A stretch of DNA of 64,000 bases from Nitrososphaerales archaeon. GTDB lineage: Archaea > Thermoproteota > Nitrososphaeria > Nitrososphaerales > CADDZS01. The notes under the pieces were generated by a model. That model saw nothing but the letters and a program-made list of their open reading frames with translations, made no database searches and was not told the DNA's origin. Below, piece by piece: positions 1 to 64,000 of the stretch. Position 1 is the first letter of the stretch. Every line of letters starts with the position of its first letter. Made by a program: the position numbers and the translations under genes. The DNA is taken from positions 62,001-126,000 of the forward strand of contig JASHOD010000074.1 in assembly GCA_030041295.1 (NCBI GenBank). Reading direction: 5' to 3'.

Positions 1-723
1 TTGCTCATGTCGAAATATGGACTAGAACTTTCAGAACTAGAATTCATGTCCAAAGTGAAGCGAAGCGAAGTCGCTTTTGCTGAGGATTGGCTCGTAGACA
101 TAGGGGCGATCGAGCGCGATACTCATGAGATTACGGAAAAAGGTCTACTTATGAGCGAGATCCCTTACGAGCCCGACTATTCGCATATGATTTCAAGTGC
201 TTTGATTTCAAACGATTACAATTCCGCTAGGTTCCTGCTCGCGGCGGGTTCGTTTGGAGATTCCTTAAATCACGCATACAAGACGGAGATGGAAGCTCTC
301 GCGCGGGAGTTTCTTTACGAGTTCGACAAGTCAAACGAATTGAATATCAAGGCTCATCTTTTGAAAAGATACTCAGAGGATCACGAGGGATCATTCATCT
401 CCAAACTCGTTGCTAACGGAATCTTCCCAAGGTTTGTCGACGAAGCTTGGAAGAATTACGAGGCCGCTTGGGAGTCGTTGAACGACCTGCTGTCCCAGTC
501 GAAGAAGGAGCCAATTCCGAGGGACGTGTTCGTGGATCTGGACGTTTCGAAACTTAAATCGTACCTTGAAGATTGCCTATCTTTTGAGAAATTTGATCTC
601 TACGAAAAACGAGATTATGGCTTAGGAGATCTTTTGATTGAAGATGAGTTCTTCGCCCGCTCTGTCATGATGAACTACAGGCCCATTCTGTTCGACATTG
701 TCGCGATGAATTCACGCAGGTAA
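1..723 (+). CDS. C-terminal part of a DEAH-box (HrpA/HrpB-like) helicase, 5' end outside window
   Basis: The reading frame is open to the first base, so this is the tail of a longer gene. Residues about 30-60 (DWLVDIGAIERD, then TEKGLLMSEIP) match the winged-helix/HA2 part of DEAH helicases, where L..LGAID is followed by T..G..M...P. About 60 residues of helical ratchet-like sequence follow, then a C-terminal region that could be the OB-type end domain. Such enzymes unwind RNA or DNA using ATP; the ATPase motifs would lie upstream of the window and cannot be seen. The family call rests on the HA2 pattern only. The first ATG/TTG codons seen here are unlikely to be the true start. Confidence 0.6.
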   Translation: MLMSKYGLELSELEFMSKVKRSEVAFAEDWLVDIGAIERDTHEITEKGLLMSEIPYEPDYSHMISSALISNDYNSARFLLAAGSFGDSLNHAYKTEMEALAREFLYEFDKSNELNIKAHLLKRYSEDHEGSFISKLVANGIFPRFVDEAWKNYEAAWESLNDLLSQSKKEPIPRDVFVDLDVSKLKSYLEDCLSFEKFDLYEKRDYGLGDLLIEDEFFARSVMMNYRPILFDIVAMNSRR

Positions 724-825
724 GGATGTATCGGAAATCGAGGGAGCCTTGCCGAATTATTGCAGTTCTCGATTTTGAACAGTTATTTTGGGTAAGAAAG
801 AATAAGATTAGTCGTAACCCAATAT

Positions 826-1170
826 ATGGATATGATGCAAACTGCGGCTTCTTTGAAAGCAGGTCTCGATGACTATGAGCTGATGGATTGCATCGAGAAG
901 GGATTGAATCGATTCGGCCCTGGAATAAAATATGCGGTAATGTGGAGGATGGTCGTGCTAAAGGAATCGCCGAAGGAAGGAATTCCAGCAAGGCCGGAGG
1001 CATTTCATGCTGCCCTCCAAAGTATCTTCGGGCAGGGGTCGAAGAGAATTGAGGATGCGATAATCGAGGAAATTAGGTCAAGAACCGAAGATCATTTCTT
1101 GGAGATCGATGACCTTGTGGATCTGCTGAAAACCGTTCGAAGAGAAAGTTTGTTCTTCCAAATCAAGTAA
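826..1170 (+). CDS. NitrOD5-like output-domain protein
   Basis: A 114-residue protein starting at an ATG shortly downstream of an AT-rich stretch. The pattern YELMDCIEKGLNRFGPGIKYAV, then P..FHAALQSIFGQGSKRIEDAI, resembles the NitrOD5 domain, which Nitrososphaeria use as an output module in regulators. That domain typically has a GL..LG....AV start and an F...L..IFG.GA..IE..I end. No DNA-binding or sensor domain is attached, so this is a stand-alone domain. No membrane segment is visible. It follows the helicase by about 100 bases on the same strand but need not be cotranscribed. The family assignment is from memory of the motif and is moderate; the function is unknown. Confidence 0.5.
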   Translation: MDMMQTAASLKAGLDDYELMDCIEKGLNRFGPGIKYAVMWRMVVLKESPKEGIPARPEAFHAALQSIFGQGSKRIEDAIIEEIRSRTEDHFLEIDDLVDLLKTVRRESLFFQIK

Positions 1171-1421
1171 TCGAAAAAGAGAATACATTATTCATACTCT
1201 CCGAATTGTTATCTGTCAAACATTCACGTTTTTGACCGAAAAGGCAGCCACTTCCCCTTTCAAAAATCCAACCTTCTAGATGAGCATTACACTGGTTCAA
1301 TCCTAGATATTGAGAACAAGATCTCAAGCTCAGTCACACTGATGTTGAAATCCTTAAGTTCTATGGGTCCCAGTGATGAAAACGAACAATTAGAACTCAT
1401 TTAACGGTAGATAGTCACATT

Positions 1422-3374
1422 TTGAAGCGAGACGTAAGCAAAGCACACAAGGGAGTAGATCAGCTTGGCGATTTTACTTCGGTAAATCGCAGGTTATTCA
1501 TGACATCATTGCTCGCCGTTGTCGTCGGAGTAATCAGTGCTTCTGTCGCAGTCGCCCTTCTCGAATTGATCAATTTTTTTACTAATGTATTCTTTTTCGG
1601 CAAACCGCAATTTTCTTTGAAACTTGTTTCTCCAGCGTATAACCATCTCGGACTCTTCGTCATTATTATTCCCGTAATCGGCGGGTTGATCGTCGGAGTG
1701 ATGGCCAGATTTGGGTCGGAGCGAATTCGCGGCCATGGAATCCCTGAAGCGCTAGAGTCAATTTTGATCACAAAAAGTAAGATGGAGCCCAAGTTAGCAG
1801 TTCTAAAGCCCGTCTCTACAGCTATCTCGATCGGGTCCGGCGGTCCCTTCGGCGCAGAAGGGCCAATCATAATGACTGGGGGCGCGTTTGGTTCAGTCTT
1901 CGCTCAATTCCTGAAGCTTACTTCGATGGAAAGAAAGACGCTTCTTGTTGCAGGAGCTGCAGCCGGTATGGCGGCCGTGTTCAATACGCCAGTTGCGGCT
2001 GTACTGATATCTGTTGAACTGCTCTTATTTGAATGGAAACCGAGAAGTCTTATACCTGTAGGCATTGCCTGCGTAACGGCCACAATTCTTCGTTGGTTGA
2101 TAATCGGAACCGGCGCACTATTTCCGATAAGCGCGACATCAATACCTGCTAATCCTCTTCTTTACGTTGGCATTCTTCTTTTTGCTATTCTCGTTGGGGT
2201 TTGCGCGGGAGGTCTATCCACTGCTCTAACTTACATGGTTTACTACTTTGAGGATACTTTTCGCAAATTTCCAATTCATTGGATGTGGTGGCCGGCGATT
2301 GGCGCGGTAGCAATAGGGGTCGGGGGCTTCTTCGCTCCCCATGCATTGGGAGTAGGCTATGACACGATAGGTTTGCTTTTAGGCAGCCCTGATTGGGTTG
2401 TCGGGGTCGCTCAGATTAGCTTGAGCGCAATAATCATCCTTCTAATCGCGAAAGCTTTAATGTGGAGTATCGCTCTTGGATCCGGAACTTCTGGCGGAGT
2501 ACTTGCGCCCCTTTTGATTATGGGAGGGTCATTAGGAGCTCTTTTGTCAAATGTTGCTCCCGGCGGAGATTCGTCCTTGTGGGTTCTCGTCTGCATGGGT
2601 GCAGTTCTCGGCGGCACTATGCGTTCTCCGTTCACAGGTGTCATTTTCTCAATCGAGCTTACTCATGACATAAACGCTATACTTCCTCTTTTAATCGCCA
2701 CCCTGTTTGCTGAATTTGTCACGGTATTTACAATGAAAAGATCAATCCTGACCGAAAAAGTTGCTCGCCGAGGAGTTCATGTGGTGAGAGAATATTCTGT
2801 CGATGTACTAGAACTGATTCCTGTCCGCTCAGTTATGCACAAGGAAATATACCCTATCGAGGCGGATGCGCCGCTCGAAAAACTTATTCAAGTGGTTAGT
2901 ACTTCGAGCAAATCTGCGGCAGGTTATCCTATAGTCGACGCGATAGGAAATCTTCAAGGTTTCCTAACCCGTTCGGAGATTCTCGAGTACATGGCGAAGT
3001 ACTCTAGTGGACAACCTATCGAAGTCAGAGAGCTCTTAAGAGGTCCAGCGGTGGTTTCATTTCCTGACGAACCACTAAGGGTTGCAGCCGATCGTATGGC
3101 AGCCGCAAATTCCGATGCGCTCCCCGTCGTTTCGGTATCTGATGACCAGCGTGTAGAGGGTCTCGTTTCTCGCGAGGATCTGTTTCAAGCGCGAACGTTA
3201 TGGTTTGCCGAGGAAAAAGAAAGAGAGAGTTTTCTATCTATTCCGAGGCCTCCAATAGACAGGTTCACCATAAGGGGAATCAGCAGAATCTTTCCAAGGA
3301 GAAAGGGCAAAGTTGGCGAAGTGAGTTCTGATTCAAATGACCTTGATAATGAGGACAAGAACCTTGAGAAGTGA
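1422..3374 (+). CDS. ClC-family chloride channel/transporter with CBS pair
   Basis: A 650-residue membrane protein of the ClC family, moving chloride either as a channel or in exchange for protons. The first selectivity motif is GHGIPE (residues 104-109; the usual central Ser is His). The second is GSGGPFGAEGP (138-148), whose Glu146 corresponds to the gating glutamate. The third region is GSGTSGGVLAPLL at about 350. About a dozen hydrophobic segments precede a cytoplasmic pair of CBS domains (about 465-520 and 530-590) that usually bind adenine nucleotides. A charged tail ends the protein. The start is TTG, with an AT-rich box about 28 bases upstream, so the message may be leaderless. The UspA gene follows after 45 bases, a common partnership. 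Confidence 0.9.
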   Translation: MKRDVSKAHKGVDQLGDFTSVNRRLFMTSLLAVVVGVISASVAVALLELINFFTNVFFFGKPQFSLKLVSPAYNHLGLFVIIIPVIGGLIVGVMARFGSERIRGHGIPEALESILITKSKMEPKLAVLKPVSTAISIGSGGPFGAEGPIIMTGGAFGSVFAQFLKLTSMERKTLLVAGAAAGMAAVFNTPVAAVLISVELLLFEWKPRSLIPVGIACVTATILRWLIIGTGALFPISATSIPANPLLYVGILLFAILVGVCAGGLSTALTYMVYYFEDTFRKFPIHWMWWPAIGAVAIGVGGFFAPHALGVGYDTIGLLLGSPDWVVGVAQISLSAIIILLIAKALMWSIALGSGTSGGVLAPLLIMGGSLGALLSNVAPGGDSSLWVLVCMGAVLGGTMRSPFTGVIFSIELTHDINAILPLLIATLFAEFVTVFTMKRSILTEKVARRGVHVVREYSVDVLELIPVRSVMHKEIYPIEADAPLEKLIQVVSTSSKSAAGYPIVDAIGNLQGFLTRSEILEYMAKYSSGQPIEVRELLRGPAVVSFPDEPLRVAADRMAAANSDALPVVSVSDDQRVEGLVSREDLFQARTLWFAEEKERESFLSIPRPPIDRFTIRGISRIFPRRKGKVGEVSSDSNDLDNEDKNLEK

Positions 3375-3419
3375 AAGAAAGGTGATAAGAGGCAAACTAG
3401 TAAAGGGGAAGGGATCCTA

Positions 3420-3869
3420 ATGGAAGGCTCTAATTCGACCGATAGTCCGTTCAAGAAAATTCTGATAGGACTAGATCTTTCCAACCAGACCGACCTCGTA
3501 ATCGAAAGGTCCGCTTATTTGGTCAGGACATTTGGTGCTGAGCTCCAAGTGGTAACTGTGGTACACGTGCCAACTAGTACCGCTGGAGACGAGATGGATG
3601 GAAATCCCGCCAACAAAGGCGAGACTCAGCTTCAGGATGAACTAATGAATCGCCTTCACAAATATTTCGGCGACAGTGTAAGGCAGATGGAGATCAAAGT
3701 TCTGCACGGAGACCCTGCAGAGCGGATCTCGGAGTACGCTGATTATACAAAATCCGACTTGATAATTGTCGGATCAAAACACGAAGGTGCCTTCAGAAAA
3801 GCGGTATTGGGAACCGTCTCGGGATCTCTTGCAAATAAAAGTAAGAAATCGGTTCTTATCATGAAATGA
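3420..3869 (+). CDS. Universal stress protein, UspA family
   Basis: A 149-residue cytosolic Rossmann-like protein. The N-terminus KKILIGLDLS and the C-terminal VGSKHEGAFRKAVLGTVSGS are typical. The ATP-binding signature G-2x-G-9x-G(S/T) is nearly complete, but its second glycine is replaced by His (GSKH). Nucleotide binding is therefore likely but not certain. The gene lies 45 bases after the ClC gene on the same strand. Stand-alone Usp proteins next to ClC or cation transporters are thought to tune transport to energy or ionic stress; that is an inference here. A weak hairpin (TGAGA/TCTCA) follows directly after the stop. Confidence 0.9.
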   Translation: MEGSNSTDSPFKKILIGLDLSNQTDLVIERSAYLVRTFGAELQVVTVVHVPTSTAGDEMDGNPANKGETQLQDELMNRLHKYFGDSVRQMEIKVLHGDPAERISEYADYTKSDLIIVGSKHEGAFRKAVLGTVSGSLANKSKKSVLIMK

Positions 3870-4178
3870 TTGAGAAAACTCTCTCAGTTCAATTCTACGT
3901 TGTCTGCCCTAGCAAAGCCAATGCTCGAAGGTCGCTATTTAAAGGCGCTCGCGCCGGTGAAATTCGCGCCCCATTGGGAACATAAAAAGGAATAAGGATG
4001 ATTTGTTTCAACATTCTTACTCAGGAATCGAACAAGGGATTGATATTGAATTCCGCGCTGGCGTAGAAGGGCCCCGGGTAGAGGGTATATAATTAGAAAT
4101 TAACGGTAGAACAATTTTGATAGTAAATGAAGGGTTGCATTTCTTTTGTCGAGAGAAATGGCGCCTAATCATAACACT
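3870..4178. other. Intergenic stretch without a recognisable gene, containing an orphan promoter
   Basis: About 300 bases between the 3' ends of uspA (+) and an ABC permease (-). No protein longer than about 20 residues is supported. A strong plus-strand TATA-like box lies at 4086-4095 and is treated separately. The rest shows no tRNA, repeat or clear terminator. Confidence 0.5.
4086..4122 (+). promoter_or_regulatory. Orphan archaeal promoter and leader resembling that of the ClC gene
   Basis: TATATAATTA at 4086-4095 is followed about 26 bases later by a TTG (4117). This TTG opens only a 21-codon frame that runs to a stop inside the 3' end of the convergent ABC permease. The segment 4092-4122 shares ATTAGAA, TTAACGGTAGA and TTTTGA, in the same order, with 1389-1427 just before the ClC start. 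It may be the surviving promoter of a lost gene or may drive a short antisense RNA. Confidence 0.35.
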
Positions 4179-4997
4179 CTAGGACATACTTACTCGGACG
4201 TTCGCATAAGTTCTGTACGCTAGAAAGAACATAGCAACAGTTTCGATCAACAGAACTATCGGCTCCCACGGAAGAATGCTGAAACCAGGAATTGGATGCT
4301 GGTTCAGTATGCTCGAGATACTCGAAGAATGCACAAGACCCGCCCTAACTCCGTCTGCAATATATGTAAGCGGATTGATCAAGGAAATCACCTGCAATGC
4401 TTCAGGGGTCTTCGTATTTATCGGGTAGTAAGCGTCAGAAATGAAACTGACGAGGAATATTATTAGGATCTGAATCGAGTTGTAAGTTTGGTTTGAATCA
4501 ACTTTGGCGGCAACGTACAGCATCAACGCACAAAAGAAAATTCCACCGATCACCAAACTAAAGAAGACGAGACCGAGACCGAGTAGCGATACATAGACCG
4601 CACCACCGAGCAAGACAGCGATTATCACCAAAATGAAAGAACCTACGAGTGCGGCTAGGACAGTCGCCATAATCACTCCCCACAAATACTGAGTCCTTGT
4701 AAACGGTCCCGAAAGTATCTGCGAAAACATTCCAAACCGTCGGTCTGCCCAGAGCATGCTGCCTCCCATTGTCCCAGCCATTACGGTGTCGAAGGCTAGT
4801 ATACCTCCGACGAGAAATGACTTGTACGTGAAAGTGTATCCTGCTATAGCGAAAGGGGGGATTATACTAACAAACATCGCGCCCCAAAAGACGAGATACA
4901 TCACCGGGAGACCCAGAATTATCACCAGAGAACCCGGATCTGTATTGACACGGAGATTTCTCCAAGCTAATCTAACAGAATTTGGAAGTGTGCTCAA
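4179..4997 (-). CDS. ABC-2 type exporter permease (DrrB/NodJ-like)
   Basis: A 272-residue integral membrane protein with about six hydrophobic segments. The diagnostic ABC-2 stretch DRRFGMFSQILSGPFTRTQY lies near residues 85-105: a cytoplasmic coupling helix of the kind seen in DrrB and NodJ. It would form the channel of an exporter with the ATPase encoded immediately upstream (18-base gap, same strand). The substrate cannot be read from sequence; relatives export drugs, lipids or polysaccharide. It starts at an ATG. Confidence 0.85.
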   Translation of the reverse strand: MSTLPNSVRLAWRNLRVNTDPGSLVIILGLPVMYLVFWGAMFVSIIPPFAIAGYTFTYKSFLVGGILAFDTVMAGTMGGSMLWADRRFGMFSQILSGPFTRTQYLWGVIMATVLAALVGSFILVIIAVLLGGAVYVSLLGLGLVFFSLVIGGIFFCALMLYVAAKVDSNQTYNSIQILIIFLVSFISDAYYPINTKTPEALQVISLINPLTYIADGVRAGLVHSSSISSILNQHPIPGFSILPWEPIVLLIETVAMFFLAYRTYANVRVSMS

Positions 4998-5015
4998 AGC
5001 TACTAAATCCCTCGC

Positions 5016-6044
5016 TTACTCATCCTTTTCTTTCTCCCTCTGTTCCGAAGCCCGTTCTTCCTCTTCCGATGCGTCGGAAACCGTCTGAATGAAGACATCT
5101 TCCAGCGTGCTTTTTCTAATGTTAAGCCAGTCGATCTTTGCACGTTGTTCCGTGGCGACGCTCATGATTGTCTCAATGACTTTCTCGGGATCCCTTGAAA
5201 CCAAGAGTGCAGGCTCGCTTGACGTAGGTTGATGCGAAACTTCAATGTCCGCGTGTATCTCGCCCAGCCTTTCGAAGAACTTGGCGTAAGAAGGACTGAC
5301 TCCGTTTGAAGGGGCTAGAGAAACTTCGATGGCTTTCGTTCCTCCGTATCTACGCTTTAGATTTTCCACCGTGTCAAGAGCTTGGATAACCCCATTGTCC
5401 ATGATTGCAACGCGATCACATAGATAATCAGCCTCTTCGAGATTATGAGTCGTGAATAAAATCGTGAGGTTGTCCTTCTTCGCCTTCTCCTTTAGGAGAT
5501 CGAGGATCTTTCGCCTCATGAGGGGATCTAGCCCCACAGTCGGCTCGTCAAGAAACAGTAGGTCCATGTCATGAATAAATTCGCGAGCTACTTGCAGTCG
5601 TCTTTGCTGACCGCCCGAGAGGTCAAAGGCTCTCATCTTTGTGAGCTCTTCTAAACCAAAAGTCTTCATGAGTTCTGCGGTTCGCTCATCTCTTTCCTTC
5701 TTTGGAATTCCCCAAAGAAAACCGTAGATGTCGAAATTTTGCTTTAGGGTCGCGAAATCAAAGGAATTGTCCTGCTGAACAACTCCGATTTTCTCTCTGA
5801 TTTTCTTCCCGTCCTTATTGACATCATAACCTAGTACTCGCACTTTACCCTTTGTCGCATGAATGAGAGTTGTTAGGATCTTGATCGTAGTAGTTTTCCC
5901 CGCCCCGTTTCGCCCAAGTAGCCCAAAAATCTCTCCCTTCTTCACTTGGAATGAGACACTATCTACGACGTTTTTCTTTCCATCGTAGCTATGAGTGAGA
6001 GCTTCTATAGAGATGGCGTGCTCAGAATCAGTTCTGTCTGTCAT
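5016..6044 (-). CDS. ABC exporter ATPase (DrrA-like)
   Basis: ATP-binding subunit that powers the permease downstream. Walker A is GRNGAGKTTT, the signature is LSGGQQRR, and Walker B is DLLFLDEP followed by the D-loop. The switch His is in TTHNLEEAD. The frame is open further upstream to a GTG at 6161. The extra 39 residues are not typical of the family, and the ATG at 6044 puts the ABC domain at the expected distance from the N-terminus, so that start was chosen (342 residues). The C-terminal third is the DUF4162-like accessory region of DrrA ATPases and ends in a very acidic/basic tail. TATA-like sequences lie at about 6107-6140. Confidence 0.88.
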   Translation of the reverse strand: MTDRTDSEHAISIEALTHSYDGKKNVVDSVSFQVKKGEIFGLLGRNGAGKTTTIKILTTLIHATKGKVRVLGYDVNKDGKKIREKIGVVQQDNSFDFATLKQNFDIYGFLWGIPKKERDERTAELMKTFGLEELTKMRAFDLSGGQQRRLQVAREFIHDMDLLFLDEPTVGLDPLMRRKILDLLKEKAKKDNLTILFTTHNLEEADYLCDRVAIMDNGVIQALDTVENLKRRYGGTKAIEVSLAPSNGVSPSYAKFFERLGEIHADIEVSHQPTSSEPALLVSRDPEKVIETIMSVATEQRAKIDWLNIRKSTLEDVFIQTVSDASEEEERASEQREKEKDE

Positions 6045-6421
6045 CGGCTCAACTTCCCGCAAACTTTGAAGCTCTAGCGTAGAATTTGTTGATTGCAACT
6101 TGAAACGTATAAGGAAATCCTGTTGGAGATGATATAATCCTCGCTCACTAGTCGAACTCACAAATTGTTATGTGCGAGGATAACACCGTACTAAACAGGC
6201 AGGTAAGTAAGTTAGTTCGCTGTCGTTCAACTATGGTAATAGGATGGTGATCCGTTCACTAGGGCACCTACGCGAACTAGCAAGACCCATACGAGTTCAA
6301 CCAGAGTTAAACGGATTCTATGCGTCGATACTGTTGGTTTTGGATGAGGGATTTTTCCTGTAAAATTAACGCAGCATGAAGTTGTGCTACTCCACCCATC
6401 CAGTAACATGCTACCCAATTA

Positions 6422-7024
6422 TCATGATTCTACCGTGACTGGTTCTTGTTTTATTTCTCCTATTTCGACTTTCCAATCCAGCCAACCTGTCTGTGGAGGG
6501 TCGATGTCAATCTGCCAGAACAGAGCATTGAGTTCTCCCCTGTGTTGCAATTCCTCTTCGACCAAGTGCCAGAGCATTTGGCTCACTGTAAGTTCTTCCT
6601 TCTTACGTGACCTAGTCGTTATCTCAAAAGTACTCGCCAATTTCTCGTCGTCCAGTTTTTCAATAAAATTCATCACAAAAGAGTCGACTTCTTTTTCCAG
6701 TTCCTTTGCTTCATCCAAAGCATCTTTGAGCCGTCCTTCTTCTTTAAACAACTTGGGATATTTCGAGGAAGACTCGTCTTCTAGTCGTTCAATTTCTTCC
6801 TTTGAGAGGTTTGGATATTTGTTCATTAACCAATATCGATAAGCACCCAAAACGTGAATGAAAATTTCAAGAATGGAAGGATACGATGCACCCCTGTCCC
6901 GAACCAATTCGTCTTTGGGAAGTTTTTCAAGTGCCTGCAGATACTTCTTCCTAACGTAAGAATTGTATCGGTAGCATTCTTTCAGCGAATCGAGTTCTGA
7001 TTTGTGACCCGTATGAGTCGTCAT
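6422..7024 (-). CDS. DinB-family four-helix protein
   Basis: About 200 residues. The pattern IHVLGAYRYWL, then LWHLVEEELQHRGELNALF and a following D.DPP, matches the DinB/YfiT superfamily. There, three histidines (one in the second helix, two in the H...(E/L)..H.G segment) bind a metal. Members are thiol- or metal-dependent transferases such as bacillithiol S-transferase or maleylpyruvate isomerase, or are of unknown function. The ATG at 7024 is preferred over a TTG at 7057, because an AT-rich box at about 7060-7070 fits transcription starting between them. It is monocistronic; the specific substrate is unknown. Confidence 0.7.
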   Translation of the reverse strand: MTTHTGHKSELDSLKECYRYNSYVRKKYLQALEKLPKDELVRDRGASYPSILEIFIHVLGAYRYWLMNKYPNLSKEEIERLEDESSSKYPKLFKEEGRLKDALDEAKELEKEVDSFVMNFIEKLDDEKLASTFEITTRSRKKEELTVSQMLWHLVEEELQHRGELNALFWQIDIDPPQTGWLDWKVEIGEIKQEPVTVES

Positions 7025-7255
7025 TTTTGGATTATACAACCTTTGAACAAGTGACAAGACTGAAAATTAAAATGTCTTTATGAAGTTCGCGAGGCTTTCG
7101 TCTTTGTATTGACTAGCGCATTCTTATCTTAAGTCGGAGGGCTGGTCAATTGCCATTTGATTCACCTTCAGATCATTATACGAGGGTCCAAGTGACACTT
7201 TTGAAGAACTAGTGAGTCCCAAACTGTTGGAGTCTTCAAGGATTCTCGCGTATGT

Positions 7256-7771
7256 TCACTGGTAAAACGAATGGCTTTTGACGACTTGCTCAACAACTCT
7301 TTTTCCTAGTATTTCTTTCAACACAACATATTCGAGATAACAAACAACGATATGGACATAAGTTGATTCCTCGCTCCTAGCTCCACCATCATTGTTGCTA
7401 ATTTTCACTTTTGGATATATGTCGCGGATTTCCTTCATTGCCTTGCGAAAGTTGTCCTCATGTTGAAGGACGAACCAGTGCAGGGTCTCGTGGATGTAAA
7501 TCGACAGGAACTCGAAATCATCATTCTTTGATTCTAAGTTCTTTGCCCCAAGCGTAAGGACCGGATGACTGAACGAAATTCCTTCGTCTTTGATAACGAC
7601 TTGATCTGTAAATGTATATCTTTCAATCGCGGGATACTTTGTAAGAATCTGAAGGAGCCTTTCTTTTGTTCTCTTTTGAACATCTGAGTTTGTCTCAAGA
7701 GTTATGCTCTTCAGCTTCAATTTGTTAAACCTGTGAACTTCAAGTACTCTTTCGTACGAAAGAGATTCCAT
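7256..7771 (-). CDS. Putative small zinc metallopeptidase-like protein (HETLH motif)
   Basis: A 171-residue protein with IYIHETLHWFV at about residues 91-101. This HExxH zinc motif is followed by a downstream E/H-rich helix (EESTYVHIVVCYLEY) that could supply the third ligand. No signal peptide or membrane span is visible, so it is probably cytosolic. The family is not recognised beyond the motif. The gene starts three bases after the stop of the VOC gene at 7775-8191, so the two are almost certainly one transcript. Whether it is proteolytic is uncertain; HExxH alone can occur by chance, but the hydrophobic context is right for it. Confidence 0.55.
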   Translation of the reverse strand: MESLSYERVLEVHRFNKLKLKSITLETNSDVQKRTKERLLQILTKYPAIERYTFTDQVVIKDEGISFSHPVLTLGAKNLESKNDDFEFLSIYIHETLHWFVLQHEDNFRKAMKEIRDIYPKVKISNNDGGARSEESTYVHIVVCYLEYVVLKEILGKRVVEQVVKSHSFYQ

Positions 7772-7774
7772 TCC

Positions 7775-8191
7775 TTAGGTACTCTTTACTGGTTTACGTT
7801 CCAATAGCTCTATCCAGATTCCGTTTGGATCTCTTACGAATGCTTCCTTCCATCCTATGGGAGCGCCTATGGAATATGGTTCGGCAATTATCTCAATCCC
7901 TTCTTTCTTGAGAGACTCGACTGTACCTAATAGATCATCCACGTCAAAAGCAAGATGGTCTAATTCTTCGCCATTCTTGTACTCAACACCGAAACGACTT
8001 CCCTCCTCATAATAATTCAGTTCCAATAATTGCTGGGAGTCTTTACTCTTCAAAGTGACAACCTGCCCCTTGGTTGGTTCAGTTTTCTGCAATTCCTCTA
8101 CGACTTCCATCTGCAATATTCTGGTATAGAAACGGAGAGATTCTTCCATATTGCGCACCCGGATTCCGGTGTAGATGAAGCGGAAACTCAT
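7775..8191 (-). CDS. VOC/glyoxalase I-like protein
   Basis: A 138-residue protein built of the two beta-alpha-beta-beta-beta halves of the vicinal oxygen chelate fold. Signs are IRVRNMEESLRFYTRIL at the N-terminus, LDHLAFDVDD in the middle, and DPNGIWIELLE at the end. In glyoxalase I the metal ligands are H/Q, E, H, E. Here the first ligand position is Tyr/Thr, while Glu in LLELNYY, His in LDHLAF and Glu in IELLE are kept. Metal binding may therefore be altered, and the substrate need not be methylglyoxal. A TATA-like box at about 8219-8228 lies about 30 bases upstream of the ATG. Confidence 0.8.
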   Translation of the reverse strand: MSFRFIYTGIRVRNMEESLRFYTRILQMEVVEELQKTEPTKGQVVTLKSKDSQQLLELNYYEEGSRFGVEYKNGEELDHLAFDVDDLLGTVESLKKEGIEIIAEPYSIGAPIGWKEAFVRDPNGIWIELLERKPVKST

Positions 8192-8376
8192 AATCGAAAG
8201 CCTTGAAGCTAGGTTTTAGCCATAAATCTATCGAGAAATTATATCGCAGTTGACTTTGAAAACACCACCAATAATAGGGTCTATCAAAGATGGGGGGCAT
8301 AAGCAGAGTTCTTGGCTAGAAAGAAAATGCAATCAAAGCCTTACAAGCAATTGTTTTCCCCAAGTATCTATCCGAC

Positions 8377-8622
8377 ATGGCAATTACTCGAGTGTCGAGA
8401 AAGGGTCAGACCACTCTGTCCGGTGATGTTAGAAGAAAGATCGGGATAGTGCCGGGCGATTTACTTGAGGAAGATGTCGAGAGTGGTAGAATTATTTTGA
8501 AATTAGCCGATAGGCCTTCGGTAAGTTTGCGTGGAATCGGAAAGAAGACGAAGAGACGACTAAAGATCGATTCGACCGAGCTCGTGCACCGTATGAGAAA
8601 AGAAGACATCGAGGAGCATTGA
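8377..8622 (+). CDS. AbrB/SpoVT-type antitoxin (VapB-like)
   Basis: An 81-residue protein. The N-terminal 45 residues (VSRKGQTTLSGDVRRKIGIVPGD) form a swapped-hairpin AbrB DNA-binding domain. The charged C-terminus (ELVHRMRKEDIEEH) would be the toxin-binding tail. Such antitoxins repress their own operon and neutralise a PIN-domain RNase. Its stop overlaps a TTG that begins a PIN-like frame, the classic VapBC arrangement, but that frame ends after 12 codons. The antitoxin looks intact and is now apparently without its cognate toxin. Confidence 0.8.
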   Translation: MAITRVSRKGQTTLSGDVRRKIGIVPGDLLEEDVESGRIILKLADRPSVSLRGIGKKTKRRLKIDSTELVHRMRKEDIEEH

Positions 8623-8657
8623 AAGCAGTGGTCGATTCTAACGTCTTTCTTCTATAG
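8619..8657 (+). pseudogene. Stump of a VapC (PIN-domain) toxin gene
   Basis: The TTG at 8619 overlaps the antitoxin stop by four bases (TTGA) and reads LKAVVDSNVFLL, then TAG. This is the hallmark N-terminus of PIN RNases (hydrophobic strand, catalytic Asp, S/T-N.F). The remaining roughly 120 codons of a toxin are not found downstream in any frame, so the gene appears to have been lost by a deletion next to the first catalytic residue. Confidence 0.6.
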
Positions 8658-8702
8658 CTCTTGAAGAATCAGAGATGTCTCTACAAGAATGGGTGAAAAG
8701 AT

Positions 8703-8900
8703 TTGACAACCAAAGAGCTGAAAAAAAGAGATGACAGAGGTATTGTTTACAAGACGGCCAGGCAGACGCGAGATCGTAAATCTTTGCGAAAGACAATCGA
8801 AGCGTTCTTAGTCCAAGATATGCCGATAATTAGGAAACAGCTGAAGAAATCAAACCGTGCCCTGAATAAGAATCTTTCTCGACGCATCTCTTCTAAGTGA
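8703..8900 (+). CDS. Small basic hypothetical protein
   Basis: A 65-residue frame from a TTG, rich in Lys and Arg (KELKKRDDR, RKQLKKSNRALNKNLSRR), predicted mostly helical. No domain is recognised. It lies where the missing VapC body would be expected, and may be an unrelated small gene or a chance frame. There is no clear promoter. Confidence is low. Confidence 0.3.
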   Translation: MTTKELKKRDDRGIVYKTARQTRDRKSLRKTIEAFLVQDMPIIRKQLKKSNRALNKNLSRRISSK

Positions 8901-8974
8901 GCATGAATACGAAAAATATTGCGGTGTCCTTTGTTGAGCAACTAAGCATTAGGGCAACCGTACTGTAACAAATG

Positions 8975-10135
8975 TTAAACCTTGATCTCATAAGCCATGA
9001 GGACAAGGTTTCTAATGTCCGCCGAGCTAGAATTCTTAGGATTCGTGACGAGTCCCGTCGATTCACTAGCTAACCTAACAAGTTCATCTAGGCTGGCAAG
9101 ACAATCTTCTCTGCATATCCCTGTTTCCTTGACACTTGTCGCCTGACCTATAGCCTTTAGAACATTTTGGACGGAGTGATCCAGCCTTGAGGCGCGATAT
9201 TTCGAGGGAATGATCTGATTCAGGCGGTCGTATCTTTCTGCGCAGGAATCGTAGTTATAATCAATGACACTAGGAAGGAAAACTCCGACAGTTTTTCCGT
9301 GAGGAAGCTTGAACTTTGCTCCCAGCGCGTGCCCTAGAGCGTGCACGAGACCAATTTGAGAATTTGAGAAAGCGAGCCCCGCCATTGAGGCTCCAATGTG
9401 AACCCGATTCCTGAGCTCGACGTTTTTCATATCGTTGATTACGTTCTCGATATTTTCAACTATGAGCTCGAGAGCTTTCTCCGCCATGGCATCTGAAAAA
9501 GGGTTGCGCCAGGTGCTTCCGTAGGCTTCGATTGAATGGGCTATGGCATCTGTCGCCGTGTTTCTCGTCTGTTCTAGGGGGAGGGAAGTGACCAAACTAG
9601 GATCAAGGATCGCATAATCTGGCATGATTTCTCGTGATGCAAGTTCGTGTTTTGCTCTCTTTCTTCCCTCGCTCTCCTCTTCAGAGAGGACAGCCGCCCA
9701 GGTACATTCGGACCCTGTTCCGCTCGTAGTAGGAATTGCAATCAGCCTGCTCTTCTTGCGTAGTCCAAGCTCGACTAGCGGAGTGATATCGTACGCTGTG
9801 AGATCGGGCCTCTCGTACAATAGAAACAATATCTTCGTTGTATCGATTGCCGACCCACCGCCTAAAGCTATGAACCAATCAGGAGCAAATTCCATGATTT
9901 GCGCTGAATGTTTCGTCATTTCTGACAGCGGTGGCTCTTCCGAGATATCACCGATTACGATCGATTGGACATTTGTGCCTAGGGCGCGGCGCACTTGATC
10001 AGGAATTGCCGTTTTCAGAAGGTTGCGATCTGTAATTATCGCGGCTCTCTTCATCCTAAGAGAGGACAGGAAAGAAAGAGAATCTTCACCGAAGACTATC
10101 TCCGGCGAGCGAAAATACCACATTTGAAATGACAT
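8975..10135 (-). CDS. Iron-containing alcohol dehydrogenase
   Basis: About 386 residues of the group III (Fe-ADH) family, which oxidises alcohols or reduces aldehydes with NAD(P). The nucleotide-binding motif GGGSAIDTTK is near residue 93. Metal ligands are visible as Asp and His in TDAIAHSIEAY and two His in LVHALGHALGA...LPHGK. The frame is open 77 codons further upstream, but that part overlaps the SCP2 gene out of frame. The start chosen is the ATG at 10135, which overlaps the SCP2 stop as TGATG and so suggests coupled translation. An alternative is the ATG at 10123. The substrate is unknown. Confidence 0.9.
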   Translation of the reverse strand: MSFQMWYFRSPEIVFGEDSLSFLSSLRMKRAAIITDRNLLKTAIPDQVRRALGTNVQSIVIGDISEEPPLSEMTKHSAQIMEFAPDWFIALGGGSAIDTTKILFLLYERPDLTAYDITPLVELGLRKKSRLIAIPTTSGTGSECTWAAVLSEEESEGRKRAKHELASREIMPDYAILDPSLVTSLPLEQTRNTATDAIAHSIEAYGSTWRNPFSDAMAEKALELIVENIENVINDMKNVELRNRVHIGASMAGLAFSNSQIGLVHALGHALGAKFKLPHGKTVGVFLPSVIDYNYDSCAERYDRLNQIIPSKYRASRLDHSVQNVLKAIGQATSVKETGICREDCLASLDELVRLASESTGLVTNPKNSSSADIRNLVLMAYEIKV

Positions 10136-10539
10136 CAGAATTGAGTATCGACGGAAGCCGCGGTGCTCACCATTTCTTTCGCGGCCTTTGTGAACCTCAT
10201 TATCTTCATCATCGAACCCTGAAGCTTGAACTTGCCCGTGAGCAAGCCCTGTATCGGGTCTATCTCCTTGCTGATGAGCTTCCTCCAGTTCGTGTAAGGG
10301 CCGACATATTTGTACTCTGGTTTTGGAAGGTCTGACTCTAGGAATGAAAACTTCGAGTCCCTGCACTTTCCGTGATAAAGATCAAGATACAGGTATGCGT
10401 CCTTGTCGAATAACTCGTCTTTTTGAATGACGAATGTTATAGCCCCCTCCCAGTTTTGACCGGCGTCCTCGTACGCCCCATTCGAATTGAGCTTTGCGAC
10501 GTACTCCTTCGCCCACTCCTCGGTTGCAAATTTTGGCAT
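10135..10539 (-). CDS. SCP2 sterol-carrier-like domain protein
   Basis: A 134-residue single-domain protein. The C-terminal DPIQGLLTGKFKLQGSMMKI is typical of SCP2 folds, which form a hydrophobic tunnel for acyl or lipid ligands. The N-terminal helix (FATEEWAKEYVAKLNSN) is also usual. Its stop overlaps the start of the iron-dependent alcohol dehydrogenase, so the two are an operon. A lipid-like alcohol or aldehyde substrate presented by the SCP2 protein is a reasonable inference, but nothing in the sequence proves it. Confidence 0.8.
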   Translation of the reverse strand: MPKFATEEWAKEYVAKLNSNGAYEDAGQNWEGAITFVIQKDELFDKDAYLYLDLYHGKCRDSKFSFLESDLPKPEYKYVGPYTNWRKLISKEIDPIQGLLTGKFKLQGSMMKIMRFTKAAKEMVSTAASVDTQF

Positions 10540-10684
10540 TTTTCCTGCTTACTTTCATATCACAAATTCTGTTCTAAAACGTGTTACTGCGCTATAGAGA
10601 CACAGTCTGAGTGGATCTCCTTACGCAAAAAAATAAAGCAGTTCGGAAAAGACAATAGGCCTTCGAGAGAGAAGGATTTTTCGC

Positions 10685-11092
10685 ATGGAAACTAAGAATA
10701 TTGGTACTACTTCTGACGAAGCTTTCAAGCCTCCCTCTGAATTGATTGTTGTAACGACCCCGTTTGTCTCGGGGTATCATGTTACTCGAGTGATCGGAGC
10801 AACCTTCGGATTGATCGTGAGGTCTCGAGGTTTGGGGCAGAATATCTTTGCCTATTTCCGCGCTTGGGGCGGCGGCGAAATCAAGGTGTATACCACCCTT
10901 CTAGAGCAAGTGCGCCATCAAGCCCTCGAGCGACTTGCGCTTCACGCACAAAGTCTTGGAGCGAACGCTGTGATTTCTGTAGGTTTTGATACGTCAGAGA
11001 TGGGCGGATCGATGACAGAAGTTCTTGCTTATGGAACCGCTGTCGTTGTGGAGCCTGATACGTCACCCGCCCAAGCAGTGGCGCTCCACTAG
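10685..11092 (+). CDS. YbjQ/UPF0145 family protein
   Basis: A 135-residue protein with the full UPF0145 pattern. This includes VTTPFVSGYHVTRVIGATFGLIVRSRGLGQN, the RAWGGGEIKVYTTLLEQVRHQAL segment, and the glycine-rich SLGANAVISVGFDTSEMGG, ending in AYGTAVVVE. Members form pentamers and are annotated as heavy-metal-binding, though their role is not established. There is a short N-terminal extension of about 15 residues. It is transcribed alone. A TATA-like sequence precedes the ATG only weakly. Confidence 0.85.
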   Translation: METKNIGTTSDEAFKPPSELIVVTTPFVSGYHVTRVIGATFGLIVRSRGLGQNIFAYFRAWGGGEIKVYTTLLEQVRHQALERLALHAQSLGANAVISVGFDTSEMGGSMTEVLAYGTAVVVEPDTSPAQAVALH

Positions 11093-11147
11093 TGAAGAAT
11101 CAACAAATTGTGCTCATCCCAGGCACTCGGGACACTCTCTTTATGGG

Positions 11148-11931
11148 CTAGCGGTAGACCTCTTCCACTTCCTCGTACCAATTGATACTTTCACCCGACC
11201 GAGCACGTATTTTCCATCCGAAAGATTTGGGTTTCCTCTCTATCACTTCTTTTAGATTCTCTACCTTTGAAATAATTACACGTTTGTTCTCATGGGTAAG
11301 GAATGATGAGTACCCTTCTAGCGACGCCTCAAGCTTTTGGAGATTGATTTCAACCGTATGATAAAAGCCCCAGTCTCTTGAGAGGTATTCAGATATTTGA
11401 ATCCTGTTTATATTGTCTCGGCCATCTTCGCCGAGCTCGTGTTCTAGCAAAAGAACGATCATATCTACAATGTCTTTTTCATTAAGTTTCACGACTTGTA
11501 ATTTCGACAAAAGAAGCTCTGCCAAAGGCACGGTCGGATCGTCATGTTCTAGCCTTTTTGAAAAATTGATTTTGTGATTCATATCGAGCTTATCTAAAAA
11601 CACATCCGTGTGTGTCCCGCTCTGCTTATTCTCAAATAGCAAGCGCCCCCTCCAAAAGCCGATAACGTAATGTCTTCAGCAAACTCTAGGTCTTCGAACA
11701 ACTTCGAAATCTTTGAGGCATGTTTGCCATACGAAACAAAATCGATGTCCTGTACCTTCCGTCCAAACTTATCTCTTAAATGTGCATATCTTGAGCAATG
11801 AAGCCAAACAGCGACAGATCCTACAATCCTTAGATCAATTTTTTTGTCTTCGCGGTTCCTACAATTTCTACCGCTAAATCGCTAACCGATTTTGGAGACG
11901 TAGATGAAGATGCAATGGGTGCTTGATCAAG
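11148..11931 (-). pseudogene. AbiEii-like nucleotidyltransferase gene broken by two one-base losses
   Basis: The frame at 11148-11642 gives the C-terminal half (SGTHTDVFLDKLDMNHKI, then VPLAELLLSKLQVV.LNEKDI.DM). Upstream in another frame is the nucleotidyltransferase core: LRIVGSVAVWLHCSRYAHL followed by QDIDFVSYGKHA, with the G(S/G)..V and D.D patterns. Still further upstream a third frame adds SDLAVEIVGTAKTKK. The frames join if one base is restored in a run of five C (11646-11650) and one in a run of seven T (11839-11845; plus-strand letters). No in-frame stops interrupt the joined reading. It is either a recent pseudogene or an intact gene with two homopolymer errors. Relatives act as type IV toxins or in abortive infection; no antitoxin is adjacent. 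Confidence 0.65.
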
Positions 11932-12037
11932 TTACTTGGCACGATTCGATTAGCTAAATTCTTGTAACTTCTTTTCATCAGTGGCAAGCAAATGAAGCTA
12001 TCATCTTGTCGAGAATTGATCTTTCTTCTTCCGAGTT

Positions 12038-12492
12038 TTACAGAAGAGCGTATCCATAAAGAACGAAGAAGCGATTTGAATTGTCACAATGAACATGATA
12101 AGAGCTAGCTTCGCGAGGCATCTTGTTGCGGCCGAAGAAGATAGTTCTCTTCACCATAACGAGTTTCACAAAGCTATGTGCGGCATCATGTCCGTTTACA
12201 CGAATATTATTGAAGCTGACATCGGAGACATCGCTTGCCTCGCCGCCATGCTTGATCCTTTCAACGCTGTAATTCGCATGATCCAAAATTGATGCAAGTT
12301 TTGGATCCAGTTTCTCAATTGGCCCCAAGATAAGAACAATCTAAACCCAGAGGTCGAAGGCTTGAATGCAACATCGCCTTCTTCGTGCTGGGATTTTGGA
12401 TTAAACTCGACCTTGAGGGTAGACGGATAGTCTATTTTGAATCCGTATATTGAAAGAGTCTCGTATGTCGATTGCGAAGCGGACAAACTCAT
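12038..12492 (-). pseudogene. Conserved archaeal-type hypothetical gene split by one frameshift
   Basis: The first half reads IYGFKIDYPSTLKVEFNPKS to GFRLFLSWG. The second half, in another frame, reads PIEKLDPKLASILDHANYSV to VNGHDAAHSFVKLVMVKR and FFVLYGYAL. They join into one roughly 150-residue protein if a G is restored in the run of four at 12323-12326. The joined protein looks like a cytosolic beta-sandwich (PsbP/Mog1-like) of the GF.I.YP..W.VE type, with a conserved VNGH. No other lesion is seen, so sequence error is as likely as decay. Confidence 0.55.
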
Positions 12493-12539
12493 GTCTTATG
12501 ACTGGGCGTCTAGTCTACTACAGTACTTTTGGCTTTCGA

Positions 12540-12917
12540 TCAGTAGCGAATCTCGACAACCACATTGAGATTATCGTAATACCTTCTTACCTGATCTGTC
12601 CCATATTTCTGGCGGAACTCTTCCGTCACTTCTCTAACACGATCAATATCATTAGTTGGATTAGCCTGAACCGAGATATGTTTCTCTCCCAATGAAATTT
12701 GAATATCCGGTTTCTTGACGAGATTCTTGAACCAAACACTAGACGTTCCATGCATGGGCAAAAGGAATAATTTTCCTTCTTTTTGGTTTGCAATAAACCA
12801 GACCGGAAGAGTTATCGCCTTCCCTGTCTTTCTTCCCGTTATCGTGATTTGAATTTCTTCTAAATTCAATTCATCGTCGGTAAATCCTCTTTTTTTATTT
12901 TGAGATTGAGAAGGCAT
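12540..12917 (-). CDS. Deazaflavin (F420)-type nitroreductase family protein
   Basis: A 125-residue split-barrel protein. ITITGRKTGKAITLPVWFIANQ, LFLLPMHGTSSVWFKNLVK.P and I..G...I...A match the DUF385/DDN family. Those proteins bind F420 (or sometimes flavin or heme) and reduce enones, nitro compounds or biliverdin. The RKTGK stretch would contact the cofactor's phosphate/lactyl tail. The gene precedes nothing in an obvious operon; 33 bases separate it from the aldehyde dehydrogenase upstream on the same strand. Together with the LLM enzyme at 27-28 kb it implies that the organism makes F420. Confidence 0.75.
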   Translation of the reverse strand: MPSQSQNKKRGFTDDELNLEEIQITITGRKTGKAITLPVWFIANQKEGKLFLLPMHGTSSVWFKNLVKKPDIQISLGEKHISVQANPTNDIDRVREVTEEFRQKYGTDQVRRYYDNLNVVVEIRY

Positions 12918-12949
12918 ATGCGAAGTCTCATTTCCGTTCCAAGAATGGC

Positions 12950-14470
12950 CTAGGGCTGTTGTCCGTAGATTGTATAGTGCCAGCCTTTTCGGACTGCACC
13001 AGTAAGATCAAAGTACACGTGTTTCACATCAGTATAGTCGTCGAAAGTGTATCCTGAGAGATCTTTGCCGAAACCGCTCTGCTTGTACCCTCCGTGAGGC
13101 ATCTCAGAAACTAATGGTAGATGGTCGTTGACCCATACTTCGCCGAACCGGAGAGCCGCCGAGACTTTCATCGCTTTGTAGACATCTTTTGTCCAAACAG
13201 AGCTAGCGAGGCCGTAAACCACGTCGTTTGCTTTCTCTATGGCCTCTTCTGGTGTCGAGAAGGGCAGTATGGCAAGCACTGGTCCGAATATCTCTTGTTG
13301 AACTATCCTCATATCTTGAGTGCAATCCGCAAACAAGGTCGGCTCGTAAAAATAACCACGACTGAATGGAGCTTCAAGGTTGGGTGGCTTGCGGCCACCA
13401 AGCAATAACTTGGCGCCGTCTTCTTCCTTCCCGATTCTGACCATATTCTCAACTTTGTTTAGCTGAGCGGATGAGACCAGGGGCCCGTTGTCTGTCTCTT
13501 TGCTCTTCGGATCTCCAACAATTATTCTTCGAACTTTCTGGACTAGTTTCTGAATGAAACTGTCGTAGACAGATTCGTGCACATACAGTCTTGTCGCGGC
13601 CGTGCAATCCTGTCCTGAATTGACGAATCCTCCCACCACCGCGCCTTCGCTCGCAGCATCAAGATCAGCATCATCAAAAACGATGAATGGAGCCTTCCCT
13701 CCAAGTTCAAGCTGTACTCTCTTTACTGTTCCTGAAGCAGCCTCCATTATCTTCTTGCCCGTTGCTGTGTCGCCAGTAAGACCAACCACATCCACGCCAG
13801 AACTGCGAACGAGAGCTTCACCTACTACACTTCCGTCACCTGTGACCACATTCACCACTCCCTTCGGTAATCCTGACCTTTCCATGAGCTTTGCAAATTC
13901 AAGGGTGGTCAGAGGAGTTACGCTTGCAGGTTTGATGACAACCGTATTTCCAGCTGCGATCGCTGGAATTGCTTTCCAAACGACCATCATCCAAGGATAG
14001 TTCCAAGGCGTGATGCATGCAACAACACCAATTGGTTCTCTCCTTATGATGCTGGTTCCTATTCCATTGTATTCACCTGCCGCTTTTCCCTCCAAATTAC
14101 GGACTGCACTAGCGAAGAATCGAATATTATCAATCCCAAAGGCAAAATCAGAGTCCTTGCTCAGTTTGAAGGGCTTGCCCTGATTTTCTGTCTCGAGCAT
14201 TGCGAGTCTATCAACATCCTGCTCAACTAGATCTGCAATCTTCCAGATTATCTTAGAGCGATCCGCTGGGGACATCTTGCTCCAGGGACCCTTGTCAAAA
14301 GCTTCTCTCGCGGCGTCTATTGCTTTCTTCGCATCTTCCGTACTTGCCCTTGGAACACGAGCAATTACTTCTGCGTTAGAAGGGTTTAGGACATCATTAT
14401 ACTCTGCTCTCACAGGACGAGAGAGTTCCCCACCGATATAGAGCTCTTGAACTGCTACTTCCTTTTGCAT
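12950..14470 (-). CDS. NAD(P)-dependent aldehyde dehydrogenase (aminobutyraldehyde/betaine aldehyde type)
   Basis: A 506-residue class 1-type aldehyde dehydrogenase. The oxyanion Asn lies in TPWNYPW. The general base Glu lies in QLELGGKAPFIVF (about residue 253). The catalytic Cys lies in GFVNSGQDCTAATR (about residue 288). The GQDCTA form of the Cys motif is the one common in gamma-aminobutyraldehyde dehydrogenases. It oxidises aldehydes to acids and could take over the product of the iron alcohol dehydrogenase encoded 3 kb away. ATG start; the F420-type reductase gene follows 33 bases downstream. Confidence 0.9.
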   Translation of the reverse strand: MQKEVAVQELYIGGELSRPVRAEYNDVLNPSNAEVIARVPRASTEDAKKAIDAAREAFDKGPWSKMSPADRSKIIWKIADLVEQDVDRLAMLETENQGKPFKLSKDSDFAFGIDNIRFFASAVRNLEGKAAGEYNGIGTSIIRREPIGVVACITPWNYPWMMVVWKAIPAIAAGNTVVIKPASVTPLTTLEFAKLMERSGLPKGVVNVVTGDGSVVGEALVRSSGVDVVGLTGDTATGKKIMEAASGTVKRVQLELGGKAPFIVFDDADLDAASEGAVVGGFVNSGQDCTAATRLYVHESVYDSFIQKLVQKVRRIIVGDPKSKETDNGPLVSSAQLNKVENMVRIGKEEDGAKLLLGGRKPPNLEAPFSRGYFYEPTLFADCTQDMRIVQQEIFGPVLAILPFSTPEEAIEKANDVVYGLASSVWTKDVYKAMKVSAALRFGEVWVNDHLPLVSEMPHGGYKQSGFGKDLSGYTFDDYTDVKHVYFDLTGAVRKGWHYTIYGQQP

Positions 14471-14538
14471 AATTGTTTTGAGCAGGATATCAATCTAATA
14501 AAGAGATCAAGACTGATGACGAAGGAAAGAATATCCCA

Positions 14539-14973
14539 CTAGCCGGAGGTAAACTGGTAAGATTCCATCCTATCTCCCCGCAAGTTGATCAATACGCCTC
14601 GAAGCGTCCCCTCGGAATATTCAGATCCAGGGTTGAAGCACATAGTCCTACCTAGCTTATAAAAACACGTAGACTCGTGAATATGGCCGTGTGAGCTCAT
14701 CAAAGGTTGGTACTTTTCGATAATTTTGAAGACGGCATGACTCCCAACGGGCCCTTCTATTGGTTGTCCGTAGTGTTGATACTTGAGCTTCTCATCGAGC
14801 CAAATAGCCAAATCCAGCCCAGTGTCGAATGGGGGAACATGTATTGTAAAAATAGCTTTATCATAGCTTTTCATCTTTGAGACTATTTTCTCGATAGCTA
14901 CCTCGAGTTGATCCTCTGTCAAGTCGCGAGGCAGTCGCCAGGGGGACATGTTAGAATAACCCATAGCGGCCAT
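14539..14973 (-). pseudogene. C-terminal half of a metallophosphoesterase, N-terminal half missing
   Basis: The 144 residues contain IHVPPFDTGLDLA, SSHGHIHES and FNPGSEYSEGTLRGVLI. These are the His and GHxH metal ligands and C-terminal pattern of calcineurin-like phosphoesterases of archaea and bacteria. The D.H...GD..GN half that binds the other metal should precede MGYSNMSPWRLPRDLTE. Only 43 bases separate this ATG from the stop of the next gene, and no such sequence is present there. The protein as encoded cannot have a complete active site. It is probably a deletion remnant that may or may not still be translated. Confidence 0.65.
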
Positions 14974-15016
14974 TTCGTAACGGAACCGGATACGTCATCC
15001 CTCAGGCAGCGAACGA

Positions 15017-16306
15017 TCAACGAAACGAGCTTTTCCAGGCGCTAGGGACGCGATCTTTGTAAACCACTTCATTCGCTCCAAGAAATTTCGCCAGGCTCTC
15101 TATTTTCTCTGCGATTTTTATCGCGACTGTCTTGTCGGCCGGGACACCCGGCTCCGCATGGACCGAGTTAATTATCAACTTTCCCTTCTGTTTGTCCATT
15201 ATTGGATCAATTCTGCCGACCAAAGTCTCACCCCAAAGAATCGGAAGCACATAATAGCCAAACTTTCTCCTTTTTTGGGGCAGAAACATCTCGTGGGAGT
15301 AATCAAAGCCGAAGACTCTGTTCGTTCTTTCCCTTCCGGAGATTAGATTGTCGAAAGGAGGAAGCAGCGATACCCTTGGTACGAACAAAGAATTATCACC
15401 GCCTGTCAGGGATTCAAGAAGTTTGACATCGAGATCATGAACATAGCGTTCGTCCCTACTCTGAAGAAGATCTTCGACACGGACTCGATGTATGACAGAG
15501 TCTTTGAGCAGACTGTCCAAAGCCTTCTTCAGGTTTTGATAACGTCCTCGTGGAAAGTAGTAATTTATCTCGGGGGGAGACGCTGTGCCAAGCGACCTAA
15601 TGGCTCTCTCCGCAGTCATGTGTTCGACCTCTTCTTCGCTATACTCTTTCTTTTCGACCCAGCTCGGTAGAAACTCGCTAGAGAGGCCCCAAATGTTTCG
15701 CTTGCCTTCGTGACCTACGACCATAAGCTCTCCGTTCATGCTCAGGTGGAAGAGCATTTCAGAGACTTTGCTCACAGTGCTCCATCCATCCGGGCTTTTT
15801 GCGGGCACGTACTCTTCGATTTGATTCTGTAGCAGCGGGCCCTTCTTCTTGAGTTGATTCAAAATTGACCTGCCGAGTGCTTTGTTATCGGCGAGGAACT
15901 TTAGAGTTTTAGGCTTTCTCGACCCCCAGGACTTTCCGATTGACTCCGGATAATGCTTCATCATCGAGTAGTAAAGCGGATAGTCTTCAGTGAGCACAAG
16001 TGTTAGGGCGAAGTTCACCCAATGTTCAAATAGCTTCTTTTCGTCCCACAAAAGTTTCTCGAGGTCGGATAGAGCAAAATTACCGACCCTGTTCCATAGC
16101 GTCAATACGTGTGACGGCGCGACCACATCGATTGGATCCCATTGAACGAAAGTCAAGTCGCGCATGACGGAAATGATTTGTTCTCTTGTCGCTTGCCCTT
16201 TCTTGGGTAAGTTGCCTACTAGGCGCTGTTTTGTGACGGCGAGGCGTCTTATTCCTTCTAAGTTAGTCGGGATTTCTTCCTTCCCCAGCGGCGACTTGGA
16301 TTGCAT
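15017..16306 (-). CDS. YcaQ/AlkX-like winged-helix protein (HTH_42), putative crosslink glycosylase
   Basis: About 429 residues. The N-terminus (EGIRRLAVTKQRLVGNLPK), the FVQWDPIDVVAPSHVLTLWNRVGNF segment and the C-terminal LLPPFDNLISGRERTNRVFGFDYSHEMFLP with VGRIDP match the HTH_42 family. Characterised members (YcaQ, AlkX, AlkZ) remove bases at DNA interstrand crosslinks. The frame is open to 16540, but the 78 extra residues look like antisense of the divergent MFS gene. The ATG at 16306 fits family length and was chosen. The upstream AT-rich block (about 16340-16365) is shared with the divergent gene. Confidence 0.8.
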   Translation of the reverse strand: MQSKSPLGKEEIPTNLEGIRRLAVTKQRLVGNLPKKGQATREQIISVMRDLTFVQWDPIDVVAPSHVLTLWNRVGNFALSDLEKLLWDEKKLFEHWVNFALTLVLTEDYPLYYSMMKHYPESIGKSWGSRKPKTLKFLADNKALGRSILNQLKKKGPLLQNQIEEYVPAKSPDGWSTVSKVSEMLFHLSMNGELMVVGHEGKRNIWGLSSEFLPSWVEKKEYSEEEVEHMTAERAIRSLGTASPPEINYYFPRGRYQNLKKALDSLLKDSVIHRVRVEDLLQSRDERYVHDLDVKLLESLTGGDNSLFVPRVSLLPPFDNLISGRERTNRVFGFDYSHEMFLPQKRRKFGYYVLPILWGETLVGRIDPIMDKQKGKLIINSVHAEPGVPADKTVAIKIAEKIESLAKFLGANEVVYKDRVPSAWKSSFR

Positions 16307-16481
16307 GATTTTATTACGAAATTTCCCAAGCAAAGCACTAATGAATCGACAATAAAATATTTCTAAACCGGTTTCGGTTTGATATGGACGACAAAGTAGG
16401 GAATCAAAGGGCCTCATGGAAGCAGATGAAATGTCTCTCCAAACGGTTTGATCAGTTTTACCGCGTGAGCTTGGTTCAAAT

Positions 16482-17741
16482 ATGGATAGGTCAGACACTT
16501 CACGAGATCGAGCGAGACAGCCATCTCCTTCTACAGGCATCGGGCTCCTTTACATAATCTCGCTGAACCACTTCGTCAATGACGGTTCCGCAAATCTCGT
16601 ATCCTCCCTCCTGCCCGCCATGATACTCGCTTTCGGATTCACTAAATTCGAAGTGGGGGTTCTCGTCGCCGTGGGGTACCTGGTCAACATGATTTTCCAG
16701 CCCATAATCGGGAGATACTCCGAGCGGTCCGATGCGGGTAAACTTCTCGAACTCGGCATCTCCATCATCGCGACTTCGATGGTAATGTTTGCGTTTTCTG
16801 ATACATTCGTGGATATGCTAATTTCGATCTTCGTTCTGAAATTTGGTTCCAGTTTCTACCACCCAGTGGGAGTGTCTCTGGTCTCCCACAGTTACACTGG
16901 AAAGAAGTTGGACAGCTCGATGGGTTTTCAAAGCGCTTTCGGGAATCTTGGGATTGTTCTCGCCTTCGCGCTCTCCGCGCCTGCTTATCTCTACCTCGGA
17001 TGGAGGGGACCGTTTCTAATTTATTTCGCGCTCGAAGTCGCAACTGTCGCAATCACTCTCCTGGCGATACGGCGATATAGGCGGAGTCATGTGAATCGGT
17101 CAGCCGAAAATCAGGTTCAGGAGGTCAAAACCCCGGTAACTGGCAAAGAGGGGTTTCTAAGCAGGCTAGGGCTCCCCTGGTTCTTTATTCTCGTGGCCTT
17201 TGTCTCCGGCGGAACGTTCGCGGTATTCACGAACTTCGGGAATATTCTGCTATTCGAAAGTGGATTTAGCCTTAGCAACTCGAACTTCATCATGGCTGTG
17301 TGGGTCATAAGCGGATTCGTGGGAGCTCTCGCAAGCGGATACCTGACGAATTTGCTCACGAGGGAGAGGCTAATGCCGTTATCTTTCCTCGTCTCTTCGA
17401 TTGTCACGTTTCCCTTCGCCTTTCTTCCGGGCAATCTATTCGTTGCCGTGGCGGCGCTCGTAATCAACGGCTTTGCGCTCGCCATAACTTTCACGACCGT
17501 TTACTCGGAGCTTTCTTACTATCTAGTTGGTAGAAACTCGACAAGGAAGGGGTCATCCTACGGACTCCTCTTCACCGCGCAGACAGCGGGATCGTCAGTC
17601 ATGGGATTGCTCGGCGGTTACATAGCGCAGTTGTTGGAATTGCGAACGGACTTTCTTATAGCCGCAGTCTTGCTGCTTGCATCAACTGTAGTCGTCGGTA
17701 TTTGGATGAAGAGTAGCCGCAAAAAGAAACTGATTTCCTAG
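16482..17741 (+). CDS. MFS transporter, fosmidomycin-resistance-like
   Basis: A 419-residue protein with 12 predicted membrane segments in two halves and a charged loop at about 205-225. The FYHPVG motif after helix 4 and NHFVNDGS in helix 1 are features of the Fsr/YfmO-like drug antiporter group. It probably exports a small toxic molecule using the proton gradient. The ATG start lies about 28 bases after an AT-rich box (AGTTTTACC, about 16450), which suits a leaderless message. The neighbouring divergent gene is the YcaQ-like protein; joint induction by DNA-damaging compounds is conceivable but not shown. Confidence 0.85.
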   Translation: MDRSDTSRDRARQPSPSTGIGLLYIISLNHFVNDGSANLVSSLLPAMILAFGFTKFEVGVLVAVGYLVNMIFQPIIGRYSERSDAGKLLELGISIIATSMVMFAFSDTFVDMLISIFVLKFGSSFYHPVGVSLVSHSYTGKKLDSSMGFQSAFGNLGIVLAFALSAPAYLYLGWRGPFLIYFALEVATVAITLLAIRRYRRSHVNRSAENQVQEVKTPVTGKEGFLSRLGLPWFFILVAFVSGGTFAVFTNFGNILLFESGFSLSNSNFIMAVWVISGFVGALASGYLTNLLTRERLMPLSFLVSSIVTFPFAFLPGNLFVAVAALVINGFALAITFTTVYSELSYYLVGRNSTRKGSSYGLLFTAQTAGSSVMGLLGGYIAQLLELRTDFLIAAVLLLASTVVVGIWMKSSRKKKLIS

Positions 17742-17818
17742 AAGAAATCATCGGCCATCTACGAAGTTAGAAAAAGGAGAACAGGAAAAGCGCTACCTTA
17801 TCATAGTCAGGAAACAGG

Positions 17819-18892
17819 TTGATCAATGCCATGCCCGCAAATTCTCCATTAATTGTAGATGCACATGAGGATCTGGCTTACAATGCCGTTAGCCACGGAA
17901 GGGACCTGATGAAATCTGCCAAAGAGAGAAGGAAGATAGAGGATCAAAATGCCGACGACGGCGGCGCAACGACCAGTTTTCCCGACCTGATTTCTGGCAA
18001 TGTAAGAATAGTGTTTGGTACCCTTTATGCGAATCCCTGCGGATCCGAATTCAGCAGTAGCTCAGAACCTTGCTATTCAAACGCAGAAGAAGCTCATGCT
18101 CAAGCTAGAACACAGCTCGATTATTACAAGAGTCTAGAACGTAAAGGGGTAATCTCAATTATCAAGACAAAGTCGCAGTTGGAAGAAATAATCGAATCTG
18201 AAAAGGCCAGGATTGGTGTTGTGATTTTGATGGAGGGAGCGGATCCGATCAGGACACCGAGCGAAGCTAAACAATGGTTTGAGGATGGACTGCGGATCAT
18301 CGGCCCTGCTTGGGGAAAAACGAGGTATTCTGGTGGAACTAGGGCACCAGGCCCTCTGACAAAGGATGGTCACGAGCTAATGAAGGAAATGGAAAGATGC
18401 GGCTTTATTTTGGACTGCAGTCATTTTGCCGAGCGAAGTTTCTTCGAAGCTCTTGACGAGTTCGATGGAACGGTGATAGCGAGCCACTCTAACTGCAGAG
18501 TCTATTGTCCGACAGATAGGCAGCTTTCAGATGAGATGATCAAACGTTTAACTTCGAAGAAGGGCGGCGTCATCGGCGCTGTTTTGTATAACAGGTTTCT
18601 TGTCGGGAATTGGAACAAAGGCGACCCAAAGGGCGCAGTAACACTCTCAGAAGTTGTAAAACATATAGTTCGTGTTTCTGAGATCGCTGGAAGCCAGACA
18701 CACTCTGGCTTAGGCTCAGATTTTGACGGCGGTTTTGGATACGAAAGCATTCCGCTCGAACTAGACACAGTTGCTGATCTTCACAAGATCGGCGAGGCCC
18801 TAAAAAAAGAAGCCGGTTTCTCCGAGGACGAGGCGAATGGAGTACTCGGCGGGAACTTTGTTAGAGTGCTAAAGATGGCACTGCCTGAGTAA
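17819..18892 (+). CDS. Membrane dipeptidase-like metallopeptidase (M19)
   Basis: A 357-residue (beta/alpha)8 barrel of peptidase family M19. The first metal pair is VDAHED (His-x-Asp becomes His-Glu-Asp). The bridging Glu is in LMEGADPI, further ligands are in LDCSHFAE and ASHSNCR, and the C-terminal SDFDGG is typical. Family members hydrolyse dipeptides, including ones with D-residues. No signal peptide is present, so it is cytosolic here. The frame starts at TTG 17819; an in-frame ATG at 17831 is equally possible. An AT-rich box CTTATCAT lies about 25 bases upstream of the TTG. No operon partner is evident. Confidence 0.88.
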   Translation: MINAMPANSPLIVDAHEDLAYNAVSHGRDLMKSAKERRKIEDQNADDGGATTSFPDLISGNVRIVFGTLYANPCGSEFSSSSEPCYSNAEEAHAQARTQLDYYKSLERKGVISIIKTKSQLEEIIESEKARIGVVILMEGADPIRTPSEAKQWFEDGLRIIGPAWGKTRYSGGTRAPGPLTKDGHELMKEMERCGFILDCSHFAERSFFEALDEFDGTVIASHSNCRVYCPTDRQLSDEMIKRLTSKKGGVIGAVLYNRFLVGNWNKGDPKGAVTLSEVVKHIVRVSEIAGSQTHSGLGSDFDGGFGYESIPLELDTVADLHKIGEALKKEAGFSEDEANGVLGGNFVRVLKMALPE

Positions 18893-18905
18893 CCTATTCG
18901 AGAAT

Positions 18906-19394
18906 TCAGTTCTCTTTTTTTACTTGAACTCTTAGATCCAAACCCAAAAGCACTTCGTCGAAGTCCCCTGTAAATTGCGTGAATCCCAATTTCCTGTATA
19001 GCAGTAAAGCTGGCTTTTGAGCAGTTGCAACCTCGACAGCAACCACGCCCTTGCATTTTGCTTTTCTTATCGAGGTTTCGAGCATCTTGCTACCTATTCC
19101 ACGTCTCCTGAATTGAGGTTTAACGTACAACGAAGATAGGTACAGTAGAGGTCCGCAACTTATCGGATCGTTTTGAATGATTCCTTGGATGAACCCGATT
19201 ATCTCGTTTGACTTTCGATTAACAGAAACGAGAACTTGTCCAGCTTTGATTGATTTTCTAATCTCTTTGATTCGTCCTCGCTCTTCCCCGAATTTCTGCC
19301 ATTCAAAGAACAGTAAGGAGATCTCTGATGCTTCGCTAGGTCGTGCAGGACGGATTAATACAGCCGGAGTAGTAGTAACATTCCTTTTCGTCAA
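18906..19394 (-). CDS. GNAT-family N-acetyltransferase
   Basis: A 162-residue protein. The acetyl-CoA-binding motif A is YVKPQFRRRGIGSKMLETSI (about residues 92-111), preceded by LSSLYV and followed by the motif B region ALLLYRKLGFTQF. The N-terminus IRPARPSEASEI is the usual first strand and helix. It transfers an acetyl group from acetyl-CoA to an amine, whose identity cannot be told. It converges with the dipeptidase gene, with only 13 bases between stops. Confidence 0.88.
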   Translation of the reverse strand: MTKRNVTTTPAVLIRPARPSEASEISLLFFEWQKFGEERGRIKEIRKSIKAGQVLVSVNRKSNEIIGFIQGIIQNDPISCGPLLYLSSLYVKPQFRRRGIGSKMLETSIRKAKCKGVVAVEVATAQKPALLLYRKLGFTQFTGDFDEVLLGLDLRVQVKKEN

Positions 19395-19484
19395 AGCTCA
19401 TTCAATATCCCCCGACATTAACAACAATTTATCATTTGGAGCTACCTAAAGAAGTATCGTTTTCATCTTCTTCGTGAAAATTCG

Positions 19485-19802
19485 CTAAACCTTGGGGAAG
19501 CGTACCGCTCCGATATATCGCATGATCCAATCTACTAATTCCTCATAAGACTTCAATCCTTCCTCCGTGAGAGTAACGAGTCCGTCTTGATCGTTGGTAC
19601 TTACCAATTTCTTTTCTTGCATCCACGAAATATACTTCGCCAACCTGTCATAAGCTAGCCCCGCAAAAGTTGCAAGGTTGGTCTTGTTTACTGACCCCTT
19701 CTCCTTTAGGACAATGATAATTCTCGCGACTACGTATAGGTCAAGCTTTTGCGGTTGTTGTTGTTGCTGATCCCAATTCTGATGCTTTTCGTCGGAACTC
19801 AC
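19485..19802 (-). CDS. Winged-helix protein with a polyglutamine leader
   Basis: A 105-residue protein. Residues 20-95 form an archaeal winged helix (KTNLATFAGLAYDRLAKYISWMQEKKLV, then L TEEGLKSYEELVDWI), the type used by small transcription regulators in Nitrososphaeria. The N-terminus has a Gln tract (QQQQQPQ). Its first 62 bases overlap the end of the four-helix membrane protein gene in another frame. The overlap and shared strand make it the third cistron of a membrane/regulator operon. It has no effector domain, so any signal may come from the membrane partners (an inference). Confidence 0.75.
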   Translation of the reverse strand: MSSDEKHQNWDQQQQQPQKLDLYVVARIIIVLKEKGSVNKTNLATFAGLAYDRLAKYISWMQEKKLVSTNDQDGLVTLTEEGLKSYEELVDWIMRYIGAVRFPKV

Positions 19803-20463
19803 TATCGAACCACCGCAGCTCCCAAAGAAGAGAGTCTAACGCCCATGACTGATTGTAACGCCTTTGAAGGTCTTTCCTGCTTAGGACGGCCGCGATGACT
19901 AGGGAGAAGACCGCCAAAATGTAGAGGCTGGACACAGTTTCAGACATGTGCAGGGCACTGAGACCAAATGTCGACACGAGGAAAACGATGATGAGTACAA
20001 GTATCCAGTAGCCGAGGACTTTCAAAAAGCCATAGAAGACAAAACCTATTTTCGAGTACCTGATATCCTGGAAAACGCTTGGCCAGTCTAAGCCAGACAA
20101 AATCTTCGTCGCTCCGACAATTGAGTTTTGCTGCTCGAGCTCCTTCCTCCACTCTCCGGTTTTGACTTTGCTTGTGCGTCTTCCCACCCAGAGTATCCCG
20201 ATGACGAATGCGCCACCTGCGACGAACAAGGATATGATACCCTCAATACCCGAAAGAATGTAGTTTTGAGGGATCGCTCCTCCGGAGGCTAGGTAGAGGT
20301 TGAAACCGATGTAAACGAAAAGAACTGCTATCACTGCGCCAAGTATTATCAAGCAGAAGTCAACTAGAGATCTCGCTAGCTCCTTGTACCTCTTTACTTC
20401 ATCCAGGGTCGACATCACATCTGCTACCTTGGACGGTAGATCTTTCTCGGTAACCGCTGTCAA
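19741..20463 (-). CDS. Four-helix membrane protein of unknown function
   Basis: A 240-residue protein with two hydrophobic hairpins: about residues 30-60 with 68-92, and about 145-170 with 178-200. A basic, charged loop (GRRTSKVKTGEWRKELEQQN) and a cytoplasmic tail ending TTTTAKA complete it. No family is recognised. Its ATG overlaps the stop of the upstream anchored extracellular protein by four bases, and its 3' end overlaps the winged-helix gene. Coupled expression of the three is therefore very likely. Confidence 0.7.
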   Translation of the reverse strand: MTAVTEKDLPSKVADVMSTLDEVKRYKELARSLVDFCLIILGAVIAVLFVYIGFNLYLASGGAIPQNYILSGIEGIISLFVAGGAFVIGILWVGRRTSKVKTGEWRKELEQQNSIVGATKILSGLDWPSVFQDIRYSKIGFVFYGFLKVLGYWILVLIIVFLVSTFGLSALHMSETVSSLYILAVFSLVIAAVLSRKDLQRRYNQSWALDSLLWELRWFDSEFRRKASELGSATTTTAKA

Positions 20464-21005
20464 TATGCTACACTGTACCCCGAGATTGATACGGAAGCGT
20501 AACCTTGAACGACGAACCAGTAATACTGGAAGAGCCCATCGACCGTCGACCCGCTCTTGGGCATACTATCAATGAAGGAGCTAGACTGGTTTGCAATGAC
20601 CGCTGCAACTATGGGATTACTTTCGCCGAAGCTCGGAATGGTTTGCCCACTAGATGTGATCTCTCCATAGAGGCTCGTGCCTCCGTTGCAAAGACAGTCT
20701 CCAGTCCTCGGCAATTTCATTTGGAACGTGTATGTGGAATTGACTATTACCTCTGTGCCATTTGGAAATTGAATTGTAGGGTATAGATTCACTTGGGTGC
20801 CGTTTGAGAGTTGTGCCACTGCAATAGGCGCGGATACTGTAATTGACACCTCTCCGGAAACGTAGATCATCTTTCCAATTTCGACAAGGGAGATATTGTA
20901 AGTTGACCCTTGTGCTTGGACGGAGTAAAAGAATGAATAAAACACGATCAACTGTGCGAATATTATTACGACAAGTATCACAAAGAGGAGAACTTTCCGC
21001 TTCAT
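20460..21005 (-). CDS. Membrane-anchored extracytoplasmic protein
   Basis: A 181-residue protein with an N-terminal MKRK and a hydrophobic stretch (VLLFVILVVIIFAQLIVFYS) acting as signal anchor. A Ser/Thr/Asn-rich exterior domain of beta character follows, with about six N-glycosylation-type N-x-S/T sites. A Cys pair, CLCNGG, could form or bind something. No known fold is recognised. It is the first gene of the three-gene operon. A sensor or ligand-binding role is inferred only from topology and its coupling to a winged-helix gene. Confidence 0.65.
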   Translation of the reverse strand: MKRKVLLFVILVVIIFAQLIVFYSFFYSVQAQGSTYNISLVEIGKMIYVSGEVSITVSAPIAVAQLSNGTQVNLYPTIQFPNGTEVIVNSTYTFQMKLPRTGDCLCNGGTSLYGEITSSGQTIPSFGESNPIVAAVIANQSSSFIDSMPKSGSTVDGLFQYYWFVVQGYASVSISGYSVAY

Positions 21006-21148
21006 TTTACATCTCGGTATGAGTAACGCTTGTCCTGCGATTATAAGCAGAACTCACTCTGAAGGAGTGCGCGCCGAGATCCTGGAAATTTATGAGCGTT
21101 TAGTTTGAGAAATTAAAAGGGAAAGTAAGCGAAGAGATGCGCTCCCTT

Positions 21149-22048
21149 CTACGAGTTGTTATTGTCCTGTTGTGACAGCAAATCACCATGAGCAGGCTCT
21201 TCAGTAGATGCTAGATTTTCCCCGTTGTCTCTTCTCTCGCCAAGAAGGGCTAGCACGCGGTCCCAGTATTCTTTTGGGGTGTCCTTGTCCAGTTTAACAT
21301 TGATAACAGCTTGGAACATCCCGCCCTGCATTCCTCTTTGGTTCCTTCGTAGCTGCGCCGATGATGAATAACCTACCCTAGATTCGTGCAAAGGTGAACG
21401 AGCAATTCTCTCTATCGGAGCAAGTTTCGCAGAGGGTCCAGCATTTGACGTACCCTGAGAAGATGAGACTCCTCCACCATTCGTTCCCTTTTCTGTCAAG
21501 AAGGTTGATAGTTCCTTTGAAACAGGCAATGATCCTTTCTCGCTCAAATAGAGAAAGAATTTGGCCGCATTGATCGCCTTGTCGCGCGTGAAAGCATACT
21601 TTCTAATGAAAAAGTTCACAACGTCATCCGGGACAGCGCGCTCCACCACAATCTCCGACAGGAGATCACCATATGATTCTCGAATTATCTGCTGGAATCC
21701 CTTCTTTTGCTCTGCCCCGACCATGTTCAAACTTGGAAGCAGGGCAGTAGGCTTGCCCTGATCATCGATCAAGCGCAGGAACTTGAGCTGCGCCAGCAGC
21801 TTTCCTTCGTTATTTGGGGCGATCTGGCTCAAGAACGAAGAATCTATCACGGTGGGATTCTGTCTTTGAATCACCGATAGGAATCGCTCGAACCAAAATC
21901 TCGACGTGTTCCTGGCTGGCGGGTTCCTTCTAGTAGACTGATTTTTCACTTTTTCATCTAGACCACTTTCTCGCAGTTCACCGCTATTCTCCGAAACGTT
22001 CATCCCTTCCTCTCTTTTTCTCTCCTGAATTAATTCTAGTTCTTCCAA
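21149..22048 (-). CDS. DUF5343-domain protein
   Basis: A 299-residue soluble protein. Residues about 45-170 match the DUF5343 pattern: RFLSVIQRQNPTVIDSSFLSQI, LLAQLKFLRLIDDQGKPT, then IIRESYGDLL and FFLYLSEKG. This looks like paired winged-helix-like repeats. The remaining third is low-complexity (Ser/Gly/Asn-rich) and ends with a conserved-looking VINVKLDKDTPKEYWDRVLALL. An in-frame ATG at about 22003 is an alternative start. It is monocistronic. Relatives are found scattered in bacteria and archaea, sometimes near defence genes; no such neighbour is seen here. Confidence 0.65.
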   Translation of the reverse strand: MEELELIQERKREEGMNVSENSGELRESGLDEKVKNQSTRRNPPARNTSRFWFERFLSVIQRQNPTVIDSSFLSQIAPNNEGKLLAQLKFLRLIDDQGKPTALLPSLNMVGAEQKKGFQQIIRESYGDLLSEIVVERAVPDDVVNFFIRKYAFTRDKAINAAKFFLYLSEKGSLPVSKELSTFLTEKGTNGGGVSSSQGTSNAGPSAKLAPIERIARSPLHESRVGYSSSAQLRRNQRGMQGGMFQAVINVKLDKDTPKEYWDRVLALLGERRDNGENLASTEEPAHGDLLSQQDNNNS

Positions 22049-22421
22049 AATTGTTCTAGGCTCCTCTCTCTTTCCTTTCCATTACGGAGCTATTACTGTA
22101 TTTTTACTGTAAGATAAGGATTCCGATTTTGGCAATCTCAAGTGTCAAAAACGGAGATAAGAGCTGCCAGAGACATAATTTTTCCGCATGATCCAGGGAG
22201 GGAAAGGATCTAATTTCATCATGTCCGTGGTCAAGTTTTTAGACTCGAGAAGATTTGGCCGCATTCGTTGGTCAGAAAATCTTTTGACTTCTTCGTTCGA
22301 GAATTGGAAGAAAATTTGCAAGATTCTTATCCATTACGTGTGAATATTCTTTTCCAAATATGAAAGTTGTAACCCTTATCATAGTCCTATTTGACGGACA
22401 CAAGTGTGCCATTGCAAATGA
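22049..22421. other. Intergenic stretch without a recognisable gene
   Basis: About 370 AT-rich bases between the divergent DUF5343 gene and the broken peptidase gene. No convincing coding frame, tRNA or repeat is seen. Promoter elements for both neighbours must lie here; several AT-rich boxes are present but none stands out. Confidence 0.5.
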
Positions 22422-23386
22422 TTGCGCCGAATATGGGGTACGAATGAAAATTCTTGTACTAGTCAAGCATTTACTTCAAAAATCCAGTTGATAGGTATAG
22501 CTTTACTCCTTGCATTCTTGCTTATCGTATTCTTCGCCCCTGCATCGTACTCCTTCACTACTTCAAGCAATCAACAAAGAGAGAACTCTATCGCTTCAGC
22601 TTCCTCAGGCGTGTCGATATATTATCTCATAAACAGTTGTGTCGGCGGGAAGACCCTGAGCTGCAACTGGGCTGGTTATTATGCTACAGGTGGGATGAAT
22701 TCTGTCACGATGGTGAACGGCTCTTGGATTCAGCCTTCGATCAAGACATGCAGCGGCATAACAAAGCCCCAATACGCAATGTTTGCGGTTGGAATCGATG
22801 GAGCCCCAAACGGAAGCCGTGACGATACGATCCAGGCGGAACCGCTGCGGAATGTTCGGGCACTTCATCGACGCCAAGCTTTTTTGCGTGGTATGAAGCT
22901 TGGGATATTTTCAGCTGTACAAGTGGCTGCGGGCTGACAATCATCCCAATTACGATATCAGCTGGTGACATTGTCAACACATTATTAACCGGTACTTGCT
23001 CAAATGGTGGATTTTCTGGTTAGGTCACATTGAACGACATAACGACGGGAAAATCATTCACCACGCCGCCTGGGTTGGTTTCAATTCCTCCTTATGATGG
23101 AGCGCTCTGCACCACCGCCGAGTGGATGGTCGAAGCTCTGATCAATGTGGCGTCTCTAAAATCAACCTTACATGTCTATCCTCTCGCGCATTTCGAGATA
23201 GCTAAATTTGGACTGGTCTATACAAAGGTACCCTTAACTTGCTATACAACGATCGGAGGAATAACTGGCCAAATAAGCTGCTTTAAGACGGCTGGATCGA
23301 CAAATATGTACAACTCCAAAGGTTCGGCTATTGCTACGATTTCAGCGCTAGTAAAAACTGACAGTTTCACCGTAAAACGAAAATGA
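22422..23386 (+). pseudogene. Broken secreted glutamic peptidase (family G1/eqolisin-like)
   Basis: The first part has a signal peptide (LIGIALLLAFLLIVFFAPAS), then CNWAGYYATGG, VNGSWIQPS and FAVGIDGAPNG...DDTIQ, the Gln being the catalytic Gln of eqolisins. After a one-base loss in GCGGA (22836-22840), the next frame continues AGTAAECSGTSSTPSFFAWY with AWYEAWD and SAGDIV. It meets an in-frame TAG in GGFSG*VTLND, then gives LCTTAEWMVEA, containing the catalytic Glu. All active-site landmarks survive across the lesions, so the loss is recent. Eqolisins are acid-active secreted proteases. The start is uncertain (TTG 22422 or TTG 22488). Confidence 0.65.
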
Positions 23387-23526
23387 GTTAACCCATAGTC
23401 TGTAGTGTATCAATCCAATAATTCAAGTCACCGATGGGGAAAAATGAGTCAGTATTTTCCCTGCGGGATAGTTAAGGGAAGATTTGCCGTGCAAATTGTC
23501 AAGACCGTGTCTATCTAGTTGAAGCT

Positions 23527-23712
23527 CATACTGGTGTAACGTAGGAACTGTAGTGCCAATTACATCAGCTGACTGCAGCTACGACCGTCACGCGTATTCG
23601 TCGTGGTGGAGCTCGAGCTCAAACTGGATCAAAATCCTCGGTTCCTCAGATTCTTCTACTGCGCTCACAATGGATGGGACGGGGACAGTGACGGCTAATC
23701 TCATCCGGGGCT
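23527..23712 (+). pseudogene. Fragment of a secreted beta-repeat protein
   Basis: A short stretch reads SYWCNVGTVVPITSADCSYD and WWSSSSNWI to STALTMDGTGTVTANL. This matches the end of an InlB/Flg_new-type bacterial repeat (W.N.GT.V.ITA ... W.S ... T.T..G..T.TAN). Both flanks lose similarity, and the frame upstream is closed by stops. It lies between the peptidase remnant and an intact secreted-protein gene and is probably debris from a larger surface protein. Confidence 0.4.
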
Positions 23713-23889
23713 CCCTTTTGGATAGAAAGTCGCAACCCTACATTACCCCTGCTCGCCCTCTCCATTTTTCTCCACTCGGCGGACCCTCCCTGCCTCAGAA
23801 GGCTTCTCTCGGCCTTCTCGGATTTTTTGAGCGATCTAGTATTAACTTCGCTCACTTTTTATGCTGCGAATTGTTTAACGGAACTTGTT

Positions 23890-25278
23890 ATGACTCGCTT
23901 TAGATCGAATAATTTGGTAATCTGTTGCTCGATTGCTCTGATTTTGGTTTTCTCCAGTCCGCTCGCCGTAAGTACTGTGGTTCCGGCAAATTCCGCCGCT
24001 TCGACTAATGTACATTCACCTCTTTCGCCTGCTGTTTCCGCTACCCCTGCATTGAAAGGTACGTTTGCATTCGTCTCTAACTTTGAGTCGATGACGCTTG
24101 AGGGCTGGCAGAGCGTGCAGGGAGCTGCTCCAAGAGTTGTAACTACTGTTGAATATTTCGGAGAACCATCTCTACTTTCTTCAACTTCGCAGGGAAAGCA
24201 AATAGACTACACGCAGAAAAGCTTTGTCACAGGTGATGCGTACGTCTCGTTCCAAGTTGCCATAGACGCCACGCCAAATTCGGTTGCGTACTTCGGCTTG
24301 GGCTCTTCAGAAACCCAATTTGTCGCACTTGTCGGAGTTAAGGGTGACTTTGTCGTAGCAGGCTCGAACCCTAGCAGTGCGAGTGTGATAGAGCCAATTC
24401 CTGGTGGCACAGCATATCCGACAGGTTGGGTCTACCTTACTGCAAATGTCTTCAAAAATAGTTCGGGAGCTTTCGTAATGCAAGTTTATGTAGACCAAAC
24501 GGAAGCAATAAATTCAAACGTTACCGTTCCTCAGGCGCAATCATACATAGGCGCCCTAGTTGAAACTACAAGAGGGTCAGCTTACTTTACTGATATTGTT
24601 GTTTCGACCTACGAAATTGGGATTACGATACCGGGGTACAACAATATGGAGGGATACGGGCAGGGCTCCGCGCTCAATGTCAAGTTGCTCCCCTCTTACG
24701 TGTCCCTCTCGGCATTGATGAAAGTCAACAGCTGGTCTGTTCCTCAAAACAACATTCTGAGCTTCCAGATCAACGCGATGAATAGCACCGGGACTCTAAG
24801 ATCCACGTGCCGCGGTTTCTTCCAGCTCGGTGTTGACATCAACAAAGACGGGCGTCTGGCGCCTTGGTATGTGCCCGGGGTAAACTGCAAACCGTACTAC
24901 TTTACTACATTGAAGGGTATATCCACTCCGCCCGGTACTCTTCTGAATCTCACGATCAGCGAAGCTCCTACGACGCTTACGTTCTATATTGACGATATGA
25001 ACACCAGCCAAGTTTTCACCCAAGCTATCGCATACAATGGGAATCCGTTCTACTCGACATATACCCAGATGGAGTTCCAGCCTTGTTGTGCCAAGTACGC
25101 GATTTCTGATTACCAACTCGAGGGATCAATATTTGGTATGCATATCATAACAACGACCGGCCAAACCGAAACTCTCAAGGCGAATTACATGCTACCCTTC
25201 GAACTCGACGCTCCGCCAACCTGGAATTTGAACTACTACGTTGGCAGCATGTCTGGCTACAACGAGGTCAGCACATAA
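23890..25278 (+). CDS. Large secreted protein of unknown function
   Basis: About 462 residues starting at the ATG 23890. A TATA-like TTTTTATGC at 23856-23864 lies 30 bases before it; the frame is also open 21 codons upstream. A signal peptide (NLVICCSIALILVFSSPLAV) is followed by a Ser/Ala-rich linker. Then come two beta-rich regions that look like concanavalin/LamG-type sandwiches: FVSNFESMTLEGWQSVQGAA to about 260, and SALMKVNSWSVPQNNILSF to the end. There are many N-glycosylation-type sites, four Cys in pairs, and no C-terminal anchor. A glycan-binding or degrading role is possible but no catalytic residues are recognised. Confidence 0.75.
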   Translation: MTRFRSNNLVICCSIALILVFSSPLAVSTVVPANSAASTNVHSPLSPAVSATPALKGTFAFVSNFESMTLEGWQSVQGAAPRVVTTVEYFGEPSLLSSTSQGKQIDYTQKSFVTGDAYVSFQVAIDATPNSVAYFGLGSSETQFVALVGVKGDFVVAGSNPSSASVIEPIPGGTAYPTGWVYLTANVFKNSSGAFVMQVYVDQTEAINSNVTVPQAQSYIGALVETTRGSAYFTDIVVSTYEIGITIPGYNNMEGYGQGSALNVKLLPSYVSLSALMKVNSWSVPQNNILSFQINAMNSTGTLRSTCRGFFQLGVDINKDGRLAPWYVPGVNCKPYYFTTLKGISTPPGTLLNLTISEAPTTLTFYIDDMNTSQVFTQAIAYNGNPFYSTYTQMEFQPCCAKYAISDYQLEGSIFGMHIITTTGQTETLKANYMLPFELDAPPTWNLNYYVGSMSGYNEVST

Positions 25279-25331
25279 CATAGCTTCGTTAGATCTTCAA
25301 GAAACGCGAAGCTTGCCTTCGCATTGAAAGG

Positions 25332-26408
25332 TCACTTCTTCTCGGCAAGGAGAAATTGTCCGCCGCCACCAGGACCGGAAAATAGTGGCATGGCTTCTTC
25401 CGGCACGCCGCTTTCTCTGGCATATCGCTCGAGGCTGGGCCTCTCAACCCTCACGTTGGTGAATCCAGCTTTCCAAGCCAAATCCACAAGCTCTTCGTCC
25501 TCGTAGAAGTGTATCCTGGAAGCGCCGGGCTCGGGACAGGCGGGAGTTCCTTTGAGTTCCTTCGATCCCGTGAAAAGGGCAAATCGTCCCCCTTTATCTA
25601 GGATCCTGTAAATTTCGCCCAAAGTGACTAGTGGGCGTTCCAAGAAACCAAATACGCCCGTCGAAAGGGCGCATGTGAAGGTGTTGTCGGAGAATGGGAG
25701 AGAATCAGCTTCTGATTCCAGAATTCTCAGTCTGCCATCTTCGATCGCCCTTGAGTTTTGCTCTCTAGCAAGCTTGACCATGTCCGGACTGTGATCTATC
25801 GCAGCCGCCCTGCAACCGCTCTTTAGGGCATCCGCAAGGAATGCACCTCCGCCGCATCCAACTTCGACAAGGTAATCTTCGTTTGTCAGTTTGAGATATT
25901 CCAGGAGTGCTCTAAAGTTGGGTCTGTGGTATACAGGGTCTCCATAAGTCTCCCTTGCATCCGCGCCCGTCGGCTTGCGCGCCCTTTTGTCTATTAGCCA
26001 GTTCGCAAAACGCTCAGGGCTTGTTGACTCAATGAGATTTGAAGCTATTTCGTCGGCAAACCATTCGGAAAGTTCTTTTCCCTTTCCGCCAACCAAGTCT
26101 CCCCATCTTTCATTTTCAATAGTGATCTTGGTTCGTTTTCCTTCTCCCAACGGCTCAAAAATGAAGCGGAGGAGAGTATGTTCCGTTGGATCCCATGAAG
26201 CTGCAGTATGCCACTCGAGCTCTATTTTCTCTTCCGGTATCCATATCGAAATTTTGCCAATAGTAAGGTTACGCTCGATAATCTCTCCATTCTCCCCTAG
26301 AGAAAAATGGATGCCTTTTCTTTCCAAGCTTTCTTTCAGTTGTTTCGTAAACTGATCAAATGCGTCTTTAACCGGAAGCTCTAGTTCAACACTTATTGAT
26401 ACTGTCAA
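25332..26408 (-). CDS. SRPBCC-like domain fused to SAM-dependent methyltransferase
   Basis: A 358-residue protein. Residues 1-130 resemble an AHSA1/SRPBCC helix-grip domain (VKDAFDQFTKQLKESLERKG, then EWHTAASWDP and FIFEPLGEGKRTKITIENE). Residues about 165-350 are a class I methyltransferase: motif I LVEVGCGGGAFLADAL, acidic residue in AAAIDHSPDMV, ESEADSLPFSDNTF, and the motif after ILDKGGRFALF. The fusion suggests that the hydrophobic pocket presents a ligand for methylation (an inference). It lies 29 bases downstream of another methyltransferase gene on the same strand. Confidence 0.8.
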   Translation of the reverse strand: MTVSISVELELPVKDAFDQFTKQLKESLERKGIHFSLGENGEIIERNLTIGKISIWIPEEKIELEWHTAASWDPTEHTLLRFIFEPLGEGKRTKITIENERWGDLVGGKGKELSEWFADEIASNLIESTSPERFANWLIDKRARKPTGADARETYGDPVYHRPNFRALLEYLKLTNEDYLVEVGCGGGAFLADALKSGCRAAAIDHSPDMVKLAREQNSRAIEDGRLRILESEADSLPFSDNTFTCALSTGVFGFLERPLVTLGEIYRILDKGGRFALFTGSKELKGTPACPEPGASRIHFYEDEELVDLAWKAGFTNVRVERPSLERYARESGVPEEAMPLFSGPGGGGQFLLAEKK

Positions 26409-26437
26409 GAGAGAATTCTCGCCCGAGTGCCCTTTGG

Positions 26438-27262
26438 TTATTTCGGAGAAGCTACCGCCAGAATTCTAAAGGAGGACTGCTCGGCAACTTCGATTTTTCC
26501 AGAGCTACCGAGCGAGTCTTTGAAAAAGCCTACCAACTGGAATCCGTTTTGCTCCAAAAGATTCCTCATCTCAGACATGGAGTATGTCTTTAGGAGATGG
26601 GTCTCGGAGAAAGATTCGATGAGCTCATTTGTTCTCGTGTTGATTATGTAAAAATCAAAGAGCACACGAGAAATATTCGACTTTGGATCATACTTGTTGG
26701 CATCCAAGCGTATTATGAGCCTGTCTCTATCTCGAACTTTCTGCCAACTCACGTATCCAGATCGGCTGGAGCCTTCCGGGCGCACCCCTGAAACATGCCA
26801 GAATTCGAAGATTAACAATCCGTCCTTTTTGAGATGCCTTTTTGTACCTGCGAGAAATTTTCTCACTTCGCCGTATTCTAGGAGATAACCAAAGCCCCCA
26901 AACAAAACGGTAGCAATGTCGTACCTATTATCGCCAAGCTGAATTTCCCGCATGTCCATTTTTAGAAACTGAACGTTCTTGTATTTCCGGTCGTCAGCAT
27001 CCTTCTTATCCTTCGCGACCCTGATCATTTCATCGGAGAGATCAATCCCAGTTGCAACGTAACCTCTCTCACCAAACAAAAGTGTGAAATTCCCAGTCCC
27101 GCATCCCATGTCGAGGATCGACCTTACCCTCCCCTTGTGAAACTTCGCGAAAATCTTTTCGAGGAAGCTTGTCTGGGATTTGTAGTCTACGATTTCGTTG
27201 TAGATCGTGTCGTAGTACTCTGCGAACTTCGAGTAGTGCTCGGTTTTCTCTTCTGCTTTCAA
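26438..27262 (-). CDS. SAM-dependent class I methyltransferase
   Basis: A 274-residue protein. The N-terminus YSKFAEYYDTIYNEIVDYKS is followed by motif I SILDMGCGTGNFTLLFGERG, the acidic end of beta2 in TGIDLSDEMIRVA, and VLFGGFGYLLEYGEV. The C-terminal half is the extended beta-sheet seen in Methyltransf_25-type enzymes, with LLKTYSMSEMRNLLEQNGF. The substrate is unknown. It sits between the LLM F420 enzyme and the SRPBCC-methyltransferase on one strand with short gaps (16 and 29 bases), suggesting a three-gene operon. Confidence 0.85.
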   Translation of the reverse strand: MKAEEKTEHYSKFAEYYDTIYNEIVDYKSQTSFLEKIFAKFHKGRVRSILDMGCGTGNFTLLFGERGYVATGIDLSDEMIRVAKDKKDADDRKYKNVQFLKMDMREIQLGDNRYDIATVLFGGFGYLLEYGEVRKFLAGTKRHLKKDGLLIFEFWHVSGVRPEGSSRSGYVSWQKVRDRDRLIIRLDANKYDPKSNISRVLFDFYIINTRTNELIESFSETHLLKTYSMSEMRNLLEQNGFQLVGFFKDSLGSSGKIEVAEQSSFRILAVASPK

Positions 27263-27278
27263 CTTGAATGTAAAGCGC

Positions 27279-28238
27279 CTAAAATTTGCTTTTCAACGTG
27301 TCTGTGAGAAGGTCTACCATTTCCTTGTCACTCGGATCAAGCACTTGGAAATAGAACCTTTCTATTCCTGAATCGATTTTATCGTTCAACTGCTCCACGA
27401 ATTCCTCTGCCTTGCCACAGAGCCTCCCTCCAGATACGAGTTTCTTTTGAAACTCTGCAGGAGTAAGATCCGTTCCTTGGGATTTGGCTGCTTTCCGTAG
27501 CTTTTGTTCTAGCTCGCTGTCTGTCTTTGCGATAATAAACGAGCCCATCTGCGTAATATCAATTCTTTTATTGGTGGGTTTGCTTTGGTCCAGCACTTCC
27601 TTCAGTTTCAAGTAATTTTCTTTCGGGATGTTGAACAGGTTCCACTCGTCTACGTATTTTGCTAGAGTTCGAACGATTCTTGGCTGCCTGCCCCCGCCGA
27701 TGAAGTGCACTTTTCCCTTTGCAGGCTTTGGAAGGCATTCAACATGCGCGGAGAAATATTCTCCGTCAAATTCAACCCTCATGCCTTCGGTCATTTCTCT
27801 AACAATCTTGTATCCTTCCTCGACCTCCTTTCGCCTTACCTTGAAAGGAGGGAATTCGTATCCATGAGCCTTGTACTCGTATTCATACCAGCCGGCTCCT
27901 AGTCCGAGGCACATTCTTCCGTTCGAGTATGAGTCTAGAGTACAAGCCATCCTAGCTAACAAGGCTGGGTTCCTGAACCCAACTGGACTGACCATGGGAC
28001 CGAACTTGATATTCGTGGTCTTGGCAGCAACTACCCCGAGGGTTACCCAGCATTCTGGTGAAACTAATGATGCTTTCTTTCTTACTTCTTCCTCTCCGCC
28101 AAGAGGGAGCAGATGATCAGATCTGAAGATGTAGCCATAATTCATCTTCTCCGCATACAGAGCCCAATTTACGACCTCTTCAACGCTCATCCCTTCCTGA
28201 GGTTCTATCATTAGTCCGCAGTCTCGAATTAAAAACAA
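27279..28238 (-). CDS. LLM-class F420-dependent oxidoreductase
   Basis: About 319 residues of the luciferase-like monooxygenase superfamily. Signs are GLMIEPQEGMSVEEVVNWAL, FRSDHLLP, WVTLGVVAAKTTNIKFGPMVSPVGFRNPALLAR, and LGLGAGWYEYEYKAHGYEFP. The last motif is common in F420-using members such as methylene-H4MPT reductase-like and glucose-6-phosphate dehydrogenase-like enzymes. The start was set at TTG 28238, because a TATA-like CTTTATTC (28259-28266, read on the minus strand as GAATAAAG) is centred 25 bases upstream. The longer frame to 28274 would include that box. It is first in a likely operon with two methyltransferases. The substrate is unknown. Confidence 0.85.
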   Translation of the reverse strand: MFLIRDCGLMIEPQEGMSVEEVVNWALYAEKMNYGYIFRSDHLLPLGGEEEVRKKASLVSPECWVTLGVVAAKTTNIKFGPMVSPVGFRNPALLARMACTLDSYSNGRMCLGLGAGWYEYEYKAHGYEFPPFKVRRKEVEEGYKIVREMTEGMRVEFDGEYFSAHVECLPKPAKGKVHFIGGGRQPRIVRTLAKYVDEWNLFNIPKENYLKLKEVLDQSKPTNKRIDITQMGSFIIAKTDSELEQKLRKAAKSQGTDLTPAEFQKKLVSGGRLCGKAEEFVEQLNDKIDSGIERFYFQVLDPSDKEMVDLLTDTLKSKF

Positions 28239-28258
28239 GTTGACTATCTGTTCATTTG

Positions 28259-28266
28259 CTTTATTC
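28259..28266 (-). promoter_or_regulatory. TATA-like box of the LLM F420 gene
   Basis: GAATAAAG on the minus strand, centred about 25 bases before the TTG at 28238. This is the spacing expected for a leaderless archaeal message and was used to choose the start. Confidence 0.4.
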
Positions 28267-28399
28267 AGCCTCACTTATGTCTTTGATTTGTCTTAGGTGC
28301 ATTGGCAAGTTCAAGTTACTATTTCATACTATAAATTTAACAAGGAAGTTAAACTGACAGAAAGCTGATAGTAATCTAAAACAAAAGTGCACTGAAGAA

Positions 28400-28624
28400 A
28401 TGACTAAAACACTGCGGATCGTGATTTTTGTTCTATCTACACTGTTTGGATTGTCTTTGACTTTGCTTAGATTGCCACTTTCAATTAGATGTGGAACTTT
28501 CGATTGTCCCTCACTCATGGTCTATTATGTTTGGGATTACACAATTGACTTCTTCGTTGGTTTCAGCTTCGCAATAGTAGATTCTAGATATTTGTTTGTA
28601 CCTCTAATCAGAAAAGTCCATTGA
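28400..28624 (+). CDS. Small two-helix membrane protein
   Basis: A 74-residue frame from an ATG, with hydrophobic segments at about 6-24 and 41-62 and three cysteines near LSIRCGTFDCPS. No family is recognised. An AT-rich ATACTATAAATTTAAC lies about 70 bases upstream and could be its promoter. It may be real because the hydrophobic pattern is regular and basic residues flank the segments, but evidence is thin. Confidence 0.4.
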   Translation: MTKTLRIVIFVLSTLFGLSLTLLRLPLSIRCGTFDCPSLMVYYVWDYTIDFFVGFSFAIVDSRYLFVPLIRKVH

Positions 28625-28719
28625 ACTTGAGCGGGAAACTTCTCTCACATCGCTGGATATCAAAATAAAGACACATAGACCTAGAAAATTGTCATTTCGT
28701 CCAAAGAAGAAGAACAGAA

Positions 28720-29175
28720 ATGGAACAAAAGAAGCAGCAGATGTTCCCGGAGCCAACAGTGGGAGCACTGATCCAAAACGATGAAGGTAAAGTACTATTA
28801 TGTGATTCACACAAGTGGCCGGGCATTTACACCGTGCCGGGCGGGCACGTCGAATTGGGGGAAACCTGCGAGGGGGCCCTCGTGCGCGAATGTCGTGAGG
28901 AAGTTGGTCTCGAAATCAAAGTACTTGAATTGCTCTCAATCCAACAAGTTATTCACCCGAAAGAGTTTTGGAGAAACGACGCACATTTCATCTTCTTCGA
29001 TTACCTCTGTAGCGTAGAAGGTAGACAGGAAACAAAGGTCGACGCCGACGAGATACAATCCGTCATATGGGTAGATCCAAAAGACGCATTCAATTTGAAA
29101 ATCGACAGGTACTTGAAGCACTTTCTTTCAAGGTTAATTGACAAGAGCGTTCCATTCTCCGTTTCATGGAAGTGA
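28720..29175 (+). CDS. Nudix hydrolase
   Basis: A 151-residue protein with a perfect Nudix box from Gly42 to Leu64: G-x5-E-x7-R-E-C-R-E-E-V-G-L, as GGHVELGE then ALVRECREEVGL. This coordinates magnesium for cleavage of a nucleoside diphosphate linked to another group. The substrate is not predictable; the WPGIYTVPGGHVELGE context is common in ADP-ribose/NADH-type and MutT-like members. ATG start; it is transcribed alone and converges with a small membrane-protein gene. Confidence 0.9.
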   Translation: MEQKKQQMFPEPTVGALIQNDEGKVLLCDSHKWPGIYTVPGGHVELGETCEGALVRECREEVGLEIKVLELLSIQQVIHPKEFWRNDAHFIFFDYLCSVEGRQETKVDADEIQSVIWVDPKDAFNLKIDRYLKHFLSRLIDKSVPFSVSWK

Positions 29176-29193
29176 CCTCACCCTCTAATGTCT

Positions 29194-29637
29194 TCAGCCA
29201 ATCGCAGACAAGATTGGCAGAAACGTCTTCAAAATATCATTGAAAGCTAATCCTACAAGCGCCAAGATCACGAATACAATTAGGGCAACTATTATCGCTA
29301 GCAGAGCAATTCCAAAAGCTCGTATCCATCCGGTGCGAAATACGCCCTTGTACACTGCAATCCATGCAATGAAGCCAAGCAAGAATGCAATGATTCCGAG
29401 ACCGCTGAAGACCCTTTGAGTAATTACATATCCTATGGTTAGTATGATTCCGAAGACTATGGGTCCGACAAGAGTGGCAAGCATCGCTTCGCCGAAGCTT
29501 GCCTGCCTTCCCACTATGATCCTTGCAGAGATGAAGACTGGAATCGATACGATAATCCAGATAATGATCAGACCAAGAAGGATTGATGCAATTTTGATGA
29601 TAGACGGGATGTGGAAAGTTAGGAAAGTGGAATCCAT
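29194..29637 (-). CDS. Four-helix hypothetical membrane protein
   Basis: About 147 very hydrophobic residues with four predicted membrane segments, including ASILLGLIIIWIIVSIPVFI, ATLVGPIVFGIILTIGYVIT, GIIAFLLGFIAWIAVYKGVF and IALLAIIVALIVFVILALV. No catalytic motif or family is recognised. The ATG at 29637 gives a normal N-terminus; an earlier frame start at 29655 adds six residues. It lies 37 bases downstream of the formamidase gene on the same strand and may be cotranscribed with it. Confidence 0.6.
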   Translation of the reverse strand: MDSTFLTFHIPSIIKIASILLGLIIIWIIVSIPVFISARIIVGRQASFGEAMLATLVGPIVFGIILTIGYVITQRVFSGLGIIAFLLGFIAWIAVYKGVFRTGWIRAFGIALLAIIVALIVFVILALVGLAFNDILKTFLPILSAIG

Positions 29638-29674
29638 TATCAAAACGCCAAACAACTTTGACCAATCCTTCGAA

Positions 29675-30604
29675 TTATTTCTTTCCTAGCACGCTCTCTT
29701 CAATCCACAAGCCGACGACCCAGTTCGGAGCATCGACAACTTCGTGAACCTTCAAATCGGCGGCGACGCTGCAGAGTATGTAGGCTTCATTGCGGTCTAG
29801 TCCGTGGTTTCGAACGAGATAATCTATCATGTTTCTTGTTGCCAGACGGCAGGCTTCCATGAGATCCGGTGCGATTCCAGTTGTTACAACGCAGGGGCCA
29901 AGATTCGGCACAATTTCCTTGCTCGTTATGAATCTCGGACTGGAGATTCTTGCGTCTTTGATTAGTTCAAATTTCAGACTTACTTCTCCGGGGCATTCAA
30001 TTGCAGTGACGCAAACCTCACCGTCGCCCATCGCGGCATGAATATCTCCGACCGAAAATAATGCCCCTTCAGTCCAAACGGGCAAAAACAACTTGCTGCC
30101 TGCGGTGAGGTGCTTTATGTCCATATTTCCTCCATGCTTACCTGGCGGCATAACATCGAACGACCCCTTCTCTTTTGGTGCAACGCCCATCACTCCGCAA
30201 AAGGGTGCTAAAGGAACTTTGATTCCGTTCTTGAATTCGACAGATTTTTCTTGCTTTGAGAGATCCCAGATCCAAAGATAGGGGTCCGAAAACTCGGGGA
30301 GCAGACCCAGTCCCGAGACTATAGAAGACCAACCCCAGTCTGCGGTCTTGACTTCTTCTACTTCGATCAAAAGAGTATCGCCTTCGGAAGCTCCCTCAAC
30401 GTAGACTGGACCAGAGAGAGGGTAGAACTTTTTTGAATCTAGATTAACAAGGGCTTCACGCTTGGCGTTCTTGGTGATTTGCCACGATGATACTTCGTTA
30501 ACTTCGAAGTGGACCTTGTCGCCGGATTTTATATGAACGAGAGGCTTGTGCTCATTATTCCAGTAGTAGTGAAATGATTCAATCCCGATATCTTGCGTTG
30601 TCAT
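29675..30604 (-). CDS. Acetamidase/formamidase family protein
   Basis: A 309-residue enzyme of the FmdA/AmdA family, which hydrolyses short amides such as formamide or acetamide to ammonia and the acid. The N-terminal HYYWNNEHKPLVHIKSGDKV, VYVEGASEGDTLLIEVEEVK, the FCGVMGVAPKE motif, PPGKHGGNMDIKHLTAGSKL, and the GDIHAAMGDGEVCVTAIE motif with its metal-binding His/Asp/Glu residues are all present. Length is normal. ATG start. It would supply nitrogen from amides. The gene 22 bases upstream (30627-31073) has the same orientation and could be cotranscribed. Confidence 0.9.
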   Translation of the reverse strand: MTTQDIGIESFHYYWNNEHKPLVHIKSGDKVHFEVNEVSSWQITKNAKREALVNLDSKKFYPLSGPVYVEGASEGDTLLIEVEEVKTADWGWSSIVSGLGLLPEFSDPYLWIWDLSKQEKSVEFKNGIKVPLAPFCGVMGVAPKEKGSFDVMPPGKHGGNMDIKHLTAGSKLFLPVWTEGALFSVGDIHAAMGDGEVCVTAIECPGEVSLKFELIKDARISSPRFITSKEIVPNLGPCVVTTGIAPDLMEACRLATRNMIDYLVRNHGLDRNEAYILCSVAADLKVHEVVDAPNWVVGLWIEESVLGKK

Positions 30605-30626
30605 TTTCTCGACAGCGAGAACTTCT

Positions 30627-31073
30627 TCAATCTTGACTGGTCTTAATTCCTTTCTCTTTCCCGGTTAACTCCTTCTCTCCCTTCTCATTTTCTTTTTCAC
30701 CCAGTGGAAAAAGTTTTTTCTCCGTGGCCTCTTCAACTTGCACGAGCAATCTTTCGGCATCAGGGTCTCTCGGCTTCTGGCTCATGAAAAGGGTCTCCCT
30801 ATTCAAAATTTGACTATGATCGCCGAGCTTCGAAAACATGGGCAAGACGTTTCCATCTCTGTCTGATATTTTCCAGTCTCCGAGGTGGGTTTCGGAGCGC
30901 CAGCAGGATTGAATTGCTTTCTTGCAAATTTCGAGCATTGTCTCCGAAGGCTTGAATGTTCCGGAGTATGTCTCCTTCAATTCCAAGATCATCGTAAGAT
31001 TGAGGGCTTGTATGGAGGCATCAAAGGCCTTCTTGTCTTTTTGTTCCTCATTCATTTTTTCTTGCTGCGACAT
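30627..31073 (-). CDS. Charged hypothetical protein
   Basis: About 148 residues from the ATG at 31073. A TATA-like sequence (minus strand CCTATATCAAAATAACG, about 31100-31115) lies about 35 bases before it. The frame is open for 45 more codons upstream, but those lie antisense-like over a decayed oxidoreductase and are rejected. The middle part (ASIQALNLTMILELKETYSG to SCWRSETHLGDWKISD) looks folded. The last 45 residues are Lys/Glu-rich. No family is recognised. Confidence 0.55.
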   Translation of the reverse strand: MSQQEKMNEEQKDKKAFDASIQALNLTMILELKETYSGTFKPSETMLEICKKAIQSCWRSETHLGDWKISDRDGNVLPMFSKLGDHSQILNRETLFMSQKPRDPDAERLLVQVEEATEKKLFPLGEKENEKGEKELTGKEKGIKTSQD

Positions 31074-31123
31074 TTCTTGATCCGATCTGCGCTTCTCGTT
31101 ATTTTGATATAGGCTCCTATCCC

Positions 31124-31579
31124 TTAGTGCTCCACATCCTCCCGGTACCCTCCGAGACCGTCGCCGATTTTTTTGTAGTCGTCGACAACTTCTATCGAAC
31201 GTAGCCACTTTACCATCTTGTAGCCAAGCTGAGTTTCCTAACGCAAGCGAAGTGGAGCTCCGTGTATGATCGGGAGAGGGTCGAAGTTCATCGCGTAATC
31301 AAGGATTGTTTGCGGGTGGTTCGCTAGCTCCATGTCCGGAACTTAGTAGAACTACCTCGTCGGATCCCCTTTGCCGTTTTCGAGTTTTTCTCCAGTAACT
31401 AGGGAGTGAAAGACAACGTATCTCGCGTTGGGAAGCGGTTTCGAAAGATTCAGAATGTAAGATACCGGGACGCCCCCCATTTCCCCGATTGCCGTCCACC
31501 CCTGAATGCATTGATGCTCGGTAATCTGTTGCGTCTTTTCTTTCATCTTAGCCAAATCGTCGAGAGAGTAATCACCCGG
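31124..31579 (-). pseudogene. Remnant of a YedY/sulfite-oxidase-type molybdopterin oxidoreductase
   Basis: One frame on the minus strand reads PGDYSLDDLAKM, QQITEHQCIQGWTAIGEMGG, VSYIL, ARYVVFHSL, then stop-FY-stop-VPDMELANHPQTILDYAM, FDPLPIIHGAPLRLR-stop-ETQLGYKMVKWLRSIEVV. The conserved Cys (HQCIQGW) that binds molybdenum and the HGAPLRL and GYKMVKW motifs identify the Oxidored_molyb family. At least three in-frame stops interrupt it, plus another at its upstream edge, and the N-terminal part is missing. This is a genuine pseudogene rather than a sequencing problem. Confidence 0.7.
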
Positions 31580-32162
31580 CTAAGACACACAAGAATGTGG
31601 TCGTTATGCATCTTGGCTGTGGTCTTGATACAAGAATCTCTAGACTCAATCCACCACTTACGGTTAGCTGGTTTGACGTAGACTACCTACAGGTCATCGA
31701 GTTGCGTAAGAAATTCTTTGTGGAAAAAGAGGGATACAAGATGATAAGTTCTTCGATAACCTCGTCAAAGTGGTTGAGTAAAATTCCTAAAAATCGCCCT
31801 ACGACTATCATAGCCGAAGGAGTGCTGGAATATATAGCTAGGTAGGAAGTTAAAGCCCTTTTAGGAAGGTTGGTGATCATTTTGCCAACGGTCGAATCGC
31901 TTTTGACGTTCTTAGCTCTTTTGCTATAAATTCTGGGAAGTCTGAACTCAAGAAGCAAACTGGTGCCAGACACAAATGGGCGGTAGACGACCTTCTTGAT
32001 GTTGATAGATTAAATTCCCGCCTTGAAAGAATAGATGGTCTATCCGTTTTTAAATCGAAATACGTGCATAAGCTTCCTGTGAAATATCATAGAATGTATA
32101 CAACAGCCGCTCGGACTGCGCCTTACAAGGACATGCTACGATTGCTACTTTTTCAGTTTTGA
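31573..32162 (+). pseudogene. Remnant of a leucine-carboxyl-type (LCM/TcmP) methyltransferase
   Basis: One frame reads HPAKTHKNVVVMHLGCGLDT, SWFDVDYLQVIELRKKFF, SSKWLSKIPKNRPTTIIAEG and LEYIAR, then TAG, EVKALLGR. After loss of one base near 31866-31872 the next frame gives GDHFANGRIAFDVLSSFAI to TGARHKWAVDDLLDVD and RTAPYKDMLRLLLFQF, with a normal stop. The GCGLDTR, DVD and EGVLEY patterns are those of the LCM/polyketide O-methyltransferase family. The 5' part is missing; the homologous region begins where the divergent molybdopterin remnant ends, so the junction is a deletion or rearrangement point. Confidence 0.7.
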
Positions 32163-32213
32163 AAGCTCTAATATTAGAGCAAGACAATTACAGGAAAATC
32201 CGATTAATGAAGA

Positions 32214-32858
32214 ATGCCTGATTCATTTATGACCGTATCTCCAATTTCGAAGCTGCCTAAAGACATACAGAAGGGATTGTTGCAGGACCTCAACTATCTG
32301 AATACCTCCGAAATCAAGTCCTTCTGCAAGCGACATTCGATTCCTTACAAGATTGTAATTGAAACCAAAAAAGGGGGCTGAAGATTGACAAAGGAAGATG
32401 ATCGGAAAGGCGTCATCCTAGAAAGGATTCGACACTTTCTCAAGACAGGAGCGATTTTGAAGGAAACGATCTTTCCGTCCACAGTTGTTTGTTTTGACCT
32501 ACTCCCGAAGGAGCTCACGGCGAACCACAGATTGTTCTATGGGCAGTACGATAAGACAAACCCTGCAATGATCGCCCTTCTGAAAGCTTTGACCGATGGA
32601 CTATTTGAAAATGGAGCCATTGCTAGGATTGTAGCAAGAGACTTTTGGAGCAGAGGGAAAACTCCCACGTTTAGAGAATACGCTGCTACGTGGCTACGAG
32701 CTGTGAGGCAACATACGAAGCCAAATCCAGAGTGGACTTTCTTTTCGGACAGAGCGAGCAAATTGGAGATGCGAGATTCGAGGAAATTCCGAGCGGAAAA
32801 AGCTTCAAAGCTGATGAAGGTGCTCGATCAAATGACTGGCAAAACCTCTATGGGATAA
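32214..32858 (+). pseudogene. SAP-like hypothetical protein gene with one in-frame TGA
   Basis: The ATG at 32214 begins SFMTVSPISKLPKDIQKGLL to KRHSIPYKIVIETKKGG, then TGA at 32379. The same frame continues with RLTKEDDRKGVILERIRHFL, LFYGQYDKTNPAMIALLKAL, ARIVARDFWSRGKTPTFREY to the stop at 32858. The first part resembles a SAP-type helix-extension-helix (LNTSEIKSFCKRHSIPYK). The second part is a folded all-alpha domain. A TTG at 32385, two codons after the TGA, could allow reinitiation as a separate 157-residue protein. It is therefore either a nonsense-mutated gene, two coupled genes, or read-through. Confidence 0.55.
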
Positions 32859-32883
32859 CGTGGGAGGTAATCGATCGAGACTT

Positions 32884-34850
32884 TCATGAGGGAGCTTTCT
32901 CTGGAACAGCGTCCAAGATTCTATTTAATCGCTCTTCTCCTCGAATCGCCGAAAAAAGAGGGGAGTACATTAATTCGAGTTTTGGAAGCAAATGAGTCAG
33001 GAGAGACTTTTCAATCGCGCGGTAGAACAATTCCTTTTCGCCCAGCGCATAATAAACAAAACCGGATAGGAATCCAGTGATACCCTTGTCCGTCATCTTT
33101 TCAAGAGCAATTGCTAAGTCTCTTGCGCGTTTGGTGTCTCCCTCTAAAGCCAAGAGATAGCCCTCGTACATGAGTGTCCATGGATCGTCGGGTCTTATAT
33201 TTCTAGCTTTTTCGATCGTCTCCCTAGCGTGGGTAAGATCCTCGATTCCAAGATAGTACTCTGCTCGGTGTGCGTTCGTCCGATAAGGTAGGATGGCTTC
33301 TGTTTTGTTCCAATGCTCTAAAGCCTGAGTGAGGCGCCCAGAATACAAGTACGCATGCCCCAAAAATGCAAGGACATTCCTGTCCAAAGGATCTATCTGA
33401 CGAGCCGTTTCAAGAAGCCGCACCATTTCCTCAACGTCGCCGGAGCCTCCACTCAGCTGTGCAAGAACCCTGTAAGGATGTGCTAGACTTGGATTGAGGC
33501 GTACAGCTTCCATAGCTTCTCTCTCAGCATTCGCGAACTCGTCTTCTGCCAACGAATTCAAAGAAAGCAAAGAATGGGCTTCTGCCAATTCTGGACTCAA
33601 TTCGAGAGCTCGTCTGAGCAATTGTTTAGTCTCTCTCAAGCTTTCGGCATATGGTGCAAAGCCCTCGGTGCCGAGCCATTCGACGACGTCTGCCTTGCCA
33701 ACCATTGCTCTTGCAAAACTGGGATCGCGCGAAAGAGCCATGTCGAACAGATCCTTCGCTTGTCTGATTGTTGCTTCTGATCTGCGTTCGTTCGCTAGCT
33801 GTCTGCCATGGAGGAATAGTGTGTAGGCTTGTAGATCCTTGGTGTCTTGACTTGTGGTCGTCTCGTAAACTATCCTTTGACCAGTTTCTCTCGAAGAAAC
33901 GTTCTCGATAGCTCTAGCAGCCACGTTCGTCGCAATGTCAGTTTGGATGGCGAATATATCATCCAGCTGCTTGTCGTATGCGGAAGAGAATATGTGTTCT
34001 TCTGAATTTGCATCAATAAGCTGCGCTGTTACCCGTATCTTGTTTCCAGCTTTTCTGATGCTTCCTTCGATAACTGTGCCAACGCCTAATTCCACCGCGA
34101 TTTCCGACGCCTTTTTGTCCGTGTTCTTAAAGTGCATGACAGTTTGCGCGCAATGACCTTGAGGCTCTTGGATTGGGCAAGCTTGTCTATGAGCTCTTCG
34201 GTCATTCCATCTGCGAAATAACTGTCGTTAGGATCAGGACTCATGTTAACAAATGGCAAGACAGCAATCCTTTGGAGAGGACGCTGTTCAATTGACTTTG
34301 ATTCTCGAGAAATACTCTGCCTATAGCTCCAAGGCATCACAATCTGGTAGATGATGAGTTTTCCTTCGACATTCTTTAGCATCTTAGGACCGAGTTCTTC
34401 TATCGGAAAGTCAACGTTGTTCTTGACTTGATCATAGACTGATTGAGTTATGCAAACCCCTTCAGGTTCTGCCAAAGGTTCAACTCGTGAAGCAATGTTT
34501 ACGGCGTTTCCCAGAACATCATTCCCAGAATGGATAATGTCGCCAAGATGTATGCCAATTCTAATCACAATCCTCCGATCGCCCTCGTGCAAATCATTGC
34601 GAGCGTGGACTGCCTTTTGGATTTCCACCGCGCAATTCGTCGCATCCATGGCATTCGTGAATTCCACGAGGAATGCATCACCCATCGTCTTGATTTCCTT
34701 TCCGTGGTAGCGAGGGAATATTGGGCGTAGAATCGTTCTGTGCTCTTCAAGAAGCTGCAGTGCTAAACTTTCATCTCTTTGGGAAATTGCACTATAGCCC
34801 ACAAGATCTGTGAACATAATCGCGCCAAGTCTGCGCTCTATCTCGAGCAT
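32884..34850 (-). pseudogene. Adenylate/guanylate cyclase - TolB-like - TPR protein gene with one frameshift
   Basis: The N-terminal part is a class III cyclase domain: MFTDLVGYSAIS with the first metal Asp, KTMGDAFLVEF with the second, and GNAVNIASRVEP with the Asn/Arg that stabilise the transition state. Next is RIAVLPFVNMSPDPNDSYFA with DGMTEELIDKLA, a TolB/FlgO-like segment. It breaks at a short run of T (34143-34145) and continues in the next frame as TVMHFKNTDKKASEIAVELG, then GTVIEGSIRKAGN. About eight TPR units follow to the end (about 650 residues in all). Restoring one base gives a fully open gene, so sequence error is plausible. An AAATTTATTTG box lies about 35 bases before the ATG. 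The family is mainly bacterial and makes or senses cyclic nucleotides. Confidence 0.75.
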
Positions 34851-35145
34851 AGTAGTTGATTGCCCAAGGTTACTGTTGTAATCAAATAAATTTGTTTGGA
34901 ATTTTGGTCATTCTGGCATTAGACATCAAGAATCAAAGAGACAACATTATCGTTCGTTCTATCCGAACTACCAGGGATGGGGATGAATGCAACAAAAGGA
35001 GAATCAGCGCCTGGAAATCAAGAATACAATGTTAGAATGAATGAGATGTCTTTTTCAAATACCACTCATTCAAATAGGTAAATATGCAAGAAGCTTCAGA
35101 ATTTTTATCACATCTATTGTTATCCGATTCGAGTCCTGAGCATCT

Positions 35146-35709
35146 TTGACCACAGATTATGTTGTTATTCACTCCGAAGCCAAGACTGCCAGTATTCTTC
35201 AAGAGGGGGGAATGAAAGCTACGCTTAGGAAATTGGAGGGAAGCGGAATATTCGAGCTCGAAACCAAGGATGAACCTGTCGAACATTGGATCTTAACAAA
35301 CAAATTGGATGGTAGAATCAAACCGTTCTCATTGGCCTGCTACAGAGCTAACAAGGATAGAGGAGTGCTTCTAGAGAGCCAAGAGCCTTTTCTGAAGATA
35401 AGAGACCACTTGTTCTCTCATAACAACAAATTTTACTCCATCGGAGAAGCGATACCCGCGAGAGCCCCGCCTAAGAATTTCATCCAGGGTTCGAAATACA
35501 TCACGAGACTGGTGAATTTCCCATTCATACTACTCGACGAAATTGATTCTGAGACAAAACACCAGATGAAGAAATTTCGAGGAATCGCAGTCGCGGAGAT
35601 TTTCGGGCTCGGGGCTGCCGGGTTTCATTTGAAAATTTATGGCGATGAACTAGCAGACATCGGACTCCAGCTCACTGCATCGACTTACATTCTGTACACG
35701 ACTCGCTAG
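35146..35709 (+). CDS. Hypothetical protein, beta-rich
   Basis: A 187-residue protein from a TTG. An AT-rich GAATTTTTATCAC lies about 40 bases upstream. Alternating hydrophobic/polar strands (FYSIGEAIPARAPP, KYITRLVNFPFILLDEID, FGLGAAGFHLKIYGDELADI) suggest a beta barrel, vaguely like LURP-one/scramblase proteins, but the similarity is too weak to assign. No membrane segment or signal peptide is seen. The gene stands alone, divergent from the cyclase gene and 41 bases before the GltD-like gene. Confidence 0.6.
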   Translation: MTTDYVVIHSEAKTASILQEGGMKATLRKLEGSGIFELETKDEPVEHWILTNKLDGRIKPFSLACYRANKDRGVLLESQEPFLKIRDHLFSHNNKFYSIGEAIPARAPPKNFIQGSKYITRLVNFPFILLDEIDSETKHQMKKFRGIAVAEIFGLGAAGFHLKIYGDELADIGLQLTASTYILYTTR

Positions 35710-35750
35710 TCAAAAATTGAATCACGATTGCATGGAAGTATAATCATATC

Positions 35751-37247
35751 TTGAGTACTCAATTTAATCAAAAACGAGTGGGGCCGTTTCCATTTCCCAA
35801 GTCTGATCCCAGAGAGCGAAAGGGTAACTTCTCAGAAGCACAATTGCCCTATACACAATTGGAAGTAATCCAAGAAGCGAGCAGGTGTCTCCTCTGCGGC
35901 ACGCCTGTTTGCATAGATGCATGTCCGGTTCAGATGGATGTCAGAGGAATGTGCGAAGCCGTCTCAAGAGGAGACTTTAAAGTAGCATACGAGAGGATTC
36001 ACGACACAAACGCACTCTTGGGAGTGACTGCTAGATGCTGTCCTCAACTTCAAAGTCTATGCGAAAACGCATGCGTGATGCGTTGGGGCGGCGAGGCAAT
36101 TTCCATCGGAATGATTCAGAGATTTGTATCCGACTGGGAGCAAAACGAGTCAAGGCAGCCTGATCCATCTAGGGCAGAAGAAACAGGGAAACGTGTTTCG
36201 ATAGTGGGCGGGGGCCCCACTGGTCTAGCTGCCGCATCCTTACTTCGGAGGTACGGCCATAGCGCCACAATTTACGAGGAACTGCCTTACGCGGGCGGAA
36301 CTGCATGGTACGGGATACCGGACTATCACCTGCCGAAGGACGTCCTCCAATACGAAGCTGGCAGAGTAAAGGGAGAGGGAGTCGAAATTAAAACAGGAAT
36401 CAGGGTCGGAAAGGACGTAATGCTAAACGATCTCCTTTCTGAGGGATCCGACGCAGTGCTTATCGCGACAGGTTGTCATGACGTTACAAAACTGAATACT
36501 CCAGGCTCGGATTTGAAGGGAGTCTATGATGGATATGGTTTCTTGGAAGATGTCTTCGTAAATGGCGCGGGGGAGTATCTCAAGAAACCGAAATACGATC
36601 TTGGGAAGAACATTCTCGTAATAGGAGCCGGGGACACGGCCTTGGATGACGCTCGAGTTGCAAAGAGATTGACCGATGGGAACGTAACCATAGTGTACAG
36701 GCGCACCGAAGAAGAGGCTCCATCGGATCCAATAATGGTGGCGGAAGCAAAGGAGGAAGGCATCGAGTTCAGGTATCTTGCCAATCCAAAGCATTTCAAT
36801 GGTGATAAGGACGGAACGCTCATCTCTACTACGATGGACACCATGCAGCTCGGGCCCGAAGACAAGACTGGAAGAAGGACTCCAGAGCCGGTTCCGGAAC
36901 AAGAGTTTGAAATGAAGAGCTCGGCGGTTTTGCTGGCTATCGGGAGGGGACCAAACTCTTTCCTGCAAAAGGAGGCAGGGCTAAAGATCAGAAAGAAGGA
37001 TTCTATCCAAGTAGATGATCACTTTCGGACTTCGATGGCCGGCGTGTTCGCCGCGGGCGATGTGACAACAGGGGAAACCCTAGTTGTAAGGGCAATGGGC
37101 TCGGGAAGAGACGCCGCTCAGCGAGTCCACGAGTATCTCATGGGTTTGAAGGACGAAGTCCACGTATCGCTCTACGAACGCTACTTCGTCCAGCGCTCCT
37201 TTGAAGTGCTCAGCCGAGGGGACGTGATAGGTCCGCCGCCGCCCTAA
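35751..37247 (+). CDS. GltD-like NAD(P)H-dependent glutamate synthase small subunit / FAD oxidoreductase
   Basis: A 498-residue protein. The N-terminal Fer4_20 domain has CLLCGTPVCIDACPV (about 47-61) and CCPQLQSLCENACV (about 97-110), ligands for two 4Fe-4S clusters. An FAD-binding Rossmann motif VSIVGGGPTGLAAASLLRR (about 150) follows, then the NAD(P) motif ILVIGAGDTALDDARVAKRL (about 285) and the C-terminal GVFAAGDVTTGETLVVRAMG. It is the electron-input half of glutamate synthase or of NfnAB-type enzymes. No large subunit is in the window. TTG start; an ABC-2 operon converges 16 bases downstream. Confidence 0.88.
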   Translation: MSTQFNQKRVGPFPFPKSDPRERKGNFSEAQLPYTQLEVIQEASRCLLCGTPVCIDACPVQMDVRGMCEAVSRGDFKVAYERIHDTNALLGVTARCCPQLQSLCENACVMRWGGEAISIGMIQRFVSDWEQNESRQPDPSRAEETGKRVSIVGGGPTGLAAASLLRRYGHSATIYEELPYAGGTAWYGIPDYHLPKDVLQYEAGRVKGEGVEIKTGIRVGKDVMLNDLLSEGSDAVLIATGCHDVTKLNTPGSDLKGVYDGYGFLEDVFVNGAGEYLKKPKYDLGKNILVIGAGDTALDDARVAKRLTDGNVTIVYRRTEEEAPSDPIMVAEAKEEGIEFRYLANPKHFNGDKDGTLISTTMDTMQLGPEDKTGRRTPEPVPEQEFEMKSSAVLLAIGRGPNSFLQKEAGLKIRKKDSIQVDDHFRTSMAGVFAAGDVTTGETLVVRAMGSGRDAAQRVHEYLMGLKDEVHVSLYERYFVQRSFEVLSRGDVIGPPPP

Positions 37248-37263
37248 GAGAATACTGAATTCT

Positions 37264-38874
37264 TTAATCTCTTTTCACGGCAAGATAAAGAAAGCCAGCT
37301 AGTGGAATTGCAACCCACAATATGCCTGTTGCCACAAGCGAAGGTATCGTTATTCCATATTGACTAGGTGATAACAATCCGACGGAAGAACTCGAACTAG
37401 TTAGGTAGGTTATCACAAGCGAAACAAATTGTGCGGGATTTACAAATTCAGCTGCAACTGTATAGCCTACGTACCCGGTTCCGCTGAAACCTGCTCTTAT
37501 AGCTACGAGAAATAGTAGAATGATGATGCTCCATAGGAAATCAAAGATTATGAATAATCCTATGCCGATTCCGATGAGCAAGCCAGAAGATTTGACAACG
37601 CGGGATAGTAGCATCATTAATCCAATAAATGCTGCAAGCTCGACGCAAAAGGCGCCTGCAGAAGCAAGCAAGATCGTACTGCTGATGAATGCTTTTGCGT
37701 AGTAAAACACCAATCCGTCTACGACCGCCATCGAAATCCCAATTGCTATTGCCATCCCTGTGAATGTAGCGAGAAATCTCGAAAGAGCTAAACCTCTTCT
37801 CGAAACAGGCTGAACCAAAACAGATTCGAGCACTCCAGAGATGCGATCTTTACCGTATGAATTGTACGAACCAATTATTGCAATAAGTGGAACAAAGAAA
37901 CTGTAGATGGAAGTTAGGAAACTACTGACAAGTTCGTCTGCTTGGCTTAGAGTTACAGGTTGGATCGTGGGATATAATTGAGTTACAGGGTAGTATTGAG
38001 GAGAAAAAGCCTCATACCCATTTGAGGTGAATAATACAAGTCCAATTTCAGAAGCATTGCCAAGAGTGGTAGCTAATTTAGGCGGATTGGAAACTTGTTC
38101 GTAGGAACTAAGCTTATCGAAGAATGTCATATTCGATTCGGCTAGAGTTGATGGTGGAGAAAATGAAGAAGTGCACGAAGTTGCACCAATTGAATGGGTG
38201 GTGCACGTCTCGGTTTCGTTGAAAAATTCGTAATAAAGAGAATAGCTTGAAGGAAGAGAACCGTTGACGCCAGCCCATGTCACCATCAAATTATCTTTCT
38301 GAGAATTGGATGAATCTGTAACGATGGAGATTGGACCGCTGTTGGTGTTTGCTACTAAAATAATCTGACCAGGACTTGCCTGAACTGATATTGCGCTGCC
38401 ATTAGAGAACGAAGTGAGCGGGGAATAGACCGCGGGCTGACCTCCAGCAGTGTACTCACCTCCACTCGGTTCTTGAATTGTGAATGTCACAGTATAGTTT
38501 GCGTTTACCTCGTTTATGTCACTGACAGGAACGTTGATAGTAAACTCCGCCTCCCCAGTTGAATTTGTAGTAACGCGGGGGCCTTGGAACGAGGGCAGAG
38601 TACTTTGCGAAAAGAAGAGAGATGTTATATTTGCTTGTATAGTCGCACCGCTCACTGCTTGACCGAATTGATTAGTTTCAAACGCTAGAAAGTGATAAGT
38701 TCCTGAATTGTCGTACCAACTCAATACCTCGGTGTTTGGTTGTTGAAATGTTGTAGTGCTAGATGAAAATGAGTAGACGAGGAAGAAACTTATTGCGATG
38801 AGCAGTATCATTGCAATTAGGACGGTCTTGCTGAAGAAAACTCTTCGAATGTCATACAACAATGGATGAGCCAA
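37264..38874 (-). CDS. ABC-2 permease with a large extracellular insert
   Basis: A 536-residue protein. One membrane segment at about 17-35 is followed by about 270 residues of Ser/Thr/Asn-rich exterior domain. This contains an Ig-like stretch (FLAFETNQFGQAVSGATIQA) and a Cys pair (CTTHSIGATSC). Five or six membrane segments follow, beginning near residue 315 (SFLTSIYSFFVPLIAIIGSY), with YGKDRISGVLESVLVQPVSR, the ABC-2 coupling helix. It pairs with the ATPase encoded 22 bases upstream. The insert suggests handling or anchoring of a bulky substrate, but none is known. Confidence 0.8.
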   Translation of the reverse strand: MAHPLLYDIRRVFFSKTVLIAMILLIAISFFLVYSFSSSTTTFQQPNTEVLSWYDNSGTYHFLAFETNQFGQAVSGATIQANITSLFFSQSTLPSFQGPRVTTNSTGEAEFTINVPVSDINEVNANYTVTFTIQEPSGGEYTAGGQPAVYSPLTSFSNGSAISVQASPGQIILVANTNSGPISIVTDSSNSQKDNLMVTWAGVNGSLPSSYSLYYEFFNETETCTTHSIGATSCTSSFSPPSTLAESNMTFFDKLSSYEQVSNPPKLATTLGNASEIGLVLFTSNGYEAFSPQYYPVTQLYPTIQPVTLSQADELVSSFLTSIYSFFVPLIAIIGSYNSYGKDRISGVLESVLVQPVSRRGLALSRFLATFTGMAIAIGISMAVVDGLVFYYAKAFISSTILLASAGAFCVELAAFIGLMMLLSRVVKSSGLLIGIGIGLFIIFDFLWSIIILLFLVAIRAGFSGTGYVGYTVAAEFVNPAQFVSLVITYLTSSSSSVGLLSPSQYGITIPSLVATGILWVAIPLAGFLYLAVKRD

Positions 38875-38896
38875 TTTTCAACTCGCCTGGTTTGTT

Positions 38897-39835
38897 CTAT
38901 GAAGCATTACCCGATAGCGTAGGGCCCTGCGCCCCGACTAATTTGAAGAAGTATTCTTCGAGGCTTGACTTTTCCAAACTGAACTCTCTAATCAAGAAAC
39001 CTCGCTTGATAAGTTCCGTACTTATCTGAGTTGGGTCTACGACGAAATTCGATAGCCAAATGGTATTCCCTTCTACCCTCACTTCTCCCATAGTTCGTAA
39101 GTAACCTAAGGCATCGTCGTTCAAATTCTGAATGACCATCTTCAATTGAGCACTCGCCGACTCAATCATGGACAGTTCGCCACGCGTAGCGACTTTAACG
39201 ATTTTACCCTTATGAATGAAAACAACTCTGTCCGAAATATTTTCGACCTCTGTGAGAATGTGCGAAGAAAGTAATACCGCCTTTCCCCGCTGTTTCAGGT
39301 CGGTCATAAGCCAACGCATGAAACGGATCCCCTGCGGATCAAGTCCGTTAAGAATTTCGTCGAAAAGGAAATTTTTTGGATCAGGAAGCAAAGCAGCTGC
39401 AAGGGAGAAACGTTTCTTCATCCCTTGCGAATACGTTCTTAGCTTCTTTTTCTCGAAGCCCGATAGGTTTACTCTTTGAAAAAGATCCTGCGTTCTCTTG
39501 AGGGCTTCCTCTTTCGGAATCCCGTGGTAACCAGCGAAGTAGACCATCAGATCTTGCGCCGTTGCATTCTGCTCAAAGTTCGGAAACTCTGGAACCCAAC
39601 CAATATACTTCGAAGCCCCAGCTTTCTGTTTCACAATGTCGTGTCCTTCCACAACGACTGTACCAGAGGTCGGGAGCGCGACCCCGCACCCAACTCTAAT
39701 TGTTGTGGTCTTGCCTGCTCCGTTCAGACCAACGAACCCTACAATTTCTCCATCTTTGACCTCGAAGGTTACGCTGTCAATGGCAGGGTTGCCGTGCCTA
39801 GTAAAGTTCTTAGTAAGTGAGTCAAATTTTAACAT
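38897..39835 (-). CDS. ABC exporter ATPase
   Basis: About 312 residues. Walker A is GLNGAGKTTT. The signature is the divergent YSQGMKKR. Walker B is NFLFDEILNGLDPQG, with Ile instead of the usual Pro after the catalytic Glu. The H-loop is SSHILTEVE. The start is the ATG at 39835 (MLKFDSLTKNFTRHG); a frame start eight codons earlier is less likely. It drives the insert-containing permease directly downstream. The promoter region of about 90 bases is shared with the divergent alpha-mannosidase gene. Confidence 0.88.
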   Translation of the reverse strand: MLKFDSLTKNFTRHGNPAIDSVTFEVKDGEIVGFVGLNGAGKTTTIRVGCGVALPTSGTVVVEGHDIVKQKAGASKYIGWVPEFPNFEQNATAQDLMVYFAGYHGIPKEEALKRTQDLFQRVNLSGFEKKKLRTYSQGMKKRFSLAAALLPDPKNFLFDEILNGLDPQGIRFMRWLMTDLKQRGKAVLLSSHILTEVENISDRVVFIHKGKIVKVATRGELSMIESASAQLKMVIQNLNDDALGYLRTMGEVRVEGNTIWLSNFVVDPTQISTELIKRGFLIREFSLEKSSLEEYFFKLVGAQGPTLSGNAS

Positions 39836-39927
39836 GAAAATTGCGAACACCAAGGTCAATAAAGGCGCTGGATTAAAATCTACTTACTAGGACGCACGAA
39901 CTAGCGAAAGACATAGGCTGCAGAATA

Positions 39928-42900
39928 ATGGAACCCAGAACGCTCAACGAACTTGAGAGACGGCTCGCACTCTCCTTGGCAAGATCTTTTGAAAAAATCG
40001 AGACTCTGAAATGGGATCCCCCTACTGCGGGAAAGCACGCGAGCAAAGCAAGACTAGATCTCAACATTAGGAAACCGAACACTTTCCTGTATGTCATAGA
40101 CTACAGAGGATCTGCGCTCATAAAACTTGACGGCGAACCGTATTGGAGCTTGGACGGATTCCACAAGAGCATGCGAATTCCGAGGGGGCGACACGAAATT
40201 ACTGCAGAGTTTACACCTTACCAAGCATTCGGAGAGAAAGTTTCTGTCTCGTTCGGTACTCCGATGTTAACGGCTAGGAACGAAGACGCCTACAGATTCT
40301 GGAATCACTGCTTTATGATTTTGAGTCTTGCGAAACAAACCGAGGACAAAGAATTGTCAGATGATTTGTTTAAGCTGTTAGACCTTGCCTTTAGAGAAGC
40401 GTACTTCGAGTCAGTCACCCACGACCAACTTGTCCTTGCATCATCTTCCGTGAAAGTATTTTCAAACGAACTTCTTGAGGTAGTCCCTAGATCTAATGCC
40501 GAAGATATTCAAGCGATCGGATATCGTTACGAGTCAAGGGACTCGAAAAAATGGGCGCTTGGACTCGACGTTGTCGAAAGCGGTTTGAGAAATCTCGTAA
40601 AGAAATATGGAAAACGGGGTCAAATAGTTGCAATCGCCCACGGACACATTGATACGGCTTGGCTCTGGCATTTCCGCGAAACTGAGAAGAAAGTAGCTAG
40701 GACGTTCTCCGTCGTTTCCACATTATTTCACAAGTACGAATTTAGTTACATGCAGAGCATGGCATTATACTGTGAGTGGACGAAGAAAAATCAACCCGCC
40801 CTCTTCGATAAAATCAGAAGTTACGTGGCGAGGGGGATTTGGGAACTGGGGGCAGGGTGGGTAGAAAATGATACCAACCTAATTTCCGGCGAGTCATTCG
40901 TCCGTCAGTTTCTTTACTCACAGAGATTTTACAGGAATGAATTTGGAAAGATTGCGAAGGTATACTGGTTGCCTGACACATTCGGCTTTGCCGCGTCAAT
41001 TCCCCAAATAGCAAGACTCGGAGGTGTTGAATTCTTTGCAACTCAGAAGGTCTTTTGGAACGACACAAACATCTTCCCCTATTCGGTCTTTAACTGGATG
41101 GGAATTGATGGAACAGCAATACCGGCCATGGCTTTCGGTCACGCAAAGGACGGTTACAATTCAGAGTTTGCTTTGGATGAACTGACAGAGCAGTGGTCAA
41201 ATTGGACAGAGAAAGACGTCCCGATGCTCTATTCCTTTGGATATGGAGACGGAGGGGGAGGCCCAACCGAGGAGATGCTTATTAGGGCAGAGATAATCAA
41301 TAAGCTTCCAATTTTACCACGCGTCAAATTGAAGGTGGAAGGAAAACAAGCAAAACAAGTTTCATACATCGAGCGAGAATATTCTCGCCTTCTATCGGAA
41401 AACTTCTTCAACGACAGAAACAAATGGAGAGGCGAGCTTTACGCTGAATTTCATCGCGGTGTTCCTACTTCTCACACGAAGATCAAGATACTCAACCGTC
41501 GTGCCGAAATTGCTCTTCGGGAGGCGGAACTTTGGTCCACCATACTCAACCAAACCGAGATAAAGTCGAATCCTTCTTTCAAAAAAGAACTGGCCGAGTT
41601 ATGGAAAGTAGTACTGAAAAATCAATTTCACGACGTCCTCCCGGGCAGCGCCATAAATGAAGTATATGCTACTGCGTACGATGAACTTGAGTCAGTAATT
41701 GCGGATGCAGATGCAGTTACTAGGAATTGTACAAACACGATTGCTCGACGGAAAGTATGTATTTTCAATTCCCTACCTTGGACGAGGAATGAGTACATTG
41801 TCACAAAACATCACGAGTCTGCTACAAAAGAGGTTCAAAGAGTTGAAAACGGCCACCTAGTAAGTCTAACCGTGCCCTCTGTAGGATTCATTACAATGGA
41901 TGATGCCATAGCAGAAATTCCACGCTCGAAATCAGTTCGAGTTGAGGAAGGGGCAAACCAAATTCAGATCGAAAATAATTACCTCAGAATCGTAATAGAC
42001 AAGCGAGACTGCGGAGTCCGATCTATCTTTGACAAGGAATCTAAGAAGGAGGTTCTGAAAGAAAAAAGCAACCTTTTCACATTCTACGAAAACTTGCCAG
42101 GTTGGGCGGATGCTTGGGACATTGAAAAAGGGTACAAGATTACGAGTTTCAACGTACTAGATTCAAGCGAGAAGCCCCTCATCATAGAAAAGGGTCCTCT
42201 CAGAGTAAGAGTCAATCTCGGAAAAAAGGAATTCCGAAATTCATTGATCAATCAAGAGATTATCGTCCACGCCGCTTCGAGGCGAATCGATTTCAAGACG
42301 GGATTTGAAATGCACGATAGAGAACTGTTTCTCAAAGTCTGGTTTCATTTCAACATAAATTCGGAACAAGCAACATACGAAATACCATTTGGAAATATCG
42401 AGCGGAAAGTAACAACCAACACGTCATTCGAAAAGGCATTATTCGAGGTGCCGATGCAGAAATGGGTTGATTTCTCAGACAGCGGGTATGGGGTCGCCAT
42501 ATTGAATGATGGGAGATACGGAATCTCTGCAGAGCATGGATCGTTCGGCATTTCTGTTGTAAGAACGCCGACTTATCCTGATTTTGCGACAGATTCTGAA
42601 AGGGGTTCTTTTACGTTTTCGATTTATCCACATCTAGGGACGTGGCGTGAAGCTGAAATTCCGCGCAGGGCTTACGAACTAAACAATCCAATTCAGATTA
42701 CCGATGGCGGATCAAAAACCGGCGTAGACCCTAGAGAAACCACTTCTTCTTCATTTGTTGAAATCAACTCTCCGAATATCATGCTCGAAACAATCAAGCA
42801 GGCCGAAGATGGCGAAGAAATGATAATTCGCGTATTTGAAACGGAGAACAAAAGTGGCGAAGCGAAAATAAAACTATGGAGAAAGGTTGAGAATGTGAAA

Positions 42901-43029
42901 TCTCTAGATCTTTTGGAATTAAATGAAGTAAAAACCGACAAATTGGCTTTCTTTGAAAATGAGATAATCTTCTCCTACAGTAACTATCAAATTCTAACCT
43001 TGAAAGTGGAGTTGCAAGAAATGAGATGA
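39928..43029 (+). CDS. Alpha-mannosidase, glycoside hydrolase family 38
   Basis: A 1033-residue enzyme. The zinc site AHGHIDTAWLWHFRETEKK is at about residues 235-253, and the nucleophile Asp is in YWLPDTFGFAASIPQI (about 346-360). WVENDTNLISGESFVRQFLY and the helical-bundle motif KNQFHDVLPGSAINEVY are present, and the C-terminal beta domains fill residues 600-1033. There is no signal peptide, so it acts in the cytosol, removing alpha-mannose from internal glycans or imported oligosaccharides. A TATA-like GATTAAAATC lies at about 39872-39881. The stop overlaps the start of the next gene (ATGA), implying translational coupling with a methyltransferase. Confidence 0.92.
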   Translation: MEPRTLNELERRLALSLARSFEKIETLKWDPPTAGKHASKARLDLNIRKPNTFLYVIDYRGSALIKLDGEPYWSLDGFHKSMRIPRGRHEITAEFTPYQAFGEKVSVSFGTPMLTARNEDAYRFWNHCFMILSLAKQTEDKELSDDLFKLLDLAFREAYFESVTHDQLVLASSSVKVFSNELLEVVPRSNAEDIQAIGYRYESRDSKKWALGLDVVESGLRNLVKKYGKRGQIVAIAHGHIDTAWLWHFRETEKKVARTFSVVSTLFHKYEFSYMQSMALYCEWTKKNQPALFDKIRSYVARGIWELGAGWVENDTNLISGESFVRQFLYSQRFYRNEFGKIAKVYWLPDTFGFAASIPQIARLGGVEFFATQKVFWNDTNIFPYSVFNWMGIDGTAIPAMAFGHAKDGYNSEFALDELTEQWSNWTEKDVPMLYSFGYGDGGGGPTEEMLIRAEIINKLPILPRVKLKVEGKQAKQVSYIEREYSRLLSENFFNDRNKWRGELYAEFHRGVPTSHTKIKILNRRAEIALREAELWSTILNQTEIKSNPSFKKELAELWKVVLKNQFHDVLPGSAINEVYATAYDELESVIADADAVTRNCTNTIARRKVCIFNSLPWTRNEYIVTKHHESATKEVQRVENGHLVSLTVPSVGFITMDDAIAEIPRSKSVRVEEGANQIQIENNYLRIVIDKRDCGVRSIFDKESKKEVLKEKSNLFTFYENLPGWADAWDIEKGYKITSFNVLDSSEKPLIIEKGPLRVRVNLGKKEFRNSLINQEIIVHAASRRIDFKTGFEMHDRELFLKVWFHFNINSEQATYEIPFGNIERKVTTNTSFEKALFEVPMQKWVDFSDSGYGVAILNDGRYGISAEHGSFGISVVRTPTYPDFATDSERGSFTFSIYPHLGTWREAEIPRRAYELNNPIQITDGGSKTGVDPRETTSSSFVEINSPNIMLETIKQAEDGEEMIIRVFETENKSGEAKIKLWRKVENVKSLDLLELNEVKTDKLAFFENEIIFSYSNYQILTLKVELQEMR

Positions 43030-43805
43030 CAGAAAAAGAATCAGTGAAGAATTCCCCATCTCCTGAGACATTCTTCTCAAAACATGCCGAGGACTATGCA
43101 AAGAGTGAAAGCCACGCTCATGGGTCAGATTTGATACGATTGATCGAGCTTCTCGAACCACGACCGGAAGATATTGCTCTGGATGTGGCAACAGGCACTG
43201 GATTTACCGCGATGGAACTTGTGGAAAAGGTGAATCGCGTCTTTGCAACAGACATTACAAGAGAGATGTTAGTCCAAGCGGAACGACTAGCTCAGGAGCG
43301 AGGAATTACGAACATTTCTTTTGAAAAAGCTGAGGCCGGCCATCTTCCCTATGATGATTCCAGTTTCGACATCGTAACCACCCGTCGTGCCGCTCATCAT
43401 TTTCAAGACGTTTCCAGATTCCTCAACGAGGCGGGGAGAGTTCTGAAAAAGTCGGGGAGGCTGGGTATTGTGGACATGTCGCCCCCGGAAGGGACCGAGG
43501 AATTCTTCAATAGGATAGAGAGGATACGCGACTCAACGCATACCCGAGCGCTAACCCCAAATGAGTGGCGAACCAAAGTCGAAGAAGCGGGCCTACGAGT
43601 AACTCAACTGGAAACTCTTGATGAAAGAGTAAGTTTCGAGCGATGGCTCTATCCAGTAGAAATGGGCGGAGTAGAAGAGAAGGGGATAAGGGAGGAATGG
43701 GCGAATGCGTCACGAGAAATTAAAAAGCAGTTGAACCTTGAACAAACAGGTGACCATGTCGAGTCCTGGGTCAAGACAAGAATAGTGCTTATTGCGATAA
43801 AGTGA
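43026..43805 (+). CDS. SAM-dependent methyltransferase (UbiE/Methyltransf_11 type)
   Basis: A 259-residue class I methyltransferase. Motif I is IALDVATGTGFTAMELVEKV, the beta2 acidic residue is in FATDITREMLVQAERLAQER, then AEAGHLPYDDSSFDIVTTRR, AAHHFQDVSRFLNEAGRVLK and KSGRLGIVDMSPPEG. The pattern is that of COG2226 enzymes that methylate quinones or small molecules. Its ATG overlaps the mannosidase stop by four bases. The pairing with a GH38 enzyme suggests that a methylated sugar or glycan intermediate is possible, but the substrate cannot be read from the sequence. Confidence 0.85.
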   Translation: MTEKESVKNSPSPETFFSKHAEDYAKSESHAHGSDLIRLIELLEPRPEDIALDVATGTGFTAMELVEKVNRVFATDITREMLVQAERLAQERGITNISFEKAEAGHLPYDDSSFDIVTTRRAAHHFQDVSRFLNEAGRVLKKSGRLGIVDMSPPEGTEEFFNRIERIRDSTHTRALTPNEWRTKVEEAGLRVTQLETLDERVSFERWLYPVEMGGVEEKGIREEWANASREIKKQLNLEQTGDHVESWVKTRIVLIAIK

Positions 43806-44003
43806 GCGCTGATAGCATTAGTTTATTCGAATCCATTCTCAGTGGTTTTTCTCTATATTCTCAATAAAGCAAGAGATAGAGCTAACAATTAAGACTGTAC
43901 GCCCTATTTCCTCCTTTTCGCGTTGAAACCGTCGGAGTTTCGTCCATCGCAGAAACGTTGAAAGAGGCTTGTCTCTGCTCAAGTGCACTTAGATTAAACG
44001 ATT

Positions 44004-44981
44004 TTGTCCGTCATCGACGTGCACGACCTCAAAAAAGCGTATGGCTCCCTCCAAGCCGTAGATGGGATTAGTTTTGAGGTAAAGAGCGGAGAAATATTTT
44101 CAATGCTAGGTCCAAACGGCGCGGGCAAGACGACGACAATTGAGATAATGGAGGGACTGAGAGCAAAAGACGCCGGGGAAGTAAGCGTTCTAGGTTTGGA
44201 TCCTTGGAAGCATGGCTATGAATTGCACAAGAGAATCGGAGTTATACCCCAAGGATTTCGATTCTTTGACAAGGCAACGCCAAAGGAAGCGATAATCTAC
44301 TATGCAAGCCTCTTTGGGGTTAAAGTGGCTCCCGAACAGATACTCGATCAAGTGATTTTGCAGGATGCGAAGAACATCTACTTCGAGAACCTATCGGGTG
44401 GGCAAAAACAAAAGACCGGGCTAGCTCTTTCACTTGTGAACAACCCCGAACTGTTGTTTCTTGACGAGCCGACAACGGGTCTCGACCCTCAGGCTAGAAG
44501 GGCAGTCTGGCAGGTGATCGAGAACCTGAAGAAGGCGGGTCGTTCGATAGTTCTAACCACCCACTATCTCGAAGAAGCGGAGCGCCTAGCTGATCGCGTG
44601 GCGATAATGGACCACGGCCGTATTATTGCGACAGGTTCACCGCCGGAGATAGTCCAGAGATTCGGTTCCGGAGAGCGAATTAGATTAACAGGTGGTAAGG
44701 AGCTTGTGGACTACATTGGTCGAAATTCAAATCTCCCTGTTACATTCGATGATAAATTCAGGCAGATCGAAATCACGATTCATGACAAGAACGACGCCCT
44801 GACCGCTTTTAGATTGCTGGAACAATCAGGAATGGATTGGAGTGATCTTTCAACCAAGAGAGAGAGCCTCGAAGACATTTTCATCAAGCTCGTCGGAACA
44901 ATCGACGAAGGAGGCTCGAAGGCTAACACCATGAGACGTGAAGACGACCAACAAAAGGACATACAAGTTTCCGCAAATTGA
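44004..44981 (+). CDS. ABC exporter ATPase (third ABC-2 system)
   Basis: A 325-residue protein. Walker A is GPNGAGKTTT, the signature LSGGQKQK, Walker B LLFLDEPTTGLDPQ, and the H-loop TTHYLEEAERL. The C-terminal region of about 100 residues (IRLTGGKELVDYIGRNSNLP to LEDIFIKLVGT) is the usual DUF4162-like tail. TTG start with an AT-rich ATTAAACGATTTT just before it. The permease gene begins 22 bases after the stop. The substrate is unknown. Confidence 0.88.
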   Translation: MSVIDVHDLKKAYGSLQAVDGISFEVKSGEIFSMLGPNGAGKTTTIEIMEGLRAKDAGEVSVLGLDPWKHGYELHKRIGVIPQGFRFFDKATPKEAIIYYASLFGVKVAPEQILDQVILQDAKNIYFENLSGGQKQKTGLALSLVNNPELLFLDEPTTGLDPQARRAVWQVIENLKKAGRSIVLTTHYLEEAERLADRVAIMDHGRIIATGSPPEIVQRFGSGERIRLTGGKELVDYIGRNSNLPVTFDDKFRQIEITIHDKNDALTAFRLLEQSGMDWSDLSTKRESLEDIFIKLVGTIDEGGSKANTMRREDDQQKDIQVSAN

Positions 44982-45003
44982 AAGGAGTTCGAGCAACAAA
45001 GAA

Positions 45004-46098
45004 ATGACTAATTTGAAACGAATTCTCTCTGATCTCAACGTGTTTCGGAGACAGTATCTGCGAAATAGATTCGGCCTGTTCTTCGCACTGATTTTTCCAA
45101 TAATACTGATTGTCTTATTTGGCGCGATCTTTTCCACTGGAAGTTCTGGACCGATCAACGTCTACTATCAGAACCATGACAGCGGCCCGATTAGTACTGC
45201 TTTTCTCAAGGATCTCAATTCGACCAACGTCGTTCAGGTCATTCCGGTCAGTTCTTCGGCTAACCTTACACAGTATTTGCTAACTAATTCATATTCAGAG
45301 GGCATGATCATACCTTCAAATTTTTCCGCGAGTTATATAGCCGAAAATCCTGTTAATGTGACTACTTACACCAATCCAGCGGACAGCTCAAGTCAGATTG
45401 TGTTAGGAACGATAGGTGCTGTCTTGAACCAATTCGATCTGCATCGTGCAAATGCAAGCTCGTTCCTAGGTATAAACTCCCAGTCCGTCAAGCCGCAATC
45501 TTACAAGTATATCGATTTCCTAGTCCCTGGTCTGATTAGTTTCTCAATCTTGACCAGCCCGATGTTTTCAATGGTAAATATCGCAGCCGAGTACAAAAAG
45601 GAAAAAATATTTCGTCAGCTCTCGTTGACTCCGCTTACAAAGGGCGAATGGCTCACTTCAAAGATTCTATGGTATGTTATACTCTCAATTGCCTCGTTTG
45701 TGCTCATGTGTTTGTTTGGAATAGAACTTTTTGGGGCAAACATCACATTCTCAGCATGGATAATTCCATTCCTGATCCTCGGGCCGATTTTCTTCGTGGC
45801 TCTAGGAATGCTAGTTGGGACTATAACCAAGAGTCAGGAATCGGCTGGAGTAATTGGAAATATCATAACTTTTCCTATGATGTTCCTTTCCGGAACATTC
45901 TTTCCGCTATCAATAATGCCAACCTATCTGCAAAACATCGCGCACGTGCTACCTCTATTTTACGTGGTCGAGGGATTGAGCAACGTGATGATTTACAACA
46001 ACCACAACGCAGCGCTTGTTGATATTTTGGTTCTACTAATAATTTGCGCGATAGTGTTCGTAGCTGCTATCAGGACCTTCAAGTGGAGAGAAGACTAG
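45004..46098 (+). CDS. ABC-2 permease of the YhgE/ABC2_membrane_3 type
   Basis: About 364 residues from the ATG at 45004. The frame is open back to 44938, but that would overlap the ATPase gene. The first helix (FGLFFALIFPIILIVLFGAIF) is followed by an exterior domain of about 130 residues. Five membrane helices follow, with EYKKEKIFRQLSLTPLTKGE as the coupling segment and MMFLSGTFFPLSIMP, a motif very typical of this permease family. It pairs with the ATPase 22 bases upstream; an exporter of unknown substrate. Confidence 0.87.
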   Translation: MTNLKRILSDLNVFRRQYLRNRFGLFFALIFPIILIVLFGAIFSTGSSGPINVYYQNHDSGPISTAFLKDLNSTNVVQVIPVSSSANLTQYLLTNSYSEGMIIPSNFSASYIAENPVNVTTYTNPADSSSQIVLGTIGAVLNQFDLHRANASSFLGINSQSVKPQSYKYIDFLVPGLISFSILTSPMFSMVNIAAEYKKEKIFRQLSLTPLTKGEWLTSKILWYVILSIASFVLMCLFGIELFGANITFSAWIIPFLILGPIFFVALGMLVGTITKSQESAGVIGNIITFPMMFLSGTFFPLSIMPTYLQNIAHVLPLFYVVEGLSNVMIYNNHNAALVDILVLLIICAIVFVAAIRTFKWRED

Positions 46099-46112
46099 GC
46101 GTTTAGAGCGCC

Positions 46113-46712
46113 CTATTCGTCTTGCGCGGCTTCTTCGTCGTAGAGCCTTAAATCTGCAAGCGCCCTAGAGACGGACTCGTAATGCTTCACAAGCGTTTCG
46201 ACTTGTTTAAAATCTTCTGAATCTCTCTTTGGTGGTTGCCAGAGATAAATCGTGTGTCCATCTGGATCGTTGAACCACGCAGTCTTGCCCATTTCATCTT
46301 CGATTACTTTCTTCGATGCCATCTTTACGCCGCGTTTAGTCAGGTCCCGGATTACTGCTTCAATTGAATTTTCCACAACGAATACGAGATGTTGTTGTTG
46401 CTGCGCTAGCTGACTTTTCTCGCTACTTCCGTTCTTTTTGGCTGGTGACCCCCCTGATTCCCTAGGAAGCAAAGTTAGCCTCACCGTTCCAAGATCAAAA
46501 TGAGGTCCAGTATCGTCGCCGCTCTCTTCGTCTTGGATTGATTTCAAGCCGACGATGTCTTTGTAAAACCGTTGGGTCTGGTTGACATCCTTGCAATAAA
46601 GCCACACTGCCGCTAAAGGCAATTGGCCGATAAGTGATGACATTCTTTTGCCTGCGCCACAGACTTCACACGTTTGAACGTTTAAAGGCTTAGGCGATGT
46701 CTTGATTTTCAA
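46113..46712 (-). CDS. VOC/glyoxalase-like protein with an N-terminal CxxC
   Basis: A 199-residue protein. Residues about 30-150 form a VOC domain: AAVWLYCKDVNQTQRFYKDI, GPHFDLGTVRLTLLPRE, QQHLVFVVENSIEAVIRDL, and WFNDPDGHTIYLWQPP. The N-terminal 23 residues contain CEVCG, a possible half zinc site. An ATG at about 46643 (MSSLIGQ) would remove it. The C-terminus is charged. The TTG start lies about 20 bases from an AT-rich AAAATTTAG box, as for a leaderless message. The stop is 15 bases from the convergent ABC permease stop. The substrate is unknown. Confidence 0.75.
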   Translation of the reverse strand: MKIKTSPKPLNVQTCEVCGAGKRMSSLIGQLPLAAVWLYCKDVNQTQRFYKDIVGLKSIQDEESGDDTGPHFDLGTVRLTLLPRESGGSPAKKNGSSEKSQLAQQQQHLVFVVENSIEAVIRDLTKRGVKMASKKVIEDEMGKTAWFNDPDGHTIYLWQPPKRDSEDFKQVETLVKHYESVSRALADLRLYDEEAAQDE

Positions 46713-46807
46713 TTCCTCGAAAGACTAAATTTTGACCGTTTTGAGGAAGTTACATTGTGGTTTTCAAGAATTCAGAAAACTTCCAAGAGTCCAGTTTAAT
46801 CGAACAT

Positions 46808-48208
46808 TCAAGCCGCATGAATCTTGATCGCCGTACCTCTCTCACCTGAAATTAGAGACATGAGATACGCAGCACAGGCAAGGCATCCGCCAGCAAGTAT
46901 GAATGTAGCATAGTATCCAATGTAGAACGACGTGAGACCAGAGATTATCGAACCTATGGTTGTAGCAATCCCGACAAGTGCCGAGTATACCCCCAATCTC
47001 GAAGCTTGACTCCTATGACCAAGCGTGTTGAAGATCATGACGGTTGAGGCAGTATAGTATGCGGCAAAAGCGATGCCGGCCGCAATTGGATAGAGCACCA
47101 GTATGGTCCCGAGATAGGCAACGCCCGTAACGAGCAAGGACGAAACTCCCATCAGACTGTAGCAAAGAGACCTGACAGCGAGTCCTCCAAGTGCCGTGGT
47201 TTTGAGCGTCCTACGCTGGATATACGGACCCGCGAAATAAAACGCTGCGGTTTGGACGACCATCCCAGTAAGCGAAACTGAAAACACCTCGGCGGTCGAC
47301 GAGTGAGCTGAAAGGAGCGAGGGAGTAAGAGAGGTATTGAATATTCCGCTTGCGAGGTAAAAGAAAAAGATTGAGAGATACAATATTGGGATCTGGCTGG
47401 TTAACTCGTTTCTTAAACCTTGAAAGACACTTCTGAAATCCGCGAGGCGCGGAATTTTTATGAACATCAAAGGAAGGGCGAGTATTCTTTGATAGAAGCT
47501 TCGGTGCTCCATCGCAATGATCTCTCTCTCAAAGACGTACTCTGGTTCTCGGATAAGCCAAATCGAGAGCGCCGCCGAGATTACAGAAAGAATAGCAAGA
47601 GGAAGTAAGAGAAGCGTAAGCTGGAGAAGTAACCCAGTCCACACTGCACTCAGAACGAGACCGAGTGTAGTTCCGACGCTTGACATCATCGAAAAACGGG
47701 CAAATCCAACCGCCCACTTTGACTTGGTCTGAGTCTCCATAACCAAGAGGTTCAGCGGGGTTGCGGATGCGGCGGAGATGAATGAAAACACTGTATAGAG
47801 AATGGCTGTCCAAGCGATAGTGTGGATGAAGAGGAAAGCCACCAGGTTGGCGGTTACCGAGAAATAAGTTGCGACGATGATCGTTTTCCTCTTATGGTAA
47901 TGATCTGCGACGAACCCCCAGATAATTGCGGCTGGGATGCCTATAGCGTTCGATAGAGTGATAACAAGAGAATAGACAATTAGTCCGCTGTGTAGTTCTG
48001 AAAGAAGAAAAATCTGAACGAATGTCCCAATCGGTCCAACGGCAATTGTATAGGGGACAATAGAGTAGATCCAATTTATGGAACTAGACTTTGAAGATGC
48101 GGCGGTTAGTTCGCCATCCTTGGTTTCTGAAGCAGCATCATTATCCTCGTGATCAACTTCATCGTCGTTATCTTCGTGATCATACGAAGTATCGTCCTTA
48201 CCTTTCAA
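46808..48208 (-). CDS. MFS transporter with an acidic N-terminal tail
   Basis: A 466-residue protein. The first 45 residues are extremely acidic (DHEDNDDEVDHEDND), unusual for the family and probably cytoplasmic. Twelve hydrophobic segments follow, including PYTIAVGPIGTFVQIFLLSE, the GFVADHYHKRK loop after helix 2, and ARFSMMSSVGTTLGLVLSAV. It is a secondary transporter of unknown substrate. The start is TTG. Some of the acidic tail codons alternate GAT/GAC/GAA and look like an expanded repeat. Confidence 0.8.
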   Translation of the reverse strand: MKGKDDTSYDHEDNDDEVDHEDNDAASETKDGELTAASSKSSSINWIYSIVPYTIAVGPIGTFVQIFLLSELHSGLIVYSLVITLSNAIGIPAAIIWGFVADHYHKRKTIIVATYFSVTANLVAFLFIHTIAWTAILYTVFSFISAASATPLNLLVMETQTKSKWAVGFARFSMMSSVGTTLGLVLSAVWTGLLLQLTLLLLPLAILSVISAALSIWLIREPEYVFEREIIAMEHRSFYQRILALPLMFIKIPRLADFRSVFQGLRNELTSQIPILYLSIFFFYLASGIFNTSLTPSLLSAHSSTAEVFSVSLTGMVVQTAAFYFAGPYIQRRTLKTTALGGLAVRSLCYSLMGVSSLLVTGVAYLGTILVLYPIAAGIAFAAYYTASTVMIFNTLGHRSQASRLGVYSALVGIATTIGSIISGLTSFYIGYYATFILAGGCLACAAYLMSLISGERGTAIKIHAA

Positions 48209-48391
48209 GCGTCCTTGAAATCTAGTCTCCAGAGGCTTTGCAGCGAAAAAAGCTAAATGTAATACCTATAATCTGGGAAGTGTCAATTTCTACCCAAATA
48301 AGTTTGATTGAATCTAGTTGCAATGATGAGAGAGAGTTCCTGTAAAGTTAGAAGACTAGCTCTCTGCTAGTCATCGTTATATCTGCCCTTT

Positions 48392-49255
48392 TTGGATGTA
48401 GAGGCACTCGAGACTCAGAAACCATTGTCGACGTCATCATCAATCTCCGGATTTGATCCGATAATCTCAGCAACAAACGTCGTAAAACAATACGGCCTAG
48501 TTACAGCTCTTTCTGGTCTCAATCTAACGGTTATGCCAGGGGAGATCTACGGTCTCTTAGGACCTAACGGTGCCGGAAAGAGTACCATGATCAAGATCAT
48601 CAACGGGCTAATTGAGCCGACATCGGGAATCGTAAAAGTGCTAGGTCACAATCCGTCGTCAGAACCAGTAGAAGTAAAATCGTCGATCGGCTACGTTTCA
48701 GAAAACTCCACTTTGTACGAATCTTTGTCCCCCAGGGATTTCTTCGAGTTTGTCGCATCGGTGAGAAAGCTAGATCCTAAACTTGCTAACGAAAGAGTCG
48801 CACGCCTTGCGACTGCTTTTGGGTTGAATGAGTATTACGATTCCCCCATTGCCACGTTGTCAATGGGAACGAAACAGAAAGTATCAATCATCGCCGCACT
48901 AATGCACGAACCTCCTCTGCTCTTACTCGACGAACCGCTCAACGGGCTCGACGCAAAAAGCAGCAGGATCTTGAAAGATTTAATCTCGTTTCAAACCGAG
49001 AAAAAAAGAGGCGCGGTTCTTTTTTCAACGCACATCATGGAAATTGCCGAGCACATTTGCACGCGAATAGGGATCATCTATCAGGGAAAAATAGTCGCTG
49101 AAGGATCGCTAGACGAGCTTCGCCGAGCTGCGAGCGGGCAGCAGGTAGGCAGCACGCAAACACTGGAGGAAGTCTTCCTCAAGCTAACTCACGAAGAAGA
49201 AGAGATAGCCGAAACCGTTCGCACCCTTCGCGAGGCTTTCTACGTTACAAAGTAA
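48392..49255 (+). CDS. ABC exporter ATPase (fourth ABC-2 system)
   Basis: A 287-residue protein. Walker A is GPNGAGKSTM, the signature the divergent LSMGTKQK, Walker B LLLLDEPLNGLDAKS, and the H-loop STHIMEIAEHI. About 30 residues of Ser-rich leader precede the ABC domain. The TTG at 48392 is only about 12 bases from a TATA-like CGTTATATCTG, so a TTG at 48425 (ahead of STSSSISGF) is the better fit to archaeal promoter spacing. The permease gene follows after 30 bases. Confidence 0.85.
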   Translation: MDVEALETQKPLSTSSSISGFDPIISATNVVKQYGLVTALSGLNLTVMPGEIYGLLGPNGAGKSTMIKIINGLIEPTSGIVKVLGHNPSSEPVEVKSSIGYVSENSTLYESLSPRDFFEFVASVRKLDPKLANERVARLATAFGLNEYYDSPIATLSMGTKQKVSIIAALMHEPPLLLLDEPLNGLDAKSSRILKDLISFQTEKKRGAVLFSTHIMEIAEHICTRIGIIYQGKIVAEGSLDELRRAASGQQVGSTQTLEEVFLKLTHEEEEIAETVRTLREAFYVTK

Positions 49256-49285
49256 TATCGGCAACTCGAAGCGACGAATGGAAAG

Positions 49286-50980
49286 ATGCGCTTCAAAGAA
49301 GCTTGGCGTCTCAGCAAGACGCCGTACATAGAAGTGGCTTTTAGATCCGCTCAGATGAATCGAGCGGGTAGCCAATCTGGATCTGCGTTTTCAAGATCCA
49401 GCCCGGAAGCGCGAATAAAATCGATCATTAGGAGTACTCGCATTTCAAAAATAATCTTCACACTCTTCATTGCAGGAGGTTCAGCCTTTCCTTTCTTTCA
49501 ATACTTTACCACTCACACGCCGACCATACTAGTTTCGGCAATTTCTTTGAGCCTTTTGATTAGTCTGGGTTATCTGATTCTATTTCTTTTCCAAATACTT
49601 CCCTCCTTTGCAAGCTCGGAACCGTACTCATTTTTGACGACTCTACCCTTCGCCGCCAAGGACTTTGAATTTGTGACTTTCCTATCTTTCGTTAGGACAT
49701 TTGATTCTCAAGCTATCGCAGCCATTGCAGTTCAGGTTGGACTAGTGGGTTTTCTGACTCATTCAGCTCTGGCTGCGTTTCTCATGCTAATCGCATCAAG
49801 TGTGAACGTTGTCTTTGGAATCTTCATTGCGTTGTTTCTCTCACGAGTTTTTTACAAGAACATGATGCGGGGAGGTCGTTCCATTGCCTCGACCATCTCT
49901 CGGTTCGTTTTTCTGATTACTTGGGGAATTGCGGTGATGAGCTTTGGATTCTTTTTCGATTTCGTCACCTATCTTACGAAATACATCGACACCGCGGTTC
50001 AAAGTAATCTTTCGCAGCCCATAGGAATTGTGTTCACAATAGTGCATCCCTTCTCGGCGGCGTTGACAATTACTTCAGTAGTCTATCCAACATTATACAG
50101 TGCTTCGCGCATAAGCAATCTACAGATAGTTGCCTATGCTGCTCTCGTCGTTTACCTGGCTATAGGAGTATTTGCCGCAAGGCGTACGCTCAGCGTCATA
50201 GCTTCCGTCGCTCAGGGTCAAGGGGTAAACATCCAAAGAATCGCTGCAAAAGAATTCCTTGTGAAGCCGAGAATGCCCTTATTTGCTTACCTGCAAAAGG
50301 ATCTCCGAATAGCATCCAAGAGTCCTTCGACAGCTTTTCTTTTCGCATTTCCTGTCTTCGAGACAATTATCATTTTCTTTTCGGTTTCTTCAGTCCTGAA
50401 ATTCTCCGCGACCACAATTTTCAGTTCGATGGCAATCGGACTGTTCTTCATCATGTTCATGAGTTCCGCCTTGCTGAATACAGAAGCGTCGTCAATAGAT
50501 CTTACCCTATCACTTCCGCTACGACCGGCAGTCATAGTAAACGCGAAGGCGCTCCTGGTCGCTCTAACTTATCTTCCGGTACCTATCGTAATGACTATCT
50601 TGGTCTTGCACAAAGGGCTGACTTCACCACTTCTAGTCCTAATTCCATACGTCGAGATTTTCGCTGTTGCATCAGCCGGAGCCGCGCAAATAGGCATGTT
50701 CATAGTTGCTCATAGGAAAGTAATAGTTTCCACGGTTCTGGGAGAGCAAAGGACAAAGAGCATAGCCGTCTTTCAGCCTGCAGGTTTCTCTTTAATCGGA
50801 GGACGAGACGTGATCCGACTTGCGAAATCTCTCATTGTGGGAGTCGTGCTTCTAGGTATACCAATTGCGGCCTATACATTTTCATGGTATTTAGGACACA
50901 ACCATTTTAGCTCTATAACCGTGATGGGCCTTGCTGGAGTCTTAGAGTTTGTTGCAGTAGAGTATCTGATCAACAGGTAG
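49286..50980 (+). CDS. Large ABC-2-like permease, putative
   Basis: A 564-residue protein with about 12-14 hydrophobic segments and a basic N-terminal region of about 60 residues. There is no large exterior domain. The loop PYSFLTTLPFAAKDFEFVTF and, in the second half, DLTLSLPLRPAVIVNAKALL resemble the coupling elements of two-copy ABC-2 permeases such as the EcsB/YthQ type. The link to transport rests mainly on being 30 bases downstream of the ABC ATPase on the same strand. The substrate is unknown. Confidence 0.7.
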   Translation: MRFKEAWRLSKTPYIEVAFRSAQMNRAGSQSGSAFSRSSPEARIKSIIRSTRISKIIFTLFIAGGSAFPFFQYFTTHTPTILVSAISLSLLISLGYLILFLFQILPSFASSEPYSFLTTLPFAAKDFEFVTFLSFVRTFDSQAIAAIAVQVGLVGFLTHSALAAFLMLIASSVNVVFGIFIALFLSRVFYKNMMRGGRSIASTISRFVFLITWGIAVMSFGFFFDFVTYLTKYIDTAVQSNLSQPIGIVFTIVHPFSAALTITSVVYPTLYSASRISNLQIVAYAALVVYLAIGVFAARRTLSVIASVAQGQGVNIQRIAAKEFLVKPRMPLFAYLQKDLRIASKSPSTAFLFAFPVFETIIIFFSVSSVLKFSATTIFSSMAIGLFFIMFMSSALLNTEASSIDLTLSLPLRPAVIVNAKALLVALTYLPVPIVMTILVLHKGLTSPLLVLIPYVEIFAVASAGAAQIGMFIVAHRKVIVSTVLGEQRTKSIAVFQPAGFSLIGGRDVIRLAKSLIVGVVLLGIPIAAYTFSWYLGHNHFSSITVMGLAGVLEFVAVEYLINR

Positions 50981-51168
50981 TATCGGTAAAGAATCTACTT
51001 TCGGCAGGTATTGGGCATTTTCAGATCATTTCGTTCTTCATTTTCTAACAAGGAGATTCCATTATCATTGAAATTAACTTTGATATCCATACAATGAGAA
51101 CTCTCTGCTCTAAATGCATCTAATCTGCAAAAAATAAGGAGGGGATACAGATCGGACAATTCCCGATC

Positions 51169-52155
51169 TTAGTATCCGTAATAAGAAGATGTGGTATGTG
51201 TAGAGCTGCTGCTGGTAGCAGTTGTCGTTGTTGTTACTGGGGCTGAAAGCGAAAGATTCGCAACATAAAAGCCGCCGATACCTTGCCCAGTCGCGTCGCC
51301 CGGCTTTGCGTCGTTTGCCCAATAGAAGAGAGGATATCCATTATATGTCACAATTTTCATGGTGCCAAAAGGAGTAATTGTCTTGAACTGCGAAGAACTA
51401 AGACCTGGCGGAAAATTCAAGGTTGAATTGTAGAAAATTGGCCAGTTCGCTTGACAGGTAGCTGTGCAGGTGGTGTTCCCGCTGTTAGGTGTGTCCGCTG
51501 AATCGTAGTACAAAGTAAAGCCCGAGCTGTTCGTCAGGTAGAATCCGAACGATGATTTGTAGGCTATTCCGACGCTATATGATTGCCCCCCGATTACCTG
51601 ACCACCAGACTGCTGCATGGTTGGAGGGATCGCGTACCAGAGGCCTCCGTATTGATTCGCCCCTTCTCCAAGCATGCTTCCGCTACGTATGTCAGACGAG
51701 AAGTAGTAAAGAGGCCACCCGTTGTATGTGGTTTGTTTGCTCCCATCGGAGCGGGTGATTGTGGAAAAATTGGACGAACTTAGACTTGAGGGCAGGTTAA
51801 GACTGCCGCTGTCAGCGTAAAATGGCGGCCACGCAGCTGCACAAGATCCAGTACATGCACTCGCGCCGTTGCCCGGCGTGTCCTTGCCAAACATGTAAAG
51901 CGTGAATCCACTTCCGTTTTCAAGATAGTTCCCAGTGGATGAGCTAGACGCAATTTGAACAGTATATCCATTCGATCCCGATGTTGTAGTAGTGCTTGTA
52001 GATGATGAAGTTGTTGTGGTATTGTGGGTTGAGAGAACTAAGGCAGCATAAGCTCCTCCTGCAATCACTACGATGACGATTACCACTATCGCGATGATAG
52101 CCACTTGAGCGATTCCTCGCTTGGAATTCAATTTCATTCTATTCTTGAATTTCAT
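51169..52155 (-). CDS. COG4315-type secreted repeat protein with a pilin-like N-terminus
   Basis: A 328-residue protein. The N-terminus SKRGIAQVAIIAIVVIVIVV fits the archaeal class III (prepilin peptidase) pattern: basic residue plus Gly, then a hydrophobic helix. A Ser/Thr-rich linker leads to two copies of the Yx(FWY)xxD/COG4315 domain: GFTLYMFGKDTPGNG with CTGSCAAAWPPFY, and GFTLYYDSADTPNSG with CTATCQANWPIFY. Each has a CxxxC pair and the conserved W.P.Y/F. Those domains occur in lipoproteins of unknown function. A strong TATA box (TTTATAATAC on the minus strand) lies 40 bases before the ATG. Confidence 0.8.
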   Translation of the reverse strand: MKFKNRMKLNSKRGIAQVAIIAIVVIVIVVIAGGAYAALVLSTHNTTTTSSSTSTTTTSGSNGYTVQIASSSSTGNYLENGSGFTLYMFGKDTPGNGASACTGSCAAAWPPFYADSGSLNLPSSLSSSNFSTITRSDGSKQTTYNGWPLYYFSSDIRSGSMLGEGANQYGGLWYAIPPTMQQSGGQVIGGQSYSVGIAYKSSFGFYLTNSSGFTLYYDSADTPNSGNTTCTATCQANWPIFYNSTLNFPPGLSSSQFKTITPFGTMKIVTYNGYPLFYWANDAKPGDATGQGIGGFYVANLSLSAPVTTTTTATSSSSTHTTSSYYGY

Positions 52156-52190
52156 TTAGATTACCATTGGTTCACATCAAGAAATCCACC

Positions 52191-52200
52191 GTATTATAAA
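52191..52200 (-). promoter_or_regulatory. TATA box of the COG4315 protein gene
   Basis: On the minus strand TTTATAATAC is preceded by a purine-poor TCC block that could be a BRE. It is centred about 41 bases upstream of the ATG at 52155, which predicts a leader of about 15 bases. It is among the clearest archaeal promoters in the window. Confidence 0.5.
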
Positions 52201-52293
52201 AGGACTAGACGAATTCCTATGGTGGATTCCATAAGCTGGGATTCGTGTCTTATCTTAAATCGGAAGGATTGGGGAAAGTAAAATCGATTTCTC

Positions 52294-52599
52294 GTGCTTG
52301 CTCTAGGTACTGATTTTTACATCAATCTAACAAGCGCGCTTTTCATCTTGGTGTCCGCTGGAGTGCCCGCATTACTTAGCTTACAGCTTACGGGAAAGAT
52401 AAAACAGTTAACATTGATTCTAGCAGGCTTCATTTTGATTCACGGATCCTATCATATTGCGGTGATTCTGGGATACCAGTTCATCGGAGCGGGAATCCTT
52501 GACAATGTCTCTATCATTGTTCTGATTATTTTCGGAATTCTCTACCTGAGGTTGCTACGCCTGAACGCCAAGGCAAAACAGAAGGCTCAAAAAGTATGA
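52294..52599 (+). CDS. Small membrane protein (three helices)
   Basis: A 101-residue protein from a GTG, with hydrophobic segments at about 10-30, 38-60 and 65-86, and a Lys-rich cytoplasmic tail. A conserved-looking IHGSYHIAVILGY sits in the second helix, with two His that could bind metal or heme. No family name is recognised. Its stop overlaps the next gene's start (ATGA). An AT-rich CTTATCTTAA lies about 40 bases upstream. Confidence 0.6.
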   Translation: MLALGTDFYINLTSALFILVSAGVPALLSLQLTGKIKQLTLILAGFILIHGSYHIAVILGYQFIGAGILDNVSIIVLIIFGILYLRLLRLNAKAKQKAQKV

Positions 52600-52958
52600 T
52601 AAACTTAGACACGTTACTCGAATATGATCTGCCCTTTCTTTTACTCCTTGTATGCATCGGATTTTTCGGATATTTGGCTGTGAGATCCAGAAGTATCAGG
52701 AGTTTCCAGTTTCAAATTTCAATTTTTGTACTAATCTGGACTATCGGGGAACTCATAAACGTCCTAATTTACAATGACATTATCTACCTACCGTATTCCG
52801 AGGTTGAGATTGGTTATGAAATTCATCTTAGTTCCATGATCTTCTTCGGCATATTCCTCTATGCGAGATTCTATTATTCCCGAAAGAGAGGAAAGCAACT
52901 CATTGATAATGTGGAAATCGAAGACTACTTTCCAGACAAGAAAGGTGAGATTAGTTGA
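52596..52958 (+). CDS. Small membrane protein (three helices), partner of the preceding gene
   Basis: A 120-residue protein with segments at about 12-30, 40-62 and 80-98. An acidic loop (PYSEVEIGYEIHLSS) lies between the last two and the charged tail ends DNVEIEDYFPDKKGE. No known family. It overlaps the preceding small membrane protein gene by four bases, so the two are translated together and may form one complex. It converges with a regulator gene, with ten bases between stops. Confidence 0.6.
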   Translation: MINLDTLLEYDLPFLLLLVCIGFFGYLAVRSRSIRSFQFQISIFVLIWTIGELINVLIYNDIIYLPYSEVEIGYEIHLSSMIFFGIFLYARFYYSRKRGKQLIDNVEIEDYFPDKKGEIS

Positions 52959-52968
52959 ATGACATTTA

Positions 52969-53379
52969 TCAAGCAGAATCGTTACCTAGTGTGAAGAAAT
53001 CTTGGGCCGTGCGCTCGACCGGGTTGAAGTTTTGTTCTCCCTCGACTACCACATTTCCAAGTTCGTATCTAACATTGAATGCACGCAGCGTGCTTCGCAC
53101 CTTGCTGAATTTTTTCCCATCAGGGGTAATCGTGATTTTCTGCACCCCTAGCAAACCTTGGTCCAAAAGCCATTTGACTTTGCGGTAGGCAGTAGTGTGG
53201 GGAATGCCAGTTTCTCTTATGATGTCATTGACCGAGACAGCTTTGAACATTGAGGCGTCAAGAATCTTGAGCATCTCCTTGTCTCCTAGAGCCACAAGGA
53301 TGGATTGCTTCAGTTTTTCCGACGTTATGATCAAAGGAATGGTTCTATGCCCACTTGGAGTTTCGAAGCGTTTATCCAC
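52969..53379 (-). CDS. Winged-helix transcription regulator
   Basis: A 136-residue protein. KEMLKILDASMFKAVSVNDI, then RETGIPHTTAYRKVKWLLDQ and GLL, forms a helix-turn-helix of the ArsR/TrmB-like archaeal kind. A wing and dimer strand follow (ITITPDGKKFSKVRSTLRAF). The C-terminus is short with no metal-binding cysteines. The GTG at 53379 is close to the palindrome at 53386-53403, and a TTG further in is an alternative start. It probably represses its own promoter and the divergent BlaI/M48 pair (an inference). Confidence 0.7.
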   Translation of the reverse strand: MDKRFETPSGHRTIPLIITSEKLKQSILVALGDKEMLKILDASMFKAVSVNDIIRETGIPHTTAYRKVKWLLDQGLLGVQKITITPDGKKFSKVRSTLRAFNVRYELGNVVVEGEQNFNPVERTAQDFFTLGNDSA

Positions 53380-53385
53380 TATTTA

Positions 53386-53403
53386 TTACTACTATAATAG
53401 TAA
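53386..53403. promoter_or_regulatory. Near-perfect 18-bp palindrome between two divergent regulator genes
   Basis: TTACTACTATAATAGTAA has two nine-base arms matching at eight positions and contains a TATA-like core. It lies seven bases upstream of the winged-helix gene start and about 70 bases upstream of the BlaI gene, a natural place for an operator. BlaI/MecI operators have TACANNTGTA cores, which this lacks, so the divergent winged-helix protein is the better candidate binder. Confidence 0.4.
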
Positions 53404-53474
53404 CCCATTTCTTTATTTATCAGACTTATCTTTTAGTAAAATCATTACCTTAGGAAGAAAGGAAAACTAGAAAA

Positions 53475-53879
53475 ATGTCATCAACCATCGGCGAACTCGA
53501 ATCTGAGGTCCTCAAGGTGCTGCAGGGTAGCGGAAATGCAACAGCGAGCGAAGTTCTAGAAGTGCTCGCAAAGAAAAGGGACAAAATTGCCTATACCACA
53601 GTCAGCACTACTTTGGATCGCCTGTACAAAAAGCATCTTTTGGAACGGAAGGGCATACCGGGCCCCGGAGGAGTAAAGTACGTATTTTCTATTGGGAAGG
53701 ATAGAAAAATCCGGACGAAGATTGTCGAATCCTCTTTTGGAAGGCTGACTAATGCATTTGGCGACAGCGCCTACTCTGCCCTTTACAAGCACATAGAAAC
53801 CTTGGAGCCGGAAGAATTAGAGCGCCTCAAGAAACAAGTCGACAAGGCATTGGAGAAAACAAGATGCAAGAGCGTTTAA
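53475..53879 (+). CDS. BlaI/MecI/CopY-family repressor
   Basis: A 134-residue protein. IGELESEVLKVLQGSGNATA, EVLEVLAKKRDKIAYTTVST and TLDRLYKKHLLERK are the winged-helix hallmarks of the BlaI family. The C-terminal helix with LEPEELERLKKQVDKALEK is the dimerisation part. In bacteria, an M56-type peptidase inactivates such repressors on a signal. Here an M48 membrane peptidase is encoded 19 bases downstream. A purine-rich AGGAAGAAAGGAAAA precedes the ATG, so this message probably has a leader. Confidence 0.85.
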   Translation: MSSTIGELESEVLKVLQGSGNATASEVLEVLAKKRDKIAYTTVSTTLDRLYKKHLLERKGIPGPGGVKYVFSIGKDRKIRTKIVESSFGRLTNAFGDSAYSALYKHIETLEPEELERLKKQVDKALEKTRCKSV

Positions 53880-53898
53880 AGTAGCTGGATTCCTCAAA

Positions 53899-54942
53899 TT
53901 GATTTCCATATTGCCGGTTCCTCTGTTCGTGATTTTTTCCTTCTTCCAAGATTACTTCTCAACGAATTATATTGCAACAGGTCTAGGAATAGGTATTGGG
54001 GTTTTCGTCATTTCATACTTATTATTTCGTCGCTCAAACAATCAATCATTCAAGACAAACCTTCTTCTTCTGATGCTCGCTGATTCCACGTCGTTATGGA
54101 TCTTTGTTCTATCTAGTCTAGCGTTCTGCATTACCTTTGCTCAGCAGTATTGGACTTCTGCGGAGCCGACAATAGCCTTCGTCTCACGTTTGGCCCTCTT
54201 TACCAGTTTCGGAACAAGTGTTATTCTGGTCGGTGTATTTAGAAAGAGAACAATTGACAGTACATATAGGACAATCCGCCGTAACTCTGTGATATTTGGT
54301 CTCGAAATAAACGAAGGAAATATTACTAATGTTTCGAGAGCTAACAGGATCTTTCAAAACCTTCTGAATAAGTTATCATCAGCATTAACAAAACGGGTAT
54401 CCTTCGCCCTTCTAACATCGGGCGATGGTTTTTTACCCGCATCGCTCGCCTTTGATTCGCGTAAGCTAAAGATAATCGGGCTACAGGAAGAAATCGAATC
54501 TCTTCTTGACGACGACGAACTCGAAAGCGTGCTCGCACACGAATTAGGTCACATAGCGAATCGCGACGCGCTTCAGAAAACAATTGCAACTGGATATCGC
54601 ATCGCCTTTCCATTCGACCCTTTTGCGCGCTTCATCGAAGCAGCGATTTATCGCAAGTGCGAGATTTCCGCTGACGAATACTCCGTAAAGCTGACCTCTA
54701 AGCCCGCATCACTGGCTGCGGCACTATTGAAGATCTACGAAAACGCCTTGCTCCAAATTCCAAAGCAACAGCTTATCGCCCCGATTGGCCCCGCCTCGTC
54801 TCAGCTATCCGTACTAAATGCGAAAAGAGAAAACTCCGAATCCGCCGATCGTAGGCGCAATTGGGGCTTTGGAGTTAGAATGTTATTGAGCAAGCAGCCC
54901 ACCCTGCAGGATAGAATAGAAGGGCTTCTTTCACGAGAATAA
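53899..54942 (+). CDS. M48-type membrane metallopeptidase, BlaR1-like partner of BlaI
   Basis: A 347-residue protein with membrane segments at about 5-18, 22-42, 50-75 and 95-115. A cytoplasmic peptidase domain follows, with the zinc motif LESVLAHELGHIANRD (HELGH at about 212-216) and the third ligand in KCEISADEYSVKL (about 255). No C-terminal sensor domain such as a penicillin-binding domain is present. It probably cleaves the BlaI-like repressor or itself. The signal is unknown, and beta-lactams are not expected in an archaeon. TTG start; the close spacing supports an operon. Confidence 0.85.
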   Translation: MISILPVPLFVIFSFFQDYFSTNYIATGLGIGIGVFVISYLLFRRSNNQSFKTNLLLLMLADSTSLWIFVLSSLAFCITFAQQYWTSAEPTIAFVSRLALFTSFGTSVILVGVFRKRTIDSTYRTIRRNSVIFGLEINEGNITNVSRANRIFQNLLNKLSSALTKRVSFALLTSGDGFLPASLAFDSRKLKIIGLQEEIESLLDDDELESVLAHELGHIANRDALQKTIATGYRIAFPFDPFARFIEAAIYRKCEISADEYSVKLTSKPASLAAALLKIYENALLQIPKQQLIAPIGPASSQLSVLNAKRENSESADRRRNWGFGVRMLLSKQPTLQDRIEGLLSRE

Positions 54943-55137
54943 GAAAGAAATATTTTCAGGAAGTATCCGAAAGAATATGATTGTGAGAAGAGTGAGGCTC
55001 TAGCGTCGTTAGAAATAGTTCTTCCATGTTTATCAGTTCGTTCGTTTGCTCTATTCACTTTGAATTAGATACTGTCGAAAGGCGAATTTAGTTTTTCCAT
55101 CGAAAGGAAAGGAGATTCAAATCTTTCGTGTACTTTT

Positions 55138-55323
55138 TTGATTGACAAAGGAAGACCGTATTCTAAAATCGTCCAGCAAATTTCGGCCGTAAAGGCAGGG
55201 CTGGATAGCGCTGTTCAAGTGATTTTGGAAGACTTTGGAGGATTGCGTTGCAGCATCGACGAAGAGCAGGACTGCGACCTAACGGCTGTCGAATTGAAAG
55301 AAGCCGTGGCTAGAATAAGATGA
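55138..55323 (+). CDS. Short CsoR/RcnR-like (DUF156) protein lacking its first helix
   Basis: A 61-residue protein: MIDKGRPYSKIVQQISAVKA, then GLDSAVQVILEDF and C near the end. This matches helix 2 onward of CsoR/FrmR regulators (M.EEGR.C.DIL.QI.AV..AL.....IL..H...C). Compared with CsoR, the first Cys ligand is Tyr and the His is Phe; only the last Cys remains. The N-terminal helix with its R..GQ motif is missing and is not found upstream in other frames. It could be a degenerate or cofactor-free relative. The TTG start is uncertain. Confidence 0.45.
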   Translation: MIDKGRPYSKIVQQISAVKAGLDSAVQVILEDFGGLRCSIDEEQDCDLTAVELKEAVARIR

Positions 55324-55386
55324 AATACACATATCATAGGATTCTGGCCCTCGGGCGTTGAAGGAGAATGAGCTGATTTTTAGTTC

Positions 55387-55665
55387 TTGACGCACATCCT
55401 AGTTTTTGTCGACATATTCGTGGACTCTCCGAGGATGGATGAGGTGGTCACCACTCTCTCGAATATTCCAAACGTGGTGGAACTTTATGAGGTGACGGGG
55501 GAATTTGACATAGTTTCCTTGGTAAGCGCGAAGGACATCGAAGAGTTCAGAAGCTTACTCAAAGACAAAATAATGAAAATTCGGGGCGTAAAGAGCACGG
55601 TTAGCTCAGTCGTTCTTTTCGCTCACAACGGTCCGTACGCTGCGTTCAGCAGGCCTCAGCCCTAA
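55387..55665 (+). CDS. Stand-alone RAM (Lrp/AsnC ligand-binding) domain protein
   Basis: A 92-residue protein. LVFVDIFVDSPRMDEVVTTL, VVELYEVTGEFDIVSLVSAK and DIEEFRSLLKDKIMKIRGVK form the beta-alpha-beta-beta-alpha-beta RAM fold of Lrp/AsnC regulators. There is no DNA-binding helix-turn-helix. Such SraM-type proteins bind amino acids and may assemble with full-length Lrp proteins. TTG start. A paralogue (55888-56151) faces it from the other strand, with a palindrome between them. Confidence 0.8.
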   Translation: MTHILVFVDIFVDSPRMDEVVTTLSNIPNVVELYEVTGEFDIVSLVSAKDIEEFRSLLKDKIMKIRGVKSTVSSVVLFAHNGPYAAFSRPQP

Positions 55666-55817
55666 ACATTTTGAGACTCACTGGAAAGAGACTATTGTTG
55701 AATTCTCTATCAAAAAGAAAGTAGCTTTTCGCTATACAGCAAGTATTACTGGGATCTCATTGCTTTATTAAGGCAACTTCACGCACAATCTGCATAGGCG
55801 TGAAATCCTACGCGGTT

Positions 55818-55834
55818 CAACGCATAATGCGTTG
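55818..55834. promoter_or_regulatory. Perfect 17-bp palindrome between two RAM-domain genes
   Basis: CAACGCATAATGCGTTG: two eight-base arms around a single A. About one such palindrome is expected by chance in a window this long, so the claim rests on position. It is the only strong dyad in the 222-base gap between two Lrp-type ligand-domain genes, and Lrp/AsnC sites are typically dyads of this size. The genes converge here, so it may instead serve as a bidirectional transcription end or belong to an unannotated transcript. Confidence 0.35.
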
Positions 55835-55887
55835 TTCAAAGAGTCTGTCAGGAAAATGGAGAATAAATGGTACACTTCAACGGATCA

Positions 55888-56151
55888 TTAATGATTCGAT
55901 AGACTCTTGTGATTTGCAAGAGAAAGCGAGGTTATAATCTCCCTGACGCCGCTGATTTTCATTATGTGATTTTTCAGGATGTCTCTGAATTCATCAATGT
56001 CCGATGCCGCAACTATAGACACAATATTGCAACCGTTGCCCGTTACCTGATACACTTCCTTTGTATTTGGAAGTTCTTTCAAAGAAGCAACAGCTCTGTC
56101 CATTTGCATTGTATCGACGAGAATGTCTACGAATGCTAAAATATCGCTCAC
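55888..56151 (-). CDS. Stand-alone RAM (Lrp/AsnC ligand-binding) domain protein, paralogue
   Basis: An 87-residue protein. ILAFVDILVDTMQMDRAVAS, NTKEVYQVTGNGCNIVSIVA and DIDEFRDILKNHIMKISGVR align along their length with the protein encoded at 55387-55665, so they are recent or conserved duplicates in opposite orientation. There is no HTH. The GTG start lies about 36 bases after an AT-rich GATAAAGAG. A role as an amino-acid sensor partner of an Lrp protein encoded elsewhere is likely but inferred. Confidence 0.8.
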   Translation of the reverse strand: MSDILAFVDILVDTMQMDRAVASLKELPNTKEVYQVTGNGCNIVSIVAASDIDEFRDILKNHIMKISGVREIITSLSLANHKSLSNH

Positions 56152-56289
56152 GATAGAAACAGTATCAAGCCTCTCGACAAATACTCTTTATCTGCATTTT
56201 GAATACAATCAGAAAATCGAAAAGCAAAAGAACTTCGATAGAATTGTCAAAGCTACTTCGCGCTTAAAATATTGGTTCTCCCTCTTGCT

Positions 56290-57276
56290 CTAGTGATTAA
56301 TTAACAGATACGAAATCCCAAATCCGGTCCCTGTACAAAGTAAGGTGACAATTACCCAGTCCCTGATCATTGTCACTAAAACGGATCTATTGATTACCGT
56401 TGGCCCTCTAGCGCTTCCGGCTCCGAGCATCCCTCCAATAACAACCTGAGTCAGGGAAACGGGGATGGAAAACTGAGTAAAGAGCCAGATAACAAAGGCT
56501 GTCCCGAGCATCGAGGAAAGTACCTTAACCTGGCTCAGCGTAATTATCTTGTCTCCGACAACCTTCGCAAGTGCTTGTCCGAAGAGAGCCGTCCCCAATG
56601 CGATTCCGAAATAGATTCCGACTTCGACGGCCAGCTCCGAGCCAACCGCGCTTTTCAGAGAAGAGTTTGCGTTGAGCGCAAAGGATAAGATCATCCCAAC
56701 ATTGTTCGCCCCGAGCGCGTAGGCGACGTAGAACACCACCCCGAATAGCACAAGACGGTTTATCCAACTTACGGACGCAAAAGAAATTGATTTTTCAAAT
56801 TTTGTCAGTACGAGATAAATCAGAATAACAACGCCCATGCAGAAAAACGGAGCAACAACCCATGAAGCAAGAACTTCTATCAGGAACGAAATGCTCAGTA
56901 CGGCCTTGCTTGCGAGCGTAACCCCGACGAAGGATCCTACAACGCAATTGGACAGGCTGACGGGAATCTTCACCAAAGTCAGGATAAGAAATAGGAAGAA
57001 AGTGACGGATACACCGATTAGGATCTCTTGAACACCGATCGTCCCCTGAATAAGCTTGCCGAATACACTATGTGTCATCTTGTCCCCCTCCACGATGAAT
57101 CCGACGAACATGCCTAGTAAAGCAAGAATCAATGCTAGCCTGTAGGTGACGAGGTTTGCGAGATTTCCGGTCATGAGACTGGAATTATTCCAGCCCAAAA
57201 CAAAGGCAGTAAGGATACACGCTAATATCACAAGGGCAAGCTCGATGCCCTGCGAAAGTAGAATATCAACAACCAA
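56290..57276 (-). CDS. PiT-family phosphate permease
   Basis: A 328-residue membrane protein in two homologous halves, each with the PiT signature in degenerate form: FVLGWNNSSLMTGNLANLVT near the N-terminus and AYALGANNVGMILSFAL near residue 190. Further family marks are SLSNCVVGSFVGVTLASKAV and PVSLTQVVIGGMLGAGSARG. It imports phosphate with protons or sodium. It is encoded 28 bases downstream of the DUF47 gene. Both signature Asp residues of GANDVAN are Asn here, which may alter ion coupling. Confidence 0.85.
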   Translation of the reverse strand: MVVDILLSQGIELALVILACILTAFVLGWNNSSLMTGNLANLVTYRLALILALLGMFVGFIVEGDKMTHSVFGKLIQGTIGVQEILIGVSVTFFLFLILTLVKIPVSLSNCVVGSFVGVTLASKAVLSISFLIEVLASWVVAPFFCMGVVILIYLVLTKFEKSISFASVSWINRLVLFGVVFYVAYALGANNVGMILSFALNANSSLKSAVGSELAVEVGIYFGIALGTALFGQALAKVVGDKIITLSQVKVLSSMLGTAFVIWLFTQFSIPVSLTQVVIGGMLGAGSARGPTVINRSVLVTMIRDWVIVTLLCTGTGFGISYLLINH

Positions 57277-57304
57277 AGTAGAGAAACGCGCTTTTCCTTT
57301 TTAG

Positions 57305-57997
57305 CTAAGTGTAGCCCTTTGCAATTAAAACTAAAAGTACATCCGACGCGTCTTCCGCACTGTCAGCTACATCGTCAGCGATCTCCAAGAATTCTTTCAG
57401 CATGATTATATCAAGAGGATCGGCCTTTATCTCGTTCTTGAGCAAATTATCCAAGATGCTTGCGCGAATTTCGTCTGCTTCTTCTTCCTTCCTTTCGACC
57501 TTTGTCGCAAGTTCTACTACTTTCGTTTTGGCGTCTTTTTCTCCTAGTGCAAGTACAGCTACTTTCAGGGCATCGTCTGTTTCGATGAGCTTGTCAATGA
57601 AAGAGCGCACGTCTCTTTTGAAAAGATAGTCAGTCACTTCGAGTGGTATGTTGCGTTGAGAGAAAACTCTCGAAGAATCTTTCCCAGCATCAGCGATGTT
57701 ATCAATGTATTCGAGTATTTCGAGAAGATCCTCCCTGATTCCTCCGAAGAAAGATCCGCTACTGATATCCTCGATAGCTTTTTGGTGCATGGAATCCGCC
57801 TTCGTTTCCATTTCCCCAATGCTTTTTGCCACACTCAAAACCATTGACTTGTCGTGATTTTTGAGTGAATCAACTAGTTTGACTAATCCACGAGCTGTTT
57901 CGATCGCAAAGTCCAAATTCGTTATGACAAGTTTCAGAACCTCGTCTTCTCCGCGAGAAAATATGCTAAAGCGATGATGTGTCGTCGATGTTGACAA
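57305..57997 (-). CDS. DUF47/PhoU-like protein (Pit accessory)
   Basis: A 230-residue all-helical protein. LKLVITNLDFAIETARGLVK, IGEMETKADSMHQKAIEDI, IREDLLEILEYIDNIADAG, and the second EEEADEIRASILDNLL with the matching LKEFLEIADDVADSAEDASD are the paired metal-binding E...E..AD motifs of the PhoU/DUF47 fold. It regulates the adjacent PiT transporter. TTG start with a TATA-like CCTTATCATTG about 30 bases upstream, and an inverted repeat just beyond that (58035-58055). Confidence 0.88.
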   Translation of the reverse strand: MSTSTTHHRFSIFSRGEDEVLKLVITNLDFAIETARGLVKLVDSLKNHDKSMVLSVAKSIGEMETKADSMHQKAIEDISSGSFFGGIREDLLEILEYIDNIADAGKDSSRVFSQRNIPLEVTDYLFKRDVRSFIDKLIETDDALKVAVLALGEKDAKTKVVELATKVERKEEEADEIRASILDNLLKNEIKADPLDIIMLKEFLEIADDVADSAEDASDVLLVLIAKGYT

Positions 57998-58034
57998 TGT
58001 TCAAGAAAAGATGTGCCGCATTAACAATGATAAG

Positions 58035-58055
58035 GTTTCCCGACTGTCAGGAAAC
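58035..58055. promoter_or_regulatory. Inverted repeat upstream of the phosphate-uptake promoter
   Basis: GTTTCC, nine bases, GGAAAC, directly upstream of the TATA-like box of the DUF47-PiT operon. Weak outer arms (GATAA and TTATC) extend it. The position just upstream of BRE/TATA suits an activator site. Six-base arms alone could arise by chance. Confidence 0.3.
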
Positions 58056-58218
58056 AAGATTATCTTTTGGCCAATGGAAGATTCCCATTCTTTCCGCTTA
58101 AAGTTGATTGACAGGATTGGAGAGATCTTGGCCTTTTCCATATTTTAGCAAAGAGAGGCTTGTAGTGAGGAAAGACTAAGAGATAAACATCCGAAAAACT
58201 ACTCGGGTTTTTCCTTTC

Positions 58219-58728
58219 TTGGAAAATAGTTTTGAGCATCGATATTGGAGCTTAGGATTCAGTGTCATTGGAGCTATCGTCGATTTTATTTCAGCCGCTT
58301 TGATTTGGTCTAACTTGCGTCCAGTTTACGAGATTATGAGTATGACCTATGCTTACAATACTCTGGATGTAATTTGGATAATTTCACTCGTACTACTCGG
58401 AGGGCTGATTTTATTCACGGGTTTTCTCGCTATTTCCGCCTTTGGAATGAAGAATATGAGAGCGCTTGGTGTCTCCATGGCTGTTTTCGGATTCGTGATG
58501 ATCGGTTCTGGTTTGCTCATGACAATAGGAATGAGTCCAACAATGATGGGAATGTCAAAGGCACTGCTGATAGGTGTTGTTATGCTAATTATCGGGGCAT
58601 TGATGATTCTAAGAGGTTGTTGGATGCCATTAAGAAAGGCAAGAAAAAATGAAAAGATGCTAGACAATACAGACATGACATCTCCAGATGCTGGAACAAA
58701 AACTTCCAACAATAACTTTCAAAAGTAG
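58219..58728 (+). CDS. Four-helix hypothetical membrane protein
   Basis: A 169-residue protein from a TTG, about 30 bases after an AT-rich AGATAAACAT. Hydrophobic segments fall at about 11-30, 52-74, 80-103 and 110-130. The third and fourth are rich in Met and Gly (LLMTIGMSPTMMGMSKALLI). A hydrophilic Asn/Thr-rich tail follows. No family is recognised; the Met-rich segment could bind copper, but that is speculation. Confidence 0.6.
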   Translation: MENSFEHRYWSLGFSVIGAIVDFISAALIWSNLRPVYEIMSMTYAYNTLDVIWIISLVLLGGLILFTGFLAISAFGMKNMRALGVSMAVFGFVMIGSGLLMTIGMSPTMMGMSKALLIGVVMLIIGALMILRGCWMPLRKARKNEKMLDNTDMTSPDAGTKTSNNNFQK

Positions 58729-58783
58729 ACTTTCTACACATCGTCTGATGGGGAAGTTGAAGCGGGCACTATAACTTGGCAAC

Positions 58784-59062
58784 TCAACCAGGGTGAGTAA
58801 ATTCTTTTGCTTCGTGCCGGCTTGCGTAGGCTGTTTCAGGAGAGTAGTGACACTTTGGACAGGAGATTTGGATGACCATTCGAGTTCCGCACTTAGGACA
58901 ATCGTTCGTGATTCTCTGCGATCCTCGGGCGAGGATAGCCGTTGCCTGAGGCGACGGACCGTAACAGCTCGCAATGTTTTTTGCTTCGCTATTTCTTGCC
59001 CGTGGTTTGACCTTTTTGCGCCGGGGCTTTCCTTGTCTTTTTTCCTTCTTTCGACTCGCCAT
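58784..59062 (-). CDS. Small basic zinc-ribbon protein
   Basis: A 92-residue protein. The N-terminal 28 residues are Lys/Arg-rich (RKKEKRQGKPRRKKVKPRAR). A zinc ribbon follows, with CPKCG and CPKCH 13 residues apart and one further Cys at ASCYGPS. The combination suggests an RNA- or DNA-binding protein of the type that accompanies archaeal information processing. The partner is unknown. The start is an ATG; nothing upstream suggests an operon. Confidence 0.65.
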   Translation of the reverse strand: MASRKKEKRQGKPRRKKVKPRARNSEAKNIASCYGPSPQATAILARGSQRITNDCPKCGTRMVIQISCPKCHYSPETAYASRHEAKEFTHPG

Positions 59063-59188
59063 TTGATTTCCTCGTACGCTACCTTTCGATGTCAGCTTTC
59101 TCTTTGGAACTTCTAGGATTCTCTATTCCCGAATTCTTCTTATAGAGTTGGCGCTATCTGGTAATTGAGAAAATAGGAATACTTATCC

Positions 59189-59587
59189 ATGTCCTCAGAA
59201 TCGTCCAATTCCCCGACATCTAAGGAAGAGGCTGAAAAGCCGAAAGCTCCCGCAAATATTGCTACACCTTCCTCTTCTTCCACCACTTCACCAAGTTCAT
59301 CGACTCCTCCTAGCGTAGTTCAGCCGAAGCAACCTCAGACAGTGGCATCCCCGACAACTGCGACGGCCCCCATGCCTACTCCCAGTCCTGTTGGGAAAAA
59401 GGAGTCTGATGACGGCCCTCTCCTATTCCACTTTGCCGAATGTACAAATTGCCACCACATTCTTCCAATCTCAACTAACACCGAAAAGTACTTTCCAATC
59501 CTGAGCAAGGATCCTAGAAAGCCGAAGGGCCTCGGAGAAACTTGCATGCGTTGCAGCGCAGATAGCTGGGTATTGGTAGTCGGATGA
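59189..59587 (+). CDS. Zinc-binding protein with a Ser/Thr/Pro-rich leader
   Basis: A 132-residue protein. The first 75 residues are almost entirely Ser, Thr, Pro and Ala (low complexity, probably disordered). The last 55 contain FAECTNCHHILPIS and ETCMRCSADSWVLVVG: two CxxC knuckles that would hold one zinc. There is no signal peptide, so it is cytosolic. No family is recognised beyond the zinc finger. ATG start with an AT-rich sequence about 25-30 bases upstream. Confidence 0.6.
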   Translation: MSSESSNSPTSKEEAEKPKAPANIATPSSSSTTSPSSSTPPSVVQPKQPQTVASPTTATAPMPTPSPVGKKESDDGPLLFHFAECTNCHHILPISTNTEKYFPILSKDPRKPKGLGETCMRCSADSWVLVVG

Positions 59588-59651
59588 AAACTTTCGGCAA
59601 TGAATAATTTGTAAATCGACGCATTCCCCAATTTATCATCAGATTGAAAGA

Positions 59652-59887
59652 ATGCCCCTCAAGAATAAAGACTAAGCCAACGACGGCTATGATGATGAGA
59701 TATCTCAAATTGAAGCCAACATCCTGAGATCGGCAGTCGAAAAGCTCAATTTCGTCTCTAGAAATGGCAACGGAAATAATCTGACGACGACGAGATGACT
59801 GTTTTCAGGTTTTGGCTGGAAAGAGGACGTGTCAGGGCCGTAGAGAACGCCCGGCTCGGCGAAATTTACGAAATTACTAGGGCGTGA
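59652..59887 (+). pseudogene. Pair of tiny overlapping frames, first with an in-frame TAA
   Basis: The ATG at 59652 reads seven codons to a TAA. The same frame then runs as ANDGYDDEISQIEANILRSA, VEKLNFVSRNGNGNN to a TGA at 59796. That TGA overlaps the ATG of a second frame of 30 residues (MTVFRFWLERGRVRAVENAR, LGEIYEITRA). The amphipathic composition looks coding. An AATTTATCA box lies about 20 bases before the first ATG. It is probably a small operon with a nonsense mutation, or remnants; no family is recognised. This covers most of the otherwise empty 59588-59908. Confidence 0.35.
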
Positions 59888-59908
59888 AATCGGGCATGCA
59901 CAATTGTA

Positions 59909-62194
59909 CTATTTGTCCCATTTGTCGTTCGAAGCCGATTCTAGGACGTCCGAACCTAGTTCGCTCTTGTTTAGGGAATCGGCTAGGCGCTTTACATTCT
60001 TGAAGTAAAACTCTTCGGCATACTCCTTCACCATTCTGCGGGTAGTGAATCTGGGAGTAAGTAGCGAAATAGACCCTTTCATCTTTTGTACCCATGAAAT
60101 GGGTATCCCTTGCGGATTTCTGCTGTAATATTCAGGGATAATTTCACTCTCCAACGTCGCGTATAGGGCTTCCGCGTCGGCCTTTGCTTGCTTGATCGGA
60201 TCTTCGTGAAAGTCAAGCGGATTTATCGCCCATCCGTACTCTGGGGAGTGAGCTTCGTCCCACCAGCCATCTAGCACACTGAAATTCAGTACACCATTCG
60301 GGACCGCTTTCATTCCGCTTGTTCCCGAAGCCTCCAATGGTCTTTGAGGATTGTTAAGCCACAGGTCGACGCCCTGGACCAAGTGGCGCGCTATTGAAAT
60401 ATCGTAATCGGGAAGGAAGACAACCCGCCCCGCACTATCGGCGCTTTTCGTGAAATTTACGATCTCCTGGATTACTTTCTTTCCTTCGTGGTCTCTGGGG
60501 TGGGCCTTTCCTGAAAAGATGAATTGCACGGGTCTATCCTTACTCATGAGGAGAGCAAGCAATTTCTCCCTTTCACTCAATATCAAAGAAGCTCGCTTGT
60601 AGGTAGCGAAGCGTCGAGCGAATCCGATAGTGAGAGCGTTCGGGTCTAGGACCTGACTCAACGCACCGCCTTGGTAGCCGTCCAAGGAAAAATTAGTCCT
60701 GACGTATTCCACCAGTTTTGATTTTTGCTTGATGTGAGTCTGCCAGACCAGGTCATCGGGAATTTCTGCGATGCGTGACCATACTTTCGGGTCACTCGTG
60801 TCCTCGTCCCATTCAGGTCCGAGGAATTGATCATACAAATCCGCGAAGGAATCCGAAATCCAAGAAAGCGAGTGAATCCCATTAGTTACCGAGCCGAGCT
60901 CCCTCTCAGGGTCATGCTCTTTCACGACGGTTTGCCACAATTTCGACGCCACCCGTCTATGGAGCTTCGAGACCGCGTTGGCACTGTTCGATAGGCGAAT
61001 CGCGAATATAACCATGTTGAATCCCGAAGATCCATTTTTTTCACGGCCTAAATCGAGAAGATCATCCAAGCTTATCCCAAGTTTTTTCGCGTACCAACCC
61101 AGATACCGCTCAATCAAGCTCTTGTCAAATACGTCTATTCCGGCCGCGACCGGCGTGTGGGTAGTGAACAAATTATAGGATTTGGATAACTCGATTGATT
61201 CCTTGAAACTCGTCCCGGGTTTGTCCTCTTCAACGATCTCGCGCAACCTTTCAAGTATCGCGAAGGCCGCATGCCCTTCATTCAGGTGATACACCGTAGG
61301 TTGAAGTCCTAATGCTCTAATAATCTTCGCTCCTCCGAAGCCGAGAATTATCTCCTGCTTTATTCTAGTGTGAATGTCCCCACCGTAGAGCTCTGCGGTT
61401 ATCTCGCAGTCTTCTTTCGAATTGAGGCCAGGAAGGTTCGTGTCCAAAAGAAGCAGAGTCGCGCGACCTACTGCGACTTTCCAGGCCCTTACTCTGACCT
61501 GCCTATCCTCGATAGGGACAGAGACGACGAGTGGTTCCTTTGAATTCGGATACAGTGCGGGTTCCATGGGTAGTTCCGATGGATTATTCTCGGGATAAGA
61601 TTCTAGCTGCCAACCGTCGGGTGTCAGGCTCTGCGAGAAGTAACCTCTTTTATAGAAGATTCCGATTCCTACAAGGGGGATGGCTAAATCAGACGCTGAC
61701 TTTAGGTGATCGCCAGAGAGAATTCCCAGCCCTCCGGAGTAAGTTCGCAGGCACTCTGTCAATCCAAACTCGGCCGAAAAGTACGCCACAAGTTCATTGC
61801 GCTCGAGTATTCCAAAGGTTCTTCTAAACCACGTATCTTCCTTCCTGCGAAGGTACTCCCTTTGGATATCGTACGCCCTAGAAAGTCGTGTAACAAATTC
61901 TTGGTTTGAGCCTAGCTCCTTGTATCTCGAATCACTTATCCGTTGCAACAATAAAACTGGATTGTGTCCTAGGCCGTCCCAAGCCGCAAGATCGATTTCT
62001 TCGAAAATTCGTCTGATCCTCCTATTCCACACCCAGTAAAGATTGCTCGCCAGAGGAACTAGTGGATTCAGGTTCTCAGGAAGTTTCAAAAAATTAATCT
62101 GTAAATTAGATAATTTATTAGCACCTGAGGAAAGGATCGCATTTGGATCAAGTTGTCGATGATCTTCTTGGCGTTTGGGATTGTCTGAATCCAT
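59909..62194 (-). CDS. Alpha-glucan (glycogen/maltodextrin) phosphorylase, GT35
   Basis: About 761 residues. The N-terminal DUF3417-type region (LPENLNPLVPLASNLYWVWN) precedes the GT-B fold with FSAEFGLTECLRTYSGGLGI, LGFGGAKIIRALGLQPTVYH and LNEGHAAFA. The C-terminal domain has SGKAHPRDHEGKKVIQEIVN and the pyridoxal-phosphate region EASGTSGMKAVPNGVLNFSV (about 620-640). It releases glucose-1-phosphate from alpha-1,4-glucans with phosphate. The start at ATG 62194 is preferred over GTG 62236, because a TATA-like TATATTAC (62244-62251, minus strand) leaves about 28 bases of leader. Confidence 0.92.
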   Translation of the reverse strand: MDSDNPKRQEDHRQLDPNAILSSGANKLSNLQINFLKLPENLNPLVPLASNLYWVWNRRIRRIFEEIDLAAWDGLGHNPVLLLQRISDSRYKELGSNQEFVTRLSRAYDIQREYLRRKEDTWFRRTFGILERNELVAYFSAEFGLTECLRTYSGGLGILSGDHLKSASDLAIPLVGIGIFYKRGYFSQSLTPDGWQLESYPENNPSELPMEPALYPNSKEPLVVSVPIEDRQVRVRAWKVAVGRATLLLLDTNLPGLNSKEDCEITAELYGGDIHTRIKQEIILGFGGAKIIRALGLQPTVYHLNEGHAAFAILERLREIVEEDKPGTSFKESIELSKSYNLFTTHTPVAAGIDVFDKSLIERYLGWYAKKLGISLDDLLDLGREKNGSSGFNMVIFAIRLSNSANAVSKLHRRVASKLWQTVVKEHDPERELGSVTNGIHSLSWISDSFADLYDQFLGPEWDEDTSDPKVWSRIAEIPDDLVWQTHIKQKSKLVEYVRTNFSLDGYQGGALSQVLDPNALTIGFARRFATYKRASLILSEREKLLALLMSKDRPVQFIFSGKAHPRDHEGKKVIQEIVNFTKSADSAGRVVFLPDYDISIARHLVQGVDLWLNNPQRPLEASGTSGMKAVPNGVLNFSVLDGWWDEAHSPEYGWAINPLDFHEDPIKQAKADAEALYATLESEIIPEYYSRNPQGIPISWVQKMKGSISLLTPRFTTRRMVKEYAEEFYFKNVKRLADSLNKSELGSDVLESASNDKWDK

Positions 62195-62317
62195 TAAGCG
62201 AGACGTCTCTGGGGAGGTTGCGCGAATCGTCCTCACTCCACTAGTAATATACTTTTTCGAAATCGTAAATGTTCAATAGAGTTGGACAATTGCTCTGGAT
62301 GGCGAATCGTAGTTATT

Positions 62318-63044
62318 CTAACCTATCTTCTTCAATCCAGAGACGATGGAATAGTGGGAGGTGCAAGGAATAGGTCCCTTTGCAAATTCCTCTTCCATTC
62401 GCTTGATTCCTACCTCTAACTGTTCTTGTGAGATCAACAAGAGAGCAGAGTAAACTTTACTTCGGTAACTCTCTATGTCTGTCAGTTCATAATTAAATTC
62501 GATCATTCTCTCTGAAATGTCATGGAATCCTACAGCCTCCATGATTTGCATTATCTCGCCGTCCTTTGGATAGCGCCCCAACTCAATTTCGACACTTGCT
62601 GGAAAATAAAGAGTCTGTGGTCTACGATTCCTAATTATCAATTCTGAATCCGTTACGGTGCAAACTGTTCCTCCATTATTCACGACTCAAAAGACTTTTT
62701 CGAAATAACGAGTCTATCGATAATTTGGTGTATAACATCTAGTGAGAAAACAAAATCAAAAAATTCTGTTCGAAATCGCGCTTTTCCGCTCTACCCATTC
62801 TAAAATCAATCGAGGGAAACCTTTTCTTCGCAATAGCGAACATATCAGGGGAAGGATCTATACCTTAACAAACGCAGTCTGTCAGTGCTTTCAATTCTCC
62901 AATGTAATTTCCGCTACCGAAACCTACCTCTAGAACTTTAGACGATTTTGATATGTTGCCGAGCTCTATGAGACTAGTTACCACTAGAGGACTTGTTCTC
63001 CTGAACAACGAATATTTCATCGCGATCTTCGAGTAATCGACCAT
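62318..63044 (-). pseudogene. Ruined SAM-dependent methyltransferase gene
   Basis: The N-terminal part reads VDYSKIAMKYSLFRRTSPLV and SSKVLEVGFGSGNYIGELKA (motif I), then LTDCVC, TAA, GIDPSPDMFAIAKKRFPSID. After one-base losses in a run of six A (62758-62763) and again near 62687-62692, it continues DFVFSLDVIHQIIDRLV, SF.VVNNGGTVCTVTDSE, and GEIMQIMEAVGFHDISERM to the end. An in-frame stop plus two frameshifts make it a true pseudogene, though every conserved segment is still recognisable. The last 121 codons remain open from 62683. Confidence 0.7.
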
Positions 63045-63054
63045 TGACGAGAGC

Positions 63055-63636
63055 TCAGTCCTTAACCAGAAGTAGTACACAAGCTATCAATATCAAAGAG
63101 ACCGATGCGAAAATCGCCACGCCTAATTCTGGCGGGTTCACCGTTATTAACCCAGGCAATAAATACCCTACGACGAGTGAGAGAAGCAAGGTCGCCACGA
63201 CCACCTGAACAAGTACCCAAGTATGGTTTCGAGTTACTTTCTCCAATTGTTCGATCGATTCACTATGAAGTACTCTTACGCTTTGAACCATCGCTCTCAT
63301 TTCAAAATCAAACCTTGTGAGCTCATAAGATACTAACAATAGCATGACTGAAACTATGACTGTCGGATAACTTGCATATGAGGTGTAAACGAAAGGAATC
63401 ACAAAGGAAATCCCAACAATTATCCAGGCGAAGGCGACCAACCCTAAACTCTTTGACCTAGAGCCAAAGACGATGAAAATGAGTGAGAAGAATATCGCGA
63501 CGTACTCTGCAATCTGGTTTGACCTCCCAATTGAGAAATAGACAGAAAATCCTATGAAGGCAGCGAGAATCCCATAACTCGTGTATAGGACGATTTGAGA
63601 GTTTGTAACTATTGAGTCGCTCTTTGAACGTTCCAT
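63055..63636 (-). CDS. Membrane protein of a DUF58-type operon
   Basis: A 193-residue protein with five or six hydrophobic segments: SYGILAAFIGFSVYFSIG, YVAIFFSLIFIVFG, LVAFAWIIVGISFVIPFVYT, VIVSVMLLLVSYEL, and two C-terminal ones (VLVQVVVATLLLSLVVGYLL and IFASVSLILIACVLLLV). No catalytic motif is seen. It overlaps the DUF58 gene by 28 bases. Such membrane proteins commonly accompany MoxR ATPase-DUF58 clusters and may hold the complex at the membrane. Confidence 0.6.
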   Translation of the reverse strand: MERSKSDSIVTNSQIVLYTSYGILAAFIGFSVYFSIGRSNQIAEYVAIFFSLIFIVFGSRSKSLGLVAFAWIIVGISFVIPFVYTSYASYPTVIVSVMLLLVSYELTRFDFEMRAMVQSVRVLHSESIEQLEKVTRNHTWVLVQVVVATLLLSLVVGYLLPGLITVNPPELGVAIFASVSLILIACVLLLVKD

Positions 63637-64000
63637 TGATAAGTAGCCTCCTGTAATGCATCGGTGAGAAGCGACTTCACGTCCCAGTCAACGACTGTCA
63701 CATACTGGCGCAGCTCGTTCAATCTATTTCGCCTTTGAATCCCCAAGAGTCTCTCCGCTATTTCCGCGTAGGTCTGTTTTTCAAAATCGCGCCTTTTCAA
63801 AAACGAGCTCTCGATCCCGACGGGCGACGGAGAAATCACGAGTACTCTGAACCCTCGCCTCGCAATGTCGGCGATTGCTTCCAACGACCCTTCATCATTA
63901 AGAGAACTTATCACCACTATCTGGACCATTGTTGAAAAGAACGTTGCAAGGAATGCCCCAAGTCCCCGTATCTCCCAAGTTTCTCCGCTCTTTGTATCGG
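63609..64000 (-). CDS. DUF58/VWA-like protein, C-terminal part, 5' end outside window
   Basis: The frame is open to the last base of the window (ETWEIRGLGAFLATFFSTMV at the edge), so the gene continues beyond it. The visible 130 residues, VQIVVISSLNDEGSLEAIAD, IARRGFRVLVISPSP, AEIAERLLGIQRRNRLNELR and VTVVDWDVKSLL, match the C-terminal half of DUF58 proteins. Those carry a von Willebrand A-like fold and work with MoxR AAA+ ATPases in complex assembly. The metal-ion MIDAS part would lie upstream. The internal ATG at 63929 is not the true start. Confidence 0.7.
   Translation of the reverse strand, partial: DTKSGETWEIRGLGAFLATFFSTMVQIVVISSLNDEGSLEAIADIARRGFRVLVISPSPVGIESSFLKRRDFEKQTYAEIAERLLGIQRRNRLNELRQYVTVVDWDVKSLLTDALQEATYQWNVQRATQ

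Follow-up and report, generated by a model that had tools for sequence, protein, structure and literature searches.

The segment 53475-54942 of the archaeal DNA analysed here probably encodes a two-gene switch, in which a BlaI-family repressor is paired with a membrane protease; we favour this explanation as a whole. The analysed stretch (the window) comprises 64,000 nucleotides of contig C140 in the genome of a Nitrososphaerales archaeon (G000; 3.68 Mb, completeness 96, contamination 6.9). A preliminary description had placed five genes and an 18-bp near-palindrome in this region, and all six were recovered by the open reading frame (ORF) list and an inverted-repeat search:

52294..52599, + strand: M1, small membrane protein of 101 aa (ORF with three hydrophobic regions), module 2
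52596..52958, + strand: M2, small membrane protein of 120 aa (ORF with hydrophobic segments), module 2
52969..53379, - strand: winged-helix protein of 136 aa (weak TrmB, IclR and HTH_20 matches), module 2
53386..53403, no strand: operator-like dyad, an inverted repeat with the core TACTAC-TATA-ATAGTA at 53387-53402, conserved 5' of BlaI in relatives
53475..53879, + strand: BlaI-family repressor of 134 aa (PF03965, E 9.7e-15), module 1
53899..54942, + strand: membrane metallopeptidase of M48/M56 type, 347 aa (PF01435 and PF05569 above cut-offs), module 1

As described earlier, the two small membrane protein genes overlap (by 4 bp) and converge on the winged-helix gene, with 10 bp between the end of M2 and the 3' terminus of that gene on the opposite strand. 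Neither M1 nor M2 had a Pfam match above cut-off, and the winged-helix protein stayed below every curated cut-off (TrmB 18.3 versus 25.6; HTH_metalloreg 16.4 versus 55). Which start codon the protease uses is uncertain; a TTG at 53899, 20 bp past the end of BlaI, comes first in the list.

The pair, its putative operator, the co-occurrence of site and BlaI and the catalytic residues can be read from the sequences. We infer that BlaI binds DNA, that the protease cleaves it and that a cue governs the switch. BlaI dimers would bind the dyad at 53387-53402 and repress their own operon; the divergent winged-helix gene of the window is probably also under BlaI, because the dyad core starts only 8 bp 5' of its start codon. 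The dimers would also bind further copies of this site in other parts of the genome. The protease, a BlaR1-like core without the penicillin sensor, would stay inactive in the absence of a cue from the envelope or of redox nature; once such a cue appears, the protease would cut BlaI near the C-terminal Tyr104 of the repressor. Exported and redox target genes would thereby be switched on, and both regulators would be made again.

If this is true, the repressor proteolysis of staphylococcal drug resistance would also serve uncultured soil archaea to signal from the envelope to the genome, and the protease-repressor core would seem to be older than the drug sensor, which would have joined it later. 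In openly licensed papers we found nothing on an archaeal BlaI system or on the membrane trio M1/M2/winged-helix. To our knowledge, gene regulation in heterotrophic Thaumarchaeota is largely undescribed, and the present data offer an operator and a set of target genes that can be tested in these organisms. The isolate SubAcS9-71 is grouped with heterotrophic terrestrial Thaumarchaeota in an excerpt of PMC10640624, and the host of the window probably belongs to them as well.

Gene order in relatives

We compared an order-level set of 151 genomes and a class-level sample of 250 genomes, and scanned named archaeal loci. Genes of the relatives were simple longest-ORF calls, some of which are spurious in G+C-rich genomes (e.g. 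at loci L133 and L134). BlaI was present in 12 of the 151 genomes of the order and was directly followed by an M48 gene in 11 of them (the copy in G005 is cut by a contig end); the exception is G003, where BlaI has no adjoining protease. In the class sample, 12 genomes gave a BlaI profile match: G000, G006, eight members of the more distant family f22 and two with weak matches (G080 and G161). All eight f22 genomes carried a membrane ORF with HExxH after BlaI; no HExxH ORF was found in the stretch read in G080 and G161. M48 adjoined BlaI in 13 of the 14 named loci, including two Theionarchaea and one Woesearchaeote, 10 of the 14 appearing to duplicate loci of our G-numbered genomes and thus not being independent. 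Overall, BlaI and protease were linked in 23 of 24 loci (11/12, 8/8 and four further named loci).

The other three genes were distributed differently. Homologues of M2 occurred in 28 genomes of the order and relatives of the winged-helix protein in 113. Among 29 non-window loci, the M2 homologue lay beside an M1 homologue in 21 and beside a winged-helix gene in 12 (one being a short match). The complete trio was found away from BlaI in 10 loci outside G000, convergent in nine and all on one strand in L050. The BlaI-protease pair stood without a winged-helix neighbour in 10 genomes (in the stretches read). M2 and BlaI were both present in four genomes and adjacent only in G000, and a winged-helix gene adjoined BlaI only in the window and in G003, which belongs to the same genus and whose copy lies at a contig end.

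We conclude that BlaI plus protease and M1/M2/winged-helix are two separate modules which are neighbours here. The preliminary description had combined all five genes into one switch and suggested comparative genomics as a check. BlaI and protease were indeed kept together, and the trio was mostly found in other genomes. Since trio and pair each recur without the other, gene order in the relatives led us to reject the single five-gene switch. In its favour, G003 has the same divergent order (winged-helix protein 82-87% identical) and the dyad core of the window lies close to the winged-helix start. Even so, a switch of five genes with two regulators sharing the dyad appears very unlikely to us, also in view of the sites described below.

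The dyad 5' of BlaI

The near-palindrome at 53386-53403 has two arms of 9 nt, TTACTACTA and TAATAGTAA, which are 89% complementary and not separated by a gap. Its core TACTACTATAATAGTA matches TACTAYNNNNRTAGTA exactly, and no other match occurs in the 64 kb when up to one mismatch is allowed. By itself the dyad is only modestly unusual, since 0.10 near matches were expected in the window by chance and 10 of 100 shuffles contained at least one. It is nevertheless more than chance because it is conserved in relatives, which agrees with its earlier description as operator-like. Reading 220 bp 5' of BlaI in 12 genomes revealed the recurring dyad, and TACTAY-N4-RTAGTA was present with at least 10 of 12 specified positions within 150 bp 5' of BlaI at 14 of 15 loci, G023 being the only locus lacking such a site. 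Only 0-3 of 1000 shuffles equalled the real score in 13 of the 14 loci (Theionarchaea: 16 of 1000). A profile made without the window ranked position 53387 top in the 64 kb (19.4, versus 12.6 for the runner-up). Directly before the site, a TATA-like run was seen by eye in several loci, as expected for an archaeal repressor site.

The site also covaried with the helix-turn-helix of BlaI. A stretch that, judging from the family, would be the recognition helix reads TTVSTT in 14 of 14 site-bearing loci. It reads TTVATV (NTVATV in one) in nine BlaI proteins, those of G023 and the eight f22 genomes, and the site was absent in all nine; in the f22 genomes, no TACTAY-type operator was found 5' of BlaI. 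From these sequence comparisons, the dyad is best read as a BlaI operator.

According to the preliminary description, the dyad would serve both regulators. Across loci, it goes with BlaI and not with the winged-helix gene. The sites 5' of the winged-helix gene in the 10 trio loci reach only 7-10 of the 12 positions, which argues against a shared dyad; for the same reason, we dropped the idea that the dyad is the operator of the winged-helix protein itself. In G003, the dyad keeps its distance of ~60 bp to BlaI but lies ~120 bp from the winged-helix gene.

The archaeal half-site TACTAY differs from the staphylococcal operator, TACA/TGTA. In Clostridium thermocellum, the DAP-seq half-sites of BlaI_0696 and BlaI_1845 are GTCTAT, as inverted repeats with 5 nt between them, and GACTAT, resembling TACTAT (part of PMC8457756). 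These repressors are autoregulated and have paired sites, as is predicted for the archaeal BlaI; unlike the latter, they are bacterial, and their regulons are very small and lie beside BlaR1 genes (same excerpt). The copper-limitation motif of Nitrososphaera viennensis, as given in a portion of PMC7785015, differs from the operator described here.

The repressor and the protease

BlaI scored 55.4 bits with PF03965 (cut-off 22.6) over residues 5-123, and its nearest solved sequences were 2g9w (best, E 2.5e-10), MecI and BlaI. The copper repressor CopY has a metal site of C-terminal cysteines. With its single cysteine in 134 aa, the archaeal BlaI has no CopY-type metal site, and it scored below the cut-off of the curated CopY model (31.7 versus 121.95 bits); on these two grounds, we dismissed BlaI itself as a copper sensor of the CopY type.

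The protease passed the Pfam cut-offs for Peptidase_M48 (47.1 versus 20.3 bits) and Peptidase_M56/BlaR1 (32.4 versus 31 bits). We regard it as borderline between families M48 and M56, which corrects the plain 'M48' of the earlier account. The curated BlaR1 models were not reached (15.9 versus 1200 and 14.5 versus 400 bits). The catalytic motif consists of HELGH (214-218), D223 and E255/D259; HExxH and D223 were found in 14 of 14 proteases, and E255 and D259 in all 13 that reach these positions. These residues match those given for BlaR1 (H201ExxH, D210 and E242xxxD; part of PMC9834060). The same excerpt places the cut in Staphylococcus aureus BlaI between Asn101 and Phe102. In the archaeal alignment, the column of MecI Phe102 holds Tyr in 11 and Phe in one of 12 BlaI proteins; this conserved aromatic at the cleavage-aligned position may only reflect the fold.

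An AlphaFold2 model of the protease (14 sequences; pLDDT 83.3, pTM 0.79) was compared with solved structures. The top Foldseek rows were Ste24p (E 6.2e-4) and BlaR1 (8.7e-4); the TM-scores of the best rows were no higher than 0.33-0.38. VIA-align gave Z 12.6 for ZMPSTE24 (6bh8), 11.8 for Ste24p (4il3) and 11.4 over 230 residues for BlaR1, values for which the program warns that Z 11-12.6 may be a common arrangement of helical proteins. The model thus has a moderate similarity to the membrane-protease part of BlaR1 and to Ste24/ZMPSTE24. It covers about residues 1-305 of BlaR1, and the protein ends after the protease part, in agreement with the earlier statement that a sensor domain is missing. 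The model has only short loops leaving the bilayer, so we infer that the cue may be located in or at the membrane.

Membrane-protein stress is a signal for M48 proteases of the HtpX type. The archaeal enzyme could accordingly be a general membrane quality-control protease (HtpX/Ste24-like) that is merely regulated by BlaI, with BlaI sensing a ligand or metal directly and the dyad still being the BlaI operator. The known stress response speaks for this possibility, as do the M48 cut-off, passed more clearly than that of M56, the model, which fits ZMPSTE24 and Ste24p (the top structural rows 6bh8 and 4il3) as well as BlaR1, and the BlaI of G003 without an adjoining protease. However, a mere target would not have to be linked to BlaI as tightly as was observed (23 of 24 loci), the curated NCBIfam cut-offs for HtpX were missed by far (best 49.8 versus 341 bits), and the single cysteine of BlaI argues against direct metal sensing of the CopY type. 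We know of no HtpX, Ste24 or ZMPSTE24 gene next to a BlaI gene. Taken together, we consider the quality-control explanation unlikely and prefer the repressor-protease switch.

The combination of BlaI and a membrane metallopeptidase had been recognized as the logic of bacterial beta-lactam sensing, and the cut-offs passed for PF03965, M48 and M56 uphold this. Like the staphylococcal BlaR1/BlaI and MecR1/MecI systems, the archaeal one has a repressor of the same Pfam family beside a membrane gluzincin (HExxH, Asp at +9, ExxxD), a putatively autoregulatory dyad and an aromatic residue aligned with the cleavage position. Unlike them, it lacks the penicillin-binding sensor, and its candidate targets are genes for exported proteins, redox and glycan functions rather than beta-lactamase or mecA. 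Judged by sequence, it is most likely an archaeal variant, that is, a sensor-less BlaI/BlaR1-like switch with its own operator. The best solved match, 2g9w, is presumably the Mycobacterium tuberculosis BlaI, Rv1846c, whose M56 partner Rv1845c also has no penicillin sensor. The M. tuberculosis BlaI is reported to have a wider regulon that includes an ATP-synthase-linked gene (part of PMC12565901). Its system differs from the archaeal one in having other targets and a bacterial M56 protease instead of an M48/M56 intermediate.

Operator-like sites and candidate target genes

We counted exact TACTAY-N4-RTAGTA sites in the 151 genomes, with the reversed pattern as control. The 12 BlaI genomes contained 33 sites versus 11 controls, and the 139 others 111 versus 364 (Fisher p 1e-11); in family f10, nine sites fell in three BlaI genomes and none in 30 others (p 2e-4 by genome). 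Both p values are optimistic, as the consensus was tested on the upstream regions that had supplied it and the genomes are relatives of one another. Individual genomes varied: G003 had one site versus four controls, and no exact site was found in the BlaI genomes G006 (which has BlaI and protease), G023 and G081.

Gene starts were read around 33/33 sites in BlaI genomes and 20/111 in the others. A start lay within 150 bp of the site in 24/33 and 4/20, respectively (by promoter, 19/26 in BlaI genomes); at L133 and L135, this reading overlooked genes that the neighbourhood reading shows adjoining the site. The site-linked genes encoded a hydrophobic N-terminus in 17 of 24 cases, compared with 17 of the 62 window ORFs (by promoter 13/19).

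These counts bear on the view that the dyad is a chance or promoter element whose enrichment stems from base composition or shared ancestry. The 111 matching sites in genomes without BlaI and the near matches in window shuffles speak for such a view. Against it, the reversed control far outnumbers the motif where BlaI is absent and is rarer than the motif where BlaI is present; the position of sites near gene starts and the helix covariation also count against it. We regard this explanation as extremely improbable and retain the dyad as a putative BlaI operator.

In G000 itself, sites with up to one mismatch were not enriched (20 versus 52 controls). Of the 16 that have one mismatch, 12 lay inside ORFs. 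A wide G000 regulon based on such sites was therefore dropped. We kept one of them (L160), which lies 14 bp 5' of a 74-aa membrane gene and a molybdopterin oxidoreductase gene, in view of the exact site that G001 has at this pair of genes. In AcS1-27, a membrane gene and a molybdopterin oxidoreductase directly follow the protease.

The candidate target genes differ between genomes. The Pfam profile search covered part of the neighbour genes and identified beta-propeller proteins of the NHL, arylsulfotransferase-like, BNR and FG-GAP types behind sites (L119, L120, L124, L131 and L130), with a methionine sulfoxide reductase opposite the propeller gene at L124. An exported phosphoesterase (L128) and a peroxiredoxin (L129) were also found behind sites. 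A cluster of family-2 glycosyltransferase and methyltransferase genes is divergent from BlaI in AcS1-27 and lies partly behind sites in G108 and G004. Sites in BlaI genomes often precede exported beta-propeller, redox or surface-glycan genes.

Cupredoxin genes above cut-off were located near the pair in six of the 16 neighbourhoods of the pair or of BlaI that were read (G007, G023, G081, G108, G141 and the Woesearchaeote), and BLAST showed a relative in G006. An envelope-stress or metal cue, as proposed in the preliminary description, is plausible given these cupredoxin genes and the exported and redox genes behind the operator; since exported, copper and redox genes occur together, a cue from the envelope or of redox nature is favoured. 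As a tentative and rather doubtful extension, BlaI with a sensor-less M48/M56 protease might form an ancient one-step transmembrane pathway in several archaeal phyla, in which the state of the envelope (copper/redox or folding) would, by regulated repressor cleavage, act directly on an export regulon that spans the genome and is reached via TACTAY-N4-RTAGTA. The five-gene region of the window contains no cupredoxin gene. A protein with a Pfam match to Lipoprotein_15 is encoded next to this region.

Variation among BlaI loci

In family f22, a more distant family, the BlaI-protease pairs (loci L169-L176) encode a different BlaI helix, TTVATV, and the TACTAY dyad was not found at these loci. Helix and missing dyad together suggest that the f22 BlaI probably recognizes another operator. 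In genome G003 (locus L081), BlaI is retained divergently from the winged-helix gene, the protease gene is absent beside it, and the genome contains a single exact predicted operator site. The missing protease and the single site therefore point to a possible decaying switch.

Genes neighbouring the trio and the BlaI-protease pair

We tested eight neighbours of the trio (M1, M2 and winged-helix gene) loci in other families (L046-L059) against Pfam. Cupredoxin genes adjoined the trio above the Pfam cut-off at L048, L050 and L055; matches near the trio at L057 and L059 fell below it. Because of this adjacency, copper proteins may be under the control of the trio itself.

In the window, the neighbouring genes are:

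51169-52155, minus strand, secreted Lipoprotein_15 repeat protein, adjoining M1
55387-55665, plus strand, stand-alone AsnC/Lrp ligand-binding domain
55888-56151, minus strand, stand-alone AsnC/Lrp ligand-binding domain
56290-57276, PHO4-type phosphate transporter, adjoining the AsnC/Lrp domain genes
57305-57997, PhoU-like protein, near these domain genes and the transporter

The Lipoprotein_15 protein has an N-terminal membrane anchor; a relative in genome G108 (L133) lies ~1 kb from paired predicted operator sites. Both AsnC/Lrp proteins, whose genes face each other, lack the DNA-binding part. AsnC-domain relatives are also close to BlaI in genomes G003 and G117.

Elsewhere in the window's genome (G000), contig C10 encodes two near-identical long exported proteins (MNLFKSRLGISRVGT...; L153 and L154). 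Their genes are separated by 20 kb and point in opposite directions, and both contain an intragenic one-mismatch copy of the predicted operator site.
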